Below, piece after piece: positions 1 through 64,000 of a stretch of DNA of 64,000 nucleotides (the stretch's first letter is position 1; every line of letters starts with the position of its first letter). A program made the position numbers and the translations under genes. Below the pieces are notes generated by a model, which was given only the letters and a program-made list of their open reading frames with translations, had not been told where the DNA came from and ran no database searches. Source of the stretch: Methylocystaceae bacterium (lineage in GTDB: Bacteria > Pseudomonadota > Alphaproteobacteria > Rhizobiales > Beijerinckiaceae); assembly GCA_009773555.1 (NCBI GenBank), contig WSXZ01000027.1, positions 1 to 64,000 on the forward strand, in the 5' to 3' direction.

Positions 1-2622
1 CTGCCGGCGCTGCGCGCCGCCGCGCGTCAGGCGATGCGGCTGATGGGCGCTCATTTCGTCTTCGGCGAAACCATCGAAGCGGCGATCAGACGGGAGCAGG
101 GACGGCGCGAGCGCTTCTCTTACGACATGCTTGGCGAAGGCGCGCGGACGGCGGAAGACGCCGAGCGCTATTTTGAGGCCTACGCCCACGCCATTCGCGC
201 CATCGGCGACTCGGCCGGGAGTTCCGGCCTTCCTATGCGCCCCGGAATTTCGATCAAACTTTCGGCGCTGCATCCCCGTTATGAGGCGATTTCGCGCGAA
301 CGCGTCTTGCGGGAATTGCCGCCGCGGTTGCTTGACCTCGCGCGCCTCGCCAAGGATCGCGATCTCGTTTTCACCATCGATGCGGAGGAGGCGGATCGAC
401 TCGAACTTTCGCTGGACGTGTTCGCATGCGTCGTCGAAGACCCTTCGCTTTCCGGCTGGGACGGATTCGGGCTCGCGGTGCAGGCCTATCTGAAGCGCGC
501 GATGGCCGCGATCGACTATGTCGCTTCGCTCGCGGAAGCGAACCATCGACGCTTCATGGTGCGTCTCGTCAAGGGCGCCTATTGGGACAGCGAAATCAAG
601 CGCGCCCAGGAGCGCGGTCTCGCCGATTATCCCGTGTTCACGCGCAAGGCGATGACCGATCTCAATTTCGACGCCTGCGCGGCGCGGCTCTTCGATCAAC
701 CGCGTCTCTTCCCGCAGATCGCCACGCATAACGCGCGGAGCGTCGCCGCCGTTTTGACGATGGCGGGCGCGCGGCGCGACTTCGAGTTTCAGCGCCTGCA
801 CGGCATGGGCGAGTCGCTCTATGAGTCGCTGGCGGAAAGGAGCGACGCCGCGGTTCGAATCTATGCGCCGGTCGGTCCGCACCGCGATCTTCTCGCCTAT
901 CTCGTGCGGCGTTTGATCGAGAACGGCGCCAACTCCTCTTTCGTCGCGCGCGCCGCCGATCCCGAGACGCCGGAGAGCGCGCTCGTCGCGGACCCTTATG
1001 ACGCGCTCGGCGCGCCAAATCGCGCGCGCCATCCCCGTCTTCCGCCGCCAAGCGAGATTTACCTGCCGCTACGCGCCAATTCGAAAGGCGTTGAATTTGG
1101 CGATCGGACTGCGCTTGCCGCGCTGATCGACGAAATGCGCGCGCCTTTTCCGCCGCCCGCCGCGCGACCGAGCGTCGAGTCGCGCGCTGCGGCGCGCCCG
1201 GTCCTGTCGCCGATCGACGGCGCCGTCGTCGGTCACGTCGTCGAAGCGGATGAAGCTGCGGCGCATGCTGCGATTGCGACGGCGGCGCGCGCATTCACAG
1301 AATGGTCCAGGACTCCATTCGAGGCGCGAGCGCGGATGATCGAACGCGCGGCCGATCTCATTGAGGCGCGGCGCGGCCCGCTGATCGCCTTGTTGCAAAG
1401 CGAAGGCGGCAAGACTCTCGACGATGCGCTCGCCGAGGTGCGCGAGGCGGCCGATCTTTGTCGCTACTATGCTGGCCAAGCGCGCATTCTCTGCGCCGAC
1501 ATGCCACTGCCAGGCCCGACGGGTGAAGCCAATGTCCTGCGCCGGCATGGACGCGGCGTCTTTATCTGCATTTCGCCCTGGAATTTCCCGCTCGCGATTT
1601 TCATCGGCCAGATCGCAGCGGCGCTCGTCGCGGGAAACTGCGTCGTCGCCAAGCCGGCGGAGCAGACGCCGCTCGTCGCCGCCGTGACGATCGCACTCCT
1701 GCAGGAAGCCGGCGTTCCGAAGGACGTGCTGCTCTTTGCGCCGGGCGATGGCGCGATCGGCGCCGCGCTCGTCGCCGATCCGCTGACTGCCGGCGTCGTT
1801 TTTACCGGCTCGGTCGAAGTCGCCCATCGGATCAATCGCACGCTTGCCGAGCGAGATGGCGCGATTGCGCCGCTCATCGCCGAAACAGGCGGGATCAATG
1901 CGATGATCGTCGATTCGACGGCGCTGATCGAACAGGTCGTCGACGACGTCATGACGTCCGCGTTCCGATCGGCCGGCCAGCGGTGCTCAGCCTTGCGGCT
2001 CTTATGCCTGCAAGAGGAAATCGCGCCCGCCTGTCTTACGACGCTCATCGGCGCGGCGCGCGAGTTACGGGTCGGCGATCCGCGCGAGATCGGCGCGCAT
2101 GTCGGCCCGGCGATCGACGCCGAGGCGAAAGGCAAACTCGACGCCTATCTTTCGCGTCAGCGCGCCGCGGGGCGAATTCTTTACGCCGGCGTCGCGCCAT
2201 CGACAGGAAGCTTTGTCGCGCCGCACATCGTCAGGCTCGATCGCGTCGAGGATTTGCAGGAAGAGATCTTCGGACCCGTCCTGCATGTGGCGACGTGGCG
2301 TTCCGATCGCCTGCCGCAACTGCTCACTGACATCGAGGCGGTCGGATACGGGCTCACGATCGGCATGCATACGCGCATTGAACAGCGCATTCGCGCGTTG
2401 TCGCGCAAAGCGTCCGCCGGCAATATCTACATCAATCGCAACATGATCGGCGCAGTCGTCGGCAGTCAGCCCTTCGGCGGGTTTGGCTTGAGCGGCACCG
2501 GTCCCAAGGCGGGCGGGCCGGATTATCTGCTGCGATTTCTTCATGAGACGACGCTGACGATCAACACCGCGTCTTCGGGTGGTGACGCAGGACTGTTGTC
2601 GCTCGGAGAATCCGATGAATGA
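1..2622 (+). CDS. putA: Bifunctional proline dehydrogenase / glutamate-semialdehyde dehydrogenase PutA, 5' end outside window
   Basis: Oxidises proline to P5C with FAD, then to glutamate with NAD+. The open frame runs in from base 1 with no start, so the N-terminus lies upstream. The proline dehydrogenase half shows RLVKGAYWDSEIKRAQ, ATHNARSV and EFQRLHGMGE. The aldehyde dehydrogenase half shows SPWNFPLAIF, the glutamate motif AETGG and the catalytic cysteine in SAGQRCSALRL. The protein ends GGDAGLLSLGESDE, as in short PutA forms without the extra C-terminal domain. Whether an N-terminal DNA-binding domain exists cannot be seen. A 42-codon ORF overlaps the stop. Confidence 0.97.
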   Translation: MPALRAAARQAMRLMGAHFVFGETIEAAIRREQGRRERFSYDMLGEGARTAEDAERYFEAYAHAIRAIGDSAGSSGLPMRPGISIKLSALHPRYEAISRERVLRELPPRLLDLARLAKDRDLVFTIDAEEADRLELSLDVFACVVEDPSLSGWDGFGLAVQAYLKRAMAAIDYVASLAEANHRRFMVRLVKGAYWDSEIKRAQERGLADYPVFTRKAMTDLNFDACAARLFDQPRLFPQIATHNARSVAAVLTMAGARRDFEFQRLHGMGESLYESLAERSDAAVRIYAPVGPHRDLLAYLVRRLIENGANSSFVARAADPETPESALVADPYDALGAPNRARHPRLPPPSEIYLPLRANSKGVEFGDRTALAALIDEMRAPFPPPAARPSVESRAAARPVLSPIDGAVVGHVVEADEAAAHAAIATAARAFTEWSRTPFEARARMIERAADLIEARRGPLIALLQSEGGKTLDDALAEVREAADLCRYYAGQARILCADMPLPGPTGEANVLRRHGRGVFICISPWNFPLAIFIGQIAAALVAGNCVVAKPAEQTPLVAAVTIALLQEAGVPKDVLLFAPGDGAIGAALVADPLTAGVVFTGSVEVAHRINRTLAERDGAIAPLIAETGGINAMIVDSTALIEQVVDDVMTSAFRSAGQRCSALRLLCLQEEIAPACLTTLIGAARELRVGDPREIGAHVGPAIDAEAKGKLDAYLSRQRAAGRILYAGVAPSTGSFVAPHIVRLDRVEDLQEEIFGPVLHVATWRSDRLPQLLTDIEAVGYGLTIGMHTRIEQRIRALSRKASAGNIYINRNMIGAVVGSQPFGGFGLSGTGPKAGGPDYLLRFLHETTLTINTASSGGDAGLLSLGESDE

Positions 2623-2743
2623 TCGCGACAAACTGGCGCAAATGCGCTGCTTGAAGTCACACCTTCGACGTCCCCACGTCGACGCCTCTGAGACGAGGAA
2701 AGCGAAGATCGAGATTGCAGCGAAGTCGCGCCGCGCTGCTTAA
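2615..2743 (+). CDS. Possible 42-residue basic protein, translationally coupled to putA
   Basis: An ATG at 2615 lies inside the last putA codons (ATGAATGA overlap). It is preceded by GGAG at a normal distance and opens 42 codons ending TAA at 2741-2743. The product begins MNDRDKLAQMRCLKSHLRR and is rich in Lys and Arg. I recognise no family. The overlap with the putA stop and the Shine-Dalgarno-like sequence favour translation; the short length and odd composition argue for caution. Confidence 0.35.
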   Translation: MNDRDKLAQMRCLKSHLRRPHVDASETRKAKIEIAAKSRRAA

Positions 2744-2752
2744 GCGCAGCCT

Positions 2753-4030
2753 CTAAGAGCGCAGGCCGGCGCGTCCGTGCGGAGCGCCGGCGACTTCGGA
2801 CTTCTGCGTCGGCCGGCGCATCAGGCGCGGCAGAACGAGATGCGGCAACACGCCCTCGCGAATGACCGCGCGCCGCAGCGGCCCGAGCGCCGCCATCGCG
2901 ATGAAGCTCGCGCCGCGAAGCAAATCCACCGGCAGATAGGGAATGATGAGAGAGCGGTTGAGCAGGTCGACGCCATGCGTTCTGAAGCCGATGTCGGCGT
3001 GTCTGTGACGGTCGTAGCGCGCCAGCGCCCGCGACAATTCACGCGGATTCTTGAGATCGACGCTGGCGAGACAATCCTCAAGATCGGCGACGTCGCGCAG
3101 ACTTAGGTTCAGTCCTTGCGCGCCGATCGGCGGAAAAATGTGACAGGTCTCGCCGACGAGCGCGAGACGACCCGTGGCGTGTTTCGACACCTGCATGCCG
3201 CCCATGCGGAACTGCCCGATGTCGCCTTCGATGCGCATCGCGCCGAGTTCCGACTTGGCGTAATCCTCGATTTCATATTCGAGCTCTTCGCGGGGCTTGG
3301 CGAGACGCCGCCGCGCGTCGGCGACGCTCATCAGCCAGACGAGGCTCGAACGATTCGGCGCATCCTCTCGCGCGGGCAGCGGCACCAGCGTGAAAGGGCC
3401 CGAGCGCGTGTGATATTCCGTCGAGACATTTTCGTGCGGGAACTCGTGGCGCAGCATCATGGTGAGCGCGATCTGCGGATAGGTCCATTCCTTCACGTCG
3501 ATGCCAGCGACCGCGCGGGCGCGGCTGTTGCGCCCATCCGCCGCAACGATGAAGTCCGACTGGAGCCGGCGTCCGTCCGCGAGAACGGCGACGGCGCCGT
3601 CGCTGTTGAATTCGTAATCCGCGATGTCGGCGTCGACGAACGCGATCTCAGAGCGGCCGCGACAAAGATCCAGCAGAATGGCGACGAGGTCGTCGTTCGA
3701 CACATTGACGCCGAGCGCCGGCAGACCGATTTCGCGCGCCCGCAGGCTGAGTTCCGGCACCGGCAGAAACTGATCGGTGTCGTCGATCATGCGGATCGCT
3801 TCGACGGCGCAGCCGCGCGCTCTGACGCGCTCCAGCGCGCCGAGCGCATCGAGAAATCTGACGGACGATTCGAACAAGGCGACGGTGCGGCCTGGCAGCG
3901 GCGGCGGAACTCGCCCGGCGAGCGTCGTCTTGAATCCTCCGCGGGCGAAGGCCAGCGCCGCTGCAAGGCCGGTCGCCCCGGCGCCGGCGACGAGAATGTC
4001 CGATCTGATGTTTTCGTGCGCCGCTGTCAT
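2753..4030 (-). CDS. UbiH/UbiF/VisC-family FAD-dependent monooxygenase
   Basis: Flavoprotein hydroxylase of the ubiquinone-synthesis family, 425 residues (family about 400). The N-terminal dinucleotide fold is ILVAGAGATGLAAALAFA. The second FAD motif is GETCHIFPPIGAQGLNLSLRD, close to the family GD..H..PP..GQG.N..L.D, with GE replacing GD. The DG motif is seen in VAADGRNSRAR. It probably hydroxylates the polyprenylated benzene ring of ubiquinone at the inner membrane. The exact carbon (UbiH, UbiF or UbiL role) cannot be assigned from sequence. It is divergent from pcs, with about 130 bp between them. Confidence 0.85.
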   Translation of the reverse strand: MTAAHENIRSDILVAGAGATGLAAALAFARGGFKTTLAGRVPPPLPGRTVALFESSVRFLDALGALERVRARGCAVEAIRMIDDTDQFLPVPELSLRAREIGLPALGVNVSNDDLVAILLDLCRGRSEIAFVDADIADYEFNSDGAVAVLADGRRLQSDFIVAADGRNSRARAVAGIDVKEWTYPQIALTMMLRHEFPHENVSTEYHTRSGPFTLVPLPAREDAPNRSSLVWLMSVADARRRLAKPREELEYEIEDYAKSELGAMRIEGDIGQFRMGGMQVSKHATGRLALVGETCHIFPPIGAQGLNLSLRDVADLEDCLASVDLKNPRELSRALARYDRHRHADIGFRTHGVDLLNRSLIIPYLPVDLLRGASFIAMAALGPLRRAVIREGVLPHLVLPRLMRRPTQKSEVAGAPHGRAGLRS

Positions 4031-4162
4031 CTCATCCGTCTCCTTTGCCTGTTATAGCGGGAGAGTCTTCGGAGCGCGAGCAGCACGGACAAACAGGATG
4101 GCTTTGGCTCGGCGCGAGGGCGGTGGTAGGCTGACGTCCCGCTTCTCCGGTCGCCGCGCCTC

Positions 4163-4876
4163 GTGACGTCTTCTCGCCTCATTGGCCTTTCTGTTCACCT
4201 GTTCACGGCGAGCGGCGCTGCGCTCGGCCTGATCGCGCTGTTCCTTGCGGCGGACGGCCGCTTTGCGGCGATGTTCGCCTGGCTTGGCGCGGCGCTCGTC
4301 GTGGACGCCGTCGACGGAACGCTGGCGCGGCATTTCAGAGTGACTGAAACGGCGCCCTTCATCGACGGCGCCGCGCTCGACCTCGTCGTCGACTTCCTCA
4401 ACTATGTGGTCACGCCGCTTGTGGCGCTGTGGCGCTCCGACCTCTTGGACCCAGCGCTCGCTGCGCCCGTTTGCGCCGCGGTCTGCGCCTGTTCGGCGCT
4501 CTATTTCGCGGATCGGCGAATGAAGACGGCGGACTACTGGTTTCGCGGATTTCCGTCGCTGTGGAACATCGCGGTCTTCTATCTTCTCGTGCTGCGGCCG
4601 CCGGCGGGCGCCAGCCTCGCGGTCGTTCTCGTGACGGCGGCTTTCATGTTCGTTCCGGTCGCCTTTGTTCATCCGCTGCGCGTTCAGCGGCTGCGACTGG
4701 TAACGCTCGTCGTCACCGGCGTCTGGAGCGCGGCGGCCATCGCGGCCGTCGCACAGGATCTCGCGGCGGCCTCTTTCACCGTAAAGGCGGCTCTGGTCGC
4801 GACGGGGTGCTATTTTCTGGCTGTGCCGCTTTTTCGCGAGGGCGGCGCGATCGCGAAAGGGGAAGGTGATGGTTAA
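4163..4876 (+). CDS. pcs: Phosphatidylcholine synthase
   Basis: Condenses choline with CDP-diacylglycerol to phosphatidylcholine in the inner membrane. The CDP-alcohol phosphotransferase signature is visible as DAVDGTLARHF followed by FIDGAALDLVVD. At 237 residues with about seven hydrophobic segments it fits alphaproteobacterial Pcs. The start is GTG at 4163. The stop overlaps the ATG of the following quinone oxidoreductase by 8 bp, so the two are co-transcribed. Together with pssA and psd at 31.6-33.2 kb it indicates a PC/PE membrane. Confidence 0.9.
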   Translation: MTSSRLIGLSVHLFTASGAALGLIALFLAADGRFAAMFAWLGAALVVDAVDGTLARHFRVTETAPFIDGAALDLVVDFLNYVVTPLVALWRSDLLDPALAAPVCAAVCACSALYFADRRMKTADYWFRGFPSLWNIAVFYLLVLRPPAGASLAVVLVTAAFMFVPVAFVHPLRVQRLRLVTLVVTGVWSAAAIAAVAQDLAAASFTVKAALVATGCYFLAVPLFREGGAIAKGEGDG

Positions 4877-5840
4877 GGCGATTCGCGTGCATCAGCCCGG
4901 CGGGCCGGATGCGCTCGTCATGGAAGACGTCGATCTGCCGGCTCCGGCCGCGGACGACGTGCAGATTCGCCACGGCGCCATTGGCGTTAATTTCATAGAC
5001 GTCTACCGCCGTACCGGCGCTTATCCGGCGGAATATCCGTTTGTCCCCGGACATGAAGGCGCCGGCGAAGTGATCGCCGTCGGCGAGAATGTGAAGAACT
5101 TCAAGGTCGGGGATCGGGTCGCTTATGTCGGCGCGCTTGGCGGCTATTCGGAGGCGCGCAACATCGCCGCCGGCTCAGTGGTCCATCTGCCGAAATCCTT
5201 CAGCTATGAGCAGGGCGCGGTGATGATGCTGAAAGGGCTGACGGCGCAATATCTGCTGCGCAGGACGTTCAAGGTAAAGAAAGGCCATCGCGTTCTCGTC
5301 CATGCCGGCGCCGGCGGCGTGGGGCAGATCCTCTGCCAATGGGCGAATGCGCTCGGGGCGAAGGTCATCGCCACCGTCGGCTCTCCTGAAAAGGCGAAAA
5401 TCGCGGAGGAGGCCGGCGCCAAGCATACGATTCTTTATCGCGAGGAGAACTTCGTCGAGCGCGTGCGCGACATCACCAAGGGCAAGCTGTGCGATGTGGT
5501 CTATGACGGCGTCGGGCGCGCGACCTTTCCAGCTTCGCTCGACTGCCTGAAGCCGTTCGGCATGTTCGTGAGTTTTGGCTCAGCCTCCGGTCCGATCGCG
5601 GCTTTCGATCTCGGCCTTCTGGCGCTGAAAGGATCGCTCTTCGCGACCCGCCCCTCGCTTTTCACCCATATCGCGCGTCGGCGCGACTATGAGGAGATGA
5701 TGGACGATCTCGTCCATGCGGCGAAGCGAGGCTTCGTGAAAATCGCCGAGCCAGCGCGTTTTCCGCTCGCCGACGCGGCCAAGGTGCATGCCGCGCTCGA
5801 ATCGCGCGCCACCAGCGGGTCGATGGTCCTCATTCCCTGA
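4869..5840 (+). CDS. qor: NAD(P)H:quinone oxidoreductase, zinc-independent MDR family
   Basis: Medium-chain dehydrogenase/reductase of the zeta-crystallin type. It begins MVKAIRVHQPGGPDAL, contains GVNFIDVYRRTGAYP and the NADPH fold VLVHAGAGGVGQILCQWA, and lacks the structural-zinc cysteine cluster. About 323 residues, the usual size. The open frame extends one GTG codon further, but ATG at 4869 sits right behind AAGGGAAGG and matches the family N-terminus. It overlaps the end of pcs. The likely reaction is one- or two-electron reduction of quinones or enones; the true substrate is unknown. Confidence 0.9.
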   Translation: MVKAIRVHQPGGPDALVMEDVDLPAPAADDVQIRHGAIGVNFIDVYRRTGAYPAEYPFVPGHEGAGEVIAVGENVKNFKVGDRVAYVGALGGYSEARNIAAGSVVHLPKSFSYEQGAVMMLKGLTAQYLLRRTFKVKKGHRVLVHAGAGGVGQILCQWANALGAKVIATVGSPEKAKIAEEAGAKHTILYREENFVERVRDITKGKLCDVVYDGVGRATFPASLDCLKPFGMFVSFGSASGPIAAFDLGLLALKGSLFATRPSLFTHIARRRDYEEMMDDLVHAAKRGFVKIAEPARFPLADAAKVHAALESRATSGSMVLIP

Positions 5841-6087
5841 TTTCGCCATAAAGGGACCGGCGAAAGCAGGGCTCAACAGGCGCTCCGGAGACAAACTTGA
5901 CATGTGTTGTAATTTGAGCACTGGGCCGATCGCTGTGCTTCGCAACGCTTTGTTAACTTAGCCGAATCGGACGCCCCCGGCGCGCCTCTCGCGGCACGAA
6001 TTCAGCAGTTTTTCCCCGCTTTTCGCGCCGCCGACTGGCGTGTCGGCAATTTCGTCCTACGCTTTCGGCGCAAATCGATTATGCTTT

Positions 6088-6171
6088 CCTTGTTCCGGCT
6101 TTGAGGTTCCTCCCGCCTCTCGATTAGCCCGAACCGCCTTCCAAAGCCCGGCGCTTGAGCCGGGCTTTTTT
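6088..6171 (+). ncRNA. Candidate suhB/MmgR (alpha-r8)-like small RNA
   Basis: The 434-bp gap between qor and rsfS ends in a perfect intrinsic terminator although no gene precedes it closely. Upstream is a hairpin of GAGG and CCTC (about 6102-6118) whose loop carries TTCCTCCCG, complementary to a ribosome-binding site, followed by an unpaired TCGATTA and then the terminator. This architecture, about 80 nt with an anti-Shine-Dalgarno loop, resembles the alphaproteobacterial suhB/MmgR family as I remember it. A weak TATGCT at 6080-6085 could be the -10 box. The 5' end is estimated. Confidence 0.45.
6143..6171 (+). terminator. Rho-independent terminator upstream of rsfS
   Basis: Perfect 10-bp stem AAAGCCCGGC / GCCGGGCTTT with a 6-nt loop, running into a T tract on the plus strand. 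It most likely ends the candidate small RNA and excludes a start for rsfS further upstream. Confidence 0.85.
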
Positions 6172-6274
6172 CTTAGTCTCCCTCGGCAACCCCGCAGTTT
6201 CTATTGCAATTTTTCAGCAACAGCCCCATCCTTGTTTGGCGGCGGGCTCTCTTCCGGGCTTTGGGCCGCGAAGC

Positions 6275-6703
6275 ATGAGGGTTGCAACGCTGTCGACAGG
6301 TGTTCATCCGGGTGCGGCTCGTGGTCCGCTCCGACCGGAAATTGGCGCAAGCGCCCATTTGACCGGCTCAATCGTGCAAAAGGTTCTCGCCAGCCTGGAC
6401 GAAACCAAGGCCGAGGACATCGTCTCCATCGATCTGCGTGGAAAAACGGCGCTCGCCGATGACATGATCATCGCGACGGGTCGTTCGACCGTGCATGTCG
6501 GCGCCATCGCCGACAGAGCGATCAAGGCCCTGAAGGCGGCGGGCGTCGTTGCCCCGCGGGTCGAAGGCCTGTCCCAGTGCGACTGGGTGCTGATCGACGC
6601 CGGCGACGTCATCGTCCACATCTTCCGGCCCGAGGTGCGCCAGTTCTACAATCTCGAAAAGATGTGGGGCGGCGACCGACCGCTGGAAATTCGCCTGGTC
6701 TGA
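6275..6703 (+). CDS. rsfS: Ribosomal silencing factor RsfS
   Basis: Binds L14 of the large subunit and blocks subunit joining in starvation. The Iojap/RsfS core is visible: ASLDETKAEDIVSIDLRGK, DDMIIATGRSTVHVGAIAD, GLSQCDWVLIDAGDVIVHIF and YNLEKMWG. The ATG at 6275 gives 142 residues, near the family length. The longer open frame would start inside the terminator stem. rlmH follows 61 bp downstream on the same strand, the common rsfS-rlmH pairing. nadD, often upstream, is not here. Confidence 0.93.
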   Translation: MRVATLSTGVHPGAARGPLRPEIGASAHLTGSIVQKVLASLDETKAEDIVSIDLRGKTALADDMIIATGRSTVHVGAIADRAIKALKAAGVVAPRVEGLSQCDWVLIDAGDVIVHIFRPEVRQFYNLEKMWGGDRPLEIRLV

Positions 6704-6764
6704 CGGGAGCGGACGCAAGCGCGCCCTTGGGATCGCTTGTACCCTCTGGTCGTGCCTGGCTTGG

Positions 6765-7244
6765 ATGAAACTGGGACTGATCTGCGTCGGCCGCCTGAAG
6801 GCGGGTCCCGAGCGAGAGCTTTTCGCGCGCTACGCCGAGCGCATCCGCGCCTTGCGGCGGCTGGGCCTCGAAGGTCTCGAACTTAAAGAGATCGATGAGA
6901 GCAAGGCCTCCTCGAGCGCCGAGCGGTCATCGCGCGAAGCGATGGAACTGCTTGCGGCGCTGCCTGCCGAATCGCGGCTGGCGGCGTTTGACGAGCGAGG
7001 CAGGGCGGAGACAAGCGCAGCCTTCGCGCAATTCATCGCCTCCGAACGCGACAGAGGCTGCAAGGCGCTGTGGTTTGCGATCGGCGGCGCCGAGGGGCTC
7101 GATGAGAGCGTCCGCGCGCGAGCGACGGCCGTCTTCTCCTTCGGCGCGATGACGCTGCCGCATCAGCTGGCGCGCATTCTGGCGGCCGAGCAGATTTACC
7201 GGGCGATGACGATCCTGTCCGGCCATCCGTACCATCGCGCCTGA
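6765..7244 (+). CDS. rlmH: 23S rRNA pseudouridine-1915 N3-methyltransferase
   Basis: SPOUT-family methyltransferase that modifies pseudouridine 1915 in helix 69 of assembled ribosomes. 159 residues, the usual size. The SAM-knot signatures FAIGGAEG and LPHQLARILAAEQIYRAMT, with the C-terminal HPYHR, are intact. It follows rsfS on the same strand. Its TGA abuts the stop codon of the convergent SH3 protein gene with no bases between. Confidence 0.95.
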   Translation: MKLGLICVGRLKAGPERELFARYAERIRALRRLGLEGLELKEIDESKASSSAERSSREAMELLAALPAESRLAAFDERGRAETSAAFAQFIASERDRGCKALWFAIGGAEGLDESVRARATAVFSFGAMTLPHQLARILAAEQIYRAMTILSGHPYHRA

Positions 7245-7931
7245 TTATTTCGGTCCCGCGGACTCCCGCAGATGTCCGCCCTTCACCCAACCGCGCCTTT
7301 TGCCGGCCTGGTCTTTGACCTGACACCAGCGTTCGCCGCCAGTATTCCTGCAGCCGAGATTTGTTAGGACGGCGCCGTTCGCCAGTTCGGCGACGCGCTT
7401 CGCCTTGGCCGAAGGGCGCTCGCGCAGTGCGAGGGCTTCACCGGAGAGGACGCCGAAGACTTCCCAGTGATCCGGCCCGCCGGTCAGTCCGTCCGCATAG
7501 TCCGGGCCGTTAGGCGCAGTCGCGCTCTTCTGTCCCAACTCAATGGAGAGCGCATAGTGTGCGACGGTTCCGCGCCGCGCCGCGCTGCGCATCAGATAGA
7601 CGCGCGCGGTGTAATCGCCGGCGAGCGGCGCCGTTCCAGCGAAATCCGTCCCTGACACCGAGCCGATGAACATCGCCTGTTGGGCGCCAGGGGCGCTCAG
7701 GTTGAAGTAGTTGCTGAGCCTGTCGGTCTTCAGGCTGAGCCGCATGGATTCTCCCGCGCCGACAGGAAACACATAGTCGACGTAGTCGTAGCCCTTGATG
7801 CGGCCGTTCAACGTTGCGCGTCCATCCCTGAACGTCACGCGCTCCATCCGCGCATTGTCCCGCGCAGTGGCGAGCATCGGAAGCGTCAACACAGCGAGCG
7901 CGGCGACGACGGCGAGACCTCGGCTTAGCAT
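7245..7931 (-). CDS. Secreted protein with C-terminal bacterial SH3 domain
   Basis: 228 residues starting MLSRGLAVVAALAVLTLPMLATA, a clear Sec signal peptide, with GAAGGGAAACGC just upstream of the ATG. Residues about 30-140 form a beta-rich region resembling pre-peptidase/inhibitor-type domains (YVFPVGAGESMRLSL). The last 65 residues look like an SH3_3 domain (ALRERPSAKAKRVAELANGA and WCQVKDQAGKRRGWVKGG). A periplasmic or wall-associated role is inferred; no catalytic motif is seen. It converges on rlmH. Confidence 0.7.
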   Translation of the reverse strand: MLSRGLAVVAALAVLTLPMLATARDNARMERVTFRDGRATLNGRIKGYDYVDYVFPVGAGESMRLSLKTDRLSNYFNLSAPGAQQAMFIGSVSGTDFAGTAPLAGDYTARVYLMRSAARRGTVAHYALSIELGQKSATAPNGPDYADGLTGGPDHWEVFGVLSGEALALRERPSAKAKRVAELANGAVLTNLGCRNTGGERWCQVKDQAGKRRGWVKGGHLRESAGPK

Positions 7932-8087
7932 GCGTTTCCCTTCGCGGAGCCGGCCAGCTGGAACGGAAGCGATTCTCCGTTGACAGATCGCATATTTGCC
8001 CCAGCCGTGGCGTTGACGTCGCAGGCGCGTCGCACAGACGCGGCTCAAGATCCGCAATAATCCCGTCCAGACCAGCGGCGATAGATC

Positions 8088-8561
8088 TTAATGCACGGTC
8101 CGCCCGTGCATCTCGCAGCCAAGCCCGGCCGCGCGCGCCGCCTCCTGCACCCTGTCGCCGGCCTTTTTCACCTTGTCGAAATCGCCGCGCAGCGCCTTGA
8201 GCGCGTTGCGCTCCTGACTGATTTCCTCGGCGGTTCGGAACGACATTCGACGCAGGAGCGGCAAGGGCGGGCACCAGCCTTGCAGCGCGTGCTGGAGCAG
8301 AAAGCCACTGACGAGAACCGGCAGCGCCAGCCAGCGACGATCCGACGTCAGGCCAAGGGCAAGTCCAACGAGCGCCAAAGAGGAGGCGTTGGCTTCGAGC
8401 GCCCGCTCGATGTCCCACTCCCGATCAAGCTCCTCGAGACGTTCGTCGATCTTCTCCGGGTGTTTGGCGAAATAGGACAGCCGCGCCTGCGTTTCCTTGC
8501 GAATGGCGCGATTGATGTCCTCATCGGTGTTTTGTGCAACGCGAGCGACCGTGGTCGGCAT
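8088..8561 (-). CDS. Membrane protein with YgaP-type (DUF2892) transmembrane region
   Basis: 157 residues. An acidic/basic helical N-terminus (about 1-55) precedes two hydrophobic helices (ASSLALVGLALGL and ALPVLVSGFLLQHAL) and then GWCPPLPLLRRMSFRT, which resembles the DUF2892 region of YgaP-like inner membrane proteins. A helical C-terminus follows. The ATG at 8561 has GGGAGG upstream, so the longer open frame is not used. Function unknown. It is divergent from the purA leader. Confidence 0.65.
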   Translation of the reverse strand: MPTTVARVAQNTDEDINRAIRKETQARLSYFAKHPEKIDERLEELDREWDIERALEANASSLALVGLALGLTSDRRWLALPVLVSGFLLQHALQGWCPPLPLLRRMSFRTAEEISQERNALKALRGDFDKVKKAGDRVQEAARAAGLGCEMHGRTVH

Positions 8562-8619
8562 GCATTCTACCTCCCTTATTTGTTTCCAACCGAAAAGGCG
8601 GCTCGAAGTTCCTGCTCGC

Positions 8620-8707
8620 GGGTCGGTTGGCCGGGCCTTTACCGACCCTGCGGCATGCGCTAAACCCCGGCGGTAACGAGCCCCGGCGTTACGCGCGGGG
8701 CTTTTTC
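8620..8707 (+). promoter_or_regulatory. Structured leader with terminator hairpin in front of purA
   Basis: Two hairpins lie within 110 bp of purA. The first pairs GGGTCGGT (8620-8627) with ACCGACCC (8641-8648). The second is an intrinsic terminator, AGCCCCG (8679-8685) with CGGGGCT (8696-8702), then TTTTTC. GTAACG at 8673-8678 can also pair with CGTTAC at 8687-8692, which would break the terminator. No plus-strand gene ends nearby, so this is either an attenuator for purA or the end of an unannotated small RNA. Confidence 0.55.
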
Positions 8708-8730
8708 TATTTGGAGATCGAGATACGGCC

Positions 8731-9888
<1,158 letters not shown>

Positions 9889-9968
9889 TCGAGGCGCCGG
9901 TCGCTCTGCTCTCGACGAGTCCCGAACGCGACGACACGATTCTCGTGCACAATCCGTTTCAGGATTGA
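9889..9968 (+). other. Out-of-frame remnant of the purA C-terminus
   Basis: Read in the -1 frame relative to purA, these bases encode [17 protein letters not shown] and then [10 protein letters not shown], ending TGA at 9966-9968. This is the conserved end of alphaproteobacterial PurA, including the nucleotide-binding STSP loop. The intact codons argue that any loss is recent or an artefact. Confidence 0.85.
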
Positions 9969-9978
9969 GCGCGGATTT

Positions 9979-10083
9979 ACCTCCCCCTTGCGGGGAGGTC
10001 GATCGCCGATGGCGATCGGGTGGGGGCGCAAAAAAACCACCGGGCTCGCTTCGCTCGCCACCCTCCCCGTAAGGAGGAGGGAA
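9979..10083 (+). repeat. Intergenic palindromic repeat element
   Basis: About 105 bp of nested inverted repeats between purA and the DUF2948 gene: CCTCCCC/GGGGAGG (9980-9998), GATCGCC/GGCGATC (10001-10017), then a purine run and a complementary CCACCCTCCCC arm near 10060. The pattern matches dispersed REP-like elements common between genes in this group. No coding capacity is seen. Confidence 0.6.
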
Positions 10084-10175
10084 TTGCGCGGCACAATGCT
10101 CGTCTCTTCTATATCGCCCAGGGCGCTAGCCAATAATGACGCTGCCGCCGCCCATAGGGTTGCGGCCCCTCCCAT

Positions 10176-10197
10176 CCTTCGCCATATCGGGCGAAGG
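10176..10197 (+). repeat. Short inverted repeat before the DUF2948 gene
   Basis: CCTTCGCC (10176-10183) pairs with GGCGAAGG (10190-10197) across a 6-nt loop. It sits 10 bp before the start codon and partly contains the ribosome-binding site GGAGG of the DUF2948 gene, so it could mask it. It may equally be a small repeat of the neighbouring element type. Confidence 0.4.
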
Positions 10198-10207
10198 AGG
10201 AGAGGAT

Positions 10208-10696
10208 ATGGAACCACCCAATCGGCCTTGTGAGCTCGCCCTGCGCCTGCACGCGCTCGACAGCGAAGATCTTTCGCTCCTCTCGGCGCATCTGCAAGAC
10301 GCCCTGGTGCGCGTCGGCGACATCGCATTTCTTGCCGACAAGCGCCGGTTCGCCTTGGTAGGGTCGCGGTTCGACTGGGCCGCTGAACTTGACGGGCGAC
10401 TGGAGCGCTGCCGCTGCGGCCTCCATTTCGAAGGCGTGCAGCGCGTGCGCTGCCAGCGTATCTGCCGCGACCAGCCCGACGCGATCCTCGAACTTCTGGC
10501 GGTCACCTTCGAGCCCGACCCCGAACCCCCGTCGGGAGTCGTCCGGCTGTTTTTCGCCGGGGGCGCGTCGATCGCGCTCGACGTCGAATGCGTCGAGGCG
10601 CAACTTTGCGACGTGGGACCGCGCTGGAAGGTCGCCGCCCGTCCGAGCCATGATTTCAGCGGCGAACTTGACGAGCACGCTCCCCGAGGGCCATGA
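10208..10696 (+). CDS. DUF2948 family protein
   Basis: 162 residues beginning MEPPNRPCELALRLHALDSEDL. Typical conserved stretches are LSAHLQDALVRVGDIAFL, a FEGVQRVRCQRI segment and LFFAGGASIALDVECVEAQLCDVG. The ATG at 10208 has AGGAGGAGAGG upstream. Function unknown. The gene is a constant neighbour of hisD and UPF0262 in alphaproteobacteria, and that order is kept here, with hisD 28 bp downstream. Confidence 0.85.
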   Translation: MEPPNRPCELALRLHALDSEDLSLLSAHLQDALVRVGDIAFLADKRRFALVGSRFDWAAELDGRLERCRCGLHFEGVQRVRCQRICRDQPDAILELLAVTFEPDPEPPSGVVRLFFAGGASIALDVECVEAQLCDVGPRWKVAARPSHDFSGELDEHAPRGP

Positions 10697-10724
10697 CAGC
10701 CGGACTTCCCGGCTGGAGAGGATC

Positions 10725-12026
10725 ATGACCCTGCGTTTGGACGCCGCGGCGCCCGATTTCGAACAGCGTTTCGCGTCGCTGCTCGCCATGAAGCGCGAGG
10801 CGTCGCAGGATGTCGACGACACAGTCCGCGGCATCATCGAGGACGTCATCGCCCGCGGCGACGCGGCGCTTGTCGACTATTCCAAGCGCTTCGACCGCAT
10901 CGACCTTGAGGCGACCGGCATCGCCGTCTCGCTCGAGGAGGTCGCCGCGGCGGAAGCCAAATGCTCCGCCGAGCAGCTCGCGGCCCTCGATCTCGCGCTC
11001 GATCGCATCACCACCTTCCACGAGCGGCAGAAGCCGCAGGATCTGCGCTTTCGGGACGCCGCCGGCGTAGAGCTCGGCTGGCGCTGGACCCCGCTCGACT
11101 CGGTAGGCCTCTACGTGCCCGGCGGCACCGCCGCCTATCCGTCTTCCGTGCTGATGAATGTCGTGCCGGCGAAGGTCGCCGGCGTGAAGCGTATCGTCAT
11201 GGTGGTTCCGACGCCCGGCGGCCATGTGGAGCCGCTGGTGCTCGCCGCCGCCAAACGCTCCGGCATCGATGAGATCTACCGCGTCGGCGGCGCGCAAGCC
11301 GTGGCGGCGCTGGCCTATGGCACGAAGACGATTGCGCCCGTCGTCAAGATCGTCGGGCCGGGGAACGCCTGGGTGGCGGCGGCGAAGCGCCGCGTCTTCG
11401 GTCAGGTCGGCATCGACATGATCGCCGGCCCTTCTGAAGTGCTGATCCTCGCCGACGCGACCGCCAATCCCGACTGGATCGCCGCCGATCTGCTTGCGCA
11501 GGCCGAGCATGACGAATCCGCGCAGTCGATCCTGATCACCGACGACGCCGCGCTGGCCGACTCGGTCGTCGCCGCCGTCGAACGGCATCTTTCGACGCTT
11601 TCGCGCAAGGAGATCGCCGGCGCCTCCTGGCGCGACTATGGCGCGACGATCGTCGTGAAGACGCTCGCCGACGCGCTTCCGCTCGCCGATCGCATCGCCG
11701 CCGAACATCTCGAAATCATCAGCGAAGACGCCGAGGACCTCGCCGCGCGCGTTTCCAACGCCGGCGCCATCTTCATCGGCGCCTATACGCCGGAAGCCGT
11801 CGGCGATTATGTCGGCGGCTCGAACCATGTGCTGCCGACGGCGCGCTCGGCGCGCTTCTCGTCGGGTCTGAGCGTGCTTGACTTCGTCAAGCGCACGTCG
11901 ATCCTGAAATGCGACGCGGAGTCGCTGCGCGCCATCGGCGCCGCCGCCGTCACCCTCGGCGAAGCCGAAGGCTTGCAAGCCCATGCGCGTTCGGTGTCGA
12001 TCCGCCTCAATCAGCTCGAGGCGTGA
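10725..12026 (+). CDS. hisD: Histidinol dehydrogenase
   Basis: Zinc- and NAD-dependent two-step oxidation of histidinol to histidine. 433 residues from ATG 10725, which follows GGAGAGG. The longer open frame is an artefact of the overlapping DUF2948 gene. Signatures: [44 protein letters not shown] and [19 protein letters not shown]. The UPF0262 gene starts 2 bp after its stop, so they are co-transcribed. Confidence 0.97.
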
Positions 12027-12028
12027 GG

Positions 12029-12508
12029 GTGGACTCAAGCGAGTCGAAGCGGCTGATCTCCGTCACGCTCGACGAAAACTCGATCGGCCGCGGCTCGGCG
12101 GATCAGGAGCATGAGCGCGCGATCGCGATCTATGATCTCATCGAGGAAAACAGTTTCGCGCTGATTGGCCATCATGGCGGACCTTATGACCTGCTGATCT
12201 CGCTCGTTGACGCCAAACTGGTTTTTAAGATTTGCGACGCGGAGGGCGTCTGTCTCGTCACGCACATTCTCTCGCTGACGCCTTTCAGGCGTATTCTCAA
12301 AGATTATTTCATGATCTGCGAAAGCTATTACGCGGCGATCCGCCATGCAACCCCGAGCAGAATCGAGGCGATCGACATGGGGCGTCGCGGCCTCCATAAC
12401 GAAGGCGCGCAGCTTCTCCTCGAACGCTTGAAAGGCAAGATCGACACCGATCAGGATACGGCGCGCCGTATCTTCACGCTGATCACGGCGCTGCACTGGA
12501 AGGGCTGA
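12029..12508 (+). CDS. UPF0262 family protein
   Basis: 159 residues from GTG 12029, 2 bp after the hisD stop. Conserved family features: [12 protein letters not shown] near the start, [17 protein letters not shown], and [19 protein letters not shown]. The length equals the family norm. Function unknown. In most relatives the next gene is the low-molecular-weight phosphatase; here an unrelated GNAT-type gene lies between them. Confidence 0.88.
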
Positions 12509-12591
12509 GCGCCGCGCTCGGTCGCCAAGGATGAGAGCGCTGCGCGGCGCAGCGCGCGGCGCTGTCACATTGTCATTATGGAATCATCCGC

Positions 12592-14019
12592 ATGGGCAAA
12601 GGTAATTCGGATCATTTCGCCGAGCTGCGGCTGTCGATGGAAGCGGAAGGCGGCGAATTGCTCCGCGCCTTCGTTCGCGAAGCGTCGCTGGTCGAAGGGG
12701 TTCCGCCAATGACCGCGAGCCTGATCGCCGCCGACGCCGCGCAAACATGGCAGATTCTCTGCGGGTCGCGCACCAACGCCGAGCGCGCGGCGGTTCTTCT
12801 TTCCTCTTCCAAAGGCGAGGCGCGCGCACGAATTCTTCTCAACGGCCATTCCCGGTTTTCCGCCGTCGTCGGTTCGCTCAGCGCGCAGCTGCGGCGAGAT
12901 GCGGGATTATCCTACCGGGAACGCGGCGTCGACGGATGGGAGATCACGATCCATCGCGGTTTCGACCCCTCTCGTGAAGCGGATGAACATAACGAAGAGC
13001 CGATTTCCGAAGCCGCGGAGACCACGGAAACGGTGCGGATCGACGTGCCTCAGCAGAGCGACTCGGCGGCGATCGCGCGCTGCTTCCTGGCGGTCTATGG
13101 ACACAATTACGTTCACCGCGAAGTCTTTTCTCCGCACCGCTATTGGCGGAAAGTCGAAAGCGGAGAGCTCATTCCGGTCGTGACCCGCGATGCGCGCGGC
13201 GAGGTCATCGGGCATGTCGCGCTCGAGCGCGAGCCCGGCGCGGCGATCGCCGAACGCGGCGAAGCGGTCGTGCTTCCGTCCTATCGGGGACGTCATCTCC
13301 TGGAGCACATGACCGAGCGGCTGACGGACGAAGCCACGAGACTCGGGCTCGTCGGGATCTACGCCGAGCCGGTGACGACTCATACATTCTCACAGCGCAA
13401 CGACGAGCGGGCCGGCATGCCGACATGCGCGATCCTGCTCGGCGCGGCGTCCGAGTCGCTGCATTCCAAAGACTTGCCTGTGCCGACGGCCGGACAGCGC
13501 CAGAGTTTTCTGCTGACGTTCCGCTTCCTGCAGACGGCGCGGGCATGCGAGATCGTCGCGCCTCCGGCGTATCGCGACGTCATGACGGCGACATACAGCC
13601 GTCTCGGCGTCGGCGTTTCTCTACGCGAGAGCGGAACGCCAACAGAGACCCGGTCAATGACGAGCGTCATGGTCAACCCATGGGGCTATGGCAGGATTCG
13701 CTTCGAGACGATCGGATCGAACGCCGGCATCGAATTGAGCCAGGCGGTGAGCGACGTCAGCGGGCTCGGCGCGCGCGCCGTGCAGCTTTCCGCGCATGTC
13801 GACGACCCCGGCTTGCCGCTCCTGATCGAGAGCGCGCGCCGCCAGGGATTTTTCTATTGCGGGCTGGCGCCGGCCTTCTCCGAAGGCCGAGATCTGCTGC
13901 TGATGCAACATGTGAGCGAGCCGCTCGACATCAACGAACTGCAACTGTTCACGGACCAAGCGAAGGAGCTAGCGGCGTTCATCGAACGAGACCGTCGGTC
14001 AGCGCAAAGCCAGCGATGA
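12592..14019 (+). CDS. Large protein with GNAT acetyltransferase domain and degenerate N-terminal ATPase-like region
   Basis: 475 residues. The first about 110 residues (FVREASLVEGVPPMTASLIA and later a DGWEITIHRGF strand) resemble an anti-sigma-factor/GHKL-type region without clear nucleotide boxes. Residues about 147-290 look like a GNAT fold: VRIDVPQQSDSAAIARCFLA, VVTRDARGEVIGHVALE, and VVLPSYRGRHLLEHMTERL, which stands where the acetyl-CoA loop is expected. The C-terminal third may be a second degenerate copy. Substrate unknown. It interrupts the usual UPF0262-phosphatase pair and ends 6 bp before the latter. Confidence 0.6.
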   Translation: MGKGNSDHFAELRLSMEAEGGELLRAFVREASLVEGVPPMTASLIAADAAQTWQILCGSRTNAERAAVLLSSSKGEARARILLNGHSRFSAVVGSLSAQLRRDAGLSYRERGVDGWEITIHRGFDPSREADEHNEEPISEAAETTETVRIDVPQQSDSAAIARCFLAVYGHNYVHREVFSPHRYWRKVESGELIPVVTRDARGEVIGHVALEREPGAAIAERGEAVVLPSYRGRHLLEHMTERLTDEATRLGLVGIYAEPVTTHTFSQRNDERAGMPTCAILLGAASESLHSKDLPVPTAGQRQSFLLTFRFLQTARACEIVAPPAYRDVMTATYSRLGVGVSLRESGTPTETRSMTSVMVNPWGYGRIRFETIGSNAGIELSQAVSDVSGLGARAVQLSAHVDDPGLPLLIESARRQGFFYCGLAPAFSEGRDLLLMQHVSEPLDINELQLFTDQAKELAAFIERDRRSAQSQR

Positions 14020-14025
14020 GAATGC

Positions 14026-14475
14026 GTGAGCAACGTGGCGCGCCCCCAATCCATTCTTTTCGCCTGCACGCTGAACACTGTGCGATCGCCGATGGCGGAG
14101 GCGATCGCGCGGTATTATTTTGGCCGCGAAACCTATTTCGCTTCCGCTGGTCTGAAGCGTGGCGCCCCTGACCCTTTCGCCATCGCGGCGATGGACGAGA
14201 TCGGCGTCGACATTTCAGCGCATAAGCCGCACACGTTCGAAGATCTCGAAGATTCCAATTTCGATCTGATCGTGACGCTGTCGCCCGAGGCGCATCACAA
14301 GGCGCTGGAGTTTACGCGCACGATGGCGGTCGACGTCGTCTACTGGCCGACGCCCGACGCGACCGCCGCGCAGGGCTCGCGCGAGGCCATTCTCGACGCC
14401 TATCGCGACGTGCGCGAGCGGCTGACGGGGCGGATCAAGGATCTGCTCGGACACGGGCCGCCGCTGAGCGGTTGA
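14026..14475 (+). CDS. Low-molecular-weight protein-tyrosine phosphatase family protein
   Basis: 149 residues from GTG 14026 (an in-frame GTG at 14035 is an alternative). The P-loop is FACTLNTVRSPMAEA (Cys14, Arg20), the Cx5R signature. The expected aspartate may be that of WPTPDAT. Family members dephosphorylate tyrosine or reduce arsenate; this chromosomal hisD-linked type is not a dedicated arsenate reductase (compare arsC at 51.1 kb). It is the last gene of the hisD operon. Confidence 0.8.
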   Translation: MSNVARPQSILFACTLNTVRSPMAEAIARYYFGRETYFASAGLKRGAPDPFAIAAMDEIGVDISAHKPHTFEDLEDSNFDLIVTLSPEAHHKALEFTRTMAVDVVYWPTPDATAAQGSREAILDAYRDVRERLTGRIKDLLGHGPPLSG

Positions 14476-14500
14476 TTGCGTGTCTGGCGGCTTGCGCTAT

Positions 14501-14595
14501 GTCATTCCCGACGCGCGAAGCGCGATCGCGAATCCACAGTTTTGACTTTGCTCTGGATTCCCGGTCAGGCCTTCGGCCTGCCGGGAAGGACAACG
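14501..14595 (+). repeat. Palindromic intergenic repeat, possible bidirectional terminator
   Basis: Contains GTCATTCCCG and a GCGCGAAGCGC hairpin, then a strong stem TTCCCGG-t-CAGGCC (14558-14571) pairing with GGCCTG-CCGGGAA (14575-14587) around a 3-nt loop. The ATTCCCGG...CCGGGAA form is typical of dispersed repeats in this group. It lies between convergent genes and may end both transcripts. Confidence 0.6.
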
Positions 14596-14613
14596 GCTGC
14601 GTATAGAAAAAAC

Positions 14614-15789
14614 CTACAGAGACTGTTTCATCTGTGCGCAGAAGCGCTGCGCGAGGGCGATCAGCGCATGGTCCGAACCGCGTCGGCCGATGAACGAGAG
14701 CGCAACGGGCGAATCGCTTGTCGGAAGGGGAATGCTGAGCTGCGGCAGGCCAAAGAAGCTCGCGATGAGAAACAGCCGCATCATCTGATAGCGCTTGGCG
14801 TCGAGCGTCTCCTCGCTTTCGGTGAGCAGCGGCGCGCGAAACGGCGCCGTCGGCGACACGAGGAAGCCTTGCGAACCGAGGAGCGCGTCGATTTGCTTGC
14901 GCGCCTCCTCGCGGAAACTTTCAGCGGCCTTCTTTTGGTCGGCCGTGACCTTCGCCGCATAGGCGAAACGCTGCTCGACGCCCTTGCCGAACGTCGGGCT
15001 GTTCGCCGAAATCCAAGCGCCATGCGAGGCCCAGGCTTCGAATGCCTGCATGTTGCGGAAATGTCCGAGCGCCGTCGTGAAGAAGTCGTCGCCGAGCGTC
15101 GCTTCGCGCCAGGGGCCGGACGCCTTCAGAGCGTCGACGGGATCCGCCGCCGCCGAAGCGAAATCCATCCCGACTCCCGAGAAGGCGTCGGTGAGCAGCA
15201 CGGCTTCTTTGAGTTCGGCGTTCTCCGCGTTTTCCGGCAACAATGCCTCGCCGACAGAGGCCATGACGCCGATGTCGCGGGCGAACCAGCCGATGGCGTC
15301 GAAGGACGGCGCAAGCGGAATGATTCCATCCATTGCAACTGCGCCGTGCGATGCGCGGAAGCCAAAAACCCCGCAAAAGGCCGCCGGCGCGCGGCAGGAG
15401 CCGGCGGTGTCGGTGCCGATGGCGAAATTGACGAGGCCGGCGGCGACAGCGACCGCAGAGCCTGAAGACGAGCCGCCGGGGTGGCGATTTTGCGCGGCCG
15501 GATTGATCGGCGTGCCGTAATGCGGATTGGCGCCGAGCAGGCTATAGGCCATCTCGTCCATGTGCGTCTTGCCGACGAGCCGCGCGCCCGCATCGAGCAA
15601 TCGGGCGACGACAGGGGCGTCGCGCTCGGCAGGGGCGTGGGTCGCCGCCCATTTCGGATGGCCGTTGGCCGAGACGTTTCCCGCGACGTCGATGTTCTCC
15701 TTGACGACGAAGCTCGCACCGGAGAGTCGCCCCGGCGTTTCCGTGCTCCGGTTGAGAACGACGGACAGCGCGCCGAGATCGTCCTTCAT
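14614..15789 (-). CDS. Amidase signature family hydrolase
   Basis: 391 residues from ATG 15789, preceded by GGAAGGA. The Ser-cisSer-Lys triad is present: Lys in FVVKENID, the glycine/serine stretch HPGGSSSGSAVAVAAG and the nucleophile loop GTDTAGSCRAPAAFCG. It hydrolyses a carboxamide; the substrate cannot be told. It is shorter than GatA, and no gatB or gatC is nearby, so a role in Glu-tRNA amidation is unlikely. It converges on the hisD operon. Confidence 0.87.
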   Translation of the reverse strand: MKDDLGALSVVLNRSTETPGRLSGASFVVKENIDVAGNVSANGHPKWAATHAPAERDAPVVARLLDAGARLVGKTHMDEMAYSLLGANPHYGTPINPAAQNRHPGGSSSGSAVAVAAGLVNFAIGTDTAGSCRAPAAFCGVFGFRASHGAVAMDGIIPLAPSFDAIGWFARDIGVMASVGEALLPENAENAELKEAVLLTDAFSGVGMDFASAAADPVDALKASGPWREATLGDDFFTTALGHFRNMQAFEAWASHGAWISANSPTFGKGVEQRFAYAAKVTADQKKAAESFREEARKQIDALLGSQGFLVSPTAPFRAPLLTESEETLDAKRYQMMRLFLIASFFGLPQLSIPLPTSDSPVALSFIGRRGSDHALIALAQRFCAQMKQSL

Positions 15790-15977
15790 CGCGGCATCCT
15801 TCCTTCCGGGCGGGTCAATAGGCGGGCGCGGCGGGAATCCAAATAGCGCCTGATGGGCGCGACTATACTGAAGAATGTGGCGAGACAAAATGCAGACGCC
15901 GCGGGAGACGGCTGTTGCGCCATTCGCAGGCTTACGCCAGATTGTCCGCTGCGGCGTGCGACCATTGGAGACGCAAC

Positions 15978-16073
15978 ATGGATGAGTTCGGCGGGGGCTT
16001 TATACGCAACGTCATGATTGGCTTTGCGCTGGCTTTGGCCTTTTCCATCATCTACGTCTGGTACACGCGATAG
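15978..16073 (+). CDS. Possible 31-residue single-span membrane protein
   Basis: ATG 15978 with GGAG upstream opens 31 codons: a short polar start MDEFGGGFIRN, one helix of about 18 hydrophobic residues (VMIGFALALAFSIIYVWY) and a terminal TR. The clean positive-ended helix looks like a real small membrane protein rather than chance. No family recognised. It converges on the DUF2269 gene. Confidence 0.4.
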   Translation: MDEFGGGFIRNVMIGFALALAFSIIYVWYTR

Positions 16074-16109
16074 GGGAACCCGCACGCGTCTGGGGACGGT
16101 CGCGCGGCG

Positions 16110-16580
16110 TCAGAAGATCAGCGGCTTGGCGATCATCAGCCATATGATCGTCATAACGGCGCCGAACGCCGGAAAGCCGAAAGCGAACCACCACCAGAAA
16201 AATCGATGGTAGATCTGCGGTAGCGGCTGGTTCGCCGCTGCCGCGGCTTGCGCAATGTCGCGGATACGCATCTGCATCCATACGACAGGCAACCAAAAGG
16301 CGCCGGTCAAAAGATACAGCGCGATTGAAAGCGCGACCCAGCCTTCCGTGAGCGAATAGCCGGCCAGCCAGGTGAGCGCGACGCCGGTGATGGGCTGAAC
16401 CACCACGGCCGAAGTGGTAAAGACGAAGTCCGCGATCACAACGATGCGCGCCACCCCGGCGATGACCGGCACGGAGCGGGAGAAATGCGCCATCAGCATG
16501 AAGAACGCGATTCCGGCGCCGGTGCCAAGCAAAACTGCGGCGCCGATGATGTGAATGTATTTGAGGAGGAGATAAATCAC
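16110..16580 (-). CDS. DUF2269 family integral membrane protein
   Basis: 156 residues with four hydrophobic helices. It starts at GTG 16580 (VIYLLLKYIHIIGAAVLLGTG) within a GTGA overlap of the upstream SDR-DoxX gene's stop, so the two are coupled. YIHIIGAAVLLGTG and QPITGVALTWLAGY are typical of DUF2269. Function unknown. Confidence 0.8.
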   Translation of the reverse strand: MIYLLLKYIHIIGAAVLLGTGAGIAFFMLMAHFSRSVPVIAGVARIVVIADFVFTTSAVVVQPITGVALTWLAGYSLTEGWVALSIALYLLTGAFWLPVVWMQMRIRDIAQAAAAANQPLPQIYHRFFWWWFAFGFPAFGAVMTIIWLMIAKPLIF

Positions 16581-17872
16581 CGGTCGTCGACAATCGCCAG
16601 AGAAACGACGTTGAGCACCATCACCGACCAGATCTTCAACATCGGCCCTAGCGGCTCCCTCCAGAGTCGCGGCACGAGGATGGTGCCGAGGATGAGGTAA
16701 ACGAAGGATAGGACGAGCGCGGCGACGAGCGCAATCTTCGATGTGCGGCGAAAGGCGATGGCGACGCCGATGATAAGATCGGATGTTGCGCCCGCGATCA
16801 CGGCCAGCGGCACGATGGGGCCCGACAGTCCGCCCTCGTACAAAAGCCCGAGCCCAATGTCCCATCCCGGTCCGTAAGACACCAGCGCGGTCGAAATCCA
16901 GAACAGCGCCGTAACGGCGAAGATAAGCGGCTTGAGCGCGTAGATGCGCGCAAACCATTTTTCGCGCACGTCGGCGGGCTCGGCCATAAGCGCCGCTTCA
17001 AGCGACTGCGGTTTGATGCCCGTTATGTCTGTCCATTGCGTGGGATCGCCGATGGCGCCGCGGACCATTTCCTGTTTGGCGATGCTGCGGATCGGCGTGC
17101 GCCATCCCAGCCAGGCGAGAAAATCTCCGAGGCGATACATCCAGTCGATCAACCGGTCAGGGACGTCGACGAGCAGGGCAGGGCGTGATCCGAGCCATTT
17201 GCGATAGATCGCGACGACCTCGTTGAAGGTCAGGCGCTGCGGTCCGACGATCTCCAGCTCCACACGCGCCGGAGCTGAGGGGGCGAGAAAGAAAAGCGCC
17301 GTCGCCACGACGTCGTCGAGCTGGACGATCTGCAGTTCCCCCGCGTCCCGGAAGCGGGGGAGAAGCGGCAACGCCGCCAGTCCCCGAAACAGCGCGCTCC
17401 CGCCGTAAGCGCGGCGCCCGAGGACGACGGAAGGCCGCAGAATGACCCAGTCGAGTCCCGTCGCCTTTAAGGCGGCGTCGCCCTCCGCCTTGCTCTTTGA
17501 GAATTCGCTCGGCGTCTCGCGGTCGACGCCCACGGCGGAAAAATGAATGACGCGCTTGACGCCTGCCTGTTCGCAAGCCGCGAACAAGGTGGCCGGGCCA
17601 CGGCTATGCGCGGCGTCCGGGGAATCGGAGCTGCTTCCGCCAAGCACGCCCGCGCAATTGACGACGGCGTCGACGCCTTCGAGATAGGGCGTCCATTTTT
17701 GCGCGGAGTCGACGCTTCTCAGATCGATCGACACCCATTGCGCCTGCGGAAATTGCCTTCGGACGTTGGCGCGTCCGCGCGACACGGCGATCACCGCATG
17801 GCCGGCTGAGAGAAGTTTTGCGAGAATGCTTGAGCCGATGAGGCCGGTGGCGCCGATCAGAAGGACTTTCAT
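16577..17872 (-). CDS. NAD(P)-binding SDR fused to a DoxX-like membrane domain
   Basis: 431 residues. Residues 1 to about 285 form an atypical short-chain dehydrogenase/NmrA-like fold (VLLIGATGLIGSSILAKLL at the N-terminus, HFSAVGVD, and the FSKSKAEGDAAL lysine region). The last about 120 residues hold four hydrophobic helices of DoxX-like type (LKPLIFAVTALFWISTALVS onward). The fusion anchors a Rossmann enzyme at the membrane. The substrate is unknown; a quinone- or lipid-linked redox role is a guess. Coupled to the DUF2269 gene downstream. Confidence 0.8.
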   Translation of the reverse strand: MKVLLIGATGLIGSSILAKLLSAGHAVIAVSRGRANVRRQFPQAQWVSIDLRSVDSAQKWTPYLEGVDAVVNCAGVLGGSSSDSPDAAHSRGPATLFAACEQAGVKRVIHFSAVGVDRETPSEFSKSKAEGDAALKATGLDWVILRPSVVLGRRAYGGSALFRGLAALPLLPRFRDAGELQIVQLDDVVATALFFLAPSAPARVELEIVGPQRLTFNEVVAIYRKWLGSRPALLVDVPDRLIDWMYRLGDFLAWLGWRTPIRSIAKQEMVRGAIGDPTQWTDITGIKPQSLEAALMAEPADVREKWFARIYALKPLIFAVTALFWISTALVSYGPGWDIGLGLLYEGGLSGPIVPLAVIAGATSDLIIGVAIAFRRTSKIALVAALVLSFVYLILGTILVPRLWREPLGPMLKIWSVMVLNVVSLAIVDDR

Positions 17873-18629
17873 TGGGCCGCCTTGGCTGGTCTATCATAAT
17901 GTTGATCGTGCGATGCGCGCGAGACGAAACGGCCGTCACTGCGGCGCAAGCCATGGTAGAGTTTCATATAGAGCGTCTCCCGAACAAGGCGTCTGCGTAA
18001 AGCGCGCCGAGTTCAAACCGCCGCTCGCAATCCGTGTCGGCAAAAGTAGCGCATAAGCCGACGCCGACCAGCGCGGCCGCCTAGCGCAGCATTTTATAGA
18101 TGATGCCAAACAGGCTGGCGTTGACCGTCGCCAATAGGAACAGGATCAGTGCCGTCTCTGCGAGCCGAGGCATGGCGCGCCTCACATGTTCAGGTTGCGG
18201 AACCGCAAGCTACCTAGCGCGGCTGCGCGCAGCGACAATGCGCATACGGACGATCTCGCGCAGGAAATTTGGAACGCCGCGCCGTCCTGGTGCGCGTGCT
18301 CGAGAGTGTGGCCAGCGTAGAGCTTGCGTCGTGGCGTTTCTTTCACCGTTGCGGAGCTTGCGTCGAGCCGCGCCGCCGGAGCGCCCGCTTCCACTTGAGA
18401 TGACGTGAGTGAGCGGTGTGTCTCGCAAGGCGCGCACGCCCTCAAGACGAGCCGTGATGTTTCTGCATCACTGCTGAGAAAAGACCATTTCATCGACTTG
18501 CTGAAAGGCAAGTTTGACGCATACTGTCAGTGACGTTCCCGCAGGGCGCGGTTAAGCCGGCTGATGGCGCTCGCGCCCGTTCGGCATGACTCTTCGCAGT
18601 GATGGCCCATGTTTGCTGCGGAGTCTGCA
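17873..18629 (+). other. Long intergenic region upstream of the TonB receptor
   Basis: About 750 bp between the divergent SDR-DoxX and TonB-receptor genes. Apart from the 30-codon candidate at 18081-18173, I see no convincing gene, no intrinsic terminator and no riboswitch I can name. It presumably holds both promoters. A metal- or cofactor-responsive control site for the receptor would be expected here but was not identified. Confidence 0.5.
18081..18173 (-). CDS. Possible 30-residue single-span membrane protein
   Basis: On the minus strand ATG 18173, with GAGG about 8 nt upstream, opens MPRLAETALILFLLATVNAS followed by LFGIIYKMLR and a TAG. It is one hydrophobic helix with a basic tail. 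No family recognised. It lies in an otherwise empty region. Confidence 0.35.
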   Translation of the reverse strand: MPRLAETALILFLLATVNASLFGIIYKMLR

Positions 18630-21074
18630 ATGTCATCTCGTTCAGCCTTGGTCTGCTTTCTTGGTGCAGTCTTTGCGGCGCCGCCTTCGTTCACCGCACA
18701 GGCGCAAACCGCGCTTCCCACAATCCAAGTCGGCGGACGTCGGACTGCTCCAGCAGCCCGTTCTCACGCGCCCGCGCCAGGACCCGTAGCGCGCGCTCGT
18801 CCGACTCCGCAGCCGCCGCGCGCTTCGCCGGTCGTCGCTGCGGTCAGTCGATCACCGGCGGAGCCTTCCGGACCCCAGCCGCCGCCGATCACAGCTTCAA
18901 GCGAAAAGTTCTTCACCGGCAAGGAGGTCAACGCGCTGCCCTTCGCGCGCCCCGGCGACGCGCTGGAGATCGTGCCCGGACTGGTCGTCACGCAGCACAG
19001 CGGGGAGGGCAAGGCGAACCAGTATTTTTTGCGCGGCTTCAATCTCGACCACGGCACCGATCTGGCGCTCTATCTCGACGGCATGCCGCTGAACCTGCGC
19101 ACCCATGGCCATGCCCAGGGTTACGCGGACAGTAATTTCCTGATTCCCGAACTCTTGTCTTACGTGCTGGCGCGCAAGGGCCCCTATGACGCTCAAGACG
19201 GGGACTTTTCGTCGGCCGGCTCGATTTACATGCAGTACAAAGACACGATCGACAAAGGCTTCTTCCTGCTCACCGGCGGCAGCTTCGGCTATGCGCGCGT
19301 GCTCGCCGTCGCGCCTTACCAGGATTTCGCCGGCGGCTCCGCCTATGGCGCGGTCGAAGCGCAATATTACAACGGACCCTGGGAGCGCGGCGACAACATG
19401 CGCCGTATCAACAGCGTGTTGCGCTGGTCGCGCGGCACGCAGGAAGACGGCGCCTCCGTGACCTTCATGGGCTACGCCAACAAATGGTACGGAACGGACC
19501 AAATTCCTAGTCGCGCCGTCAGCGCCGGGTTGCTGTCGCTATGGGGCACGATGGACCCGACCGCCGGCGGCGCGACCTCGCGCTTCTCGCTCTCGTCGCG
19601 CTGGAGTCAGATTGAGGGCGATCAGGCCACACGCGTCGAAGCCTATGTCGTCCATTCGACCTTGGATCTCTACAGCACTTACACCTATTTCCTGGCGCAT
19701 CAGAATTTGGGCGACCAGATCCGTCAGTTCGACGATCGCACCATCGTCGGCGTTAACGCGCAGCACGCGATCAAATGGGCCGACGTCAATGGCGCGCCAG
19801 TCGAGACGCGCATCGGCTTTCAGGGCCGCTACGACGACATTCGTCTTGGATTGCAGGAGAGCGTCCGTCGACAGCTCTATGACACGCTCAGCAACAATGC
19901 TGTCGGCGAAGGCAGCATCGGCGTCTGGACAGACACGGCCGTGCGCTGGACGCCCTGGCTGAAGACCGTCGCCGGCGCGCGGTTCGACTATTACAACGCC
20001 GCCGTCAGCTCGCGGCAGACGCTGTTGGACGCGCCCAAACTCGTGACGAGCGCCGGTCTGCCGGCGTTCCTTTTTGCGGGGCCGTTCAATCAGGGCGTCA
20101 AGAACGCGGTGTTATTCAGTCCAAAGGCGTCGATCATCATCGGCCCCTTCTACAAGACGGAATTCTACGCCAATTACGGCGAAGGTTTTCACTCGACGGA
20201 CGCACGGGGCGCGGTGCTGCGATTCTCCACAGCCGAACTTGCGGACAATGACGGCTTCGTTCAGGCCGCTTCGATTCCGCTGCTCGTAAAATCACGCGGC
20301 GCCGAGATCGGCGCCCGCACCAAATTCATCGAGGGACTCGATTCCAGCATCAGCCTGTTCTGGCTCAATCTCGAATCAGAAAACCAGTTCGTTGGCGACA
20401 GCGGCACGACGATCTTCGGTCGCCCCAGTCGCAAATATGGCCTCGAATTCGCCAATCGATACCGCCCGAATTCCTGGATCAGATTTGACGGCGATGTCAC
20501 GCTCGTGCATGCGCGCTACCGGGGCGTCGACGTTTCGCAGACCCTTGCGTGGCTCGATTTGATCACGCCTGACGCGGCGCCTTATGGTACATTTCTCGGC
20601 AATGCGCCCGGCAACTATTTACCGAACGCGATTGCGGTGACGGCGATGGGCGGATTGGAGGTGGGCGAGGCGACCGGATGGTTCGGGGCGCTGAAATATC
20701 GCTACTTCGGGTCCAGGGCCCTAACCGAAGACGGCTATTTCAATTCGCCGGCGACCGGAACGTTGAACGCGCGACTTGGCTATCGATGGGCGGACGGCTG
20801 GCGGCTGCAGGTCGACGCCTTCAATATTTTCAACTCGCGTTCCGACCAAATTACATTTGCATATGGCTCGCTCCTGCCGAGCGATCCGCTTTACCTGCAA
20901 TGCGCTGCTGGAATCGCCCCCGCCCAAGTCTGCGGCGTCGGCGTCATGGACCGTCATTTCAAACCGGTGGAGCCTGCGGCTGTGCGCGTGACGCTGAGCG
21001 GCCCGCTCAACTTCGACGCTTCGTTCGCCGGTCTGCCCGATCGCGCGAAGCTTTTCTCGCAGCTGCCGAACTGA
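18630..21074 (+). CDS. TonB-dependent outer membrane receptor
   Basis: About 814 residues from ATG 18630, which follows GCGGAG and gives signal peptide SALVCFLGAVFAAPPSFTAQA. A proline-rich linker (about 25-75) precedes the plug (EKFFTGKEVNALPFARPGDA, then LEIVPGLVVTQHSGEGKANQ) and a 22-strand-type barrel. It imports a siderophore, cobalamin or metal chelate using TonB; the ligand is unknown. The beta-signal-like RVTLSGPLNF is followed by 19 extra residues instead of ending the protein. No TonB, ABC or sigma/anti-sigma partner is adjacent. Confidence 0.9.
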   Translation: MSSRSALVCFLGAVFAAPPSFTAQAQTALPTIQVGGRRTAPAARSHAPAPGPVARARPTPQPPRASPVVAAVSRSPAEPSGPQPPPITASSEKFFTGKEVNALPFARPGDALEIVPGLVVTQHSGEGKANQYFLRGFNLDHGTDLALYLDGMPLNLRTHGHAQGYADSNFLIPELLSYVLARKGPYDAQDGDFSSAGSIYMQYKDTIDKGFFLLTGGSFGYARVLAVAPYQDFAGGSAYGAVEAQYYNGPWERGDNMRRINSVLRWSRGTQEDGASVTFMGYANKWYGTDQIPSRAVSAGLLSLWGTMDPTAGGATSRFSLSSRWSQIEGDQATRVEAYVVHSTLDLYSTYTYFLAHQNLGDQIRQFDDRTIVGVNAQHAIKWADVNGAPVETRIGFQGRYDDIRLGLQESVRRQLYDTLSNNAVGEGSIGVWTDTAVRWTPWLKTVAGARFDYYNAAVSSRQTLLDAPKLVTSAGLPAFLFAGPFNQGVKNAVLFSPKASIIIGPFYKTEFYANYGEGFHSTDARGAVLRFSTAELADNDGFVQAASIPLLVKSRGAEIGARTKFIEGLDSSISLFWLNLESENQFVGDSGTTIFGRPSRKYGLEFANRYRPNSWIRFDGDVTLVHARYRGVDVSQTLAWLDLITPDAAPYGTFLGNAPGNYLPNAIAVTAMGGLEVGEATGWFGALKYRYFGSRALTEDGYFNSPATGTLNARLGYRWADGWRLQVDAFNIFNSRSDQITFAYGSLLPSDPLYLQCAAGIAPAQVCGVGVMDRHFKPVEPAAVRVTLSGPLNFDASFAGLPDRAKLFSQLPN

Positions 21075-21086
21075 TCGCCGCCGGAA

Positions 21087-21164
21087 TGGTCGGAGTGGCG
21101 GGATTCGAACCCACGACCCCTTGTCCCCCAGACAAGTGCGCTAACCGGGCTGCGCTACACTCCG
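21087..21164 (-). tRNA. tRNA-Pro (anticodon GGG)
   Basis: Minus-strand cloverleaf: acceptor CGGAGTG pairs with CACTCCG, anticodon stem CTTGT/ACAAG with loop CTGGGGG (anticodon GGG), T arm GTGGG-TTCGAAT-CCCGC, discriminator A and an encoded CCA at 21087-21089. Located downstream of the MerR-type gene, as in many alphaproteobacteria. Confidence 0.95.
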
Positions 21165-21213
21165 ACTGGCGCCGTTATAGTGAGGCGACGCGGCGCTGGC
21201 AACGCCTGGGTCG

Positions 21214-21807
21214 CTATCGCCTGGTCAGTCTGAGCAGGCGTTTGCATTCCTCGATCTCGGCCAGCGCCTCGCGCAGGAGGCGCGTTTGCGGCGCGGCAAG
21301 AGAGCGCGGCTCGCTGTGGGCCGAAGGCGGCGCCAGTGGCTCGTCAAGTTCGACAGCGGGAGCCGCGTCCTGGGCTCCCATTCCCGCAAGATCGGGATCT
21401 TGCGCGCGTAGAGCGGCGAGTTCGTCGGCCGAGAGGGCGGCGTCCGTCTCGTCTTCGTCTCGCGCTGACCCGATTCGTCCCTCGCTCACGCCCGGACGGC
21501 AAGGGGAGGGAGTTCCGGACAGATCCCCTTGGCGTCGCCCCGCGCCCGCCAGGACCGCCTCGACGCCAGCCTCCTTGAGGATGCGCTGCACGCCCCTGAT
21601 CGTATAGCCTTCGTCGTAGAGCAGGCGGCGGATCGCGATCACGAGTTCAATGTCGCGCTCCCGGTAGAAGCGACGCCCGCCTGCGCGCTTAAGAGGATTG
21701 ATCTGCTTGAAACGGGTTTCCCAGAAGCGCAGCACATGCGCGGGAAGGTCGAGGCTCGCCGCGACCTCGCCGATCGTGCGCATCGCTTCATCGCTCTTGC
21801 CCGACAC
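21214..21807 (-). CDS. MerR-family transcriptional regulator
   Basis: 197 residues from GTG 21807, preceded by GAGGGA; the longer open frame has no support. The helix-turn-helix is [20 protein letters not shown], followed by [19 protein letters not shown] and the dimer helix region [11 protein letters not shown]. This is the alphaproteobacterial type usually found after ihfA. The central 80 residues are acidic and low in complexity. No metal-binding cysteines are evident, so the inducer is unknown. It is divergent from ctaA. Confidence 0.88.
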
Positions 21808-21962
21808 CTGATCCCTCGACTCAAGCCGCGCTACTCTAACATCCGCAGCGGCGCAGTTTTCAGCCAAATTGACCCGACGTGCCGGAGACGGCCGCTGGGT
21901 GTGGACAAGCGAGGGCCGCATCCCTTAACTGGCGCCGTCATCCGCCCCAACCCCGGCGTCTC

Positions 21963-23075
21963 ATGGAAGATTGGCTGCATTTTCCCCAACCGGTTCCGGC
22001 GATCAGGCACCATGCGACCGAGGCGAACGCCCGAGCGGTGCGCAACTGGCTGTGGCTCGTCGCGGGGCTGGTCTTTCTGATGGTCATCGTTGGCGGCGCG
22101 ACCCGGTTGACCGAATCGGGCCTATCGATCGTGCAGTGGAAGCCTGTCACCGGCGTGCTGCCGCCGCTGTCCCAGCAAGAGTGGCAGGAGGCGTTCGAGG
22201 CATACAAGCAGATTCCGCAGTATAGGGAACTGTTCCCGGACATGGATGTCGCCGGGTTCAAATATATTTACGCCTGGGAATGGGCGCATCGTCTTCTCGG
22301 ACGGGTGATCGGCGTCGTTTTCGCCGTTCCGCTCATATGGTTTTGGGCGACCGGCCGGCTGCCGCGTTCGGCGAAGCCGAAGCTCGTCGGCATTCTCGCG
22401 CTCGGGGCGCTGCAGGGCGGCGTCGGCTGGTGGATGGTCGCATCCGGCCTCGTCAATCGCATCGAGGTGGCGCAGGAGCGCCTCGCGATTCATTTGCTGC
22501 TCGCCGCGCTGATCTTCTCCGCCTGTTTATGGGTGGCTGGCGGCCTCGGACCGCGCGCGGTCTCTCTCGTGCATGGGGGCGCAGGTCGGCTCAAAGGGAC
22601 CGCGCTGACGATTCTGGCTTTTGTGTTTCTGCAGATTTTCGTCGGCGGCCTTGTCGCGGGACTGCGGGCGGGACTCGTCAATAACACTTGGCCGTTGATG
22701 GATGGCGTCTTCGTTCCACCAGCCGACGTCTTGTGGCGATTGGAGCCAGTCTGGACCAATCTCGTCGACAACCCGGTCACCGTCCAATTCTTCCACCGCA
22801 TGATCGCCTATCTGATCTTCGCTCTGGCGCTCGGGCATCTTCTGGATGCGTGGATGAACGCGGAAGGACGCGTGCGGCGCGGCGCCGTGATCCTGTTCGG
22901 CCATGTGCTCATGCAGATCGCGCTTGGCGTTGCGACCTTGGTGCTCGTCGAGCCGCCCTTCGCCGGCGACCCGCATCTCGCGCTGGCGCTCGCGCATCAG
23001 GCGATCGGCATGGCGGTGTTGGGCGTCGCGACACTGCAGGCGAGACGTCTTGTGCAAGACGTGATCACGAACTGA
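21963..23075 (+). CDS. ctaA: Heme A synthase
   Basis: Eight-helix inner membrane enzyme that oxidises the C8 methyl of heme o to give heme a for aa3-type cytochrome oxidase. 370 residues from ATG 21963. Heme-ligand histidines sit in EWAHRLLGR, LAIHLLLA, QFFHRMIAY and LALAHQAIG. Signatures: VGGATRLTESGLSIVQWKP and NNTWPLMDG. The TIGR04222-like gene begins 10 bp after the stop, so the following three genes are probably in its transcript. Confidence 0.95.
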   Translation: MEDWLHFPQPVPAIRHHATEANARAVRNWLWLVAGLVFLMVIVGGATRLTESGLSIVQWKPVTGVLPPLSQQEWQEAFEAYKQIPQYRELFPDMDVAGFKYIYAWEWAHRLLGRVIGVVFAVPLIWFWATGRLPRSAKPKLVGILALGALQGGVGWWMVASGLVNRIEVAQERLAIHLLLAALIFSACLWVAGGLGPRAVSLVHGGAGRLKGTALTILAFVFLQIFVGGLVAGLRAGLVNNTWPLMDGVFVPPADVLWRLEPVWTNLVDNPVTVQFFHRMIAYLIFALALGHLLDAWMNAEGRVRRGAVILFGHVLMQIALGVATLVLVEPPFAGDPHLALALAHQAIGMAVLGVATLQARRLVQDVITN

Positions 23076-23085
23076 GGCGGCTGGC

Positions 23086-23975
23086 GTGCAGAATCTTGCA
23101 ATCCTTAATCTTCCCGGGCCTGAATTTCTCAACGTCTTCGGCCTCGTCGTCATCCTCGTGCTGGCGGCCACTTACCTTTGCATTCGCTTCGCGGATCGCA
23201 CCGATCGCCGCCCGCCGCCGCCCGTGCCCCAGAGCCCCGACGCGATGGAGGTCGCCTTCCTGCAGGGCGGCGTCAATCAGGTCATCCGAACGCTGATCTA
23301 TGATCTTGCGCAGCGCGGCTTCGTCGCCCTCGCCGCGGAGGATCACGTGATTCCCACAGAGAAACAGCCGGAGCCGGGCGAACTCACCGCCATGGAGACG
23401 CGGCTGCTCGAAGCCGTGCAGGCGAAGCCGAAGGCGCATGCGCTGTTCGAAGATCGCGGCTTGCGGCGCTGGCTGCTGGAACAGCTCGCGCCGCTGCGCG
23501 CCCAGCTCGCCGCGGAGGAGCTGATCAAGCCCAAGTCCGTGAAGATCTGGCGCCGGCGCGCGCAGATCGGTGGAACGCTGATCATCGTCGGTCTGGCGCT
23601 TGCCAAGATCTATGTCGAATGGACGGCGGGCGCCGTGAATGTCGCCTATCTGGTCTTTCTCGCAGCTGCGTCGGTCGCGTCGCTTTTCGCGCTCGCCTAT
23701 GTGCTGACCAGAACCCACGCCAGCCGTCGCGGCCACGCCTATCTTGACGCAATGCGGCTGGCCTATGGCGGCCGTCTGAAAGAGGCCGTCGGTCACATCG
23801 GATCGCCCGGACCCGAAGCGCGCGCCTTCCACGGCGCCGCGCTGTTTCTCCGACGGAGGCGATGTTCGCCGAAGCCTTCAGTCGCGGTTCCGGAAGCGAT
23901 GGCTCCGATTGCGGAACAAGTTGCGGCGGCAGTTGCGGCGACGGCGGAGCGAGCGATGGTGGCGTCCGCGATTGA
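23086..23975 (+). CDS. TIGR04222-like membrane protein with Cys/Gly-rich tail, interrupted by an apparent 1-base deletion
   Basis: Starts at GTG 23086, 10 bp after ctaA. One N-terminal helix (about 13-33), a soluble acidic region with EVAFLQGGVNQVIRTLIYDL, then two helices (about 166-212). In this sequence the frame runs on into the DUF692 gene as a 570-codon fusion. Moving to the -1 frame near 23850 (one more T in CTGTTTCTC) instead gives SPTEAMFAEAFSRGSGSDGS then DCGTSCGGSCGDGGASDGG and a TGA at 23973. That glycine/cysteine tail is typical of TIGR04222 proteins. The tail overlaps the DUF692 start by 20 bp. It is a possible substrate of the adjacent MNIO enzyme. Confidence 0.7.
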
Positions 23976-24798
23976 GACGCCGCCCCTCGGGTCCGGACTC
24001 GGCTATCGTCCGCAGTTTCGCGCCGATCTCTTCGCCCACCGGGATGAGGTCGATTTTATCGAGATCATCGCCGATCATTATCTCGACGCATCGAAAGAAA
24101 AGCTCGCTGAACTTGAGCTTTTAAGAGCGCATTTTCCGCTCGTCGCGCATGGTCTCGATCTCTCGATCGGAAGCGCGGACGGCGTCGACACATGCTATCT
24201 CGATAAAGTCGCCGCGCTGATTGAACGCATCGATCCGCCCTGGTGGAGCGAACATCTTTGCTTCACGCGCGCGGGCGGAATCAGCATCGGCCATCTTGCG
24301 TCTATGCCCTATACGCAGGAAGCGATCGACGTCGTCACGCGCAATGTCGAAGTTGTGCGCAGGCGCATCAAGACGCCGCTGATTTTAGAAAATATCACTT
24401 GCGTGGTGCGCATTCCAGGCGGCGAAATGGACGAGCCTGAATTTTTGGCGCGCACGCTCGAAGCGACCGGATGCGGCTGGCTGTGCGACGTCGCCAACAT
24501 GCATGTGAATGTAACGAATTTCGGCGCCGATCTCGAACGTGACTTCGAGCGCTGGCCATGGGACAGGCTCGTGCAAATCCACTACGCCGGCGGACGCGAG
24601 CGAGACGGCCTGTTGATCGACAGCCATGACGCCGCGACGAGCGATGCGGTTTGGCGGCTCTATGAGCGCGTCATCGCCCGGGCGCCAGTCAAGGCCGTCA
24701 TTCTCGAGCGCGATGAGAAAATGCCGCCGTTCGGCGAACTCATCGATGAAGTGGCGCGCGCGCGTCGAAGCCTCGTGGAGAACGGGCGATGGCGTTAG
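23956..24798 (+). CDS. DUF692 / MNIO family multinuclear iron oxidative enzyme
   Basis: TIM-barrel enzyme of the MbnB/TglH family, which uses two or three irons and O2 to remodel peptide cysteines. From ATG 23956 it has 280 residues, the family length. Expected metal ligands are present: His65 (VAHGLDLSIGS), His100 (SEHLCF), Glu145 (LENI), Asp178 and His183 (CDVANMHVN), His209 (IHYAGG), Asp222 and His224 (IDSHD) and Glu251 (LERD). It is fused in frame to the preceding gene only because of the apparent frameshift. It overlaps the next gene by 10 bp. Its substrate is unproven. Confidence 0.88.
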   Translation: MVASAIETPPLGSGLGYRPQFRADLFAHRDEVDFIEIIADHYLDASKEKLAELELLRAHFPLVAHGLDLSIGSADGVDTCYLDKVAALIERIDPPWWSEHLCFTRAGGISIGHLASMPYTQEAIDVVTRNVEVVRRRIKTPLILENITCVVRIPGGEMDEPEFLARTLEATGCGWLCDVANMHVNVTNFGADLERDFERWPWDRLVQIHYAGGRERDGLLIDSHDAATSDAVWRLYERVIARAPVKAVILERDEKMPPFGELIDEVARARRSLVENGRWR

Positions 24799-25367
24799 CG
24801 CAGACGCAGGCGCTGCTCGCGCGCCTGTTCACCGACCATGATCTGCGGCGGGAGTTCTTTGAAGCGCCGGTCGCGGTGGCGACGCGTTTCGGCTTGAGCA
24901 TGCATGACACGCAGCGCCTCGCCGGAATCGACAATCGCGAAATCGAAGCCTTTGCCCAGAGCCTGATCGGCAAACGCGCGCTTTATGCGCGCAGGGCGCT
25001 GCCGCTCACGGCGCGCGCGTTGGACGATCGATTCGAGGCGCTTTTCCGGCAGGCGATCAGCGGCGCCGCGCGAGAGGCGACAAGTCGCTCGGACGCTGTG
25101 GCGCTGATCGCATTTCTCGATACGCGTGTCGCAAAGTGCGAATTGGAGCCGCGCTGGGTCGCCGACCTCGCGCGTTTCGAATTGGCCTTCATCGATGCCG
25201 GGCGTTCCGGCGCGACGCTTTTTTTCCGAGCGTTTGACTTCGATGTCGCATCGGTCGCCCAGGCTCTCGCCAAAGGCGAAGAGATCAGCGCCGTTCGCCG
25301 AAAAACGTTTGGCGTTTGGGTGCGCGCGCCTCGAGGCAGGCTGCGCTGGCGGCTATTTCAGCCTTAA
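24789..25367 (+). CDS. Small third protein of the MNIO operon, possible partner/recognition subunit
   Basis: 192 residues, starting inside the last codons of the DUF692 gene (10-bp overlap), so coupled to it. The N-terminal 60 residues (LARLFTDHDLRREFFEAPVA, then FGLSMHDTQRLAGI) form a helical domain. The C-terminal half is mixed (VADLARFELAFIDAG, FFRAFDFDV). MNIO enzymes usually need a dissimilar partner (MbnC, TglI, HvfC-like) that binds the peptide; position and size fit such a role. I cannot identify the family by sequence. It converges on the FliJ-like gene with a 4-bp overlap. Confidence 0.6.
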   Translation: MALAQTQALLARLFTDHDLRREFFEAPVAVATRFGLSMHDTQRLAGIDNREIEAFAQSLIGKRALYARRALPLTARALDDRFEALFRQAISGAAREATSRSDAVALIAFLDTRVAKCELEPRWVADLARFELAFIDAGRSGATLFFRAFDFDVASVAQALAKGEEISAVRRKTFGVWVRAPRGRLRWRLFQP

Positions 25368-25768
25368 ACCCTGCGCAAAACTTCCGGCATTTCGGCGTGG
25401 CGCCGCTCCGCGACGACATCGACCATGCGCTCGGCGCCGCGATCCCGCGCTTCCTGGCTTTGCGCCTTGGCGAAGTCTTCGCTGGCCTCTTTGAACTGCG
25501 CTTCGGCTTCTTCGAGTTGGCCGCGCAGTTCCGCGATCGACGCAAGGATGTTGTCGCGTCGCGTGCGCGCCGCCCGCGCATAAGTCGGATAGGCGAAATG
25601 ATTGGGGTCGTCGATGTTGGCGCGCCGCTCTTCCTGACCGATTTCCCGGTCGAGCTCGTTCGCCATGCGCGTGAATTCGCCGATCATTGCATTCAATTGG
25701 ACGACGCGCCGGCGTTTTTCCTCGGCCTGGAACCGTTTGAGACGGACAAGCGTATCCCGCGACTTCAT
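25364..25768 (-). CDS. FliJ-like coiled-coil protein
   Basis: 134 residues, almost wholly charged helix: MKSRDTLVRLKRFQAEEKRR at the start, NHFAYPTYARAARTRRDNIL in the middle, then a long Glu/Ala-rich coiled coil. It resembles the Hyphomicrobiales FliJ flagellar export chaperone, which often stands away from other flagellar genes. No other flagellar gene is in this window. ATG 25768 has GGAG 8 nt upstream. A general coiled-coil protein is the alternative. Confidence 0.6.
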   Translation of the reverse strand: MKSRDTLVRLKRFQAEEKRRRVVQLNAMIGEFTRMANELDREIGQEERRANIDDPNHFAYPTYARAARTRRDNILASIAELRGQLEEAEAQFKEASEDFAKAQSQEARDRGAERMVDVVAERRHAEMPEVLRRV

Positions 25769-25945
25769 GCGACAAGCTCCATTACGCAACTTATGCGAAA
25801 CAAATCCTTAACTCCGCGAGACAAGGCTCAATATGCCCTGTGGAAGTTGCTCGTTTGTTACCGAATTCGAATTTTTGAATTCTTCGTCGCTGTGTGTCTT
25901 CGGCGCACTATCTCAAGCCAGGGGCGCGCTTTGGAGGCCCAAGCT

Positions 25946-26416
25946 ATGCGAAATCTTGCTGCAATTCTTGCGAGCGCGGCCATAAGCCTCGCAGCCTCGA
26001 CTGCCCTCGCGGAAGCTCCAGGCTCCGTCTTTTCGCAAGATAAACTCGAATGGAAGGCGGGTCCGCCGGAACTGCCGCGAGGCGCCGAAGTCGCGATGCT
26101 GTTCGGCGATCCTGCGGGAGGCGGACCTTACATCCTGCGCATGCGAGCGCCGAAGGGCTATAAAATTGGACCTCATAAGCACAACGGGATGGAAACGATG
26201 ACGGTGTTGTCGGGGGTCGTCCGTTACGGTCAGGGAGCCAAGGTCGACCCAAACGCCGAGAAGACGCTTGCCGCTGGCAGCTTTGCGGCGACGCCCGCGG
26301 AAGCGGGCCATTGGGTCAATTTCGAAGACGACACGGTGATACAAGTGACTGGCGTCGGGCCGTGGAACATCTCCTATCTTGACCCGCGCGACGATCCGCG
26401 CGCGGCTCAGCGGTAG
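25946..26416 (+). CDS. Exported cupin-domain protein
   Basis: 156 residues from ATG 25946 behind GGAGG. The signal peptide ends at about residue 22 (AAISLAASTALAEA). The cupin motifs are GYKIGPHKHNGMETMTVLSG and TPAEAGHWVNFEDD; the histidines and glutamate could hold one metal. It resembles small periplasmic cupins related to ChrR-like or quercetinase-like proteins of unknown role. It ends 1 bp from the stop of pqqDE on the other strand. Confidence 0.75.
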   Translation: MRNLAAILASAAISLAASTALAEAPGSVFSQDKLEWKAGPPELPRGAEVAMLFGDPAGGGPYILRMRAPKGYKIGPHKHNGMETMTVLSGVVRYGQGAKVDPNAEKTLAAGSFAATPAEAGHWVNFEDDTVIQVTGVGPWNISYLDPRDDPRAAQR

Positions 26417-26417
26417 A

Positions 26418-27890
26418 TCACGCCGGCTCCTTGGCGCGCGCCGTTGACGCCGCGGCGCCGCCATAGCGTCGGTAGATAAAATCCGGGGCCGAGACGTGCG
26501 ATTCGACTTCCGCGTAAGCGGCAAAGCGCGCATGGTCCGGAGAGAGGTGGCAGGCGGGGTCCGTCGCCGCTGCGTCGCCGGCGATCGCGAACGCCTGACA
26601 GCGGCAACCGCCGAAATCGATTTCGCGGCGCTCGCAAGAACGGCAGGGCTCCTTCATCCAGTCCGTGCCGCGGAACGCGTTGAAGGCTGCGCCGTTCCGC
26701 CAAATGTCGCCGAGGGGCCTCTCGCGCACATTGTCGAACGTCAGTCCCGGCAAGGTCTGCGCGGCGTGGCAGGGCAGGGCCTTGCCAGATGGCGTCACCG
26801 CTATGATCGATCGGCCCCAGCCGCCCGTGCAGGCCTTCGGCCGCGTCGCGTAATGATCGTGGATGACGAAATCGAAATTGAGCACGCCGGCAAGACGCTT
26901 CTTCGCCTCGTCGACGATGCCGACCGTTTCCATGAAGGCTTCGCGTGTCGGGATGAGCGCGGCCCGGTTCATCTGCGCCCAGGCGTAATATTGAATATGC
27001 GCGATCTCGATGCGCTGCGCATCGACCTCGACGGCGAATTCGATGATCTGCGGCAGATGCGCAATGTTCTGCCGGTGCATCGGCGCATTGATCGTCAATC
27101 CCATGCCGAATTCGCGCGTCCATCGCGCGACGTCGCGCTTCTTGGCGACGCCGCCCTGATAGCCCGAGATGCGGTCGGCGCTCTCAGGAACGACATCCTG
27201 GATGGAGACCTGCACATGATCGAGGCCGATCTCGGCGAGACGCTGCAACCGCTCGCGCGTAAGCAGAACAGCGGAGGTGACGAGATTGGTGTAGAGCCCC
27301 GCGTCGACCGCCTGTGCGAGGATCTCTTCAAGATCGCGTCGCACGGTGGGTTCGCCGCCGGAAAGATGCAGTTGCAGCGCGCCGATCGACGCCGCCTGAC
27401 GGAAGGTCTCGCCCCATTCATCGGCGGTGAGTTCGGTATTCGAGCGCTCGAGCTCAAGCGGATTAGAGCAGTACGGACATTGCAGCGGGCAGCGATGCGT
27501 AAGCTCGGCGAGCAGCCCCGCAGGTCCGCCCGTGAATGGCGCGATCGACGCGGCGAAGGCGGACGGTGGCGGCGGCGCAAATTCGTCGGTTCCGTCGCAC
27601 AGCAGCCGCTTGTCGGCGAGGCCTTGCAGCAGTGCGGTAACGTCGCGCGTGATAACGTCGAGGGGCGCGGAATATTGCTGCGCGAGGCGCGCGCACAGAT
27701 CGGCGAGGCGTGTTGCGCCATCAATCGCGCGCAGCACGATGAGGCCAATCGGATCGAGTTCATAGGCGCGCTCGGGCGCGAGAACAACCGTTCGCGATCG
27801 CGCGCGGTCTTCATGCAGCCGCGCGTAGCGCGTGAAGGCCGGACGCGAGTCCGGCGCAATCACGAACCGCGCGGCGTGCGCCTCAGACAT
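26418..27890 (-). CDS. pqqE: PqqD-PqqE fusion: PQQ peptide carrier joined to radical-SAM synthase
   Basis: 490 residues. Residues about 15-100 are PqqD (VVLAPERAYELDPIGLIVLR), the winged-helix PqqA-binding protein. Residues about 120-480 are PqqE, which crosslinks Glu and Tyr of PqqA. The radical-SAM cluster CPLQCPYC has Cys134, Cys138 and Cys141, with the SAM motif HLSGGEPTVRRDL. SPASM cysteines lie in CHAAQT, CRSCERREIDFGGCRC and PACHLS. In many bacteria PqqD is separate or fused to PqqC, so this order is less common. It overlaps pqqC by 8 bp. Confidence 0.95.
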   Translation of the reverse strand: MSEAHAARFVIAPDSRPAFTRYARLHEDRARSRTVVLAPERAYELDPIGLIVLRAIDGATRLADLCARLAQQYSAPLDVITRDVTALLQGLADKRLLCDGTDEFAPPPPSAFAASIAPFTGGPAGLLAELTHRCPLQCPYCSNPLELERSNTELTADEWGETFRQAASIGALQLHLSGGEPTVRRDLEEILAQAVDAGLYTNLVTSAVLLTRERLQRLAEIGLDHVQVSIQDVVPESADRISGYQGGVAKKRDVARWTREFGMGLTINAPMHRQNIAHLPQIIEFAVEVDAQRIEIAHIQYYAWAQMNRAALIPTREAFMETVGIVDEAKKRLAGVLNFDFVIHDHYATRPKACTGGWGRSIIAVTPSGKALPCHAAQTLPGLTFDNVRERPLGDIWRNGAAFNAFRGTDWMKEPCRSCERREIDFGGCRCQAFAIAGDAAATDPACHLSPDHARFAAYAEVESHVSAPDFIYRRYGGAAASTARAKEPA

Positions 27891-28653
27891 TTGCTTCTCC
27901 TGGCCGCCATGCGCCGGGCGGGATCAGCCCGGGCGTGACGTAGGCGTGATGTAATGCGTCAAGCTGCGCCCACAAGACGTCGCATTTGAACCGCACGGCG
28001 CCGACGCAGGCTTCCTGTTCGGCGCGGGTCTTGGCGTTATCGAGCACATAGCCGAGCGCGAACTCGGAATCGCGCGGCGCCTGGGTCAGTCGGCGCTTGA
28101 AATAGGCCATCACCTGCTCGTCGACGAAGTCGTAGCTTTCAAGCATTCCGACGATGCGTTCGCGATGGATCGACGGCGCGAAGAGTTCGGTCAGCGAAGA
28201 CGCGACCGCGACGACGAGCGGCTGCTCGACGACAAAGCGCACATAGGCTTCGACGGCGAATTTTGTCGCGGGCAGGGCGCCGCGCCGAGAGGTCACGTAA
28301 TCGCGCGAGAAGCCGAGCGCGTCCGTCAGCACGAGCCAGCGCTCGATGCCGCCGCCTTCTTCGCCGAGGCCGTCATGATCATGAATGCGATGGATCCACT
28401 CGCGGCGCAGCTCGCGATCATGGACGCGGCTCATAAAGGCGGCGTCCTTGCGCGGCACCGCCTCCTGGTAGCAGTAGCGGTTCAGCGCCCAGGCGGCGAC
28501 CTGATCCTTGTTGAGCTTGCCGCCGTGCAGCAGCTTATGAAACTCGTGCTTGTCGTGATAGCGCTCGGCGCCGACGGCGCGAATCGAGGGTTCAAATTCG
28601 TCGCGGGCAAGCGGCGTGGCGCCCCGCCAATCAATGGCTACGATCTCGTTCAC
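27883..28653 (-). CDS. pqqC: Pyrroloquinoline-quinone synthase PqqC
   Basis: Cofactor-free oxidase for the final ring closure and eight-electron oxidation to PQQ. 256 residues from GTG 28653, overlapping the pqqB stop by 4 bp (GTGA). Features: YHDKHEFHKLLHGGKLNK, ALNRYCYQEAVPRKDAA, HRIHDHDG and SSLTELFAP. Unlike Methylobacterium PqqCD there is no PqqD extension, in keeping with PqqD being fused to PqqE here. Confidence 0.96.
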   Translation of the reverse strand: MNEIVAIDWRGATPLARDEFEPSIRAVGAERYHDKHEFHKLLHGGKLNKDQVAAWALNRYCYQEAVPRKDAAFMSRVHDRELRREWIHRIHDHDGLGEEGGGIERWLVLTDALGFSRDYVTSRRGALPATKFAVEAYVRFVVEQPLVVAVASSLTELFAPSIHRERIVGMLESYDFVDEQVMAYFKRRLTQAPRDSEFALGYVLDNAKTRAEQEACVGAVRFKCDVLWAQLDALHHAYVTPGLIPPGAWRPGEANV

Positions 28654-29579
28654 AGGTTGACCTCCATGCCATCCTCGCCGATTTCCCAGCCGGCGGCTTG
28701 GGCGATCGCATATTCGTCCGAGAATTCGTTGAGCAGAGGATTGGAATTGTTGATGTGCACGTAGATTTTGCGCTTCACGTCGAGCGGCTCGAACGCGGCG
28801 ATGGAGCCGTCGGCGCCGCTGACGTTGATATGGCCCATGCGCGAACCTGTCTTGCCGAGCAGGCCTTGCTCGATCATCTCGTTTTCGTGGAAAAGCGTGC
28901 CGTCGAAGAACACCAGCTTGGCGCCGCGTAGGCGTTCGGCGAGCGGCGCATCCAGCTTTGCGCAACCGGGAATGTAGAAAAACGAGTCGCCCGTCGCGGT
29001 TTCGATGATCTCAAGCCCCAGCGTGTCGCCAGCGCTTGTGCCAAAATTCGGCGCATTGGCGTTCTCGAGATAAAGCGCGATCTTTCCCGGAACGGGAAAG
29101 GCGCGGATCGCCAGCCCAAGATCGATGCCCGCTCCGGTGACAGGCGCCGCTGCCTCTGTGTGCAGCTCAATGCGTGGCACGAACTGCGTCTGCAGGATCG
29201 TGAAAATCGGATTGGCGCCGAGCGCATCGAGAACGCGTCCTGCGGCGTAGAGGCTGAACGGCTGCGCTTCTCGCATGTTGAGGAGACCCGCGACATGGTC
29301 CACGTCGCCATTTGTCAGCGCGACCGCCTTGATCGGGCTCGCGCGCAAACCGTCATCGGGGGCGGGAGCAAGCTCGGGCGTGGCAGCGATTTGCTCGCGA
29401 AGATCGGGCGAGGCGTTGAGCAGCAGCCAGTCGGCGCCATTGACGCTCACCGCCAATGAGGACTGTGTGCGCGGCAAAAAGCCGGGCGCTCCGGCGCGGA
29501 CAGCCCGGCAATTCGCGCAGTTGCAATTCCATTGCGGGAAGCCGCCGCCGGCGCCCGACCCCAAGATTCTGATCCGCAT
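28650..29579 (-). CDS. pqqB: PqqB, metallo-beta-lactamase-fold PQQ synthesis protein
   Basis: 309 residues; hydroxylates the crosslinked Glu-Tyr dipeptide in PQQ synthesis. Typical motifs: MRIRILGSGAGGGFPQWNCN, CANCRAVRAG (zinc site), TNGDVDHVAGLLN and GHINVSGADGSIAAF. It is the first gene of pqqB-pqqC-pqqDE. No good ribosome-binding site precedes the ATG. No pqqA-like peptide with the Glu-x3-Tyr motif lies in the 250 bp upstream. Confidence 0.96.
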   Translation of the reverse strand: MRIRILGSGAGGGFPQWNCNCANCRAVRAGAPGFLPRTQSSLAVSVNGADWLLLNASPDLREQIAATPELAPAPDDGLRASPIKAVALTNGDVDHVAGLLNMREAQPFSLYAAGRVLDALGANPIFTILQTQFVPRIELHTEAAAPVTGAGIDLGLAIRAFPVPGKIALYLENANAPNFGTSAGDTLGLEIIETATGDSFFYIPGCAKLDAPLAERLRGAKLVFFDGTLFHENEMIEQGLLGKTGSRMGHINVSGADGSIAAFEPLDVKRKIYVHINNSNPLLNEFSDEYAIAQAAGWEIGEDGMEVNL

Positions 29580-29862
29580 TGGCTTTTCGACATAGCGGGC
29601 GCGCCGCCACGTCGGATCTCCCTGAATGTTATTTTCTTGGCACTATGCGCAGGCGACCCACATTCGCGCAAGTGCGACCGATTTGCGCGGGCTACATGAA
29701 ATGTCGAGACTTTTTCCCTATCGCGACGGGCGTGTCGCCCCGCTTTGGTCGCTTTCTTTTGTCAGAAACGATGGTGGAGAGGCGAAGCGCCTCAGTCGAA
29801 GCGCGCCGCTCAGGATTCAGTTCCGAGCAGGCGCTGGATCGAGCCAATCAATTTGCGCACTC

Positions 29863-30957
29863 ATGGAAAAAAGCTGACGCGCTTAAGCGCGCTCTTGATC
29901 GCGGCGTCGCTTGCCGGCTGCGTGTCGGACGGCATGCGCATGGTCGACGGCCACGTCGGCAACGCCGTTTCTCTTGTCGCCGGAGCCCAGGGCGAGCCGT
30001 CGGATGTCGCCATTTTCGTCGCTTCGACGCGGCGTTCCGAAGGCGCGACAGACGACGGCCGCGCGCATTTTTCACTGACCTCGATTGGCGTCCCGCTCAA
30101 CCATCGTGCTGGAAGCCTCGAGCGTCCAAGCTTTGGCGGCGCCGATCGGCGGCGGCATTTCACCGTGCTGTCGAAGCGCAATATGGATGAACGGGAGTTC
30201 TACGGCGAAGTCGCCTCGCATGTCTCGGGTCGCGTCGGCAATTCGCGCGACGTGCTGCTTTACGTGCACGGCTTCAACACGGGAGTCGAAGAGGCGCGCT
30301 TTCGGCTGGCGCAGATTGTCGCCGACGGACGCTTCTCCGGCGTTCCCGCGCTCTTTACCTGGAATTCCCGAGGCGGTCTGTTCAACTATGAGTCCGACAA
30401 GGAAGCGGCGACAGTCTCACGCGACGCGCTTGAGAAGTTCGATGGGCGCGTGGCTGACGATGGAGACGCTGCGCGGCGTGGCGCAATCGGGCCATCCGGA
30501 CCTCGACGGCAAACTAGGCGAGGTCATGCTGGCCGCGCCGGACATAGATCTCAATGTTTTCCGCCAACAGGTCGCGCGCGTCGATCCTCGGCATGTGTCG
30601 ATCTTCGTCGCCAACAATGATCGCGCGCTGTCGCTCGCGTCGCGCATCGCCGGCGACCGGCCGCGCCTCGGCGCGATGAATCCCACCAATCCTGAAGACA
30701 AGTCTGAGCTCGATCGATTGGGCGTCGCCGTGCACGATATTTCATCGTTTTCGACCGACTTCGTCGGGCACGGCGCATTCGCCGAAGCGCCCGACGTGGT
30801 GCGAAAGATCGGCGCGCAGCTTACAGCCCCGCGGCCTGCCGAGGCCGACACCCAGGCGGTCATCGACGCGAACGGCGGAACCGCCGCCGCCGGGCCGCCG
30901 CCACTCAATCAGAAGGTCGAGAGCCAGCCGCTGGCGCCGCTCGCCGCCGCTCGGTGA
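29863..30957 (+). pseudogene. DUF900-type alpha/beta-hydrolase lipoprotein, two frame breaks
   Basis: From ATG 29863 the sequence would read MEKKLTRLSALLIAASLAGC, a lipoprotein signal, if the A6 run (29867-29872) had one more A; as given it stops after MEKS. The body follows in one frame (DVLLYVHGFNTGVEEARFRL, then VPALFTWNS) to RDALEKF at about 30438. It resumes in another frame at SSMGAWLTMETLRG (30442 on) and ends at 30957. By comparison with the family about 56 nt around the nucleophile elbow (usually HSMG) are missing. TTG 29853 is a possible alternative start. The family is COG4782-like; the substrate is unknown. Confidence 0.75.
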
Positions 30958-31026
30958 GCTTGCCATTTTCCGATCTTATGACTACCTTCTTACGAGTCGA
31001 TGATCGATCAGCTCAGCGTATGAAGA

Positions 31027-31239
31027 ATGTCAGACACCGCTACACTTTCCGCAAAATTTCAGATCTCGATCCCAAAGGCCGTTCGCGAAGCGCGCAAATG
31101 GAAGGCCGGCCAGGAGTTTGCGTTCATCCCCAAAGGATCTGGTGTGCTGCTCGTTCCCGTGCCTGAGCGCGATCAACTGGCCGGGATCGCGAAGGGCGCA
31201 AAACCAGAAAACTACCGCGACCGCACAGACCGCTTTTGA
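31027..31239 (+). CDS. vapB: AbrB/SpoVT-type antitoxin of a VapBC pair
   Basis: 70 residues. The swapped-hairpin DNA-binding domain is TLSAKFQISIPKAVREARKW with KAGQEFAFIPKGSGVLLVPV. The C-terminal tail (YRDRTDRF) would bind the toxin. Its stop TGA shares its last base with the ATG of the PIN toxin, the usual coupling. It probably represses its own promoter together with VapC. Confidence 0.88.
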   Translation: MSDTATLSAKFQISIPKAVREARKWKAGQEFAFIPKGSGVLLVPVPERDQLAGIAKGAKPENYRDRTDRF

Positions 31240-31619
31240 TGCGTCTCGTCGATACTTCTGCGTGGATTGAATGGCTGATCGGGTCACCGACGGGAAAGGC
31301 GTTGTCACCGGCCATTCCCTCCCGTGATGACTGGCTTGTTCCGACAATCGTGCAGCTTGAACTCTTCAAATGGATGAGCCGCGAAGTAAGTGAAGATCGG
31401 GCGGACGAGGTGATTGCTTTCACCCAACTTTGTGTAGTGGCGGCGCTCGACACTAAAATCGCTCTCACGGCTGCGGAGCTATGCGCCAAACACCATCTGG
31501 CCACCGCCGACGCCATCATCTACGCCACAGCGCTGGAACATGGCGCAGACGTTCTGACATGCGACGCGCACTTCAGAACCTTGCAGGGCGTCCTCTATGT
31601 CGCGAAAAGCAAATCGTAG
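31239..31619 (+). CDS. vapC: PIN-domain ribonuclease toxin
   Basis: 126 residues from ATG 31239, sharing one base with the vapB stop. Acidic PIN residues are visible: Asp in LVDTSAWIEWL, Glu in VQLELFKW, Asp in TADAIIYATA and Asp in LTCDAHF. It cleaves RNA, usually tRNA or rRNA, when freed from VapB. The TTG one codon upstream is a less likely start. Confidence 0.9.
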   Translation: MRLVDTSAWIEWLIGSPTGKALSPAIPSRDDWLVPTIVQLELFKWMSREVSEDRADEVIAFTQLCVVAALDTKIALTAAELCAKHHLATADAIIYATALEHGADVLTCDAHFRTLQGVLYVAKSKS

Positions 31620-31634
31620 CCGCTATCTAGACCG

Positions 31635-32477
31635 TCACGCCTCTTTCAGCGCCGCCGCTTTTTCCGCTTCCGCTTTCGCGAGCTTGTTATAGCGCCTCAC
31701 GCTGAGCGGAATGGCAGCCAGAAACGCGACGCTCAGCACGGCAAGCAGCTCCATCGGGTAGATCGCCAGCAGCAGCGCCGTTACGCCCACGCCGAAAAGC
31801 ACCGGGATCACGAGATCACGCGGTATGCGCCCGATGCGTTTTCCTGAGAAATGCGGAATGCGACTCGCCATCAGGAAGGCGATGCCGAGCACATAGACGA
31901 TGTAAAACGGCGTCATCGCCTTAGAGGCCGGCAGCTCCAAAACGGAAAAATGCAGATAGAGCGGCAGCAACACCGTCACGGCGCCGGCGGGCGCCGGCAT
32001 GCCGACAAAGAATTCGGCGTGCCAGGCGGGCTTCGTCGGATCGTCCATCGTCACATTGAAGCGGGCGAGCCGTAGTGCGCCGGCGATGGCGAAGACGAGC
32101 ACGGCGAACCAGCCGAGGCCTTTGATCTCGTGCAGCGTCCACAGATACAGCAGCAGGCCGGGCGCGACGCCGAAATCGACGAAATCCGAAAGCGAGTCGA
32201 GCTCCGCCCCGAAGCGCGACGTGCCCTTGATGGCGCGCGCCAAGCGGCCGTCCAGCCCGTCGAGCACCGCCGCGGCCATCACCGCCGTCACGGCCGTTTC
32301 AAATCGTCCTTCGATTCCATAGCGGATCGCCGTCAGCCCCATACACAGGGCGAGCAGCGTCACGAGATTGGGAAGAACGATGCGCAACGGAATGTTGCGA
32401 AATCGCAGCCGACGCTGTTCGGAGGGCGTCAGGGCTCCTTCTTGTGAATCGCGCCCGGAGAAGAAGGGATCGGCCAT
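31635..32477 (-). CDS. pssA: CDP-diacylglycerol-serine O-phosphatidyltransferase
   Basis: Makes phosphatidylserine from CDP-diacylglycerol and serine in the inner membrane. 280 residues with six or seven helices and the CDP-alcohol signature DGLDGRLARAIKG then FGAELDSLSD. It begins 7 bp after psd, forming psd-pssA, the usual pair for phosphatidylethanolamine synthesis. It converges on vapBC. Confidence 0.94.
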   Translation of the reverse strand: MADPFFSGRDSQEGALTPSEQRRLRFRNIPLRIVLPNLVTLLALCMGLTAIRYGIEGRFETAVTAVMAAAVLDGLDGRLARAIKGTSRFGAELDSLSDFVDFGVAPGLLLYLWTLHEIKGLGWFAVLVFAIAGALRLARFNVTMDDPTKPAWHAEFFVGMPAPAGAVTVLLPLYLHFSVLELPASKAMTPFYIVYVLGIAFLMASRIPHFSGKRIGRIPRDLVIPVLFGVGVTALLLAIYPMELLAVLSVAFLAAIPLSVRRYNKLAKAEAEKAAALKEA

Positions 32478-32484
32478 GGCGTGT

Positions 32485-33183
32485 TTAACCCGCCTTGAAT
32501 GACAGCGCAGGGGCGCCGGCGGTCATGTCGGCGAGGATCGTCTCGCCGGCGATGGCGCGAGATCCAATAGCCACCATGGGCCGGGCCGATGACGGCATGT
32601 AGACGTCGACGCGTGAGCCGAAACGAATGAGGCCAAAACGGTCGCCGACGCCGATCTGCTCGCCTTCCTTGACGAATCCGACAATGCGCCGCGCGACAAG
32701 ACCTGCGATCTGCACCACTCCAAAGCGCCCCGACGGCGCTTCGATGACCATGCCGCTGCGTTCATTGTCGTCGCTGGCCTTGTCGAGGTCGGCGTTGAGG
32801 AAGAGGCCCGGCTTATAAGCAATTCTCGAAATGCGGCCGGTGATCGGCGCACGGTTCACATGCACGTCAAAGACGCTCATGAACACGGAGATGCGCTGCA
32901 TCGGCTCGGCTCCCAGGCCGAGTTCGGCCGGCGGCAGAAAGAAGCCAACCGCGCTGACCACGCCGTCCGCGGGCGAGATGACGAGCCCTTCGCGCAGCGG
33001 CGTCACCCGCGGCGGATTGCGGAAGAAATAAGCGCACCAGGCGGTGGCGATGAAACCCATCCAGCCGAGCGTCGGCGACAGCCAGTCGAGCAGGAAGGAA
33101 ACGGCGGCGAAACCGGCGATGAAGACGTAGCCTTCCGGATGGATCGGAACGAGCGACTTACGGACGGAATCGATGATCGACAT
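32485..33183 (-). CDS. psd: Phosphatidylserine decarboxylase proenzyme
   Basis: Self-cleaving pyruvoyl enzyme converting phosphatidylserine to phosphatidylethanolamine. 232 residues from ATG 33183; an upstream ATG at 33234 lacks a ribosome-binding site and would add 17 residues. The triad is visible: Asp in SPADGVVS, His in [11 protein letters not shown], and the cleavage Ser in [12 protein letters not shown]. Two N-terminal hydrophobic helices anchor it. It is the short form found in alphaproteobacteria. Confidence 0.94.
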
Positions 33184-33270
33184 GCGGGCCTGCTTTCGTG
33201 GCGGGCTGATCAGCGCGCGCGTTTCCTTTGCCATGTTGCGGCGCCAAAGTCACGGATGCGCGGCTTCAGA

Positions 33271-34473
33271 TCATGGCAGCCGAAGGATGCGGCAGGGGTC
33301 GCCCTTTGTCAGGGGCGGCGCGCCCGGCTCGCGGATCAGCAGCGCTTGCGATTGCGCCAGCTCGGTGAGCAGCGACGAGTCCTGCAGCGGCTGCGGCGTT
33401 GCGATGAGGCGGCCATTCTCGTCCAGCGCGAGCCGCGCGCGCATATAGTCGCGCCGCCCCTTGTTGGCGGGAAGGGCGCTTCCTGCGATCGCCAGTTCGG
33501 TTCGATCGGCGCCGGCGTCGGGATCGCCCTGCAGCGCGCGCAGGAGCGGCGCGAGGAAGACCAGCGCGCAGACGTAGGAGGCGACCGGATTGCCGGGCAG
33601 GCCGAGGATGCGCGCGTCGCCCAGCGCGCCATGGATCAGGGGCTTGCCCGGGCGCATCGCGATTTTCCAGAAGTCGAGCGACATGCCCTGGCGCGCCAGC
33701 GCCGGGCGCAGCAGATCATGGTCGCCGACCGACGCGCCGCCGAGCGTCACCAGAACGTCGGCGCGCGCCTCGCGGGCAAGGCCGATGCCGCGTTCGAGCT
33801 CTGCAAGATCATCGCGGAAGATGCCGAGATCGATCACTTCAGCGCCGGCGTCTTCGGCGATGGCGGCGACCGCGAGATTATTGCAGGAGATGATCTGCGA
33901 GGGGCCGGGCTCGGCGCCCGGCGGCACAAGTTCGTCGCCCGAAGCGATGATCGCCACGCGCGGGCGCCGCGCGACTGGAACTGCAGCGTGATTCATCGCC
34001 GCGGCGAGCGCGAGTTCGGACGGGCCGAGGCGCACGCCGGCGAAGAGCGCGACCGCGCCTTCGCGAAAGTCGAGGCCAGCGCCGCGAATATGCGGGCCGG
34101 GCGCCGCGCCTGCCGTCAATGCGCCGTCGGCGACGACAGCGTCTTCCTGCAGCAATATCGCGTCGGCGCCCTCCGGGACCGGCGCGCCGGTAAAGATACG
34201 CACGGCTTCACCTGGAGGGAGCGCCGCGCCATAGCCGCGGCCTGCGGCGCTTTCGCCGGCGATGCGCAGCGGGCCCGAAGCAAAGTCAGCCGCGCGCAGC
34301 GCAAAGCCGTCCATGGCCGAGATGGCGACGGGCGGCTGGCTGCGGCGGGCGACAAGGTCGGCGGCAAGCGTGCGGCCGCGCGCCCGCGCCAGCGGCGTCA
34401 GTTCTTCGCCAAGCCGTGAAGCCCCAGCGAGCACCCGCGCAAGGGCGTCGGGAACGGAAAGAAGCTTATCCAC
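33271..34473 (-). CDS. moeA: Molybdopterin molybdenumtransferase
   Basis: Inserts molybdate into adenylylated molybdopterin. 400 residues from GTG 34473. Signatures: AISAMDGFALRAADF, RIFTGAPVPEGADAILLQED, VAIIASGDELV, TLGGASVGDHDLL, KIAMRPGKPLIHG and GLPGNPVASYVCA. It stands downstream of the 61-residue membrane protein and the secreted protein, apparently in one transcript, with psd-pssA following. moaC at 35.7 kb belongs to the same pathway. Confidence 0.94.
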   Translation of the reverse strand: MDKLLSVPDALARVLAGASRLGEELTPLARARGRTLAADLVARRSQPPVAISAMDGFALRAADFASGPLRIAGESAAGRGYGAALPPGEAVRIFTGAPVPEGADAILLQEDAVVADGALTAGAAPGPHIRGAGLDFREGAVALFAGVRLGPSELALAAAMNHAAVPVARRPRVAIIASGDELVPPGAEPGPSQIISCNNLAVAAIAEDAGAEVIDLGIFRDDLAELERGIGLAREARADVLVTLGGASVGDHDLLRPALARQGMSLDFWKIAMRPGKPLIHGALGDARILGLPGNPVASYVCALVFLAPLLRALQGDPDAGADRTELAIAGSALPANKGRRDYMRARLALDENGRLIATPQPLQDSSLLTELAQSQALLIREPGAPPLTKGDPCRILRLP

Positions 34474-34480
34474 GCAAAAC

Positions 34481-34666
34481 TTATCCCCGGTTCGCGACGC
34501 GGCGATAGATGAACGCCGCGAGGCTTTCGGACGCGAGCGCGACGAGCACGATGACTGTCGCGAGCGCCGCGTCGATGTCGACGCTGGGATAAGCGAAGGA
34601 GAACGCTGCGCCAAGAGCGATCGCCAGCAGAAAAACGGCGACGATCCGAGGAAGGGACAATTTCAT
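34481..34666 (-). CDS. Small two-helix membrane protein
   Basis: 61 residues: MKLSLPRIVAVFLLAIALGA begins the first helix and AALATVIVLVALASESLAAF forms the second, with a basic end YRRVANRG. Its ATG overlaps the stop of the preceding gene (ATGA) and it ends 7 bp before moeA, so it is translated within this operon. Family and function unknown. Confidence 0.65.
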   Translation of the reverse strand: MKLSLPRIVAVFLLAIALGAAFSFAYPSVDIDAALATVIVLVALASESLAAFIYRRVANRG

Positions 34667-35592
34667 TTCGGCGCCGCCCCATCGCTCTTCTTCGCCTCGG
34701 CGAAGTGCGCGATGTCCGCGACCGCGGCGCTGACAGGTTGCACCCAGTCCGCGGCGGTCAGAAGAATATTTGCGACCTGCAGATTGAAATCGGCGAGTCG
34801 CGCGCCGTCCGCGAACTCGGGCCTTTTCACCTGGGCGGCGTAGGCGGCGACGAACAGCGGAAAGGCGCGGGCGCGCACATTGGTCAGATCAACGAACAGA
34901 AAAGGCGGGGGCAACGGCGAAAGATCGCTGATCTTCGTCGCGTAGGTGAGGAGATAGGGACCGCCCGAAAGATCGTTCTCGCAAAGCTGCGCGACCGCCG
35001 GCGCCGGCTTGTCGCACAAATGGAACAGCAGGCGCTGCGCCATGGCGAAATCATAGTTCTTGCTGAGGAAGGTCTTAAGGACCGCGGGATCGACATCGGC
35101 GGGGAAGGCGGCTTGGCCGCCAGAACCCCGCTTGGTCGGTATGTAGAGGATGTTGATCCGCTCCTTTGGCGCTGCGACATCGGATGCCGCCGGGAAGCGG
35201 CCCACGAGCTCGCGGAGGAAGGCGACGGCGCGGTCGTTGGGCCGGGGCAGGATCACATAGGAGTAGAGGCCATAGCCCGCCGTTTCCACGCCGGGGGCGT
35301 AAAGATAGTCGTAGGCCGTGCCCAAAATGCTCGGCCTTGCGACAGGGCCTGCGCCGCCGCTCGGCTCCGAAGGTCCTTGAGCCCTTGGCGCGTCGAACGA
35401 AGATGGGGCGCGACGGTAGGCGCGCGGCCTATTGGGGCCACCCCAGGCAGAGTGAGGTTGATAAGAATAGCCCATGCAGCGCCGGTAGCAGGCCGCGTCC
35501 TCGCCGCATTGGCTCCGGCATTCGGTCGCCCGGTCGGCGAGGGCTGGCGCGCTCATCAACAGCAGCGCAACGGCGAGAATAAAATGCCGCAT
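34663..35592 (-). CDS. Secreted protein of unknown function with Cys-rich N-terminal segment
   Basis: 309 residues. Signal peptide MRHFILAVALLLMSAPALA, then a four-cysteine segment CRSQCGEDAACYRRC that could form two disulfides. A Pro/Ser-rich linker (about 45-90) leads to a globular domain of about 200 residues (YGLYSYVILPRPNDRAVAFL; FLFVDLTNVRARAFPLFVAA). No enzyme motif recognised. It heads the cluster leading to moeA. Confidence 0.65.
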   Translation of the reverse strand: MRHFILAVALLLMSAPALADRATECRSQCGEDAACYRRCMGYSYQPHSAWGGPNRPRAYRRAPSSFDAPRAQGPSEPSGGAGPVARPSILGTAYDYLYAPGVETAGYGLYSYVILPRPNDRAVAFLRELVGRFPAASDVAAPKERINILYIPTKRGSGGQAAFPADVDPAVLKTFLSKNYDFAMAQRLLFHLCDKPAPAVAQLCENDLSGGPYLLTYATKISDLSPLPPPFLFVDLTNVRARAFPLFVAAYAAQVKRPEFADGARLADFNLQVANILLTAADWVQPVSAAVADIAHFAEAKKSDGAAPK

Positions 35593-35658
35593 GACGGCGC
35601 CTCCACAATCATCAAAATGTCAATTGTTACGATATAGAGCCTTGCGTCCGCCGTCGAA

Positions 35659-36138
35659 CTATTCAGCGCGCCGCCAGTCGCCCGACTTGCCGCCCCGCTT
35701 TTCGACGAGTTCAACGCCTTCGATGCGCATGCCGCGATCGGCGGCCTTCAGCATGTCATAAATCGTCAGACAGGCGATTGAGACGGCCGTCAGCGCCTCC
35801 ATCTCGACGCCGGTCCTGCCGGTGACCGACGCTTCGGCGAGGACGCGCAGACCCGGCAACGACTCGTCGGCCGTGATCTCGACCGAGATGTTCGACAAGG
35901 GCAGAGGATGGCACAGCGGAATGAGGTCGCTCGTCTTCTTGGCCGCCATTATCCCCGCAACGCGGGCGACGCCGAACACATCGCCTTTCTTGGCCTGACC
36001 TTCGATGGCTAGATGCAGAGTTTCACGCGCCATCACCACCTGGCCGCGCGCGAGCGCCACGCGCGACGTCTCGGTCTTCGCCGACACGTCGACCATATGC
36101 GCTTCTCCAGCGGCGGAGAGGTGGGTGAGTTTGGTCAT
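35659..36138 (-). CDS. moaC: Cyclic pyranopterin monophosphate synthase
   Basis: Second half of the first step of molybdenum cofactor synthesis. 159 residues from ATG 36138. Signatures: [33 protein letters not shown] and [20 protein letters not shown], with Asp and Lys of the active site in [11 protein letters not shown]. It often follows trpC directly; here HicAB separates them. Confidence 0.96.
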
Positions 36139-36186
36139 CGCTCGCGTTTTGCGCTTTTGGCGGGTTCGAGGCAAGGTCGGATCACA

Positions 36187-36214
36187 TTGATAATTGATCA
36201 ATCGTGTGTATAAT
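36187..36214 (+). promoter_or_regulatory. hicAB promoter with internal palindrome
   Basis: TTGATA (36187-36192), 16 bp, TATAAT (36209-36214), about 22 bp before the hicA ATG. A perfect palindrome ATTGATCAAT (36193-36202) fills the spacer, well placed as an operator for the HicB antitoxin. Confidence 0.65.
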
Positions 36215-36236
36215 AGTGCGCATTACAGGGTGATTT

Positions 36237-36437
36237 ATGGCAAAGGTCGAACCCAATGCCCGTAAAATCGTCGCGCGACTGGAAAAGGACGGCTGGCTAA
36301 ACATCGGTGGCGGACGCCATGACCGTTTCGTCAACGAAAAGCGGCCCGGCGTCATGATCACTGTGCCGCGCCATCGGCAATTGACGCCCGGAACCGCGCG
36401 GTCCATCGCCAAGGCCGCCGGATGGATGGAACAATAG
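36237..36437 (+). CDS. hicA: HicA mRNA interferase toxin
   Basis: 66 residues, the family size. The double-stranded-RNA-binding-like fold with catalytic His is seen in IGGGRHDRFVNEKRPGVMIT and VPRHRQLTPGTARSIAKAAG. It is preceded by a strong promoter. hicB starts 3 bp after its stop. AT content around its promoter is higher than in neighbouring genes, in keeping with transfer. Confidence 0.88.
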   Translation: MAKVEPNARKIVARLEKDGWLNIGGGRHDRFVNEKRPGVMITVPRHRQLTPGTARSIAKAAGWMEQ

Positions 36438-36439
36438 GA

Positions 36440-36838
36440 ATGACACATTTCGTTGGGGTGATCGACGGCGCCGGGAAGAATTGGGGCGTGCGTTTTCCGG
36501 ACGTGGACGGTTGCGTCGGCGTCGGCGCGACGCCGGAGGAGGCAATCGCCAGCGCGACGGAGGCGTTGCGCGAAGTGATGAGCTATAAGCGCGGTGGCGG
36601 GTTCAAAATCAATAAGGCGCGAACGCTTACGCAAATTCTTGCATCCGGCGAAGTCGCGCCGGGAGAGACGACTGTGCTCATTCCACTGCTGCTCGACTCT
36701 GGCCGCGTCGTGCGCGCCAATCTGACCTTCGACGCGGGGCTACTTGAATCGATCGATGCGGCGGCGAAGAATCGGGGCCTCACGCGCTCGGCCTTCCTTG
36801 CGAGCGCAGCGCGGGAAAAGATTGAGGCGGGGAAGTAA
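36440..36838 (+). CDS. hicB: HicB antitoxin
   Basis: 132 residues from ATG 36440; ATG 36422, inside hicA, is an alternative start. The RNase-H-like N-terminal half (HFVGVIDGAGKNWGVRFPDV, then DGCVGVGATPEEAIASATEA) is followed by a ribbon-helix-helix DNA-binding end (NLTFDAGLLESIDAAAKNRG, TRSAFLASAAREK). It neutralises HicA and probably represses the promoter at 36187-36214. Confidence 0.88.
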   Translation: MTHFVGVIDGAGKNWGVRFPDVDGCVGVGATPEEAIASATEALREVMSYKRGGGFKINKARTLTQILASGEVAPGETTVLIPLLLDSGRVVRANLTFDAGLLESIDAAAKNRGLTRSAFLASAAREKIEAGK

Positions 36839-36873
36839 CTAAATTCACCACTTACGTTGGCGGCGCGCGCACC

Positions 36874-37713
36874 TTACGCCCCTGCCGGTGACCTTGCTGG
36901 GTCAGACTTGGGATTTCCTGCCGAGCCTTGCAGGAGTTCGCGCGTAGCCGCTTCGACGTCATGTTTGCGCATCAGGCTTTCGCCGACGAGAAAGGTGAAG
37001 ATGTGCGATTTTTCCAGGCGGACGCAGTCGTCATGCGTCATGATTCCACTTTCGGCGACAATGATCTTGTCGCGCGGAATCTTCTCGGCGAGCCTCTCGC
37101 TGACTTCGAGCGACACTTTGAAGTCGCGCAGATCGCGATTGTTCACGCCGATCAGACGCGTCTCCAGCGCCAGCGCGCGATCGAGCTCCCTCTCGTCATG
37201 CACTTCGACGAGCACGTCCATGCGCAGATCATGTGCGGCCGTGTTCAGCGCCTTGGCTTCGTCGTCGTCGACGGCGGCCATGATGATGAGAATGCAATCG
37301 GCGCCGTAAGCCCGCGCCTCATAGACCTGGTAGGGATCGAACATGAAATCCTTGCGGAGCGCCGGCAAATGCGTCGCCTTTCGCGCGGCTTCAAGATCTT
37401 CGAGTCTGCCTTTGAACGAGGGCGTGTCGGTCAGCACTGAAAGACAGGCCGCGCCGCCGGCTTCATAGGCGCGCGCCAATTTCGGCGGATCGAAGTCTGG
37501 ACGAATGATTCCCTTGGATGGGCTCGCCTTCTTGATCTCGGCGATGAGCGCGATGCGACGCTCGTTCAGTTTCTGCTCGATCGCATGGACAAAGCCGCGC
37601 GGCGGATCATGATCGCGCACGTTGCGCTCGAGCGTCGCGAACGGCATGCGCACCTTGGCCTCCGAAATCTCGGTGCGCTTATAAGCTTCGATCTTTCTTA
37701 GGATGTCGGTCAT
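36874..37713 (-). CDS. trpC: Indole-3-glycerol phosphate synthase
   Basis: Fourth step of tryptophan synthesis: ring closure of CdRP with decarboxylation. 279 residues, TIM barrel. Signatures: [69 protein letters not shown] and [10 protein letters not shown]. It follows trpD by about 120 bp on the same strand. Confidence 0.97.
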
Positions 37714-37834
37714 CTTCTCGCCTACGGCGGGCGGGCCGCGACCGCCATCGCTCGAATTGTTCCGCCGACTGCCGGCTGCTCATGAATAGCCGATAAACCG
37801 GCGCAATCCTATCCCGATCGAAGGGGAGGGCGGA

Positions 37835-38857
37835 TCAGGCGTCGCGATGGGAGCAGCGGATCAGCGCGTCGAGCTTGTCCCGCGCCGCGCCGGAATCGAT
37901 CGCCGCCTCGGCGAGCGCCGCGCCTTCGCGCACATTTGCGGCCCGCCCGGCGACGACAAGCGCAACGCCGGCGTTGAGGACCGCGACGTCGCGGTAGGCG
38001 TTCTTTGCGCCCTCCAGAACGGCGCGCAAGGCTTTGGCGTTATGCGCCGCGTCGCCGCCGACAAGCGCCTGAATCGTCGCGCGGGGCAATCCCGCGTCCT
38101 CCGGCGAGAGATCAAAGCTGCGGATCTCGCCGTCTTCCAGCGCGACGACATGGGTCAAGGCCGTCGTCGTCGCTTCATCGAGCCCGTCGTCGCCATGCAG
38201 CAACCAGACGCGCTTTGCGCCGAGCTCGCGAAGCGCGCGGGCCAAGGGTTCGAGCCAGTCGCGGGAGAAGACTCCGATCATCTGCCGCTCGACCCGCGCG
38301 GGGTTGCACAGAGGACCAAGCAAATTGAAGATCGTGCGCACGCCCAGCTCGCTTCTTACCGGCGCGGCGTAGCGCATCGCGGGGTGGTGCGTCGTCGCGG
38401 CCATGAAGCAGATTCCGGCCTCCTGGAGCGATGCGGCGGCGGCGTTCGGCGAAACGCCGACCTTGACGCCGAGTTCGCCGAGCACGTCGGAGGAACCCGA
38501 CAGCGACGAAGCCGCCTTGCCGCCATGTTTGGCGACGATCGCGCCGGCGGCTGCGGCGATGATCGCGGCAAGAGTGGAAATATTGTAAGTGCCGGCGCCG
38601 TCGCCGCCGGTCCCGACGATGTCGATTGCGCCGGCCGGCGCTTCGACGGGGGTCATCGCGGCGCGCATCGCCTCGGCGGCGCCTATGATTTCGTCGATTG
38701 TCTCGCCGCGCAGTCTCAGGCCCATGAGAAATGCGCCAAGCTGGGCGGGCGTGGCTTCGCCACGAAAAATCAGAGAAAACGCCGCTCTCGCCTCGTCGCG
38801 GGCAAGGGGCGCGCCGGAGACCAGCGCGGCGATGTAGGATTTGAAATCCTCGCTCAC
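37835..38857 (-). CDS. trpD: Anthranilate phosphoribosyltransferase
   Basis: Second step of tryptophan synthesis, joining anthranilate to PRPP. 340 residues. Signatures: DIVGTGGDGAGTYNISTLAA, VAKHGGKAASSLSGSSDVLG, FNLLGPLCNPARVERQMIG and LLHGDDGLDEAT. It lies between trpG and trpC. Confidence 0.97.
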   Translation of the reverse strand: MSEDFKSYIAALVSGAPLARDEARAAFSLIFRGEATPAQLGAFLMGLRLRGETIDEIIGAAEAMRAAMTPVEAPAGAIDIVGTGGDGAGTYNISTLAAIIAAAAGAIVAKHGGKAASSLSGSSDVLGELGVKVGVSPNAAAASLQEAGICFMAATTHHPAMRYAAPVRSELGVRTIFNLLGPLCNPARVERQMIGVFSRDWLEPLARALRELGAKRVWLLHGDDGLDEATTTALTHVVALEDGEIRSFDLSPEDAGLPRATIQALVGGDAAHNAKALRAVLEGAKNAYRDVAVLNAGVALVVAGRAANVREGAALAEAAIDSGAARDKLDALIRCSHRDA

Positions 38858-38927
38858 TGCAGTTCAGCGCCGTTGCGCAAGGAGAGGGCCGCCGGCCGAG
38901 GGCTGCAGGCGACCTTCGAAGCGGTCC

Positions 38928-39542
38928 TCACGCCGCCTTCTCACGCCGCCGGGGGCCCTCGTTCCACTCCCGCGCGAGATCGAGGAAATTTTGTAAAATT
39001 TTGTGGCCGTGCTGTGAGGTGATGCTCTCGGGATGGAACTGCACGCCATGCGTTGGGAGCGTCTTATGCGACAGCGCCATGATGAGGCCGTCCGGCGTCT
39101 CGGCGGTCACCCGCAGGCAGTCGGGAAGGGTGTCGCGGCTGACGATCAGCGAGTGGTAGCGCGTCGCCTGGAATGGCCCTTCGATGCCGCGAAACACGGC
39201 GTCGCCGTGGTGGAGGATGGTGGCCATCTTGCCGTGGATCGGCAACGGCGCCCGAATGACGTCGCCGCCAAACACCTCGCCGATCGACTGATGGCCGAGG
39301 CAGACGCCGAAAATCGGCACGGTCTCGGCGGCGGCTGAGATCAGCTCCATGCAGATGCCCGCCTCATGCGGCGTGCAGGGGCCGGGCGACAGCACGATCG
39401 CGTCCGGTCCGCCGGCCAGCACTTCGGCGACCGAAACGGCGTCGTTGCGGTGAACCGTGACGTTCGCGCCCAGCTGGCCGAAATAGTGAACCAGGTTGAA
39501 GGTGAAGCTGTCGTAGTTGTCGATAAGCGTGACGTTGGACAT
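38928..39542 (-). CDS. trpG: Anthranilate synthase glutamine amidotransferase subunit
   Basis: Supplies ammonia to TrpE. 204 residues from ATG 39542. Class-I amidotransferase residues: Cys in PIFGVCLGHQSIGEVFGG, and His and Glu in HGVQFHPESI; the N-terminus is IDNYDSFTFNLVHYFGQLG. The trpE subunit gene is 2.6 kb upstream on the same strand, separated by three genes. It may also serve folate synthesis. Confidence 0.96.
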   Translation of the reverse strand: MSNVTLIDNYDSFTFNLVHYFGQLGANVTVHRNDAVSVAEVLAGGPDAIVLSPGPCTPHEAGICMELISAAAETVPIFGVCLGHQSIGEVFGGDVIRAPLPIHGKMATILHHGDAVFRGIEGPFQATRYHSLIVSRDTLPDCLRVTAETPDGLIMALSHKTLPTHGVQFHPESITSQHGHKILQNFLDLAREWNEGPRRREKAA

Positions 39543-39601
39543 TGGGCTGCTGTCCAGCCTCCTGGCGCGGGTTTGACAGTGCAATAGGCTGGGCGGCGGG
39601 C

Positions 39602-40714
39602 TTAAGCAACCGTCGGACGGCGATCGTCTCGCGGCGAGAAGCGCCAGTCCGGCCGAACATCTTTGATCATCATGATCTCAGCCAGCGACTGACGGGTCAG
39701 AAGACCCAAGAACCGCCCATCCTCGTCGGTTACGCCGACCGCCTCTCCGCTCGTGAGCATGGGCAGGGCGGCGTCGATGTTCTCGCGACCATCGATCGTC
39801 GCCGGCTCCGGGCGAACGAAAGGCGCGATCGGCGCGCCGGGTTCGGCAGCCCGCAAGGCTTCGATGATGTTGGCGCGGGACAGGAAGCCGCTGAGCCGGC
39901 GCGAGGCGTCCACGACTGGGAATTCGTCCTGAGACGTGGCCAGAAGGATATCCACCGCTTCGCGCACGCTTGCGCTGCGTTCGATCACGGCGAGGCGCGT
40001 CTCCATCGCGTCGGCGGCTTTCAGGCCACGCGCCGCCTCGGACATCGACGTCATCTGCGCTTCGCCCGCCGCCGCGATATAGACGAAAATCGCGATGAAC
40101 AGCAGCAGCGGATTTCCGAACAGCCCCAGGAAACCGAGCAGGAAAGCGAAACCCTGACCGATTTGCGCGGCGATGCGCGTGGCGCGGCCCTTGCCAATCC
40201 AGATCGACAGCGCCGCCCGCAGCACGCGACCGCCATCCATCGGAAAGGCCGGGATCAAGTTGAACGCCGCGAGAAAGATATTCACGGCCGCCAGACGTTT
40301 TAAAAGATTGACGGATGGGTCGCCGATCTGGATCGCGTCTGAGAAATCGACGGCGCCAAGAAACAGGATCAGCAAAGCCGCAATGACGAGATTGACCGCC
40401 GGACCCGCCAGCGCGATCAGCAGTTCCTGGCGGGGCTTATCGGGCATGCTCTCCATGTCGGCCACGCCGCCGATCGGCAGCAGCGTGATCACCGGCGAGA
40501 CGATGCCATAGCGCCGCGCCATAAAAATGTGGCCGAACTCGTGCAACACGACGCAGACAAAGATCGCGACGATGAACAGGAGGCTGTCGCGCGCTGCGAC
40601 CGCGCCGCCGCGCTGGTAAGCCGCAAAGCCGATCCAGCCCAGGAGCAGCAGGAACGTGACGTGAATGCGCACGGCGGTTCCCATGAAGGAGCCGATCGTG
40701 AGGGACCATCGCAT
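39602..40714 (-). CDS. Site-2-protease-type M50 metalloprotease with CBS domains
   Basis: 370 residues. Intramembrane zinc protease: HEFGH in a helix (VVLHEFGHIFMARRYG) and the third ligand in NLIPAFPMDGGRVLRAAL. Two CBS domains follow (about 230-350: MTSMSEAARGLKAADAMETR onward), which may sense nucleotides. This class is the rhizobial/archaeal CBS type rather than RseP and has no PDZ. Its substrate is unknown. It lies between trpG and the LdtR-like regulator. Confidence 0.9.
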   Translation of the reverse strand: MRWSLTIGSFMGTAVRIHVTFLLLLGWIGFAAYQRGGAVAARDSLLFIVAIFVCVVLHEFGHIFMARRYGIVSPVITLLPIGGVADMESMPDKPRQELLIALAGPAVNLVIAALLILFLGAVDFSDAIQIGDPSVNLLKRLAAVNIFLAAFNLIPAFPMDGGRVLRAALSIWIGKGRATRIAAQIGQGFAFLLGFLGLFGNPLLLFIAIFVYIAAAGEAQMTSMSEAARGLKAADAMETRLAVIERSASVREAVDILLATSQDEFPVVDASRRLSGFLSRANIIEALRAAEPGAPIAPFVRPEPATIDGRENIDAALPMLTSGEAVGVTDEDGRFLGLLTRQSLAEIMMIKDVRPDWRFSPRDDRRPTVA

Positions 40715-40905
40715 TTGAGCTCCTGCGGTCGTGGTTAACAGCCGTTAAGATAGGACTGAGCGGCGGCTTGCGCTAGAGCGCTTCCCTGGGACCTGCTCTA
40801 ATCGCGGAGGCGCTCACGAAAAACGCCGGCGAAGCGGCCCTGGGGCGCTTGCCGGCGATAGATAGAGAGACAACAGGCGAGAGATGAGAAGAAAGCGAGA
40901 TCGCG

Positions 40906-41412
40906 TCAGAGGCGATAGCGGACCTGATCGGTCCAGAAGCGCTCCAGCCGTGAAAGCGAGGTATTGAGGGTGCGAAACTCGTCGCAGGAGACGCCGCCGA
41001 TCTGCTCGACCGTCAGCGCGTGCTTCTCATAAAGCTGCGCGACGATATCGTGGATTTGCTTGCCCTTCGGGGTCAGGCTGATGCGCACTGAACGGCGATC
41101 AAGGCGCGAGCGCGCATGATGCATATAGCCCATGTCGACGAGCTTCTTGACGTTGTATGAAACATTGGAGCCGAGGTAATAGCCGCGCGTGCGCAATTCG
41201 CTTGCGGTCAATTCCTTGTCGCCGATGTTGTAGAGCAGCAGCGCCTGCACGGAATTGACGTCGCCAAGATCCCGGCGGTCGAACTCGTCCTTGATGACGT
41301 CGAGCAGACGGCGGTGAAGGCGTTCGACGAGCGTGAGCGCTTCGAGATAAACCGGTCGGATCTCGCTGGCGCGATCCTCGCGGGCAGGGGCTGTCTTGGT
41401 CATGGCGCTCAT
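40906..41412 (-). CDS. LdtR-like MarR-family regulator
   Basis: 168 residues from ATG 41412, which has GGAG 6 nt upstream; earlier in-frame ATGs are less well placed. Winged helix: ALLLYNIGDKELTASELRTR and YYLGSNVSYNVKKLVDMGYM, wing RSRLDRRSVRISLTPKG. The long conserved form matches LdtR of Hyphomicrobiales, which controls an L,D-transpeptidase and stress tolerance. The neighbouring DUF6163 gene is the usual companion. Confidence 0.85.
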   Translation of the reverse strand: MSAMTKTAPAREDRASEIRPVYLEALTLVERLHRRLLDVIKDEFDRRDLGDVNSVQALLLYNIGDKELTASELRTRGYYLGSNVSYNVKKLVDMGYMHHARSRLDRRSVRISLTPKGKQIHDIVAQLYEKHALTVEQIGGVSCDEFRTLNTSLSRLERFWTDQVRYRL

Positions 41413-41612
41413 CGTCTTCTCCATCAGGGCGGATGCATCGCGCATCTCTTGATCGGCGTTCGATGAGATCAAATTAGATCGGCGCAGGTGAAAGGCAGTT
41501 TAAACAACAGCCTGAATCGCGCGTTTACCCCGATAGGGACTGTTTGCGGTGAATGAGAGATGAACTTAAACGTTCGATTTACGCTAATGATTTCTCTAAC
41601 AAGCCTTGCGCA

Positions 41613-42119
41613 TCAGGAAGCCTTTGGCGGTTTCCTGTCGAATTTGCGGCGACGGCGGCGTTCGCGCATGCGCTGCGCCTCGATATCGCGTCCGGCCTCG
41701 AAGGTCAGCCCGAAATACATGGCGATCAGCACGGCGTTGACGCCGATCAGCCAATAACCGCCGGTGAAGAACCCTGGCATGCTGAGCGTAAGAAAAATCT
41801 GCGCGCTTGCAACGAGAAGCCACAGCACGCCGCCCCAGGGCGTCGCCAGCCACAAGCCGACGCCGGCGATGAGATCGAGCACGGCGAAGAAAATTACGGC
41901 GGAGGCGGCGCTCTGCGGCATGGTTTCGAAGATCGAGCGTTCCGCGGCGAGAATGATCCGCCACTGCATCAAGCCTTGCACGAGCCAAAATAACGCGACG
42001 ATGCGCATGAAGCGTGAGAGCAGCACGCCCCATTTTGCGGCGTCGCCGCCATTCGGTTCGCCGACGCGAATTGCGCGGTAGGGATCGTCGCCGTCGTCGT
42101 AGATCGTTGGGCCATCCAT
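41613..42119 (-). CDS. DUF6163 family membrane protein
   Basis: 168 residues from ATG 42119. An acidic N-terminus (DGPTIYDDGDDPYRAI) precedes four helices (FMRIVALFWLVQGLMQWRII; AVIFFAVLDLIAGVGLWLA and two more) and a very basic end (MRERRRRRKFDRKPPKAS). It resembles DUF6163 proteins, four-helix inner membrane proteins of alphaproteobacteria near ldtR. Function unknown. Confidence 0.75.
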   Translation of the reverse strand: MDGPTIYDDGDDPYRAIRVGEPNGGDAAKWGVLLSRFMRIVALFWLVQGLMQWRIILAAERSIFETMPQSAASAVIFFAVLDLIAGVGLWLATPWGGVLWLLVASAQIFLTLSMPGFFTGGYWLIGVNAVLIAMYFGLTFEAGRDIEAQRMRERRRRRKFDRKPPKAS

Positions 42120-42168
42120 CAGAGGCGCCGCCGCTTGTTTCGCTGTCCGTGCGCTGTGGCGAAAATGG

Positions 42169-43698
42169 CTACTGCCCCCGCCGCGCGCGCGTTGCGAAGC
42201 GAACCGCTTCCTCGGCGGCGCGGAAAAGCGCTTTCGCCTTGTTGACGCATTCGCGGTGTTCATATTCCGGTTCGCTGTCGTAGACGACGCCGGCGCCTGC
42301 CTGCACATGCATCTTGCCGTCCTTCACGATCGCCGTGCGCAGCACGATGCAGGTGTCCATTTGGCCGCCGGCGCCGAAATAGCCGATGCAGCCGCCATAG
42401 ATGCCGCGCTTGTCGGTCTCAAGCTCGTCAATGATCTCCATGGCGCGCACTTTCGGCGCGCCGGAGACGGTGCCGGCGGGAAAACCCGCAGCGAGCGCGT
42501 CGATGCAGTCGTGGCGCGCATCGAGCTCGCCTTCAACATTGGAGACGATGTGCATCACGTGACTGTAGCGCTCGATCGTGAAACTGTCAGTGACGCGCAC
42601 CGTGCCCGTCTTTGCGACGCGGCCGACGTCGTTGCGGCCGAGGTCGAGCAGCATGAGATGTTCGGCGCGTTCCTTTTCATCGGCGAGGAGATCCGCCGCC
42701 AGACGCTCGTCCTCCGCCTTCTCCTCGCTACGCCAGCGCGTGCCGGCGATCGGGCGAATCGTGACCTTGGCGTCGGCGACGCGCACGAGGATCTCGGGAC
42801 TCGAACAGACGATCTGGAACGCGCCGAAATCGAGAAAGCATAAAAAGGGCGCCGGGTTCACGCGGCGCAATGCGCGATAGAGCGCAAAGGCGGGCAAAGC
42901 GAAAGGCGCGGTGAACCGCTGCGACAGCACGACCTGGAAGATGTCGCCGGCGCGAATATATTCCTTCGCGCGCTCGACCATCTCCAGAAAACGAGATGGC
43001 GGCGTATTCGAAACCGGCTCCTGAGCGAGGAGCTGCGCGTCGGTCCCGCCGTCGCGATGGTCCAGCGGCGCCTCCAGCGTCGCGACGACCTTGTCGAGGC
43101 GCGCGAGCGCCGCTTCATAGGCCGCCTTCGCCGCAACGCCGGCTTTTGGCCGAGCGGGCGTGACAATGGAGATTTCGTCGCGAACCGTGTCAAAGACGAT
43201 CATGACCGTCGGACGCATGAAAAGCGCGTCAGGCGCGCCGATCCTGTCTTCCTTGGCCGGTCCGAGGCGCTCCATCTGGCGCACCATGTCATAGCCGAGG
43301 TAGCCGAAGACTCCCGCCGCCATCGGCGGCAGCCGCACGGCCTGCGGCACGGCGGATTCGGCGATGAGCTGACGCAAGGCGACGAGCGGCGCCCCCTCGC
43401 AGGGCGTGAAGACGCTCGCGTCGTCGAGCGCGGCGCGATTAATTTCCGCTCTGTCGCCGACGACGCGAAAAATCACGTCCGGGTCGAGGCCGATCATCGA
43501 GTAGCGGCCGCGGGCGGCGCCGCCTTCGACGGATTCGAGCAGAAAAGCCGCGCCGCGCCGATCGCGCGTGAGCTTGAGATAGGCGGAGACCGGCGTTTCG
43601 AGATCGGCGACCAACCGGGTCACGACCAGCTGCGGCCGATCAGCGTCGTATTCGGCGCCGAAGGCGTCGAAATCGGGCTCGAACAGCGCGCCGCTCAC
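42169..43698 (-). CDS. trpE: Anthranilate synthase component I
   Basis: Chorismate to anthranilate with TrpG. 509 residues from GTG 43698, overlapping the ppiD stop by 4 bp (GTGA). Signatures: IFQVVLSQRFTAPF, PIAGTRWRSEEKAEDERLAA, LLADEKERAEHLMLLDLGRN, FPAGTVSGAPKVRAMEIIDE and GGCIGYFGAGG. The feedback-inhibition LLES element is present (AFLLESVEGG). Confidence 0.97.
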   Translation of the reverse strand: MSGALFEPDFDAFGAEYDADRPQLVVTRLVADLETPVSAYLKLTRDRRGAAFLLESVEGGAARGRYSMIGLDPDVIFRVVGDRAEINRAALDDASVFTPCEGAPLVALRQLIAESAVPQAVRLPPMAAGVFGYLGYDMVRQMERLGPAKEDRIGAPDALFMRPTVMIVFDTVRDEISIVTPARPKAGVAAKAAYEAALARLDKVVATLEAPLDHRDGGTDAQLLAQEPVSNTPPSRFLEMVERAKEYIRAGDIFQVVLSQRFTAPFALPAFALYRALRRVNPAPFLCFLDFGAFQIVCSSPEILVRVADAKVTIRPIAGTRWRSEEKAEDERLAADLLADEKERAEHLMLLDLGRNDVGRVAKTGTVRVTDSFTIERYSHVMHIVSNVEGELDARHDCIDALAAGFPAGTVSGAPKVRAMEIIDELETDKRGIYGGCIGYFGAGGQMDTCIVLRTAIVKDGKMHVQAGAGVVYDSEPEYEHRECVNKAKALFRAAEEAVRFATRARRGQ

Positions 43699-45602
43699 TT
43701 GTCGCGTTCCGCTCCGGTCGCGGCTTCCAAAGCCTTCTGGTTGATATCGACGCCGAGCGCCTTCTCGAGGCCGCCGACATATTGCTCCAGCAGGTCGTTG
43801 TGAAATGCAGGCTTCAGTTGCTGGGCGATCGTCTTCGCTTCGATCGAGCTCGGGTCGAACACGGGAGTCGTCGAGTCGCGCACGAAGAACACCAGCCGCC
43901 CATTGTCGACGACGGCGGAGCCGGCGTTGCGCGGCGCCACATCGAAGAATCGAACGATGACGTTGGTGTTGAAGTCGGGCCGCGCTTCACGCTTCACGTC
44001 ATTGGCGCGTTGGGTCTGAACGCCCACTTCCTTGGCGACGTCTTCGATTGACCGGCCCGCGTTCAGCTTGGCGACGATTTCATCAGCCTTGGCGGCGAGC
44101 GCCTTTTGCGCCGCGTCGCTGCGCATGGCGTCGACGACGGCCGCCTTCACCTCTTCGAATGTCTTCTGCCGGGCGGGCTCGATGCCGTTGACCTCGTACC
44201 AGACATAGCCGCCGTCACGCGTCGCGACGGTATCGTTATCGACGCCGATGTCCGACGCGAAGGCGGCCTTCACGAGGTCTGGACCGGAAGGAAGTCCGGC
44301 GATCGGCTTGCCGCTGCGGTCATTGCCTGCATCGTCGACGCCGTCATAGACCTGCGTCTCCAGCCCCACGGCCTTTGCGGATTCAGCGAGAGTTTTGCCA
44401 GAGGCGCGCTGATCCTCGATGGCCTCATGGAGCCGGCGCACTTCAGGCATCGCGCCCTGCGCGGCGATTTCCGCGCGCAGTTCCGGCTCGGCCTGCTCGA
44501 AAGTCTTGTTGTAGACCGCCGGGGCGATGCTCCTGACCTGAGAGACGACGGCGCCGAAGGCGGTATGAACCGGCTCGGTGAGCCCCGGACTGGGAAGCGC
44601 AAAAACCGCCGCGCCAACTTTGGGATCGCCGAAGTCGCGCTGCTCGACGAGGCCGAGGTTGACGTCCTTGGGATTGAGTTTGAGCTCGGCCGCCATCGCC
44701 TCGATGTCGGCGCCGGCTTTGAGCTTGGCGAGCGCAGCTTCGGCTTCCGTGTCGGTCTTGAACACGATCTGCCGCACGTCACGCTTTTCCGGCATGCCGT
44801 AGCGCTTCGATTTGACCTCGTCATAAAGCTTGCGCGCCTGCTCGGCAGGCACGCTCTCCGGCTTCCCGAGCGTGGACGGGCTGACGACCAGCGCCGTCAG
44901 CTTGCGGTATTCCTTGGCGCGGAAGGTCTGCTCGCGTTCGTCGAAGTATTTTTTCAGCTCTTCGTCGGATGGCGTCGCCGCGGCGCCGGCCAGCGACGGC
45001 GGCAGAATGACGTAGTCGATCGTTCGCGATTCATTGCGGAAACGATAGATCGCCTCGACCATCAACTTGGGCGGCTCGACTCCGGCGACGGCGATGTCGG
45101 TAATCATCTTGCGCAGGTAAGCGTTCTTCTGATCCGCGACGAAACCCCGCTCGGTGAAGCCGGAGTCATTGGCGATCTGCTTGAAGCGCATGGCGTCGAA
45201 TTTGCCGTCGGGCCCCTGAAACACCTTTTCGGACGCGAGAAGACGCTGGGTGGTCTCATCGCTTGCGGCCAGCCCGAGCTGCCGCGCCTTTTGGTCAAGC
45301 GCGACTTCCGTGACGAGTCGCTCGAGGATCTGCAGGTCCAGCCCCGCCTGATGCGCTTCTTCATTGGTGATCGCGCGCCGCATCCGCTGCTGAATGCGGC
45401 GGAGCTCATTCTGATACGCGCTGCGATAGGTCTCGACCGTGACTTCGCCGCTGCCGACGCGGGCGAGCCGCTGGGCGGTCATGCCGCGAAACACGTCTCC
45501 GACCCCCCAGATCGAAAAACTGATGACGATGACGCCCATGACCAGCGCCATGATGGTGCGGCCGATCCAGTTCTGCGAGGCGACGCGCAGGCCTTCTAGC
45601 AT
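43695..45602 (-). CDS. ppiD: Periplasmic PpiD/SurA-type peptidyl-prolyl isomerase
   Basis: 635 residues. One N-terminal membrane anchor (IGRTIMALVMGVIVISFSIW), then a SurA-like N-domain (QQRMRRAITNEEAHQAGLDL). The PPIase-like (rotamase) section is around 265-370 (KRDVRQIVFKTDTEAEAALA, DFGDPKVGAAVFALPSPGL). It helps fold proteins leaving SecYEG. trpE is coupled downstream, as usual in alphaproteobacteria. tpiA, its usual divergent or upstream neighbour, lies 6.5 kb away here. Confidence 0.9.
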   Translation of the reverse strand: MLEGLRVASQNWIGRTIMALVMGVIVISFSIWGVGDVFRGMTAQRLARVGSGEVTVETYRSAYQNELRRIQQRMRRAITNEEAHQAGLDLQILERLVTEVALDQKARQLGLAASDETTQRLLASEKVFQGPDGKFDAMRFKQIANDSGFTERGFVADQKNAYLRKMITDIAVAGVEPPKLMVEAIYRFRNESRTIDYVILPPSLAGAAATPSDEELKKYFDEREQTFRAKEYRKLTALVVSPSTLGKPESVPAEQARKLYDEVKSKRYGMPEKRDVRQIVFKTDTEAEAALAKLKAGADIEAMAAELKLNPKDVNLGLVEQRDFGDPKVGAAVFALPSPGLTEPVHTAFGAVVSQVRSIAPAVYNKTFEQAEPELRAEIAAQGAMPEVRRLHEAIEDQRASGKTLAESAKAVGLETQVYDGVDDAGNDRSGKPIAGLPSGPDLVKAAFASDIGVDNDTVATRDGGYVWYEVNGIEPARQKTFEEVKAAVVDAMRSDAAQKALAAKADEIVAKLNAGRSIEDVAKEVGVQTQRANDVKREARPDFNTNVIVRFFDVAPRNAGSAVVDNGRLVFFVRDSTTPVFDPSSIEAKTIAQQLKPAFHNDLLEQYVGGLEKALGVDINQKALEAATGAERDK

Positions 45603-45815
45603 GGGTATTGCTTCCTTGGGTGCGTTGGATCCGGCTTCCCGGTTTTGGCGGCGGACTATAGGGAGGGGGCGGGCGCGTGGCAATGCGCTCCGCACGGAAC
45701 CGCCGACGCGTCGAAATGCGCTATTGCCCTGTGTTTCGAATGCCTGCAGTCTCCCCGACGAGAACCCCGCTGAACAGTTCCAATTCGGAGCGCGCGCCGG
45801 ACATGAGAGCCGATA

Positions 45816-46823
45816 ATGGATGAAACCGTTAACGCCGTCAGTGAGACCGGCGTAGAGGCTCTCGTCACCAAAGTCGCGGCTGAGCCCGCGGACGTCCAAG
45901 CGGCCGCGCCCGCGGCGCATCCCCACGCGCCACATCAGGACGTGCGTCGCCTGCGGGCTGATGCCGAGGCGGTCCGGAAGGCGTTCGAGTCAGGAGAATT
46001 TCCCTACAAGACCCGTCTGAGCGAGAAGGTCTACCTGCGGCACATGGAACTCCTCCAGGTAGAGCTCCTCAAGGCGCAAAACTGGGTGAAGGAGACCGGT
46101 CAACGCATCGTCCTGCTGTTCGAGGGGCGCGACGCCGCCGGCAAGGGCGGCACCATCAAGCGCTTTATGGAACATCTCAATCCGCGCGGCGCGCGGGTCG
46201 TCGCCTTGGAAAAGCCATCCGAGCGCGAGCGCAGCCAGTGGTATTTCCAGCGCTACATCCAGCACCTGCCGGCGGCCGGCGAGATCGTTTTCTTCGACCG
46301 CTCCTGGTACAATCGCGCCGGCGTCGAGCGGGTGATGAATTTCTGCACCCCGAACGAATATCTCGACTTCATGCGCCAATGTCCCGATCTTGAGCGCATG
46401 TTCGTCAATTCCGGCGTTCGCCTCTACAAATATTGGTTCTCGGTGACGCGCGAGGAGCAGCAGCGCCGCTTCCGCTCGCGCATGAATGATCCCTTGAAGC
46501 AGTGGAAACTCTCGCCAATCGATCGCGCGTCGATGGACAAATGGGACGATTACACCGAGGCGAAGGAGGCGATGTTCTTCTTCTCCGACACGGCCGACGC
46601 GCCCTGGATCGTCATTAAATCGGACGACAAGAAGCGCGCGCGCCTTAATTGCATGCAGCACTTTTTATCTAGCCTCGATTATCCGAATAGAGATCATAGC
46701 GTCGTACACGGGCCCGATCCGCTCATCGTCGGGGCCAGCGCACACGTTATCGGCCGCGACGAGCACATTTTGGGCAAGTCGCTTGCGATGGATATCGATA
46801 AGAAGCGCAAGCGCACCCGCTAG
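45816..46823 (+). CDS. ppk2: Polyphosphate kinase 2
   Basis: 335 residues. Uses polyphosphate to phosphorylate nucleoside diphosphates (or the reverse). Walker A is LLFEGRDAAGKGGTIKRFME, Walker B and lid IVFFDRSWYNRAGVERVM and RSRMNDPLKQWKLSPID, typical of one-domain class I PPK2. A variable Ala-rich N-terminus covers about 1-45. It opens the accessory block between ppiD and tpiA. Confidence 0.93.
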   Translation: MDETVNAVSETGVEALVTKVAAEPADVQAAAPAAHPHAPHQDVRRLRADAEAVRKAFESGEFPYKTRLSEKVYLRHMELLQVELLKAQNWVKETGQRIVLLFEGRDAAGKGGTIKRFMEHLNPRGARVVALEKPSERERSQWYFQRYIQHLPAAGEIVFFDRSWYNRAGVERVMNFCTPNEYLDFMRQCPDLERMFVNSGVRLYKYWFSVTREEQQRRFRSRMNDPLKQWKLSPIDRASMDKWDDYTEAKEAMFFFSDTADAPWIVIKSDDKKRARLNCMQHFLSSLDYPNRDHSVVHGPDPLIVGASAHVIGRDEHILGKSLAMDIDKKRKRTR

Positions 46824-47380
46824 GGCTTTACGGTATGGGCATGGACATCGCGCCCGGAATGCCGCGCCAAAATCTCCTGTGCCTTGCGTTCGCGCTGAGA
46901 ATCCCGCGTCCGCACCCAGAGAAGGAGTCCGCCATGGCGAAGTTGTTCTTCGAGGTGTTTCGCGTGATGATCGCCGATCAGCCTGGCCAAAGCCGCGCCG
47001 AGCACGCCTGCGCTTCCTCCCGCGAGCAGCGCGCCCGCGATCACCGTCGCCAGGGCGCCGCCTGACGCGAATATGGCGCTGATCGCCGCGCCGGCGCCGA
47101 CATACACCAGCCCGCCGATCACGCCGCCTTGCGCATCGCCGATCGATTCCACCGACACGTAATGCGTTCGCGGCGCGGCCTCCTCGTCTTCAAGCTCGGT
47201 GACCTTCTTGTATTTATGACCGAGCTTTTCATCGACGGCCTCCTCGCTTGCGAGCAGACTGATCTCAGCGCGATCGAACCCCGACGACATAAGATCGTCG
47301 ATGGCCTCTTGAAGCGCGCCAGCGTCGTTGAAGACGCCAACGACCTCGCGCGTCTGACTCTGTTCTTCGTCGATTGTCAT
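46820..47380 (-). CDS. General-stress-type membrane protein with glycine-rich helices
   Basis: 186 residues from ATG 47380 behind AAGGAG. N-terminal ferredoxin-like fold (VVGVFNDAGALQEAIDDLMS, SGFDRAEISLLAS), then glycine-rich hydrophobic segments (GGVIGGLVYVGAGAAISAIF; ALATVIAGALLAGGSAGVLG) and a C-terminal strand region (GGLLLWVRTRDSQRERKAQE). It resembles the YflT/general stress protein 17M family. Function unknown. It converges on ppk2 with a 4-bp overlap. Confidence 0.7.
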   Translation of the reverse strand: MTIDEEQSQTREVVGVFNDAGALQEAIDDLMSSGFDRAEISLLASEEAVDEKLGHKYKKVTELEDEEAAPRTHYVSVESIGDAQGGVIGGLVYVGAGAAISAIFASGGALATVIAGALLAGGSAGVLGAALARLIGDHHAKHLEEQLRHGGLLLWVRTRDSQRERKAQEILARHSGRDVHAHTVKP

Positions 47381-47567
47381 GAACGCGTCTCCTTGAAAAA
47401 GGGCTGTCCGGCGAGCGCAAACCACGCCGTATCTTTTGGATAAGGGGTGGACTCGCGGAACTTCAAGCGCGCGGCTGGCCGATTGCGGCGAACGCCGCCG
47501 TGGCGAATCGACGCCTCGCTGCTGGGGCGGTCGTCGCTACTTGTTGTCACGCCTTATTGGTCTTGAG

Positions 47568-47603
47568 CTCATGGCCGCCATTTTAAACTCATGGCCGCCA
47601 TTT
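47568..47603 (+). repeat. Tandem 16-bp repeat, possible operator
   Basis: CTCATGGCCGCCATTT occurs at 47568-47583 and again at 47588-47603, one 20-bp period apart, each with a near-palindromic ATGGC-C-GCCAT core. It ends 31 bp before the ferritin-like gene. Two same-face copies suggest a regulator site. Confidence 0.6.
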
Positions 47604-47634
47604 GAATTGAAGCCACTAAGTTGGAGAAGGCAGC

Positions 47635-48048
47635 ATGTCCGTTGACGAAAAGACGATCGGAGCGCTGCGTGAGGCGCTCGACGACGAGTACAAGGCTCGC
47701 GCGACCTATCAAGGCGTGATCGACAGATTCGGGCCGATCAGACCTTTTGCGAATATCATCGAAGCCGAAGAGCGCCACGCGAACGCGCTTCTCCGTCTTT
47801 TTGAACGCTTCGGCATTGAGCCGCCGAAGGACAGATGGGCGGGTCAGGTCCCGGCGCCCTCGAGTCTTGCCGAAGCGTGCAAAGCGGGAGTCGAGGCGGA
47901 GATCGAGAACGCCGCGGTGTATGCGCGGCTTTTGGCGCAAGTCAGCGACGCAAGAGTTCGCGATGTCTTGACGCGGCTTCAACAGGCTTCGCAACAGCGC
48001 CACCTCCCGGCGTTCCGCCGCTGTGCGGAGCGTCGATCCGGCGTATGA
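47635..48048 (+). CDS. Ferritin-like (rubrerythrin/DUF2202-type) protein
   Basis: 137 residues, four-helix bundle. Di-iron ligands appear as Glu in LDDEYKARATYQGVI, ExxH in IIEAEERHANALLRLF, and Glu in GVEAEIENAAVYARLL, with a late QQRHLPAF helix. Possible iron or peroxide handling. ATG 47635 has GGAG upstream. A tandem repeat lies just before it. Confidence 0.8.
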   Translation: MSVDEKTIGALREALDDEYKARATYQGVIDRFGPIRPFANIIEAEERHANALLRLFERFGIEPPKDRWAGQVPAPSSLAEACKAGVEAEIENAAVYARLLAQVSDARVRDVLTRLQQASQQRHLPAFRRCAERRSGV

Positions 48049-48148
48049 GCGCTCTTCCTTGCATTGCGGTTGCAGGGAGTCTTTGCCGCTATCGTCACGG
48101 CTCAGCCTGGATTGAACATGATCGTTGAGAGAGGCAGCGGTCCTTCAC

Positions 48149-49279
48149 TCAACGCGCCAGCATCCAACCGCCGAGGCCGATGAGAACGACTCCCCCGATC
48201 AGGCGGCTGATGGCGGCGTATCGGGTATTGACAATTTTCTGCACGGCGAAGGCCGCCAATCCGAAGATGACGAGATCGTCCAGCATGAAGAAGGCGACAT
48301 AGAGCCCGATGTAGGCATAGTGCAGAGCGATCGGCAGATCGGTCAACGCAAGCAAGTGCGTGTAGATCGCCGGCAATGCCGCAGAGCAGATGAATTCGAT
48401 CGCGTTCACCGCGAAGGCCAGCGCAATCACCATGACGAGGCTGGCGATCCCAACGGGCGCGGCGACGATCTTGCGCCCCCACTGCATCGTGCGCTGGCGC
48501 TGCTCCATGTCGCCCACGTCGCAGACGACCTCTCCGCGCGACGCCGCGACGCCGATGAGATGGTCGAGGCCGAAACCGATCGCCGTCAGCGCGATGAGTT
48601 GCGTGAGCGGACGAATATATCCAATGAAAAGAAAAGTGTTGAGCCACGCGGTCATGAACAGGAAGTACAGGACTCCTGAAGCGAGCACGAACGTGCCCAC
48701 CAGCCACCAGATTTTTTGTCGATCCTGAATATTCACGATGAGAGATATCAGGTAAATCAGCACCCACATCGCGCACGGATTAAACCCGTCCGACAAACCC
48801 ATGAGCGCTGTCAGCGCAAGAAGGGAATGATGCGTCGGATCAACTTCGCCGATGAGCGGAATAGTAATTTTCGATTCGGCGGCGCGTCGCGCAACGGTTT
48901 CCTGGCCAGAAAGCAGCGCGAGAATTTCGCGCCCAGTGGTTTGCGCTGAGTCAAAGCCGATGACATAGCGCGAGCCGCGCACGAAGAGGGGAACGGCTGG
49001 GTCTTTTATGCCGTAGTGCTTCACCACTCTTCGAAAGAGCGCCTCGCTCGACGGCTTTGAAATGTCATGTAGCACGTAAGCGATCTTGCGCCGCTGTTTG
49101 AGAAACTCGATGGCTACATGGCAATGCGGACAGTCGGGCGAGAAAAATACATGCAGCTGGCCATCCTCGCGCCAGTCGATCTGCGCGGGCGGCGGGCTGG
49201 CCGGCTCTGCAAACTGCAGCCACGCGAAAGCGAGTCCAAGAAGAACGGCGAGCGCGACGCGAAATCGAGGGAGTTGCAA
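48149..49279 (-). CDS. Thioredoxin/glutaredoxin domain fused to a polytopic membrane domain
   Basis: 376 residues. A signal-anchor helix, then a thioredoxin-like domain with active site FFSPDCPHCHVAIEFLKQRR (about 46-130). From about 145 onward there are six or seven helices, including DGFNPCAMWVLIYLISLI and FICSAALPAIYTHLL, with paired Pro/Cys as in DsbD/CcdA-type electron carriers. A thiol-electron transporter is inferred. It lies within the accessory block and is read toward the ferritin-like gene. Confidence 0.75.
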   Translation of the reverse strand: MQLPRFRVALAVLLGLAFAWLQFAEPASPPPAQIDWREDGQLHVFFSPDCPHCHVAIEFLKQRRKIAYVLHDISKPSSEALFRRVVKHYGIKDPAVPLFVRGSRYVIGFDSAQTTGREILALLSGQETVARRAAESKITIPLIGEVDPTHHSLLALTALMGLSDGFNPCAMWVLIYLISLIVNIQDRQKIWWLVGTFVLASGVLYFLFMTAWLNTFLFIGYIRPLTQLIALTAIGFGLDHLIGVAASRGEVVCDVGDMEQRQRTMQWGRKIVAAPVGIASLVMVIALAFAVNAIEFICSAALPAIYTHLLALTDLPIALHYAYIGLYVAFFMLDDLVIFGLAAFAVQKIVNTRYAAISRLIGGVVLIGLGGWMLAR

Positions 49280-49620
49280 CCTTCGCTCCTTAGAAAATGC
49301 TCGAAAATGAATTTAGCAGATCTGGAGATTGATTAGCTGCGTTAGGCGGCGAACGTCCCGCGCGCCCTGGATCTCGACGTATCGTTGGGCTGAAGGCGCT
49401 AGGGCGCGATGGCGTTTCGCCAAGCGTCGTCTTCAAAAAAAATTCACCATAAAGTTAAGGCCCTGCTTGCACTGCAGATATCGCTTGTTTAGAAAAGGAA
49501 CGCTGAAGCTGGAAGAGGCGCGAGTTGTCCGAGGGGCCCGAGACACGCGCTCGGTCGACTGAGCCCTGACAGCTGTGGGCGGCGCGGCCGCCCCTTACGA
49601 GCGCCCCAAAAGGAAATCCT
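49280..49620 (+). other. Intergenic region with no recognisable gene
   Basis: About 340 bp between divergent genes. It has an A-rich stretch near 49433-49455 and presumably carries both promoters. I see no terminator, repeat or credible small ORF. Confidence 0.5.
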
Positions 49621-50058
49621 ATGCTGCGATCTCTTGGTCTTGCAGGAATGATGACGGCTGTACTTTTGACTGCGCCCGCGAACGCTTTCGACGTCATGGC
49701 CCCGGATTATGGCGGACGCGTGGAGCAATATGAAGCCAGGCTTGCGAGGGCGCGGGCCCGGGGCGAGCCAATCCGGATTGGCCCGACTGAATGCGATTCA
49801 TCATGCACGCTTTATCTGGCGAACCCCCAGTCCTGTGTTTCCGAGGGTGCGGTTTTCGGCTTCCATGCGCCCTGGTTTGGCGGGCCCGAGGGGGGCGTCG
49901 TCGATCCGCGCATGACCGCGGTCTTCGCCGCGCACTATAAGCCCGGGCTGCGCCAGGCCTTCATGGCTCACGTGCGACGCCACGGCAATCAAGCTCCGGC
50001 GCCCATGCTGCGCATCACCGGCCGCCAGCTCGCGGCGTATGGCTATCGCCTCTGCTGA
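49621..50058 (+). CDS. Secreted ClpP-like-fold protein of unknown function
   Basis: 145 residues. Signal peptide LRSLGLAGMMTAVLLTAPANA. The body shows GPTECDSSCTLYLANPQSCV then SEGAVFGFHAPWFGG, the pattern of COG3904-type periplasmic proteins related to the ClpP/crotonase fold, with two or three cysteines that may form disulfides. The end AYGYRLC is abrupt for that family. AAGGAAAT precedes the ATG. Function unknown. It ends 1 bp from the arsenite-pump gene on the other strand. Confidence 0.6.
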   Translation: MLRSLGLAGMMTAVLLTAPANAFDVMAPDYGGRVEQYEARLARARARGEPIRIGPTECDSSCTLYLANPQSCVSEGAVFGFHAPWFGGPEGGVVDPRMTAVFAAHYKPGLRQAFMAHVRRHGNQAPAPMLRITGRQLAAYGYRLC

Positions 50059-50059
50059 T

Positions 50060-51127
50060 TTAGGGTAGATCGATGGGCGCGGAGACTTGATCGGGAGATC
50101 GCAGCGCTCCGCGCTCGTACCAACCCTTGCTCCTGTTCACGATCGCGACCAGGCTCAGCATCACCGGCACTTCGATGAGCACGCCGACGACGGTGGCGAG
50201 CGCAGCGCCCGATTCGAAGCCGAACAGGCTGATCGCCGCCGCAACGGCGAGCTCGAAGAAGTTGCTGGCCCCGATCAGCGAGGATGGGCCGGCGATGCAA
50301 TGCGGTTCGCCCGCGAAGCGGTTCAGCAGATAGCCGAGTCCGGCAATGAAATAGACCTGAACCAGCAGCGGGACCGCGAGCAGGGCGATGATCGCCGGCT
50401 GGCGGATGATTTGATCGCCCTGAAAACCAAAGAGCAGCACAAGCGTCGCGAGCAGCGCGACCAGCGAGAGCGGGCCGATCTTTTCGAGAGCTTGCGCGAG
50501 CCTCTTCTCGCCGCCCGTGGCAAGCAGCCGCCGACGCGCGGCCTGCGCGATGATTAGCGGCACGACAATGTAGAGAACGACCGACAGGAAAAGCGTATTC
50601 CACGGCACGGTGATCGCGGAAAGGCCCAGCAGCAGGGCGACGATCGGCGCGAAGGCGACCACCATGACGGCGTCATTGAGGGCGACCTGACTCAATGTGA
50701 AATGCGGCTCGCCCTTGGTGAGGTTTGACCAGACGAACACCATGGCGGTGCAGGGCGCCGCTCCCAGAAGGATCAGGCCCGCGATATAAGAGTCGATCTG
50801 GTCCGCCGGCAGATAGGGTCGAAACAGATAGCCGATGAAAATCCAGCCCAGGAGCGCCATCGAGAAGGGCTTCACCGCCCAGTTCACGAAGAGCGTCACA
50901 CCGATGCCGCGCCAATGGCTGCCGACTTCACTGAGCGCGGCGAAGTCGATTTTCATCAGCATCGGCGTGATCATCAGCCAGATGAGCGCCGCGACGGGCA
51001 AATTGACCTTTGCGACCTCCATCGCGCCGATCGCGTGAAACGCGCCCGGCAAGAAATGGCCCAGCGCGACGCCGGCGACGATGCAGAGCGCCACCCAGAG
51101 CGAGAGATATCGTTCAAAAATAGTCAT
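50060..51127 (-). CDS. arsB: Arsenite efflux transporter, ACR3 family
   Basis: 355 residues, ten helices. ACR3 signatures: GLILLGAAPCTAMVFVWSNL (the essential cysteine) and SSLIGASNFFELAVAAAISL. It exports arsenite using the proton gradient. It follows arsC by 3 bp in arsR-arsC-acr3. The symbol arsB is often used for ACR3 pumps, although they are unrelated to the ArsB antiporter. Confidence 0.94.
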   Translation of the reverse strand: MTIFERYLSLWVALCIVAGVALGHFLPGAFHAIGAMEVAKVNLPVAALIWLMITPMLMKIDFAALSEVGSHWRGIGVTLFVNWAVKPFSMALLGWIFIGYLFRPYLPADQIDSYIAGLILLGAAPCTAMVFVWSNLTKGEPHFTLSQVALNDAVMVVAFAPIVALLLGLSAITVPWNTLFLSVVLYIVVPLIIAQAARRRLLATGGEKRLAQALEKIGPLSLVALLATLVLLFGFQGDQIIRQPAIIALLAVPLLVQVYFIAGLGYLLNRFAGEPHCIAGPSSLIGASNFFELAVAAAISLFGFESGAALATVVGVLIEVPVMLSLVAIVNRSKGWYERGALRSPDQVSAPIDLP

Positions 51128-51130
51128 GAC

Positions 51131-51658
51131 TTACTCCGCGACCGCGTTCGGCGATGTTGCGCCTTCCATCTCGCCGATCTCGCGCAGGCGCTGGCTGAGC
51201 GCGAGCTTGTCGAGGCGATGCAGCGGAATCGCGCAGAACTGATCGACGCGGTTGCGCAGATAGCGAAAGGCGGTGGCGAAGGCGCGCTGCTTTTCTATGT
51301 CGCTTCCTTCAACCGCCGCAGGGTCTTCGATGCCCCAATGCGCGGTCATCGGCTGACCGGGCCACGCCGGACAGGCTTCGCCCGCTGCGCTGTCACAGAC
51401 GGTGAAGACGAAATCCATGCGGGGCGCGTCAGGGCGGGCGAACTCGTCCCAGCTTTTGGACCGATAGTCTTCGGTAGGAAGGCCCATCGTCTCCAGCGTA
51501 TAGAGCGCGTAGGGGTTCACCTCGCCCTTGGGATGGCTGCCGGCGGAAAAAACGTTGAACCGGCCGGCGCCGCGCGCGCGCAGCAGCGCTTCGGCCAAGA
51601 TTGAACGCGCACTGTTGCCGGTGCAGAGGAACAGCACGTTGTAGATCCTGTCGGTCAT
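51131..51658 (-). CDS. arsC: Arsenate reductase, LMW-phosphatase type
   Basis: 175 residues. P-loop VLFLCTGNSARSILAEALLR (Cys12, Arg18); further redox cysteines in FTVCDSAAGEACPAWPG. Reduces arsenate to arsenite with thioredoxin or glutathione. Its start overlaps the end of arsR (4 bp), and the efflux pump follows. The C-terminal 20 residues vary. Confidence 0.93.
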   Translation of the reverse strand: MTDRIYNVLFLCTGNSARSILAEALLRARGAGRFNVFSAGSHPKGEVNPYALYTLETMGLPTEDYRSKSWDEFARPDAPRMDFVFTVCDSAAGEACPAWPGQPMTAHWGIEDPAAVEGSDIEKQRAFATAFRYLRNRVDQFCAIPLHRLDKLALSQRLREIGEMEGATSPNAVAE

Positions 51659-52071
51659 GGGCGAGACTCACATTTGATGCGTGCAAGAGAGTCGGCGGGC
51701 GCGCAAGGCGCGCCGCCGCAACAGTCTTCGGCGAGGAAGCGCGCCAGCGCATTCAGCCGCGACAGATCCGCCCGATAGACGATGCTGCGGCCGGTGCGGG
51801 CGCTGATGACGAGCTTCGCCTGCGAAAGGACGTTGAAATGGGCGGAGAGCGTGTTTTGTGGAACGCAGAGCGCCCGCGCGACGTCGCCGGCCGGCAGACC
51901 CTCGGGCTCGTGCCGGACGAGCAAACGGAAGGTCTCGAGCCGCGTCGGCTGCGAAAGCGCGGACAGACAGGATATATCGAAATAAATGACGGCGCAATGA
52001 CATTTCTGTAAGGCGCGCCCACATTGTTGCGCGCCCGTAGCTCTGTTACCCAAGCGTATTATCAGGAGCAT
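51655..52071 (-). CDS. arsR: ArsR/SmtB-family repressor, start uncertain
   Basis: Winged-helix repressor: [56 protein letters not shown]. The cysteines in [10 protein letters not shown] may bind arsenite. The only in-frame ATG (52071) lies 5 bp from the divergent tpiA ATG and would translate sequence that looks like an ars promoter/operator (ATTTCGATATATC near 51971-51983). The real start may be TTG 52053 or may have been lost in a small deletion. It is the first gene of arsR-arsC-acr3. Confidence 0.8.
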
Positions 52072-52076
52072 TTCGC

Positions 52077-52829
52077 ATGACCCGTCGCCCGCTCGTCGCC
52101 GGAAATTGGAAAATGAACGGGCTGCGCGCCTCGCTTGAGGAGATCGAGGCGATCGGCGCCGCCTATGACGATGCGCTGCGCGCGCGCGCCGAACTCATCG
52201 TCTGCCCGCCGGCCACCTTGATTGCGGTTGCGCGCGATAGCGCGGCGCGCGGAGGCTTGGGCCTTGGCGGGCAGGATTGCCATGCCGCCGCCAGCGGCGC
52301 TCACACGGGCGATATTTCCGCAGAGATGCTCAAGGACGCCGGCGCGTCCTACGTCATCGTCGGCCACAGCGAGCGCCGTTCGGACCATGGCGAGACCGAC
52401 GCCGACGTTCAGGCGAAGGCCGCCGCCGCCCTGCGCGCGGGACTCACACCAATCATCTGCGTCGGCGAGACGCGCGCCGAGCGGGAGGCGGGCGACGCGC
52501 TGAGCGTCGTCGGCGCCCAGATCGAAGGCTCGCTCCCCGCCGACGCGCCCCCTTACATTGTCGTCGCCTATGAGCCGGTGTGGGCCATCGGCACGGGGCT
52601 GACGCCGACGACCGAGGACGTCGCCGAAATGCATGCCTTCGCGCGCGAGCGGATCGAAGCCAGGCTCGGCGGCGGCAAGAGCGGCGATGTGCGCATTCTC
52701 TATGGCGGCTCGGTCAAGCCGTCGAACGCCCGCGAATTGATGCATGTCGCCAATGTCGACGGCGCGCTGGTTGGCGGCGCGAGTTTGACGGCCAAGGATT
52801 TTATTGGCGTCGTGAGCGCCTACCGCTGA
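52077..52829 (+). CDS. tpiA: Triosephosphate isomerase
   Basis: Interconverts DHAP and glyceraldehyde-3-phosphate. 250 residues. Lys in VAGNWKMNG, His in VGHSERR, Glu in [10 protein letters not shown], and the phosphate loop [15 protein letters not shown] 52077 follows AGGAGCATTTCGC. Its usual relatives' neighbour ppiD is 6.5 kb upstream, so the arsenic/PPK2 block seems inserted between them. Confidence 0.97.
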
Positions 52830-52920
52830 TCGCGTGAAGCTGGACAATCGGATCAGCGCAGATAAAGTCCCCTTTATTAGAGAGACTGGTTTTCTCTAAA
52901 TTGATTGAGAGGGGCGTGTC

Positions 52921-54006
52921 ATGAGCCCGAATGATTTCGGCGCCATTGAATTGGTCAAGGAAGACCGCGTCTATCCCGGCTCGCGATTCAGCGAAGTGCG
53001 CGATGCAGTTTTCGCCAATCCCTATCAAAAGGTTTGGGGCGCATCGGGCGAGCCGCCGCTCCCCTTCGTGATGCCGACCTTTTTCGACATGTTGCGCGCG
53101 CTTTGGCGGGGCAGGCACTTTTTGACGCAAGCCGCCGAACGATCGGTCGATGCGCGCAGTGATCTGCGGTGGGGGCCTGATAAAAAGGGCTTCAGACGCA
53201 TCGTGCATCCCTGGGGCGTCGTTCTGACGGGTTTCTGGGAAATCACCGAGGACAGCGGCTACACCGGCTATTTCCAAAAGGGCAGCAAGGCGCTCGTCGT
53301 CGCGCGCTATTCCAACGGCGGGGCGGTGAAGCGCGGCAAACCGCGCGGGCAGGGCATCGCCGGCAAGCTCTTCCCGACGACCGACCCCGACCATAAAGAG
53401 CCGTTGCAGACGGCGAACTTCTTCACAATCGACGATATCGTCGGCGCGTCGACGCGCTACATCAACGATGTCGATTTCGTCAATGCGCCGAACATCACGC
53501 TCTCAAACGATTGGGCGACCTCGCCCATCGTCATGACGGCGGGCGTCGTGTTCGCGATCACCGATAAGGATCCGACCGAGCGCCAGCTTCATGAAGTCGC
53601 CGAGCTCGGCAAGCCTCGCGATCTTCCCACCCGCGCTCCCCGCTTCATGCGCTTAAAGCTTGCGCCGGGTCATCCGCGCATCGAAGGAGAGGACCTCGAT
53701 TCACGCGACGAATTGCTGGCGATGATGTTCGACAAGGGCGATCCGACGCCGAAGCGCGAGATCGTTTTCACCATCGAGGTCACCGAGGATGGCGAAGTGA
53801 CCGGCCGCACCGGATTCAAGAAAGGAACGTTCCGCAATTGGCGGCGGATCGGCGCGCTGACGTTCGACAACGCCGTCGTCTCCTACAACGGCGATCGCGT
53901 CCTGCATTTCCACCATCCGAATTGGCGCATCGATCGCAACGATCCGGCGACCAGGTTCCGGCCCTCGCCAACGGGCGGCGAAGCGGAAAAAGTCGAGGCG
54001 ATGTAG
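52921..54006 (+). CDS. Catalase-superfamily heme protein
   Basis: 361 residues, shorter than catalases (about 480). FRRIVHPWGVVLTGFWEIT matches the catalase distal-heme segment, with His96 as distal histidine. GIAGKLFPTTDPD and QTANFFTIDDIVG resemble the following catalase strand and distal Asn loop. The proximal Tyr ligand motif is not obvious. It could be a peroxidase or lipid-hydroperoxide-type enzyme rather than a true catalase. It stands alone, 90 bp after tpiA. Confidence 0.65.
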   Translation: MSPNDFGAIELVKEDRVYPGSRFSEVRDAVFANPYQKVWGASGEPPLPFVMPTFFDMLRALWRGRHFLTQAAERSVDARSDLRWGPDKKGFRRIVHPWGVVLTGFWEITEDSGYTGYFQKGSKALVVARYSNGGAVKRGKPRGQGIAGKLFPTTDPDHKEPLQTANFFTIDDIVGASTRYINDVDFVNAPNITLSNDWATSPIVMTAGVVFAITDKDPTERQLHEVAELGKPRDLPTRAPRFMRLKLAPGHPRIEGEDLDSRDELLAMMFDKGDPTPKREIVFTIEVTEDGEVTGRTGFKKGTFRNWRRIGALTFDNAVVSYNGDRVLHFHHPNWRIDRNDPATRFRPSPTGGEAEKVEAM

Positions 54007-54081
54007 GCTTGCCGCCTCGCCAAGCGACCGATATAAGCGCGACGCCTATACCATGCTCCAACGACGAGGCGACGCGCTCCT

Positions 54082-54504
54082 ATGGCGATCGAACGCACTT
54101 TTTCCATTCTCAAGCCCGACGCGACGAAGCGCAATCTCACAGGCAAGATCAACGCGCTGATCGAAGAGGCGGGCCTGCGCATCGTCGCTCAGAAGCGCAT
54201 CCGCATGTCGCGTGAACAGGCGGAAGCTTTTTACGCCGTGCATAAGGAGCGCCCCTTTTTCGGCGAGCTCGTCGACTTCATGATTTCCGAGCCCGTCGTC
54301 GTGCAGGTGCTCGAAGGCGAGAACGCCATCGCGCGCTACCGCGAAGTCATGGGCGCGACCAATCCCGCGAACGCCGCGCCGGGCACAATTCGCAAGGAAC
54401 ATGCATTGAGCGTCGGCGAGAATTCGGTGCATGGCTCCGACGCGCCGGAAACCGCGGCGGTCGAAATCGCGCAGTTCTTTTCCGGCAACGAGATCGTCGG
54501 CTAA
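54082..54504 (+). CDS. ndk: Nucleoside diphosphate kinase
   Basis: 140 residues. Exchanges gamma-phosphate among NDPs through a phospho-histidine. [40 protein letters not shown], and the catalytic His in [20 protein letters not shown] are intact. A hairpin repeat follows. Confidence 0.97.
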
Positions 54505-54513
54505 TCGAGGCGT

Positions 54514-54578
54514 CATGCCCGCGCTTGTCGCGGGCATGAGATGTAACGGCGTGATGCCCGGGCCAAGCCGGACATCAC
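54514..54578 (+). repeat. Double hairpin repeat between ndk and the GST gene
   Basis: CATGCCCGCG (54514-54523) pairs perfectly with CGCGGGCATG (54529-54538). A second, imperfect stem GTGATGCCCGG/CCGGACATCAC spans 54551-54578. There is no T tract. It looks like a dispersed palindromic repeat that may also stop convergent transcription. Confidence 0.6.
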
Positions 54579-54593
54579 GGCTCGGCGCGGAAA

Positions 54594-55307
54594 TTAGGCC
54601 GCTGCGCTCTCAGGAAAATACCGCTTCAACATCCTGTCGCGATAGGCGAGGAGGTTGGCGTTCGCGAGCGCCGCGTTGCGAACGGCGCTCTCCGACATCG
54701 GCGATAAGATCGACGCCACAAAGGCGAAGACCGTAGCGTCGGCGCCGCAGGGCGCATCGCCGAAGAGATAGGGCTTGTCGCCGATCAGCGTCGCGAGCGC
54801 CTCGATGTCGCGCACGCCGAGCGCGTCGATTTCCGATGGGCTGTGACGGCCCATGCCCTGCGCCCATAGCGATTTGGCGATCTTGCGGCGAATGAACCAT
54901 TTCGCCAGCGGGCGCGCGATGGCGGGCACGCTTTCGAAGAAACGCGCGGGACCGCGGTTGAAATTAGCGTCATCCATCCAGCGCGAATGGACGATGACCG
55001 AATAGAGATGTTCTTCGCACATCTTCTCAACGCACCAGCCGATCGCTTTTTGCTCGGCGCTCAACTGCGCGTCGAAGTCCACGCCGTATTTCTTTTCGAT
55101 ATGAAAACGGATGAAGGTCGAATCGGCGACAATTTCACCGTCGTCGCTAATGTAGGGCTGCTTGCCTTTTGGCGCTTTCGAAAAACCGCTGCGGTCTTCG
55201 ACATAGTCGAGGCCAGCCATCTTCAAAAGCGCCATCGCTTTCGTCACGAAAGGCGATGCGTCCGGCAGTCCGGGCACGGGGCGAAAGCAATAAAGCGTGA
55301 TCGTCAT
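54594..55307 (-). CDS. Glutathione S-transferase-like protein
   Basis: 237 residues. N-terminal thioredoxin-like fold: LYCFRPVPGLPDASPFVTKA, KGKQPYISDDGEIVADSTFI (cis-Pro and Ser-type GSH contacts). All-helical C-terminal domain with metaxin-like LIGDKPYLFGDAPCGADATV. It is of the Faxc/metaxin-like GST class. Substrate unknown. Its ATG overlaps the purN stop (ATGA), so it is translated after purM-purN. Confidence 0.82.
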   Translation of the reverse strand: MTITLYCFRPVPGLPDASPFVTKAMALLKMAGLDYVEDRSGFSKAPKGKQPYISDDGEIVADSTFIRFHIEKKYGVDFDAQLSAEQKAIGWCVEKMCEEHLYSVIVHSRWMDDANFNRGPARFFESVPAIARPLAKWFIRRKIAKSLWAQGMGRHSPSEIDALGVRDIEALATLIGDKPYLFGDAPCGADATVFAFVASILSPMSESAVRNAALANANLLAYRDRMLKRYFPESAAA

Positions 55308-55975
55308 GAAATTCCCTTGGTCGGCGCGGTTGCGTCGGGAACAATGAGCGCAGCTTCGCGGGGCGCCGGCGCCGCGAGCACGCGATTGCCTTCGATCCGT
55401 ACGGCGCCCGACGCGACCAGCCGCAGGGCCATCGGATAGATGACATGTTCCTGCGCAAGCACACGGGCGGCGAGCGTCTGCGGCGTGTCATCGTCGAGCA
55501 CGGGCACAGCGGCCTGCGCGACGATCGGACCTTCGTCCATTTCCGGCACGACGAAATGCACGGTGGCGCCGTGAATCTTCACGCCGTCGGCGAGCGCACG
55601 CTCATGCGTGTCGAGTCCGCGATAGGAGGGCAGCAGGGCAGGGTGGATATTGAGCATGCGCCCGCGCCACAAGCCGACGAACCAGGGCGTGAACATGCGC
55701 AGAAAGCCGGCGAGGCAAATGAATTGGATGCGATAGGTTTCCAGCACCAATTGCAGCGAACGCTCGAATTCCTCGCGTCCGGCGTAAATCTTGTGGTCGA
55801 CCGCGGCCGTCGCGACGCCGGCGGCCTTCGCCTTGGCGAGGCCCGGCGCATCGGGGCGATTGGAAAGCACAAGGGCGATTTCAGCCGGAAAGCTGGGGTC
55901 CCTGGCGGCGGCGATCAGCGCGTCCATGTTTGAGCCGCGACCCGAGATGAGAATCGCGGTGCGCAGCCGCGTCAC
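55304..55975 (-). CDS. purN: Phosphoribosylglycinamide formyltransferase
   Basis: Third step of purine synthesis with formyl-tetrahydrofolate. 223 residues from GTG 55975, which overlaps the purM stop (GTGA). Signatures: [65 protein letters not shown]. Coupled to purM upstream and to the GST gene downstream. Confidence 0.96.
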
Positions 55976-57033
55976 AACGTCAGAGTCCCGTGCGTAACGA
56001 CCCGCTCGGCGTCCGTCTCGATGACTTCGCCGATGCGCACGGGCTTCTCGCCGACAGCGCGCAAGGCCGACTCCACCTCGCCGGCGGCGGGCGCGGAGGC
56101 CACCACCACCATGCCGATTCCGCAGTTGAAGGTGCGCAGCATCTCGCTTGCCGCGATGCCTCCCGTCTCGGCGAGCCAACGGAAAACCGGCGGAGGCGCG
56201 AACGTCGACAGATCAAGCGCGACGCCGAGCCCGCTTGGCAGCACGCGCGGGAGATTGTCGGGAAAGCCGCCGCCAGTGATATGGGCGAGGGCGACGATAT
56301 GCGGCGTCGCCTTCAAGGCCGCGAGCAGGGGCTTCACGTAGATGCGGGTCGGCGTCAACAGCGCCTTCGCCAGATTGAGGTCTCGCGCGAAAGGCGCGGT
56401 GGCGCTCCACGCGAGTCCGGCGTGCTTCACAACGCTGCGTACGAGCGAATAGCCATTGGAGTGGACGCCGGAGGAAGGGAGTCCGAAAAGCACGTCGCCG
56501 GCATTGACGTCGCGGGGTAGAAGGCGATTGCGCTCCGCGGCGCCGACCGCGAAGCCCGCGAGGTCATAGTCGCCGCGCGCATAGAGGCCGGGCATTTCGG
56601 CGGTCTCGCCGCCAAGCAGGGCGCAACCCGCCTCGACGCAACCGGCGGCGATGCCCTTCACCACCGACGTCGCGACGTTCGGGTCGAGTTTGCCCGCCGC
56701 GTAATAATCAAGGAAGAAAAGCGGCTCGGCGCCCTGAACGATCAGGTCGTTGACGCACATGGCGACGAGATCGATTCCGATCGTCTCATGCAGGCCGGAT
56801 TCGATCGCGATCTTCACCTTGGTGCCGACGCCGTCGTTCGCCGCGACGAGGACAGGATCGGAAAATCCGGCCGCTTTGAGATCGAACACGCCGCCAAAGC
56901 CGCCGATCTCGCCGTCGGCGCCGGAGCGCCGCGTCGAACGCACGGCGGGACGGATCATGTCGACGAACCGATTGCCTGCGTCGATGTCGACGCCGGCGCC
57001 AGCGTAGGTAAGGCCCGAATTTCTCTGTTGCAT
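55972..57033 (-). CDS. purM: Phosphoribosylformylglycinamidine cyclo-ligase
   Basis: Fifth step of purine synthesis (AIR synthetase). 353 residues from ATG 57033; the longer open frame has no homology. [58 protein letters not shown] and [16 protein letters not shown] are intact. Heads purM-purN-GST. Confidence 0.96.
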
Positions 57034-57181
57034 TTCATCTTTCGCGTCGTGGGCGCCGGCGTTAGATGGGCGCAAGCGGCGGCGGCTGTCAAATCCGCTC
57101 GGAACGGCTACGCTCTTGTGCGTTTGCACAAAGTTTTTTCCGTAGCGCGGCATATTGATGTCGCCGCAAGGGAGCAGCGCC

Positions 57182-58267
57182 ATGAAGATTCGGTTCACCA
57201 TTGACGATATCGCGGCGGCCCGCGACGCCGGAGCGATTGACGCCGCGTCCTTCGAGCGGCTGTCACAGTTTCTTGCGTCGCGGCGTGCGGCCCTCACGGA
57301 GGCGACGTCCCAAGCGCCGCGCTATGACGTCGTCAATCTGCTTTGGTACGCCGGCGCGCTGATCGTGCTCGGCGCCATGGGCATGTTTTCGACGACGGCC
57401 TTTGGCCTTTGGGGCGACAAGGCGCTGCTGGTCACCGCGATCGTTTACGCCGTCATGTTCGCCTTCGCCGGCGCTTATCTCTGGCATAGGCGCGGCTTGC
57501 ACACGCCGGGCGGGCTGCTCATCGCCTGCGCAGTGGGGATGGCGCCGCTCGCGATCTTCGCGCTGCAGTCGATGTACGACGCCAGTCCGGCGGGGGAGGC
57601 CCGCCCTTACCGCGACTTCTATGTTTGGATCCAATCGAGCTGGCTGCCCATGGAGCTTGGAACGATCGGCGCGGCGTCTGTCGCGCTGCTCGCCTTTCCC
57701 TTTCCTTTCCTCGTCATGATCATCGCCTTCGCGCTCTGGTTCATGTCGATGGATCTGACGCCCTGGCTGATGGGCGTCGCGGAATTTTCATGGGATCAGC
57801 GGGCGACGGTGAGCATGTATTTTGGCCTCGCCGTTCTCGCCGTCGCCTGGCTCGTCGATCTCAAGCGGTGGCGGAATGGCGATTTCGCTTTCTGGCTGCA
57901 TCTCTTCGGCCTGCTGGCCTTTTGGGGCGGGCTGACAGCCCAGCACAGCGGTAACGAACTGGGCAAGGCGCTCTATTGCGCCATCAATGTAGGACTGATC
58001 TTTCTGTCGCTCTTCCTGATGCGCCGCGTCTATGCGGTATTCGGCGCCGTCGGGGTCACGACCTATCTGAGCTATCTCGCCGGCAGCGTTTTCAAGGATT
58101 CGATCCTTTTCCCCTTCGCGCTGTCGGGCATCGGCGTTCTGCTCATCGTCTTCGGCCTGTTGTTTCACCGCTATGGCGCCGCCATCGGCGAAACGATCGG
58201 CGAATTGTTGCCGGCGCATTTGCGCGGATTGCGCCCCGCGCATGCCCGCGAGCAGGACTCCGCATGA
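57182..58267 (+). CDS. DUF2157-like polytopic membrane protein
   Basis: 361 residues from ATG 57182 behind AAGGGAGCAGC. A cytosolic N-terminus ([20 protein letters not shown]) is followed by about nine or ten helices ([20 protein letters not shown] and on). N-terminal part and topology resemble DUF2157 membrane proteins. No transport or enzyme motif seen. Divergent from purM. Confidence 0.6.
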
Positions 58268-58448
58268 GCGCTTGATGAGCGCTTGCCGAGTTGGCGGCGC
58301 TTTAGCGGGAGTTTCCGGATTGATTGCGCTTTAGGCGGCGGCGGATTATATAGGCAGAATCCCAACATGGACGGTCGTTCTGTGGGTCGCTGGCGCCGGG
58401 CGGCGCGGCGCCAGACGTCGCCCCCATGCCTGATCAAGGAGTTTGCAG

Positions 58449-59192
58449 ATGGGCAACGCCCCGCTGATGCCGAAGGCCACGGCCGTTTGGCTCGTCGAAA
58501 ATACATCGCTGACGTTCGATCAGATTGCCGATTTCTGCAAATTGCATCCGCTGGAGGTGAAAGGCATCGCCGACGGCGAGGTCGCGGCCGGGATTCGTGG
58601 CCATGACCCGATCACCTCCGGGCAGCTCACGCGCGAGGAGATCGAAAAGGCTGAGAAAAACTCGGGCCATCGCCTCCATCTCTCGGTCTCCAAGGTCGTG
58701 GTGCCGGAGGTCAAAAAGGCGCGCGGTCCGCGCTATACGCCCCTCTCGCGCCGTCAGGATCGTCCGAACGCGATTCTGTGGCTGGTGCGCAATCATCCGG
58801 AGCTGAAGGACGCCCAGATCATGCGTCTCGTCGGCACCACAAAGACGACCCTGAAGGCGATCCGCGAGCGCACCCATTGGAATTCCGCGGCGCTGACGCC
58901 GATGGACCCGGTGACGCTCGGGCTTTGCTCGCAGATTGATCTCGACTTTGAAGTCAATCGCGCGGCGAAGGACAAGCCGGCGACCGTGGAGGATCATGGC
59001 CAGACGCTGGTACCGAGGACGTCTTCGGCAAAGCCAAACCAGCGGCGCCGCCGGACGATGAAGACAATTTTGACGCCGACCGCGTCTTCGGACGGCTCAA
59101 GGACGTCGATTTCGGCGAGTGACGACGGCAGTCTCGCGCGAGCGCCGATTGATCAACCGGTAGCTCGCGCGTATCTTGCACATAGAGCTTAG
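58449..59192 (+). CDS. trcR: Cell-cycle regulator TrcR (DUF1013), C-terminus frameshifted
   Basis: ATG 58449 behind AAGGAG. Residues 1 to about 185 are typical: LMPKATAVWLVENTSLTFDQ, IADFCKLHPLEVKGIADGEV and GPRYTPLSRRQDRPNAILWL, with a helix-turn-helix (LKDAQIMRLVGTTKTTLKAI). After about 59015 this frame turns into Arg/Ser-rich sequence. The -1 frame instead gives TEDVFGKAKPAAPPDDEDNF then DADRVFGRLKDVDFGE, ending TGA at 59120-59122, a natural acidic tail. A base is probably missing near GGTACCGAGG. Involved in CtrA-type cell-cycle control in alphaproteobacteria. Confidence 0.85.
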   Translation: MGNAPLMPKATAVWLVENTSLTFDQIADFCKLHPLEVKGIADGEVAAGIRGHDPITSGQLTREEIEKAEKNSGHRLHLSVSKVVVPEVKKARGPRYTPLSRRQDRPNAILWLVRNHPELKDAQIMRLVGTTKTTLKAIRERTHWNSAALTPMDPVTLGLCSQIDLDFEVNRAAKDKPATVEDHGQTLVPRTSSAKPNQRRRRTMKTILTPTASSDGSRTSISASDDGSLARAPIDQPVARAYLAHRA

Positions 59193-59276
59193 CCGCGCGG
59201 ACTGACGCACATCGCGCTGGCGAGCGTCGCTTTCGCCGTGTTCACATTCTCGCTGGCGAACCTTTGGACTCTCCGG

Positions 59277-60935
59277 ATGACCAACTCGCCTTATGATCGC
59301 GACCTCGAACGAAATCCCGCCAATTTCCAGCCGCTGACGCCGATCACCTTTCTGGAGCGCGCCGCGGCCGTCTTTCCAGAACGCATCGCGATCGCGCACG
59401 GCCAGCTGCGGCGCAATTATCGTGATTTTTACGCCCGCAGCCTGCGGCTCGCGAGCGCGCTTGAGAAGGCCGGGCTTGGTCGCGGCGACACCGTCTCCGT
59501 CATGCTCGCCAACACGCCGGCGATGCTTGAATGCCACTACGCCGTCCCGATGATGGGCGCGGTGCTCAACACGCTGAATACGCGGCTTGACGCTTCGATC
59601 CTCGCCTTCACGCTCGATCATGCCGAGACGAAGGCGCTGATTGTCGATCGGGAGTTCTCAGCCGTCATTCGCGAGGCGCTTTCGCTCGCGAAGGCGACGC
59701 CCGTGATCATCGACTACAGCGATCCCGAATATGACGGGCCGGGCGAGTCGTTAGGCCGTGTCGAATATGAGGACTTCCTGCGCTCGGGCGACGCCGATTA
59801 TCAATGGTCGCCGCCGGGGGACGAATGGGACGCGATCTCGCTCAATTACACGTCCGGAACGACGGGCGATCCGAAAGGCGTCGTCTATCATCATCGCGGC
59901 GCCTATCTCACGGCGCTCGGCAATGTGCTTACCGGCGACATGGGCCGTCACCCGGTCTATCTGTGGACGCTGCCGATGTTCCATTGCAACGGCTGGTGCT
60001 TCCCCTGGTCGATTTCAGTCAACGCCGGAACCCATGTCTGTCTGCGACAGGTGCGCGCCGGCCATATCTATGAGCTGATGGCCGAGCACGGCGTCTCGCA
60101 TCTGTGCGGCGCGCCCATCGTCATGTCGACGCTTCTCAACGCGACCGAATCGGAAAAGAAGCCGCTGACGCGAACCGCGCGCTTCTTTACCGCCGCCGCG
60201 CCGCCGCCGCAGGCGGTGCTCGCCGGCATGAAGGCGGCCGGATTCGAAGTCACGCATCTTTATGGACTGACCGAAACCTATGGCCCTGCCGCCGTCAATG
60301 AATGGCACGACGATTGGGATTCGCTCGACAGCGGCGCGCAGGCGCAGATGAAGGCGCGTCAAGGCGTCCGCTATCTCGTCCTCGAAAATCTCGACGTGAT
60401 CGACCCGGACAGCATGCAGCCGGTGCCGCGCGACGGCGCCACGATGGGCGAAGTCATGTTCCGCGGCAACGTCGTCATGAAGGGCTATCTGAAGAACAAG
60501 AGCGCCTGCGAGAAAGCCTTCCACGGCGGCTGGTTCCATTCAGGCGATCTCGGCGTGCGCCATCCCGACGGATACATCCAGCTGAAAGACCGTTCGAAGG
60601 ACATCATCATTTCGGGCGGCGAAAATATTTCCTCGATCGAGGTCGAAGACGCGCTGTTTCGTCATCCCAAGGTTCGCGCGGCTGCGGTTGTCGCCGCCCC
60701 TGACGACAAATGGGGCGAAACGCCTTGCGCCTTTGTCGAGCTGAAGGATGGCGAACAGGCGACGGCGCAGGAGCTGATCGAGTGGACGCGCCAGCATTTG
60801 GCGCATTTTAAATGCCCGCGCCACGTCGTCTTTTGCGAGCTGCCGAAGACCTCGACAGGCAAGATTCGCAAATATGTTCTGCGCGAACGCGCGCGTGAAA
60901 TCTGGCCGGCGAGCGCTACGGCGGCGTCCCTTTAG
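59277..60935 (+). CDS. AMP-forming acyl-CoA synthetase
   Basis: 552 residues from ATG 59277. The P-loop is LNYTSGTTGDPKGVVYHHRG; further motifs are LYGLTETYGP, WFHSGDLGVRHPDGYIQLKD, RSKDIIISGGENISSIEVED and the catalytic Lys in PKTSTGKIRKYVLRERA. It resembles DmdB/LcfB-type ligases for medium- or branched-chain acids. The substrate cannot be fixed. It follows trcR by about 150 bp. Confidence 0.92.
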   Translation: MTNSPYDRDLERNPANFQPLTPITFLERAAAVFPERIAIAHGQLRRNYRDFYARSLRLASALEKAGLGRGDTVSVMLANTPAMLECHYAVPMMGAVLNTLNTRLDASILAFTLDHAETKALIVDREFSAVIREALSLAKATPVIIDYSDPEYDGPGESLGRVEYEDFLRSGDADYQWSPPGDEWDAISLNYTSGTTGDPKGVVYHHRGAYLTALGNVLTGDMGRHPVYLWTLPMFHCNGWCFPWSISVNAGTHVCLRQVRAGHIYELMAEHGVSHLCGAPIVMSTLLNATESEKKPLTRTARFFTAAAPPPQAVLAGMKAAGFEVTHLYGLTETYGPAAVNEWHDDWDSLDSGAQAQMKARQGVRYLVLENLDVIDPDSMQPVPRDGATMGEVMFRGNVVMKGYLKNKSACEKAFHGGWFHSGDLGVRHPDGYIQLKDRSKDIIISGGENISSIEVEDALFRHPKVRAAAVVAAPDDKWGETPCAFVELKDGEQATAQELIEWTRQHLAHFKCPRHVVFCELPKTSTGKIRKYVLRERAREIWPASATAASL

Positions 60936-60956
60936 AGGAACCAAAAGGACGGCCCT

Positions 60957-60997
60957 AAAAAAAAAGAGAAGCCAGCAGTCTTTACGACTGCCGGCTT
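60957..60997 (-). terminator. Rho-independent terminator of the 55-residue protein gene
   Basis: On the minus strand AAGCCGGCAGTC, a GTAAA loop and GACTGCTGGCTT form a 12-bp stem with one mismatch, followed by CTC and nine T (the A9 run at 60957-60965). It lies 54 bp after the small gene's stop and supports its transcription. Confidence 0.85.
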
Positions 60998-61050
60998 CGC
61001 GTCGGGGGCGGAAGGCCGAGACTTTCCGCGCCCCGCTATGTCGCTTGAAT

Positions 61051-61218
61051 CTAGAAGAAGAGGCCGAGGCAGCCGCCCGCGAGACCGCCGACGACAGCCG
61101 CCGCGATCGTGTTGGGGATGCCGCCGAGCGCGACGGAGGCGAGACCGCCGAGGATCACGGCGCCGATGCCAGCGAAGATGTAGGTGTTCGTGGTGATTTC
61201 GAGTTCTTTCTCAGCCAT
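61051..61218 (-). CDS. 55-residue glycine-rich two-helix membrane protein
   Basis: ATG 61218 follows AGAGGAGTGAAGAACA, a strong ribosome-binding site. The product starts MAEKELEITTNTYIFAGIGA and continues as two hydrophobic helices full of GxxxG-type spacing (VILGGLASVALGGIP; TIAAAVVGGLAGGCLGLFF) with one cysteine near the end. Its own terminator follows. The GC-biased third codon positions agree with real coding. No family recognised; a glycine-zipper membrane peptide is the best description. Confidence 0.75.
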   Translation of the reverse strand: MAEKELEITTNTYIFAGIGAVILGGLASVALGGIPNTIAAAVVGGLAGGCLGLFF

Positions 61219-61529
61219 TGTTCTTCACTCCTCTTAATTTTCGTTCCCTGAGTTGCGCCTTGTCCGCCGGCGCATTCTCATTCCCATGGGCGCGTCATTT
61301 CGACGCAGGCCGGAGGTTAGCACAAGTTGGCGCTGAGTCAATTGCGCATGCGACAGGATGTCGCGCATGTAACTAAATGATAAATAAGATCGTTCGGCGA
61401 TCGTTGCGATTTTCGCCGTTCAATAGCGATAAAGAAATTTCGATTTCACCGCGCTTCTGCGACGGTTTCGGTCGCGGAGCGCTCGCTTCAATTCGTTTTC
61501 GTCGAACACGGACGTTATACCCCCTGCCG

Positions 61530-63356
61530 ATGACAAAAAAGAACGCTGACGTCGATTCCGTCGATCCCCTGGCGCGCAAACCGGATCGCGGTTTGAAAGC
61601 CATACTCTCTCCGCTTCGGCCCTTGCTGCCCTATGCGCTGCGCTACAAGCAAACGATTGTGTTCGCTTTTGTTGCGCTCCTCCTGGCCGCGGGCGCGACC
61701 CTCACCTTGCCGCTAGCCGTGCGCGGCATGATTGATCATGGCTTTTCGGCCGACAGCGCCGGCGCGGTGAACGCCTATTTCGGCGCGATGATCGCGGTCG
61801 CCGCGACGCTCGCGATCGCCTCCGGCACACGCTACTATTTCGTCATGACGCTCGGCGAGCATGTGGTGGCCGACCTGCGCGCCGACCTCTTCAAACATCT
61901 CACAGTTCTCGATGCGGCCTTCTACGACACGGCGAAGACGGGCGAGCTTCTCTCGCGACTGACCGCCGACACGACGCAGCTGAAATCCGCTTTTGGCTCC
62001 TCGGCGTCGGTCGCGCTGCGCAATCTCTTCATGTTCTTTGGCGCGATCATCATGATGGTGGCGACGAGCCCCAAGCTTGCCGGTATGACGCTCGCGGCCA
62101 TCCCGATCATCGTTCTGCCACTCATCGCGTCGGGCCGGGCGGTGCGTCAGCGCTCCCGCTCCGCTCAGGACACGCTGGCGCAGGCTTCCGCCTATGCCGG
62201 GGAAAATCTCTCGGCCGTGCGCGCCATGCAGGCGAACGGCGCGCAGGCGTCGACGACGGCGCGATTCACGCGCGCGGTGGCAGCCGCCTATGACGCGGCG
62301 CAGGCCGCGACGCTGCTTCGCGCCATCGTGACCGCCGGAGCCATTCTCGTCGTTTTCACGAGCGTTGTCGGCGTGCTCTGGTTGGGAGCCCAGGACGTGC
62401 TCGCCGGACATATGACGTCGGGCGTTCTGTCCCAGTTCGTTCTCTATGCGGTGCTTGGCGCAAGCTCGCTCGGCGAGCTCACTCAGACCTGGAGCGAACT
62501 CTCCGCCGCCGCCGGCGCCGCCGGCCGCATCGCCGAAATTCTTGCCATTCAACCGCGCATCGTGGCCCCGGCGCGGCCGACTCCGCCGCCGGCGCGCTGG
62601 CAGGGACGCATCGCCTTCGATCATGTGCGCTTCGCCTATGCGACGGCGCCGGATAAGCCCGCGCTGCAGGATTTCTCGCTCGTCGTTGCGCCCGGCGAGC
62701 GCGTCGCGCTGGTCGGGCCGTCCGGCGCGGGCAAATCGACAACCTTTGCGCTGCTCCTTCGCTTCTACGACGTCGACTCCGGCTCCATTACTCTGGACGG
62801 CGTCGACCTGCGCGAACTTGATCCCGTGGCGCTGCGCAGGGCGATTGCGCTCGCTCCGCAGGATCCGGTGATCTTCGGGCTCTCCGTCGCTGAAAATATC
62901 GCCTACGGCCGCGACGACGCGTCGAGCGGGGAGATCGTCGCCGCGGCGAAGCGCGCCCAGGCGCATGACTTCATCATGGCGCTGCCGATGGGCTACGACA
63001 CGCTGCTCGGCGAACGCGGGATTACGCTTTCTGGCGGGCAGCGCCAGCGCCTCGCCATCGCGCGCGCAATCCTCGCCGACGCGCCGGTGCTGCTCCTGGA
63101 CGAAGCCACCTCGGCGCTCGACGCGGAGAACGAGGCTTTGGTGCAAGCGGCGCTGCATGACGTCATGCAGGGGCGCACGAGCCTCGTTATCGCCCATCGC
63201 CTCGCGACGGTGTTGGAAGCCGATCGGATCATCGTGATCGACGAAGGCCGCATCGTCGAGCAGGGCACCCACGCCAGCCTGACCGCCGCCGGCGGCCTTT
63301 ATGCGCGGCTGGCGAAATTGCAGTTCGACACGGACCGCGCCGGCGCCGCCGCCTGA
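61530..63356 (+). CDS. ABC exporter, MsbA-like half-transporter
   Basis: 608 residues from ATG 61530, after an A-poor leader that is open but not coding. Six helices (about 30-310) and then the nucleotide-binding domain: Walker A VGPSGAGKSTTFALLLRFYD, Q-loop APQDPVIFGLS, signature TLSGGQRQRLAIARAIL, Walker B VLLLDEATSALDAE, H-loop VIAHRLATV. It probably exports a lipid, drug or peptide as a homodimer. Substrate unknown. Confidence 0.93.
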   Translation: MTKKNADVDSVDPLARKPDRGLKAILSPLRPLLPYALRYKQTIVFAFVALLLAAGATLTLPLAVRGMIDHGFSADSAGAVNAYFGAMIAVAATLAIASGTRYYFVMTLGEHVVADLRADLFKHLTVLDAAFYDTAKTGELLSRLTADTTQLKSAFGSSASVALRNLFMFFGAIIMMVATSPKLAGMTLAAIPIIVLPLIASGRAVRQRSRSAQDTLAQASAYAGENLSAVRAMQANGAQASTTARFTRAVAAAYDAAQAATLLRAIVTAGAILVVFTSVVGVLWLGAQDVLAGHMTSGVLSQFVLYAVLGASSLGELTQTWSELSAAAGAAGRIAEILAIQPRIVAPARPTPPPARWQGRIAFDHVRFAYATAPDKPALQDFSLVVAPGERVALVGPSGAGKSTTFALLLRFYDVDSGSITLDGVDLRELDPVALRRAIALAPQDPVIFGLSVAENIAYGRDDASSGEIVAAAKRAQAHDFIMALPMGYDTLLGERGITLSGGQRQRLAIARAILADAPVLLLDEATSALDAENEALVQAALHDVMQGRTSLVIAHRLATVLEADRIIVIDEGRIVEQGTHASLTAAGGLYARLAKLQFDTDRAGAAA

Positions 63357-63421
63357 GGGCGGCTTGTTGACCCAGTTGAAACGACGTAGCCTCGCGTTTT
63401 ATTTCAGCTGGAGCGTTCGTC

Positions 63422-63859
63422 ATGTCGCAAGAAGCGCGCAACGCCGCGATTTTGAAGGAAGCCTATCGTTCGTGGGATGAAACGAAGGGCGCCAGCGTCG
63501 ATCATTGGCTGAGCCTCCTTGCCGACGAAATCAATTTCGGCTCATTGGCGCAGGGGCGCACGGATGCGCTGTCCTTCACCAAGACCCGGCATTCGCGCGA
63601 TGGCGTGGCGTGCTACCTGCGCGAGCTCACGCGCGACTGGGAGATGGTCTATTACGCCGTCGATCATCTCGTGGCGGAAGGTGAACGCGTCGTCGCCATT
63701 GGCCGTTGCGCATGGCGATTCAAGCTCACCGGCAAGGTCGTTGAAACGCCCAAGGTGGACGTTTGGCGTTTCAACGCGGCGGGAAAGGCGGTCGAGTTCT
63801 TCGAATATTACGATACCGCAGCGGTGATGGAAGGCGCGCGAGCGAACGCTCCGGCCTGA
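63422..63859 (+). CDS. NTF2-like (SnoaL-type) protein
   Basis: 145 residues. A cone-shaped alpha+beta fold is suggested by ILKEAYRSWDETKGASVDHW, LSLLADEINFGSLAQG, HLVAEGERVVAIGRCAWRFK and TPKVDVWRFNAAGKAVEFFE. This is the pattern of ketosteroid-isomerase/SnoaL-like proteins. Enzyme or binding role unknown. It follows the ABC exporter by 65 bp. Confidence 0.75.
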   Translation: MSQEARNAAILKEAYRSWDETKGASVDHWLSLLADEINFGSLAQGRTDALSFTKTRHSRDGVACYLRELTRDWEMVYYAVDHLVAEGERVVAIGRCAWRFKLTGKVVETPKVDVWRFNAAGKAVEFFEYYDTAAVMEGARANAPA

Positions 63860-63899
63860 TCAGCGATAGTTGCGCTTTCAATTGGCGAGAAGATGTAGC

Positions 63900-64000
63900 T
63901 TAGCCTTTTGACGTGTCGCCGCCGTTTGAACGGATGCGCTCGATCGTCGCCTTCAGCAGACTGATCGCCTCGTCCTTATCGGCTTTCAGGAGATCGACGT
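63900..64000 (-). CDS. C-terminal end of an unidentified protein, cut by the window
   Basis: Minus-strand frame open from the window end to TAA at 63902-63900, reading VDLLKADKDEAISLLKATIE and then RIRSNGGDTSKG. It is a helical, charged tail. Too short to identify. Confidence 0.5.
   Translation of the reverse strand, partial: VDLLKADKDEAISLLKATIERIRSNGGDTSKG

Follow-up and report, generated by a model that had tools for sequence, protein, structure and literature searches.

Results

A TIGR04222 protein, an MNIO and a partner protein downstream of ctaA

The window, by which we mean the whole stretch of 64,000 nucleotides analysed here, corresponds to contig 21 of a draft genome of 3,999,444 bases in 144 contigs. 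On its forward strand the open reading frame of ctaA, the gene for heme A synthase, extends over 21879..23075 (PF02628, 330.5 bits), with the true start probably at the ATG at about 21963; against NF045570 the protein scores 319.6 bits, under the cut-off of 550. After a spacing of 10 bp a GTG at 23086 starts the membrane part of a TIGR04222 protein (23086..23850, forward strand), which was delimited from its profile score of 79.8 bits and the hydropathy of its relatives. It has three strong transmembrane segments, and a deletion, with its junction at 23850..23851 (forward strand; DNA compared with that of the sister genome L007), cuts a fourth hydrophobic segment. The junction is followed by a tail of Cys, Gly, Ser and Asp that ends at a TGA (about 23862..23975, forward strand). 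In the window the tail lies outside the frame of the membrane part and is read by translating another frame, and in relatives it is in frame; within it lies the sequence CGTSCGGSCG (23910..23939, forward strand), also out of frame, which was recognised from the motif in relatives and from the pattern of variation over codon positions.

The gene for the MNIO (DUF692) enzyme, of 280 amino acids, lies at 23956..24798 on the forward strand (PF05114, 274.6 bits), and its likely own ATG at 23956 overlaps the end of the tail. Its stop is in turn overlapped by the start of gene 3 (24789..25367, forward strand), which encodes a 192-residue partner protein, PME-type 2 or TglI-like to judge from its structure model and Foldseek matches. 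The first-pass annotation had placed three genes with overlapping ends 10 bp after ctaA, and these coordinates hold. On the reverse strand follows a gene (25364..25789) whose product we take to be FliJ-like. A homologue lies downstream in 31 of the 33 loci that we compared, the available sequence stopping short there in the other two, and in relatives the set is bounded by this gene. Further along the reverse strand, 26418-28965 holds a presumably pqqE-like frame that is extended at its N-terminus by a PqqD-like part, together with a gene that we assume to be pqqC-like.

A 34-bp gap fuses two reading frames in the window

As read, the window has a single GTG-started open reading frame of 570 amino acids (23086..24798), residues 20-254 of which give the 79.8-bit match to the NCBIfam model TIGR04222, near_uncomplex (cut-off 43), and residues 303-561 the 274.6-bit match to the MNIO family PF05114 (cut-off 25). 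Compared with L007, exactly 34 bp are missing at 23850/23851, so that the tail is thrown out of frame and the membrane part is joined in frame to the MNIO. In all 26 other MNIO-linked Methylocystis copies the tail is in frame, which bears out the earlier suggestion that a Cys/Gly/Ser/Asp tail is encoded here in another frame. Two further causes of the frame break were considered and are ruled out: a programmed frameshift, since the cause is the deletion relative to L007, and a single-base slip, since the loss is of exactly 34 bp.

The window copy is either a deletion allele or the product of an assembly fault. Such a fault, with the operon intact in the strain, would bear on this copy alone and is no rival to the main explanation of the locus. 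The genome is a draft of 144 contigs and the sister genome is intact, but a clean loss of 34 bp with no obvious flanking repeat would be unusual for short-read errors, and we consider a fault possible though rather unlikely. If the assembly is right, the strain probably cannot make the product, as the reading frame bypasses the tail, and the copy is most likely a recent loss-of-function allele, the undecayed frame of the tail suggesting that the deletion is recent. One could instead take the 570-residue frame for a working, membrane-tethered MNIO that acts on another substrate and is held on the cytoplasmic side by the loss of part of the borderline fourth hydrophobic segment, the core of which the deletion takes out. 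One open frame does run through both domains, and relative to the sister genome neither part looks decayed (dN/dS 0.22 for the MNIO and 0.29 for the membrane part). However, the event is too recent for such ratios to be informative, the tail frame is likewise undecayed, the MNIO keeps its likely own start and the fusion is found in just one of the 27 MNIO-carrying loci, all of which makes a functional fusion very improbable.

Conservation of the gene set within Methylocystis

TIGR04222 proteins are encoded in 33 of 39 Methylocystis genomes, our own included, and in 26 of the 30 of good quality. All 33 TIGR04222 regions of the genus, that is the window and L068-L099, were compared; among named genomes 15 related loci were found, 12 of them labelled Methylocystis and three only 'Alphaproteobacteria bacterium'. 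The gene ctaA lies upstream of the TIGR04222 gene in 32 of the 33 loci, the remaining contig starting at the gene, and the gap between the two measures 3 to 14 bp in those 25 loci whose start pattern matched. The MNIO gene and gene 3 follow directly downstream in 27 loci, window included, and are missing in six. In the relatives inspected the MNIO start overlaps the end of the tail in a different frame. Conservation of both the three-gene order (27 of 33 loci) and the tail cysteines (all 26 intact copies), which the first-pass annotation had proposed as a check, was thus found.

Where the MNIO gene is missing, the end of the FliJ-like gene lies 15-86 bp past the stop of the membrane protein gene in five of the six loci; in the sixth, L099, the stretch after the membrane protein is masked. 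Among the 27 loci with an MNIO gene, that of L088 has an incomplete gene 3, as the sequence compared ends within it. Two individual loci differ in other ways: in L096, from genome G013, gene 3 is frameshifted and the tail and MNIO are intact, and in L017, as compared with the other relatives, additional sequence separates the tail region from the MNIO start. Six of the 39 genomes have no TIGR04222 match, and ctaA was found in three of these six. The membrane protein is absent from an older clade of G001, G004 and G017; in G001 and G017 the FliJ-like gene comes next after ctaA, and no FliJ-like gene was found beside ctaA in G004.

The history of the set was followed through several trees. An unrooted tree of the locus that includes the TIGR04222 protein groups the tail-less genomes with a support of 93. 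A rooted five-gene tree made without that protein places G012 among the tail-bearing species (98-99), as do a tree of ctaA only, with a weak support of 37, and a ribosomal-operon tree of 30 genomes and 3874 columns (local supports 0.98 and 0.93). The AU test rejects monophyly of the carriers (p = 0.028), and with it one late acquisition of tail, MNIO and partner together; for the tail-less genomes it does not reject monophyly (p = 0.26). The simplest reading is that an ancestral complete set, outside the older clade of G001, G004 and G017, was lost once or twice, and a single event may account for all the tail-less genomes.

The tail motif goes with the MNIO

The motif CG[STM]SC[GAS][GS][SA]CG is present in the tail of every intact MNIO-linked copy (26/26). 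A Cys tail missing beside a DUF692 gene, which the first-pass annotation had named as refuting its proposal, was found in no intact copy of the genus. In the MNIO-less copies, all five that can be read stop just before the motif and have 0-1 Cys; the sixth tail is masked. No MNIO was found anywhere in five of these six genomes, three of the five being incomplete (66, 73 and 81%), and the sixth has one MNIO elsewhere. Without its tail the membrane part is still constrained (dN/dS 0.13, 0.14 and 0.26 in three pairs). Across 27 sequences, window included, the motif codons vary mostly at the third position, with 4, 3 and 8 variable sites at codon positions 1-3, compared with 9, 9 and 9 in the ten codons before the motif. 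Gene 3, with a dN/dS of 0.22-0.48 as against 0.14-0.27 for the MNIO (five pairs each), is the least constrained of the three genes.

The MNIO enzyme and its partner

The best-scoring model for the MNIO is NF050167 (BufB), with 236.9 bits, which is below the cut-off of 310 and so does not assign the enzyme to that family. The residues that we take to be its iron ligands, H64, H99, D177, H208, H223 and E250 (numbering of alignment A3), are invariant in nine of nine aligned MNIOs, out of 27 at the locus, and line up with the solved DUF692 proteins 3bww and 8hci_D. The enzyme was said to have all the expected ligands and this agrees with the alignment, metal binding being putative.

Gene 3 matches no Pfam family at E <= 1 and hence has no DUF2063 (PME-type 1) signature. 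Its protein scores 29.2 bits against NF038399, the NHLP / Os1348 leader model, over residues 7-59, under the cut-off of 40, and there is perhaps a distant resemblance to the Os1348 NHLP leader domain. A search of PDB sequences gave nothing significant (best E 1.1) and a plasmid search no match. The AlphaFold model (mean pLDDT 82.7) has a helical domain at the N-terminus and ends in a small beta-alpha-beta-beta unit. Its top Foldseek matches are 8hi7_A and 8hci_A of TglHI, both with a probability of 1.00, at E-values of 1.0e-3 and 1.2e-3, just above 0.001, and with TM scores of 0.59-0.61 on the query; since chain D is the DUF692 subunit, we took chain A to be TglI. A lower match is 7dz9_C of the MbnABC complex (probability 0.82, E 0.71), and NGO1945 (3dee) is absent from the best 50 of 130 matches. 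The predicted fold is therefore closest to the TglI chains and then to MbnC, in keeping with the idea that the 192-residue protein would be a partner of the MbnC/TglI type, and it agrees with the class that Antoine et al (2025; PMC12452194) call PME-type 2. Partners of this type have a TglI/NGO1945-like fold, no DUF2063 signature and a gene that comes after that of the MNIO.

Topology of the membrane protein

In the intact protein of L007 strong hydrophobic segments lie at about residues 15-33, 159-177 and 189-207. Positive charges are found in the loops after the first and third segments, and almost none at the N-terminus or between the second and third. By the positive-inside rule this pattern places the large domain in the cytoplasm. 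A fourth segment, at 247-265, is borderline, with 19-residue hydropathy means of 1.12-1.27 in three Methylocystis proteins as compared with 1.40-1.55 in four proteins from outside the genus. On this segment depends the side on which the tail lies, and with it the earlier idea that the tail is modified while anchored: without a fourth segment it would be cytoplasmic and accessible to the MNIO, with one it would be periplasmic. For the proteins that they modelled, Antoine et al propose a periplasmic tail (PMC12452194). The structure model of the membrane protein is too poor for any claim (mean pLDDT 63.5, pTM 0.44); a search of PDB sequences returned one match, at E 0.62, and a plasmid search none.

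TIGR04222 proteins outside the genus

TIGR04222 exceeds its cut-off in 9 of 397 genomes in the order, in 1 of 385 in the class and in 14 of 398 in the phylum, sets that overlap and include G000. Outside the genus 17 regions were examined, seven in L100-L106 and ten in L127-L136. No credible homologue of the MNIO or of ctaA is in view in any of them, the sole match to the MNIO profile being a 111-residue frame in L101 (E 0.07); in three the contig breaks off at the gene or shortly past it, and in two of these, L133 and L136, the tail itself is cut. A low-complexity, Cys/Gly-rich C-terminal tail is common in TIGR04222 proteins, though not present in all. Within the last 60 residues at least two Cys are found in 14 of the 17 tails and none in three. 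An MNIO is encoded somewhere in 8 of the 17 genomes, and 7 of the 14 with a Cys-tailed TIGR04222 protein have no MNIO at all, so Cys tails of TIGR04222 proteins have a role without an MNIO. The Methylocystis motif occurs in 0 of the 17 regions. Cys tails as such need no MNIO; the particular motif does go with it. Five of the regions (L100, L101, L102, L104 and L105) encode long TIGR04222 proteins with Cys/Gly tails and an extra N-terminal domain, which we take to be GRDP-like, and have no MNIO nearby.

In two regions, L131 (4823-5878) and L132 (5012-6055), the Cys-tailed TIGR04222 gene is followed directly by a gene for a radical SAM/SPASM protein. Their genomes, G856 (100% complete) and G917 (77%), both lack an MNIO match. 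The two enzymes have a CxxxCxxC motif and score 67 and 71.8 bits against PF04055; their best NCBIfam model is SbtM, at 114.5 and 142.3 bits, far under its cut-off of 350. In the order to which G856 and G917 belong, 6 of 48 genomes have a TIGR04222 protein and these two have the radical SAM neighbour; for L135, from the same order, the two scanned neighbours of the TIGR04222 gene are other genes, and three more contigs end at or near the gene. The two cases are few, and suggest that the tail is the target of more than one Cys-modifying chemistry.

Discussion

In most Methylocystis species the three genes downstream of ctaA would, in our reading, form a membrane-anchored counterpart of the systems that make MNIO-modified peptides, and we put the probability of this at about 0.6. 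The TIGR04222 protein would serve as the scaffold, with the CGxSCxxxCG tail at its C-terminus as the substrate. The product of gene 3, TglI-like and of PME-type 2, would present the tail to the MNIO, which would oxidise its cysteines, most likely in the Cys-Gly steps, to yield thiooxazole- or oxazolone/thioamide-type groups that may bind copper. The modification of the tail, its chemistry and the role in copper handling are all inferred from genes, motifs and predicted folds. MNIOs that depend on PME1, such as those of bufferins, install thiooxazoles, and thiooxazole formation with copper binding has been reported for bufferin-like systems, according to the part of PMC13097082 available to us; thiooxazole formation has been shown for PME1 systems, and the partner at this locus is PME-type 2-like. 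What stands of the earlier claim that the tail is the substrate of the MNIO is an association, in that the motif is found in 26 of 26 intact linked copies, is absent from five of five readable MNIO-less ones and is accompanied by a partner with a TglI-like predicted fold; modification of the tail is the step that this association suggests.

The same observations can be read with the tail as an unmodified metal-binding or structural element, the MNIO and its partner acting on another peptide and the shared loss reflecting one contiguous deletion. Outside the genus 14 of 17 regions have a Cys tail and no MNIO in view, and seven of those 14 genomes have no MNIO match at all, which counts against the simplest form of the substrate hypothesis. 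Tail, MNIO and partner are also contiguous, so one deletion could remove all three in the absence of any functional link, and a single origin of the tail-less genomes is not rejected; the joint loss is accordingly suggestive of a functional link and is not proof of one. It also speaks against the substrate reading that gene 3 is the least constrained of the three and is frameshifted in L096 beside an intact tail and MNIO, that the MNIO scores below the BufB cut-off, and that the window copy cannot make the tail. Against an unmodified tail stands the specific motif, present in all 26 MNIO-linked tails and in none of the 17 unlinked ones, and the three genes in the window run into one another and into the convergent FliJ-like gene, so that the set has no space for a further precursor gene. 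We therefore regard an unmodified tail as unlikely, and retain the tail as the candidate substrate.

The further suggestion that the set supplies metal to the heme-copper oxidase that depends on CtaA has not fared well. Among the regions examined adjacency to ctaA was seen only within Methylocystis, where species without the MNIO keep the order ctaA-TIGR04222, and the 17 outside regions have no ctaA homologue in view. We reject the adjacency as support for the oxidase idea, as it is genus-wide synteny; the relation to ctaA is one of neighbours only.

That subsets of TIGR04222 proteins have C-terminal Cys-rich tails which are MNIO substrates with PME-type 2 partners was proposed by Antoine et al (2025; PMC12452194), and the Methylocystis set is a member of the kind that they predicted: as far as the available text of that paper goes, it shares the same three components and the same proposal for the tail. 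Their TIGR04222 proteins come mostly from Actinomycetota, and Methylocystis and ctaA do not appear in the main text; the text available gives no MNIO-specific motif for the tails, whereas those of Methylocystis have one, and it places the tail in the periplasm while for the Methylocystis protein either side is possible. In the same text 'radical SAM' occurs in the reference list only.

With the bufferins or captophorins (Buf1, Buf2, EGKCG) the set shares a BufB-like MNIO, Cys-Gly steps in the presumed core and a plausible role in copper handling. It differs in that its candidate substrate is a multi-pass membrane protein without bufferin signatures and gene 3 has no DUF2063 (PME-type 1) signature. 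TglHI and MbnBC offer the nearest folds, gene 3 being closest to the TglI chain and then to MbnC and the MNIO aligning with TglH and MbnB, but the candidate substrate is here the tail of a membrane protein and not a free peptide, and by sequence gene 3 is not significantly similar to any chain of known structure (best E 1.1). Radical SAM/SPASM maturases, SbtM-like and ACGX-like with scores far under the family cut-offs, directly follow the Cys-tailed TIGR04222 gene in two other genomes; they are unrelated to the MNIO and missing from the Methylocystis operon.

The genome of the window holds two more loci with an MNIO, in both cases a profile match, the names of the other genes being our assumption. 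On contig 11 (L006) is a presumably methanobactin-like operon with a short precursor ending GAMCASTCAATNG, an enzyme that we take to be MbnB-like and an MbnC-like neighbour. Contig 103 (L005) has what we take to be a bufferin-like set, with a Cys-containing precursor, the MNIO and DUF2063-like and DoxX-like genes, adjoining a transposase-like frame.

New here are the motif linked to the MNIO, the observation that tail, enzyme and partner are missing together, the fused allele and the two pairs of Cys-tailed TIGR04222 and radical SAM/SPASM genes; neither such pairs nor the ctaA-linked set were found in titles or abstracts among the open-access matches listed. Methylocystis offers a natural comparison, with related species that have or lack the tail, the enzyme and the partner. 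Tentatively, and with the odds somewhat against it, TIGR04222 might be a general membrane-anchored scaffold for modified metal-binding tails on which the enzymes are interchangeable, an MNIO with a TglI-like partner working on CGxSCxxxCG in Methylocystis and a radical SAM/SPASM maturase on CGGCGG in a different order of that phylum. In that case the radical SAM pairs would show the scaffold, and not the enzyme, to be the constant part. If the Methylocystis tail is modified, RiPP-type chemistry would be applied to a permanent membrane protein and not to a released peptide, and this in methanotrophs with a copper-dependent metabolism.
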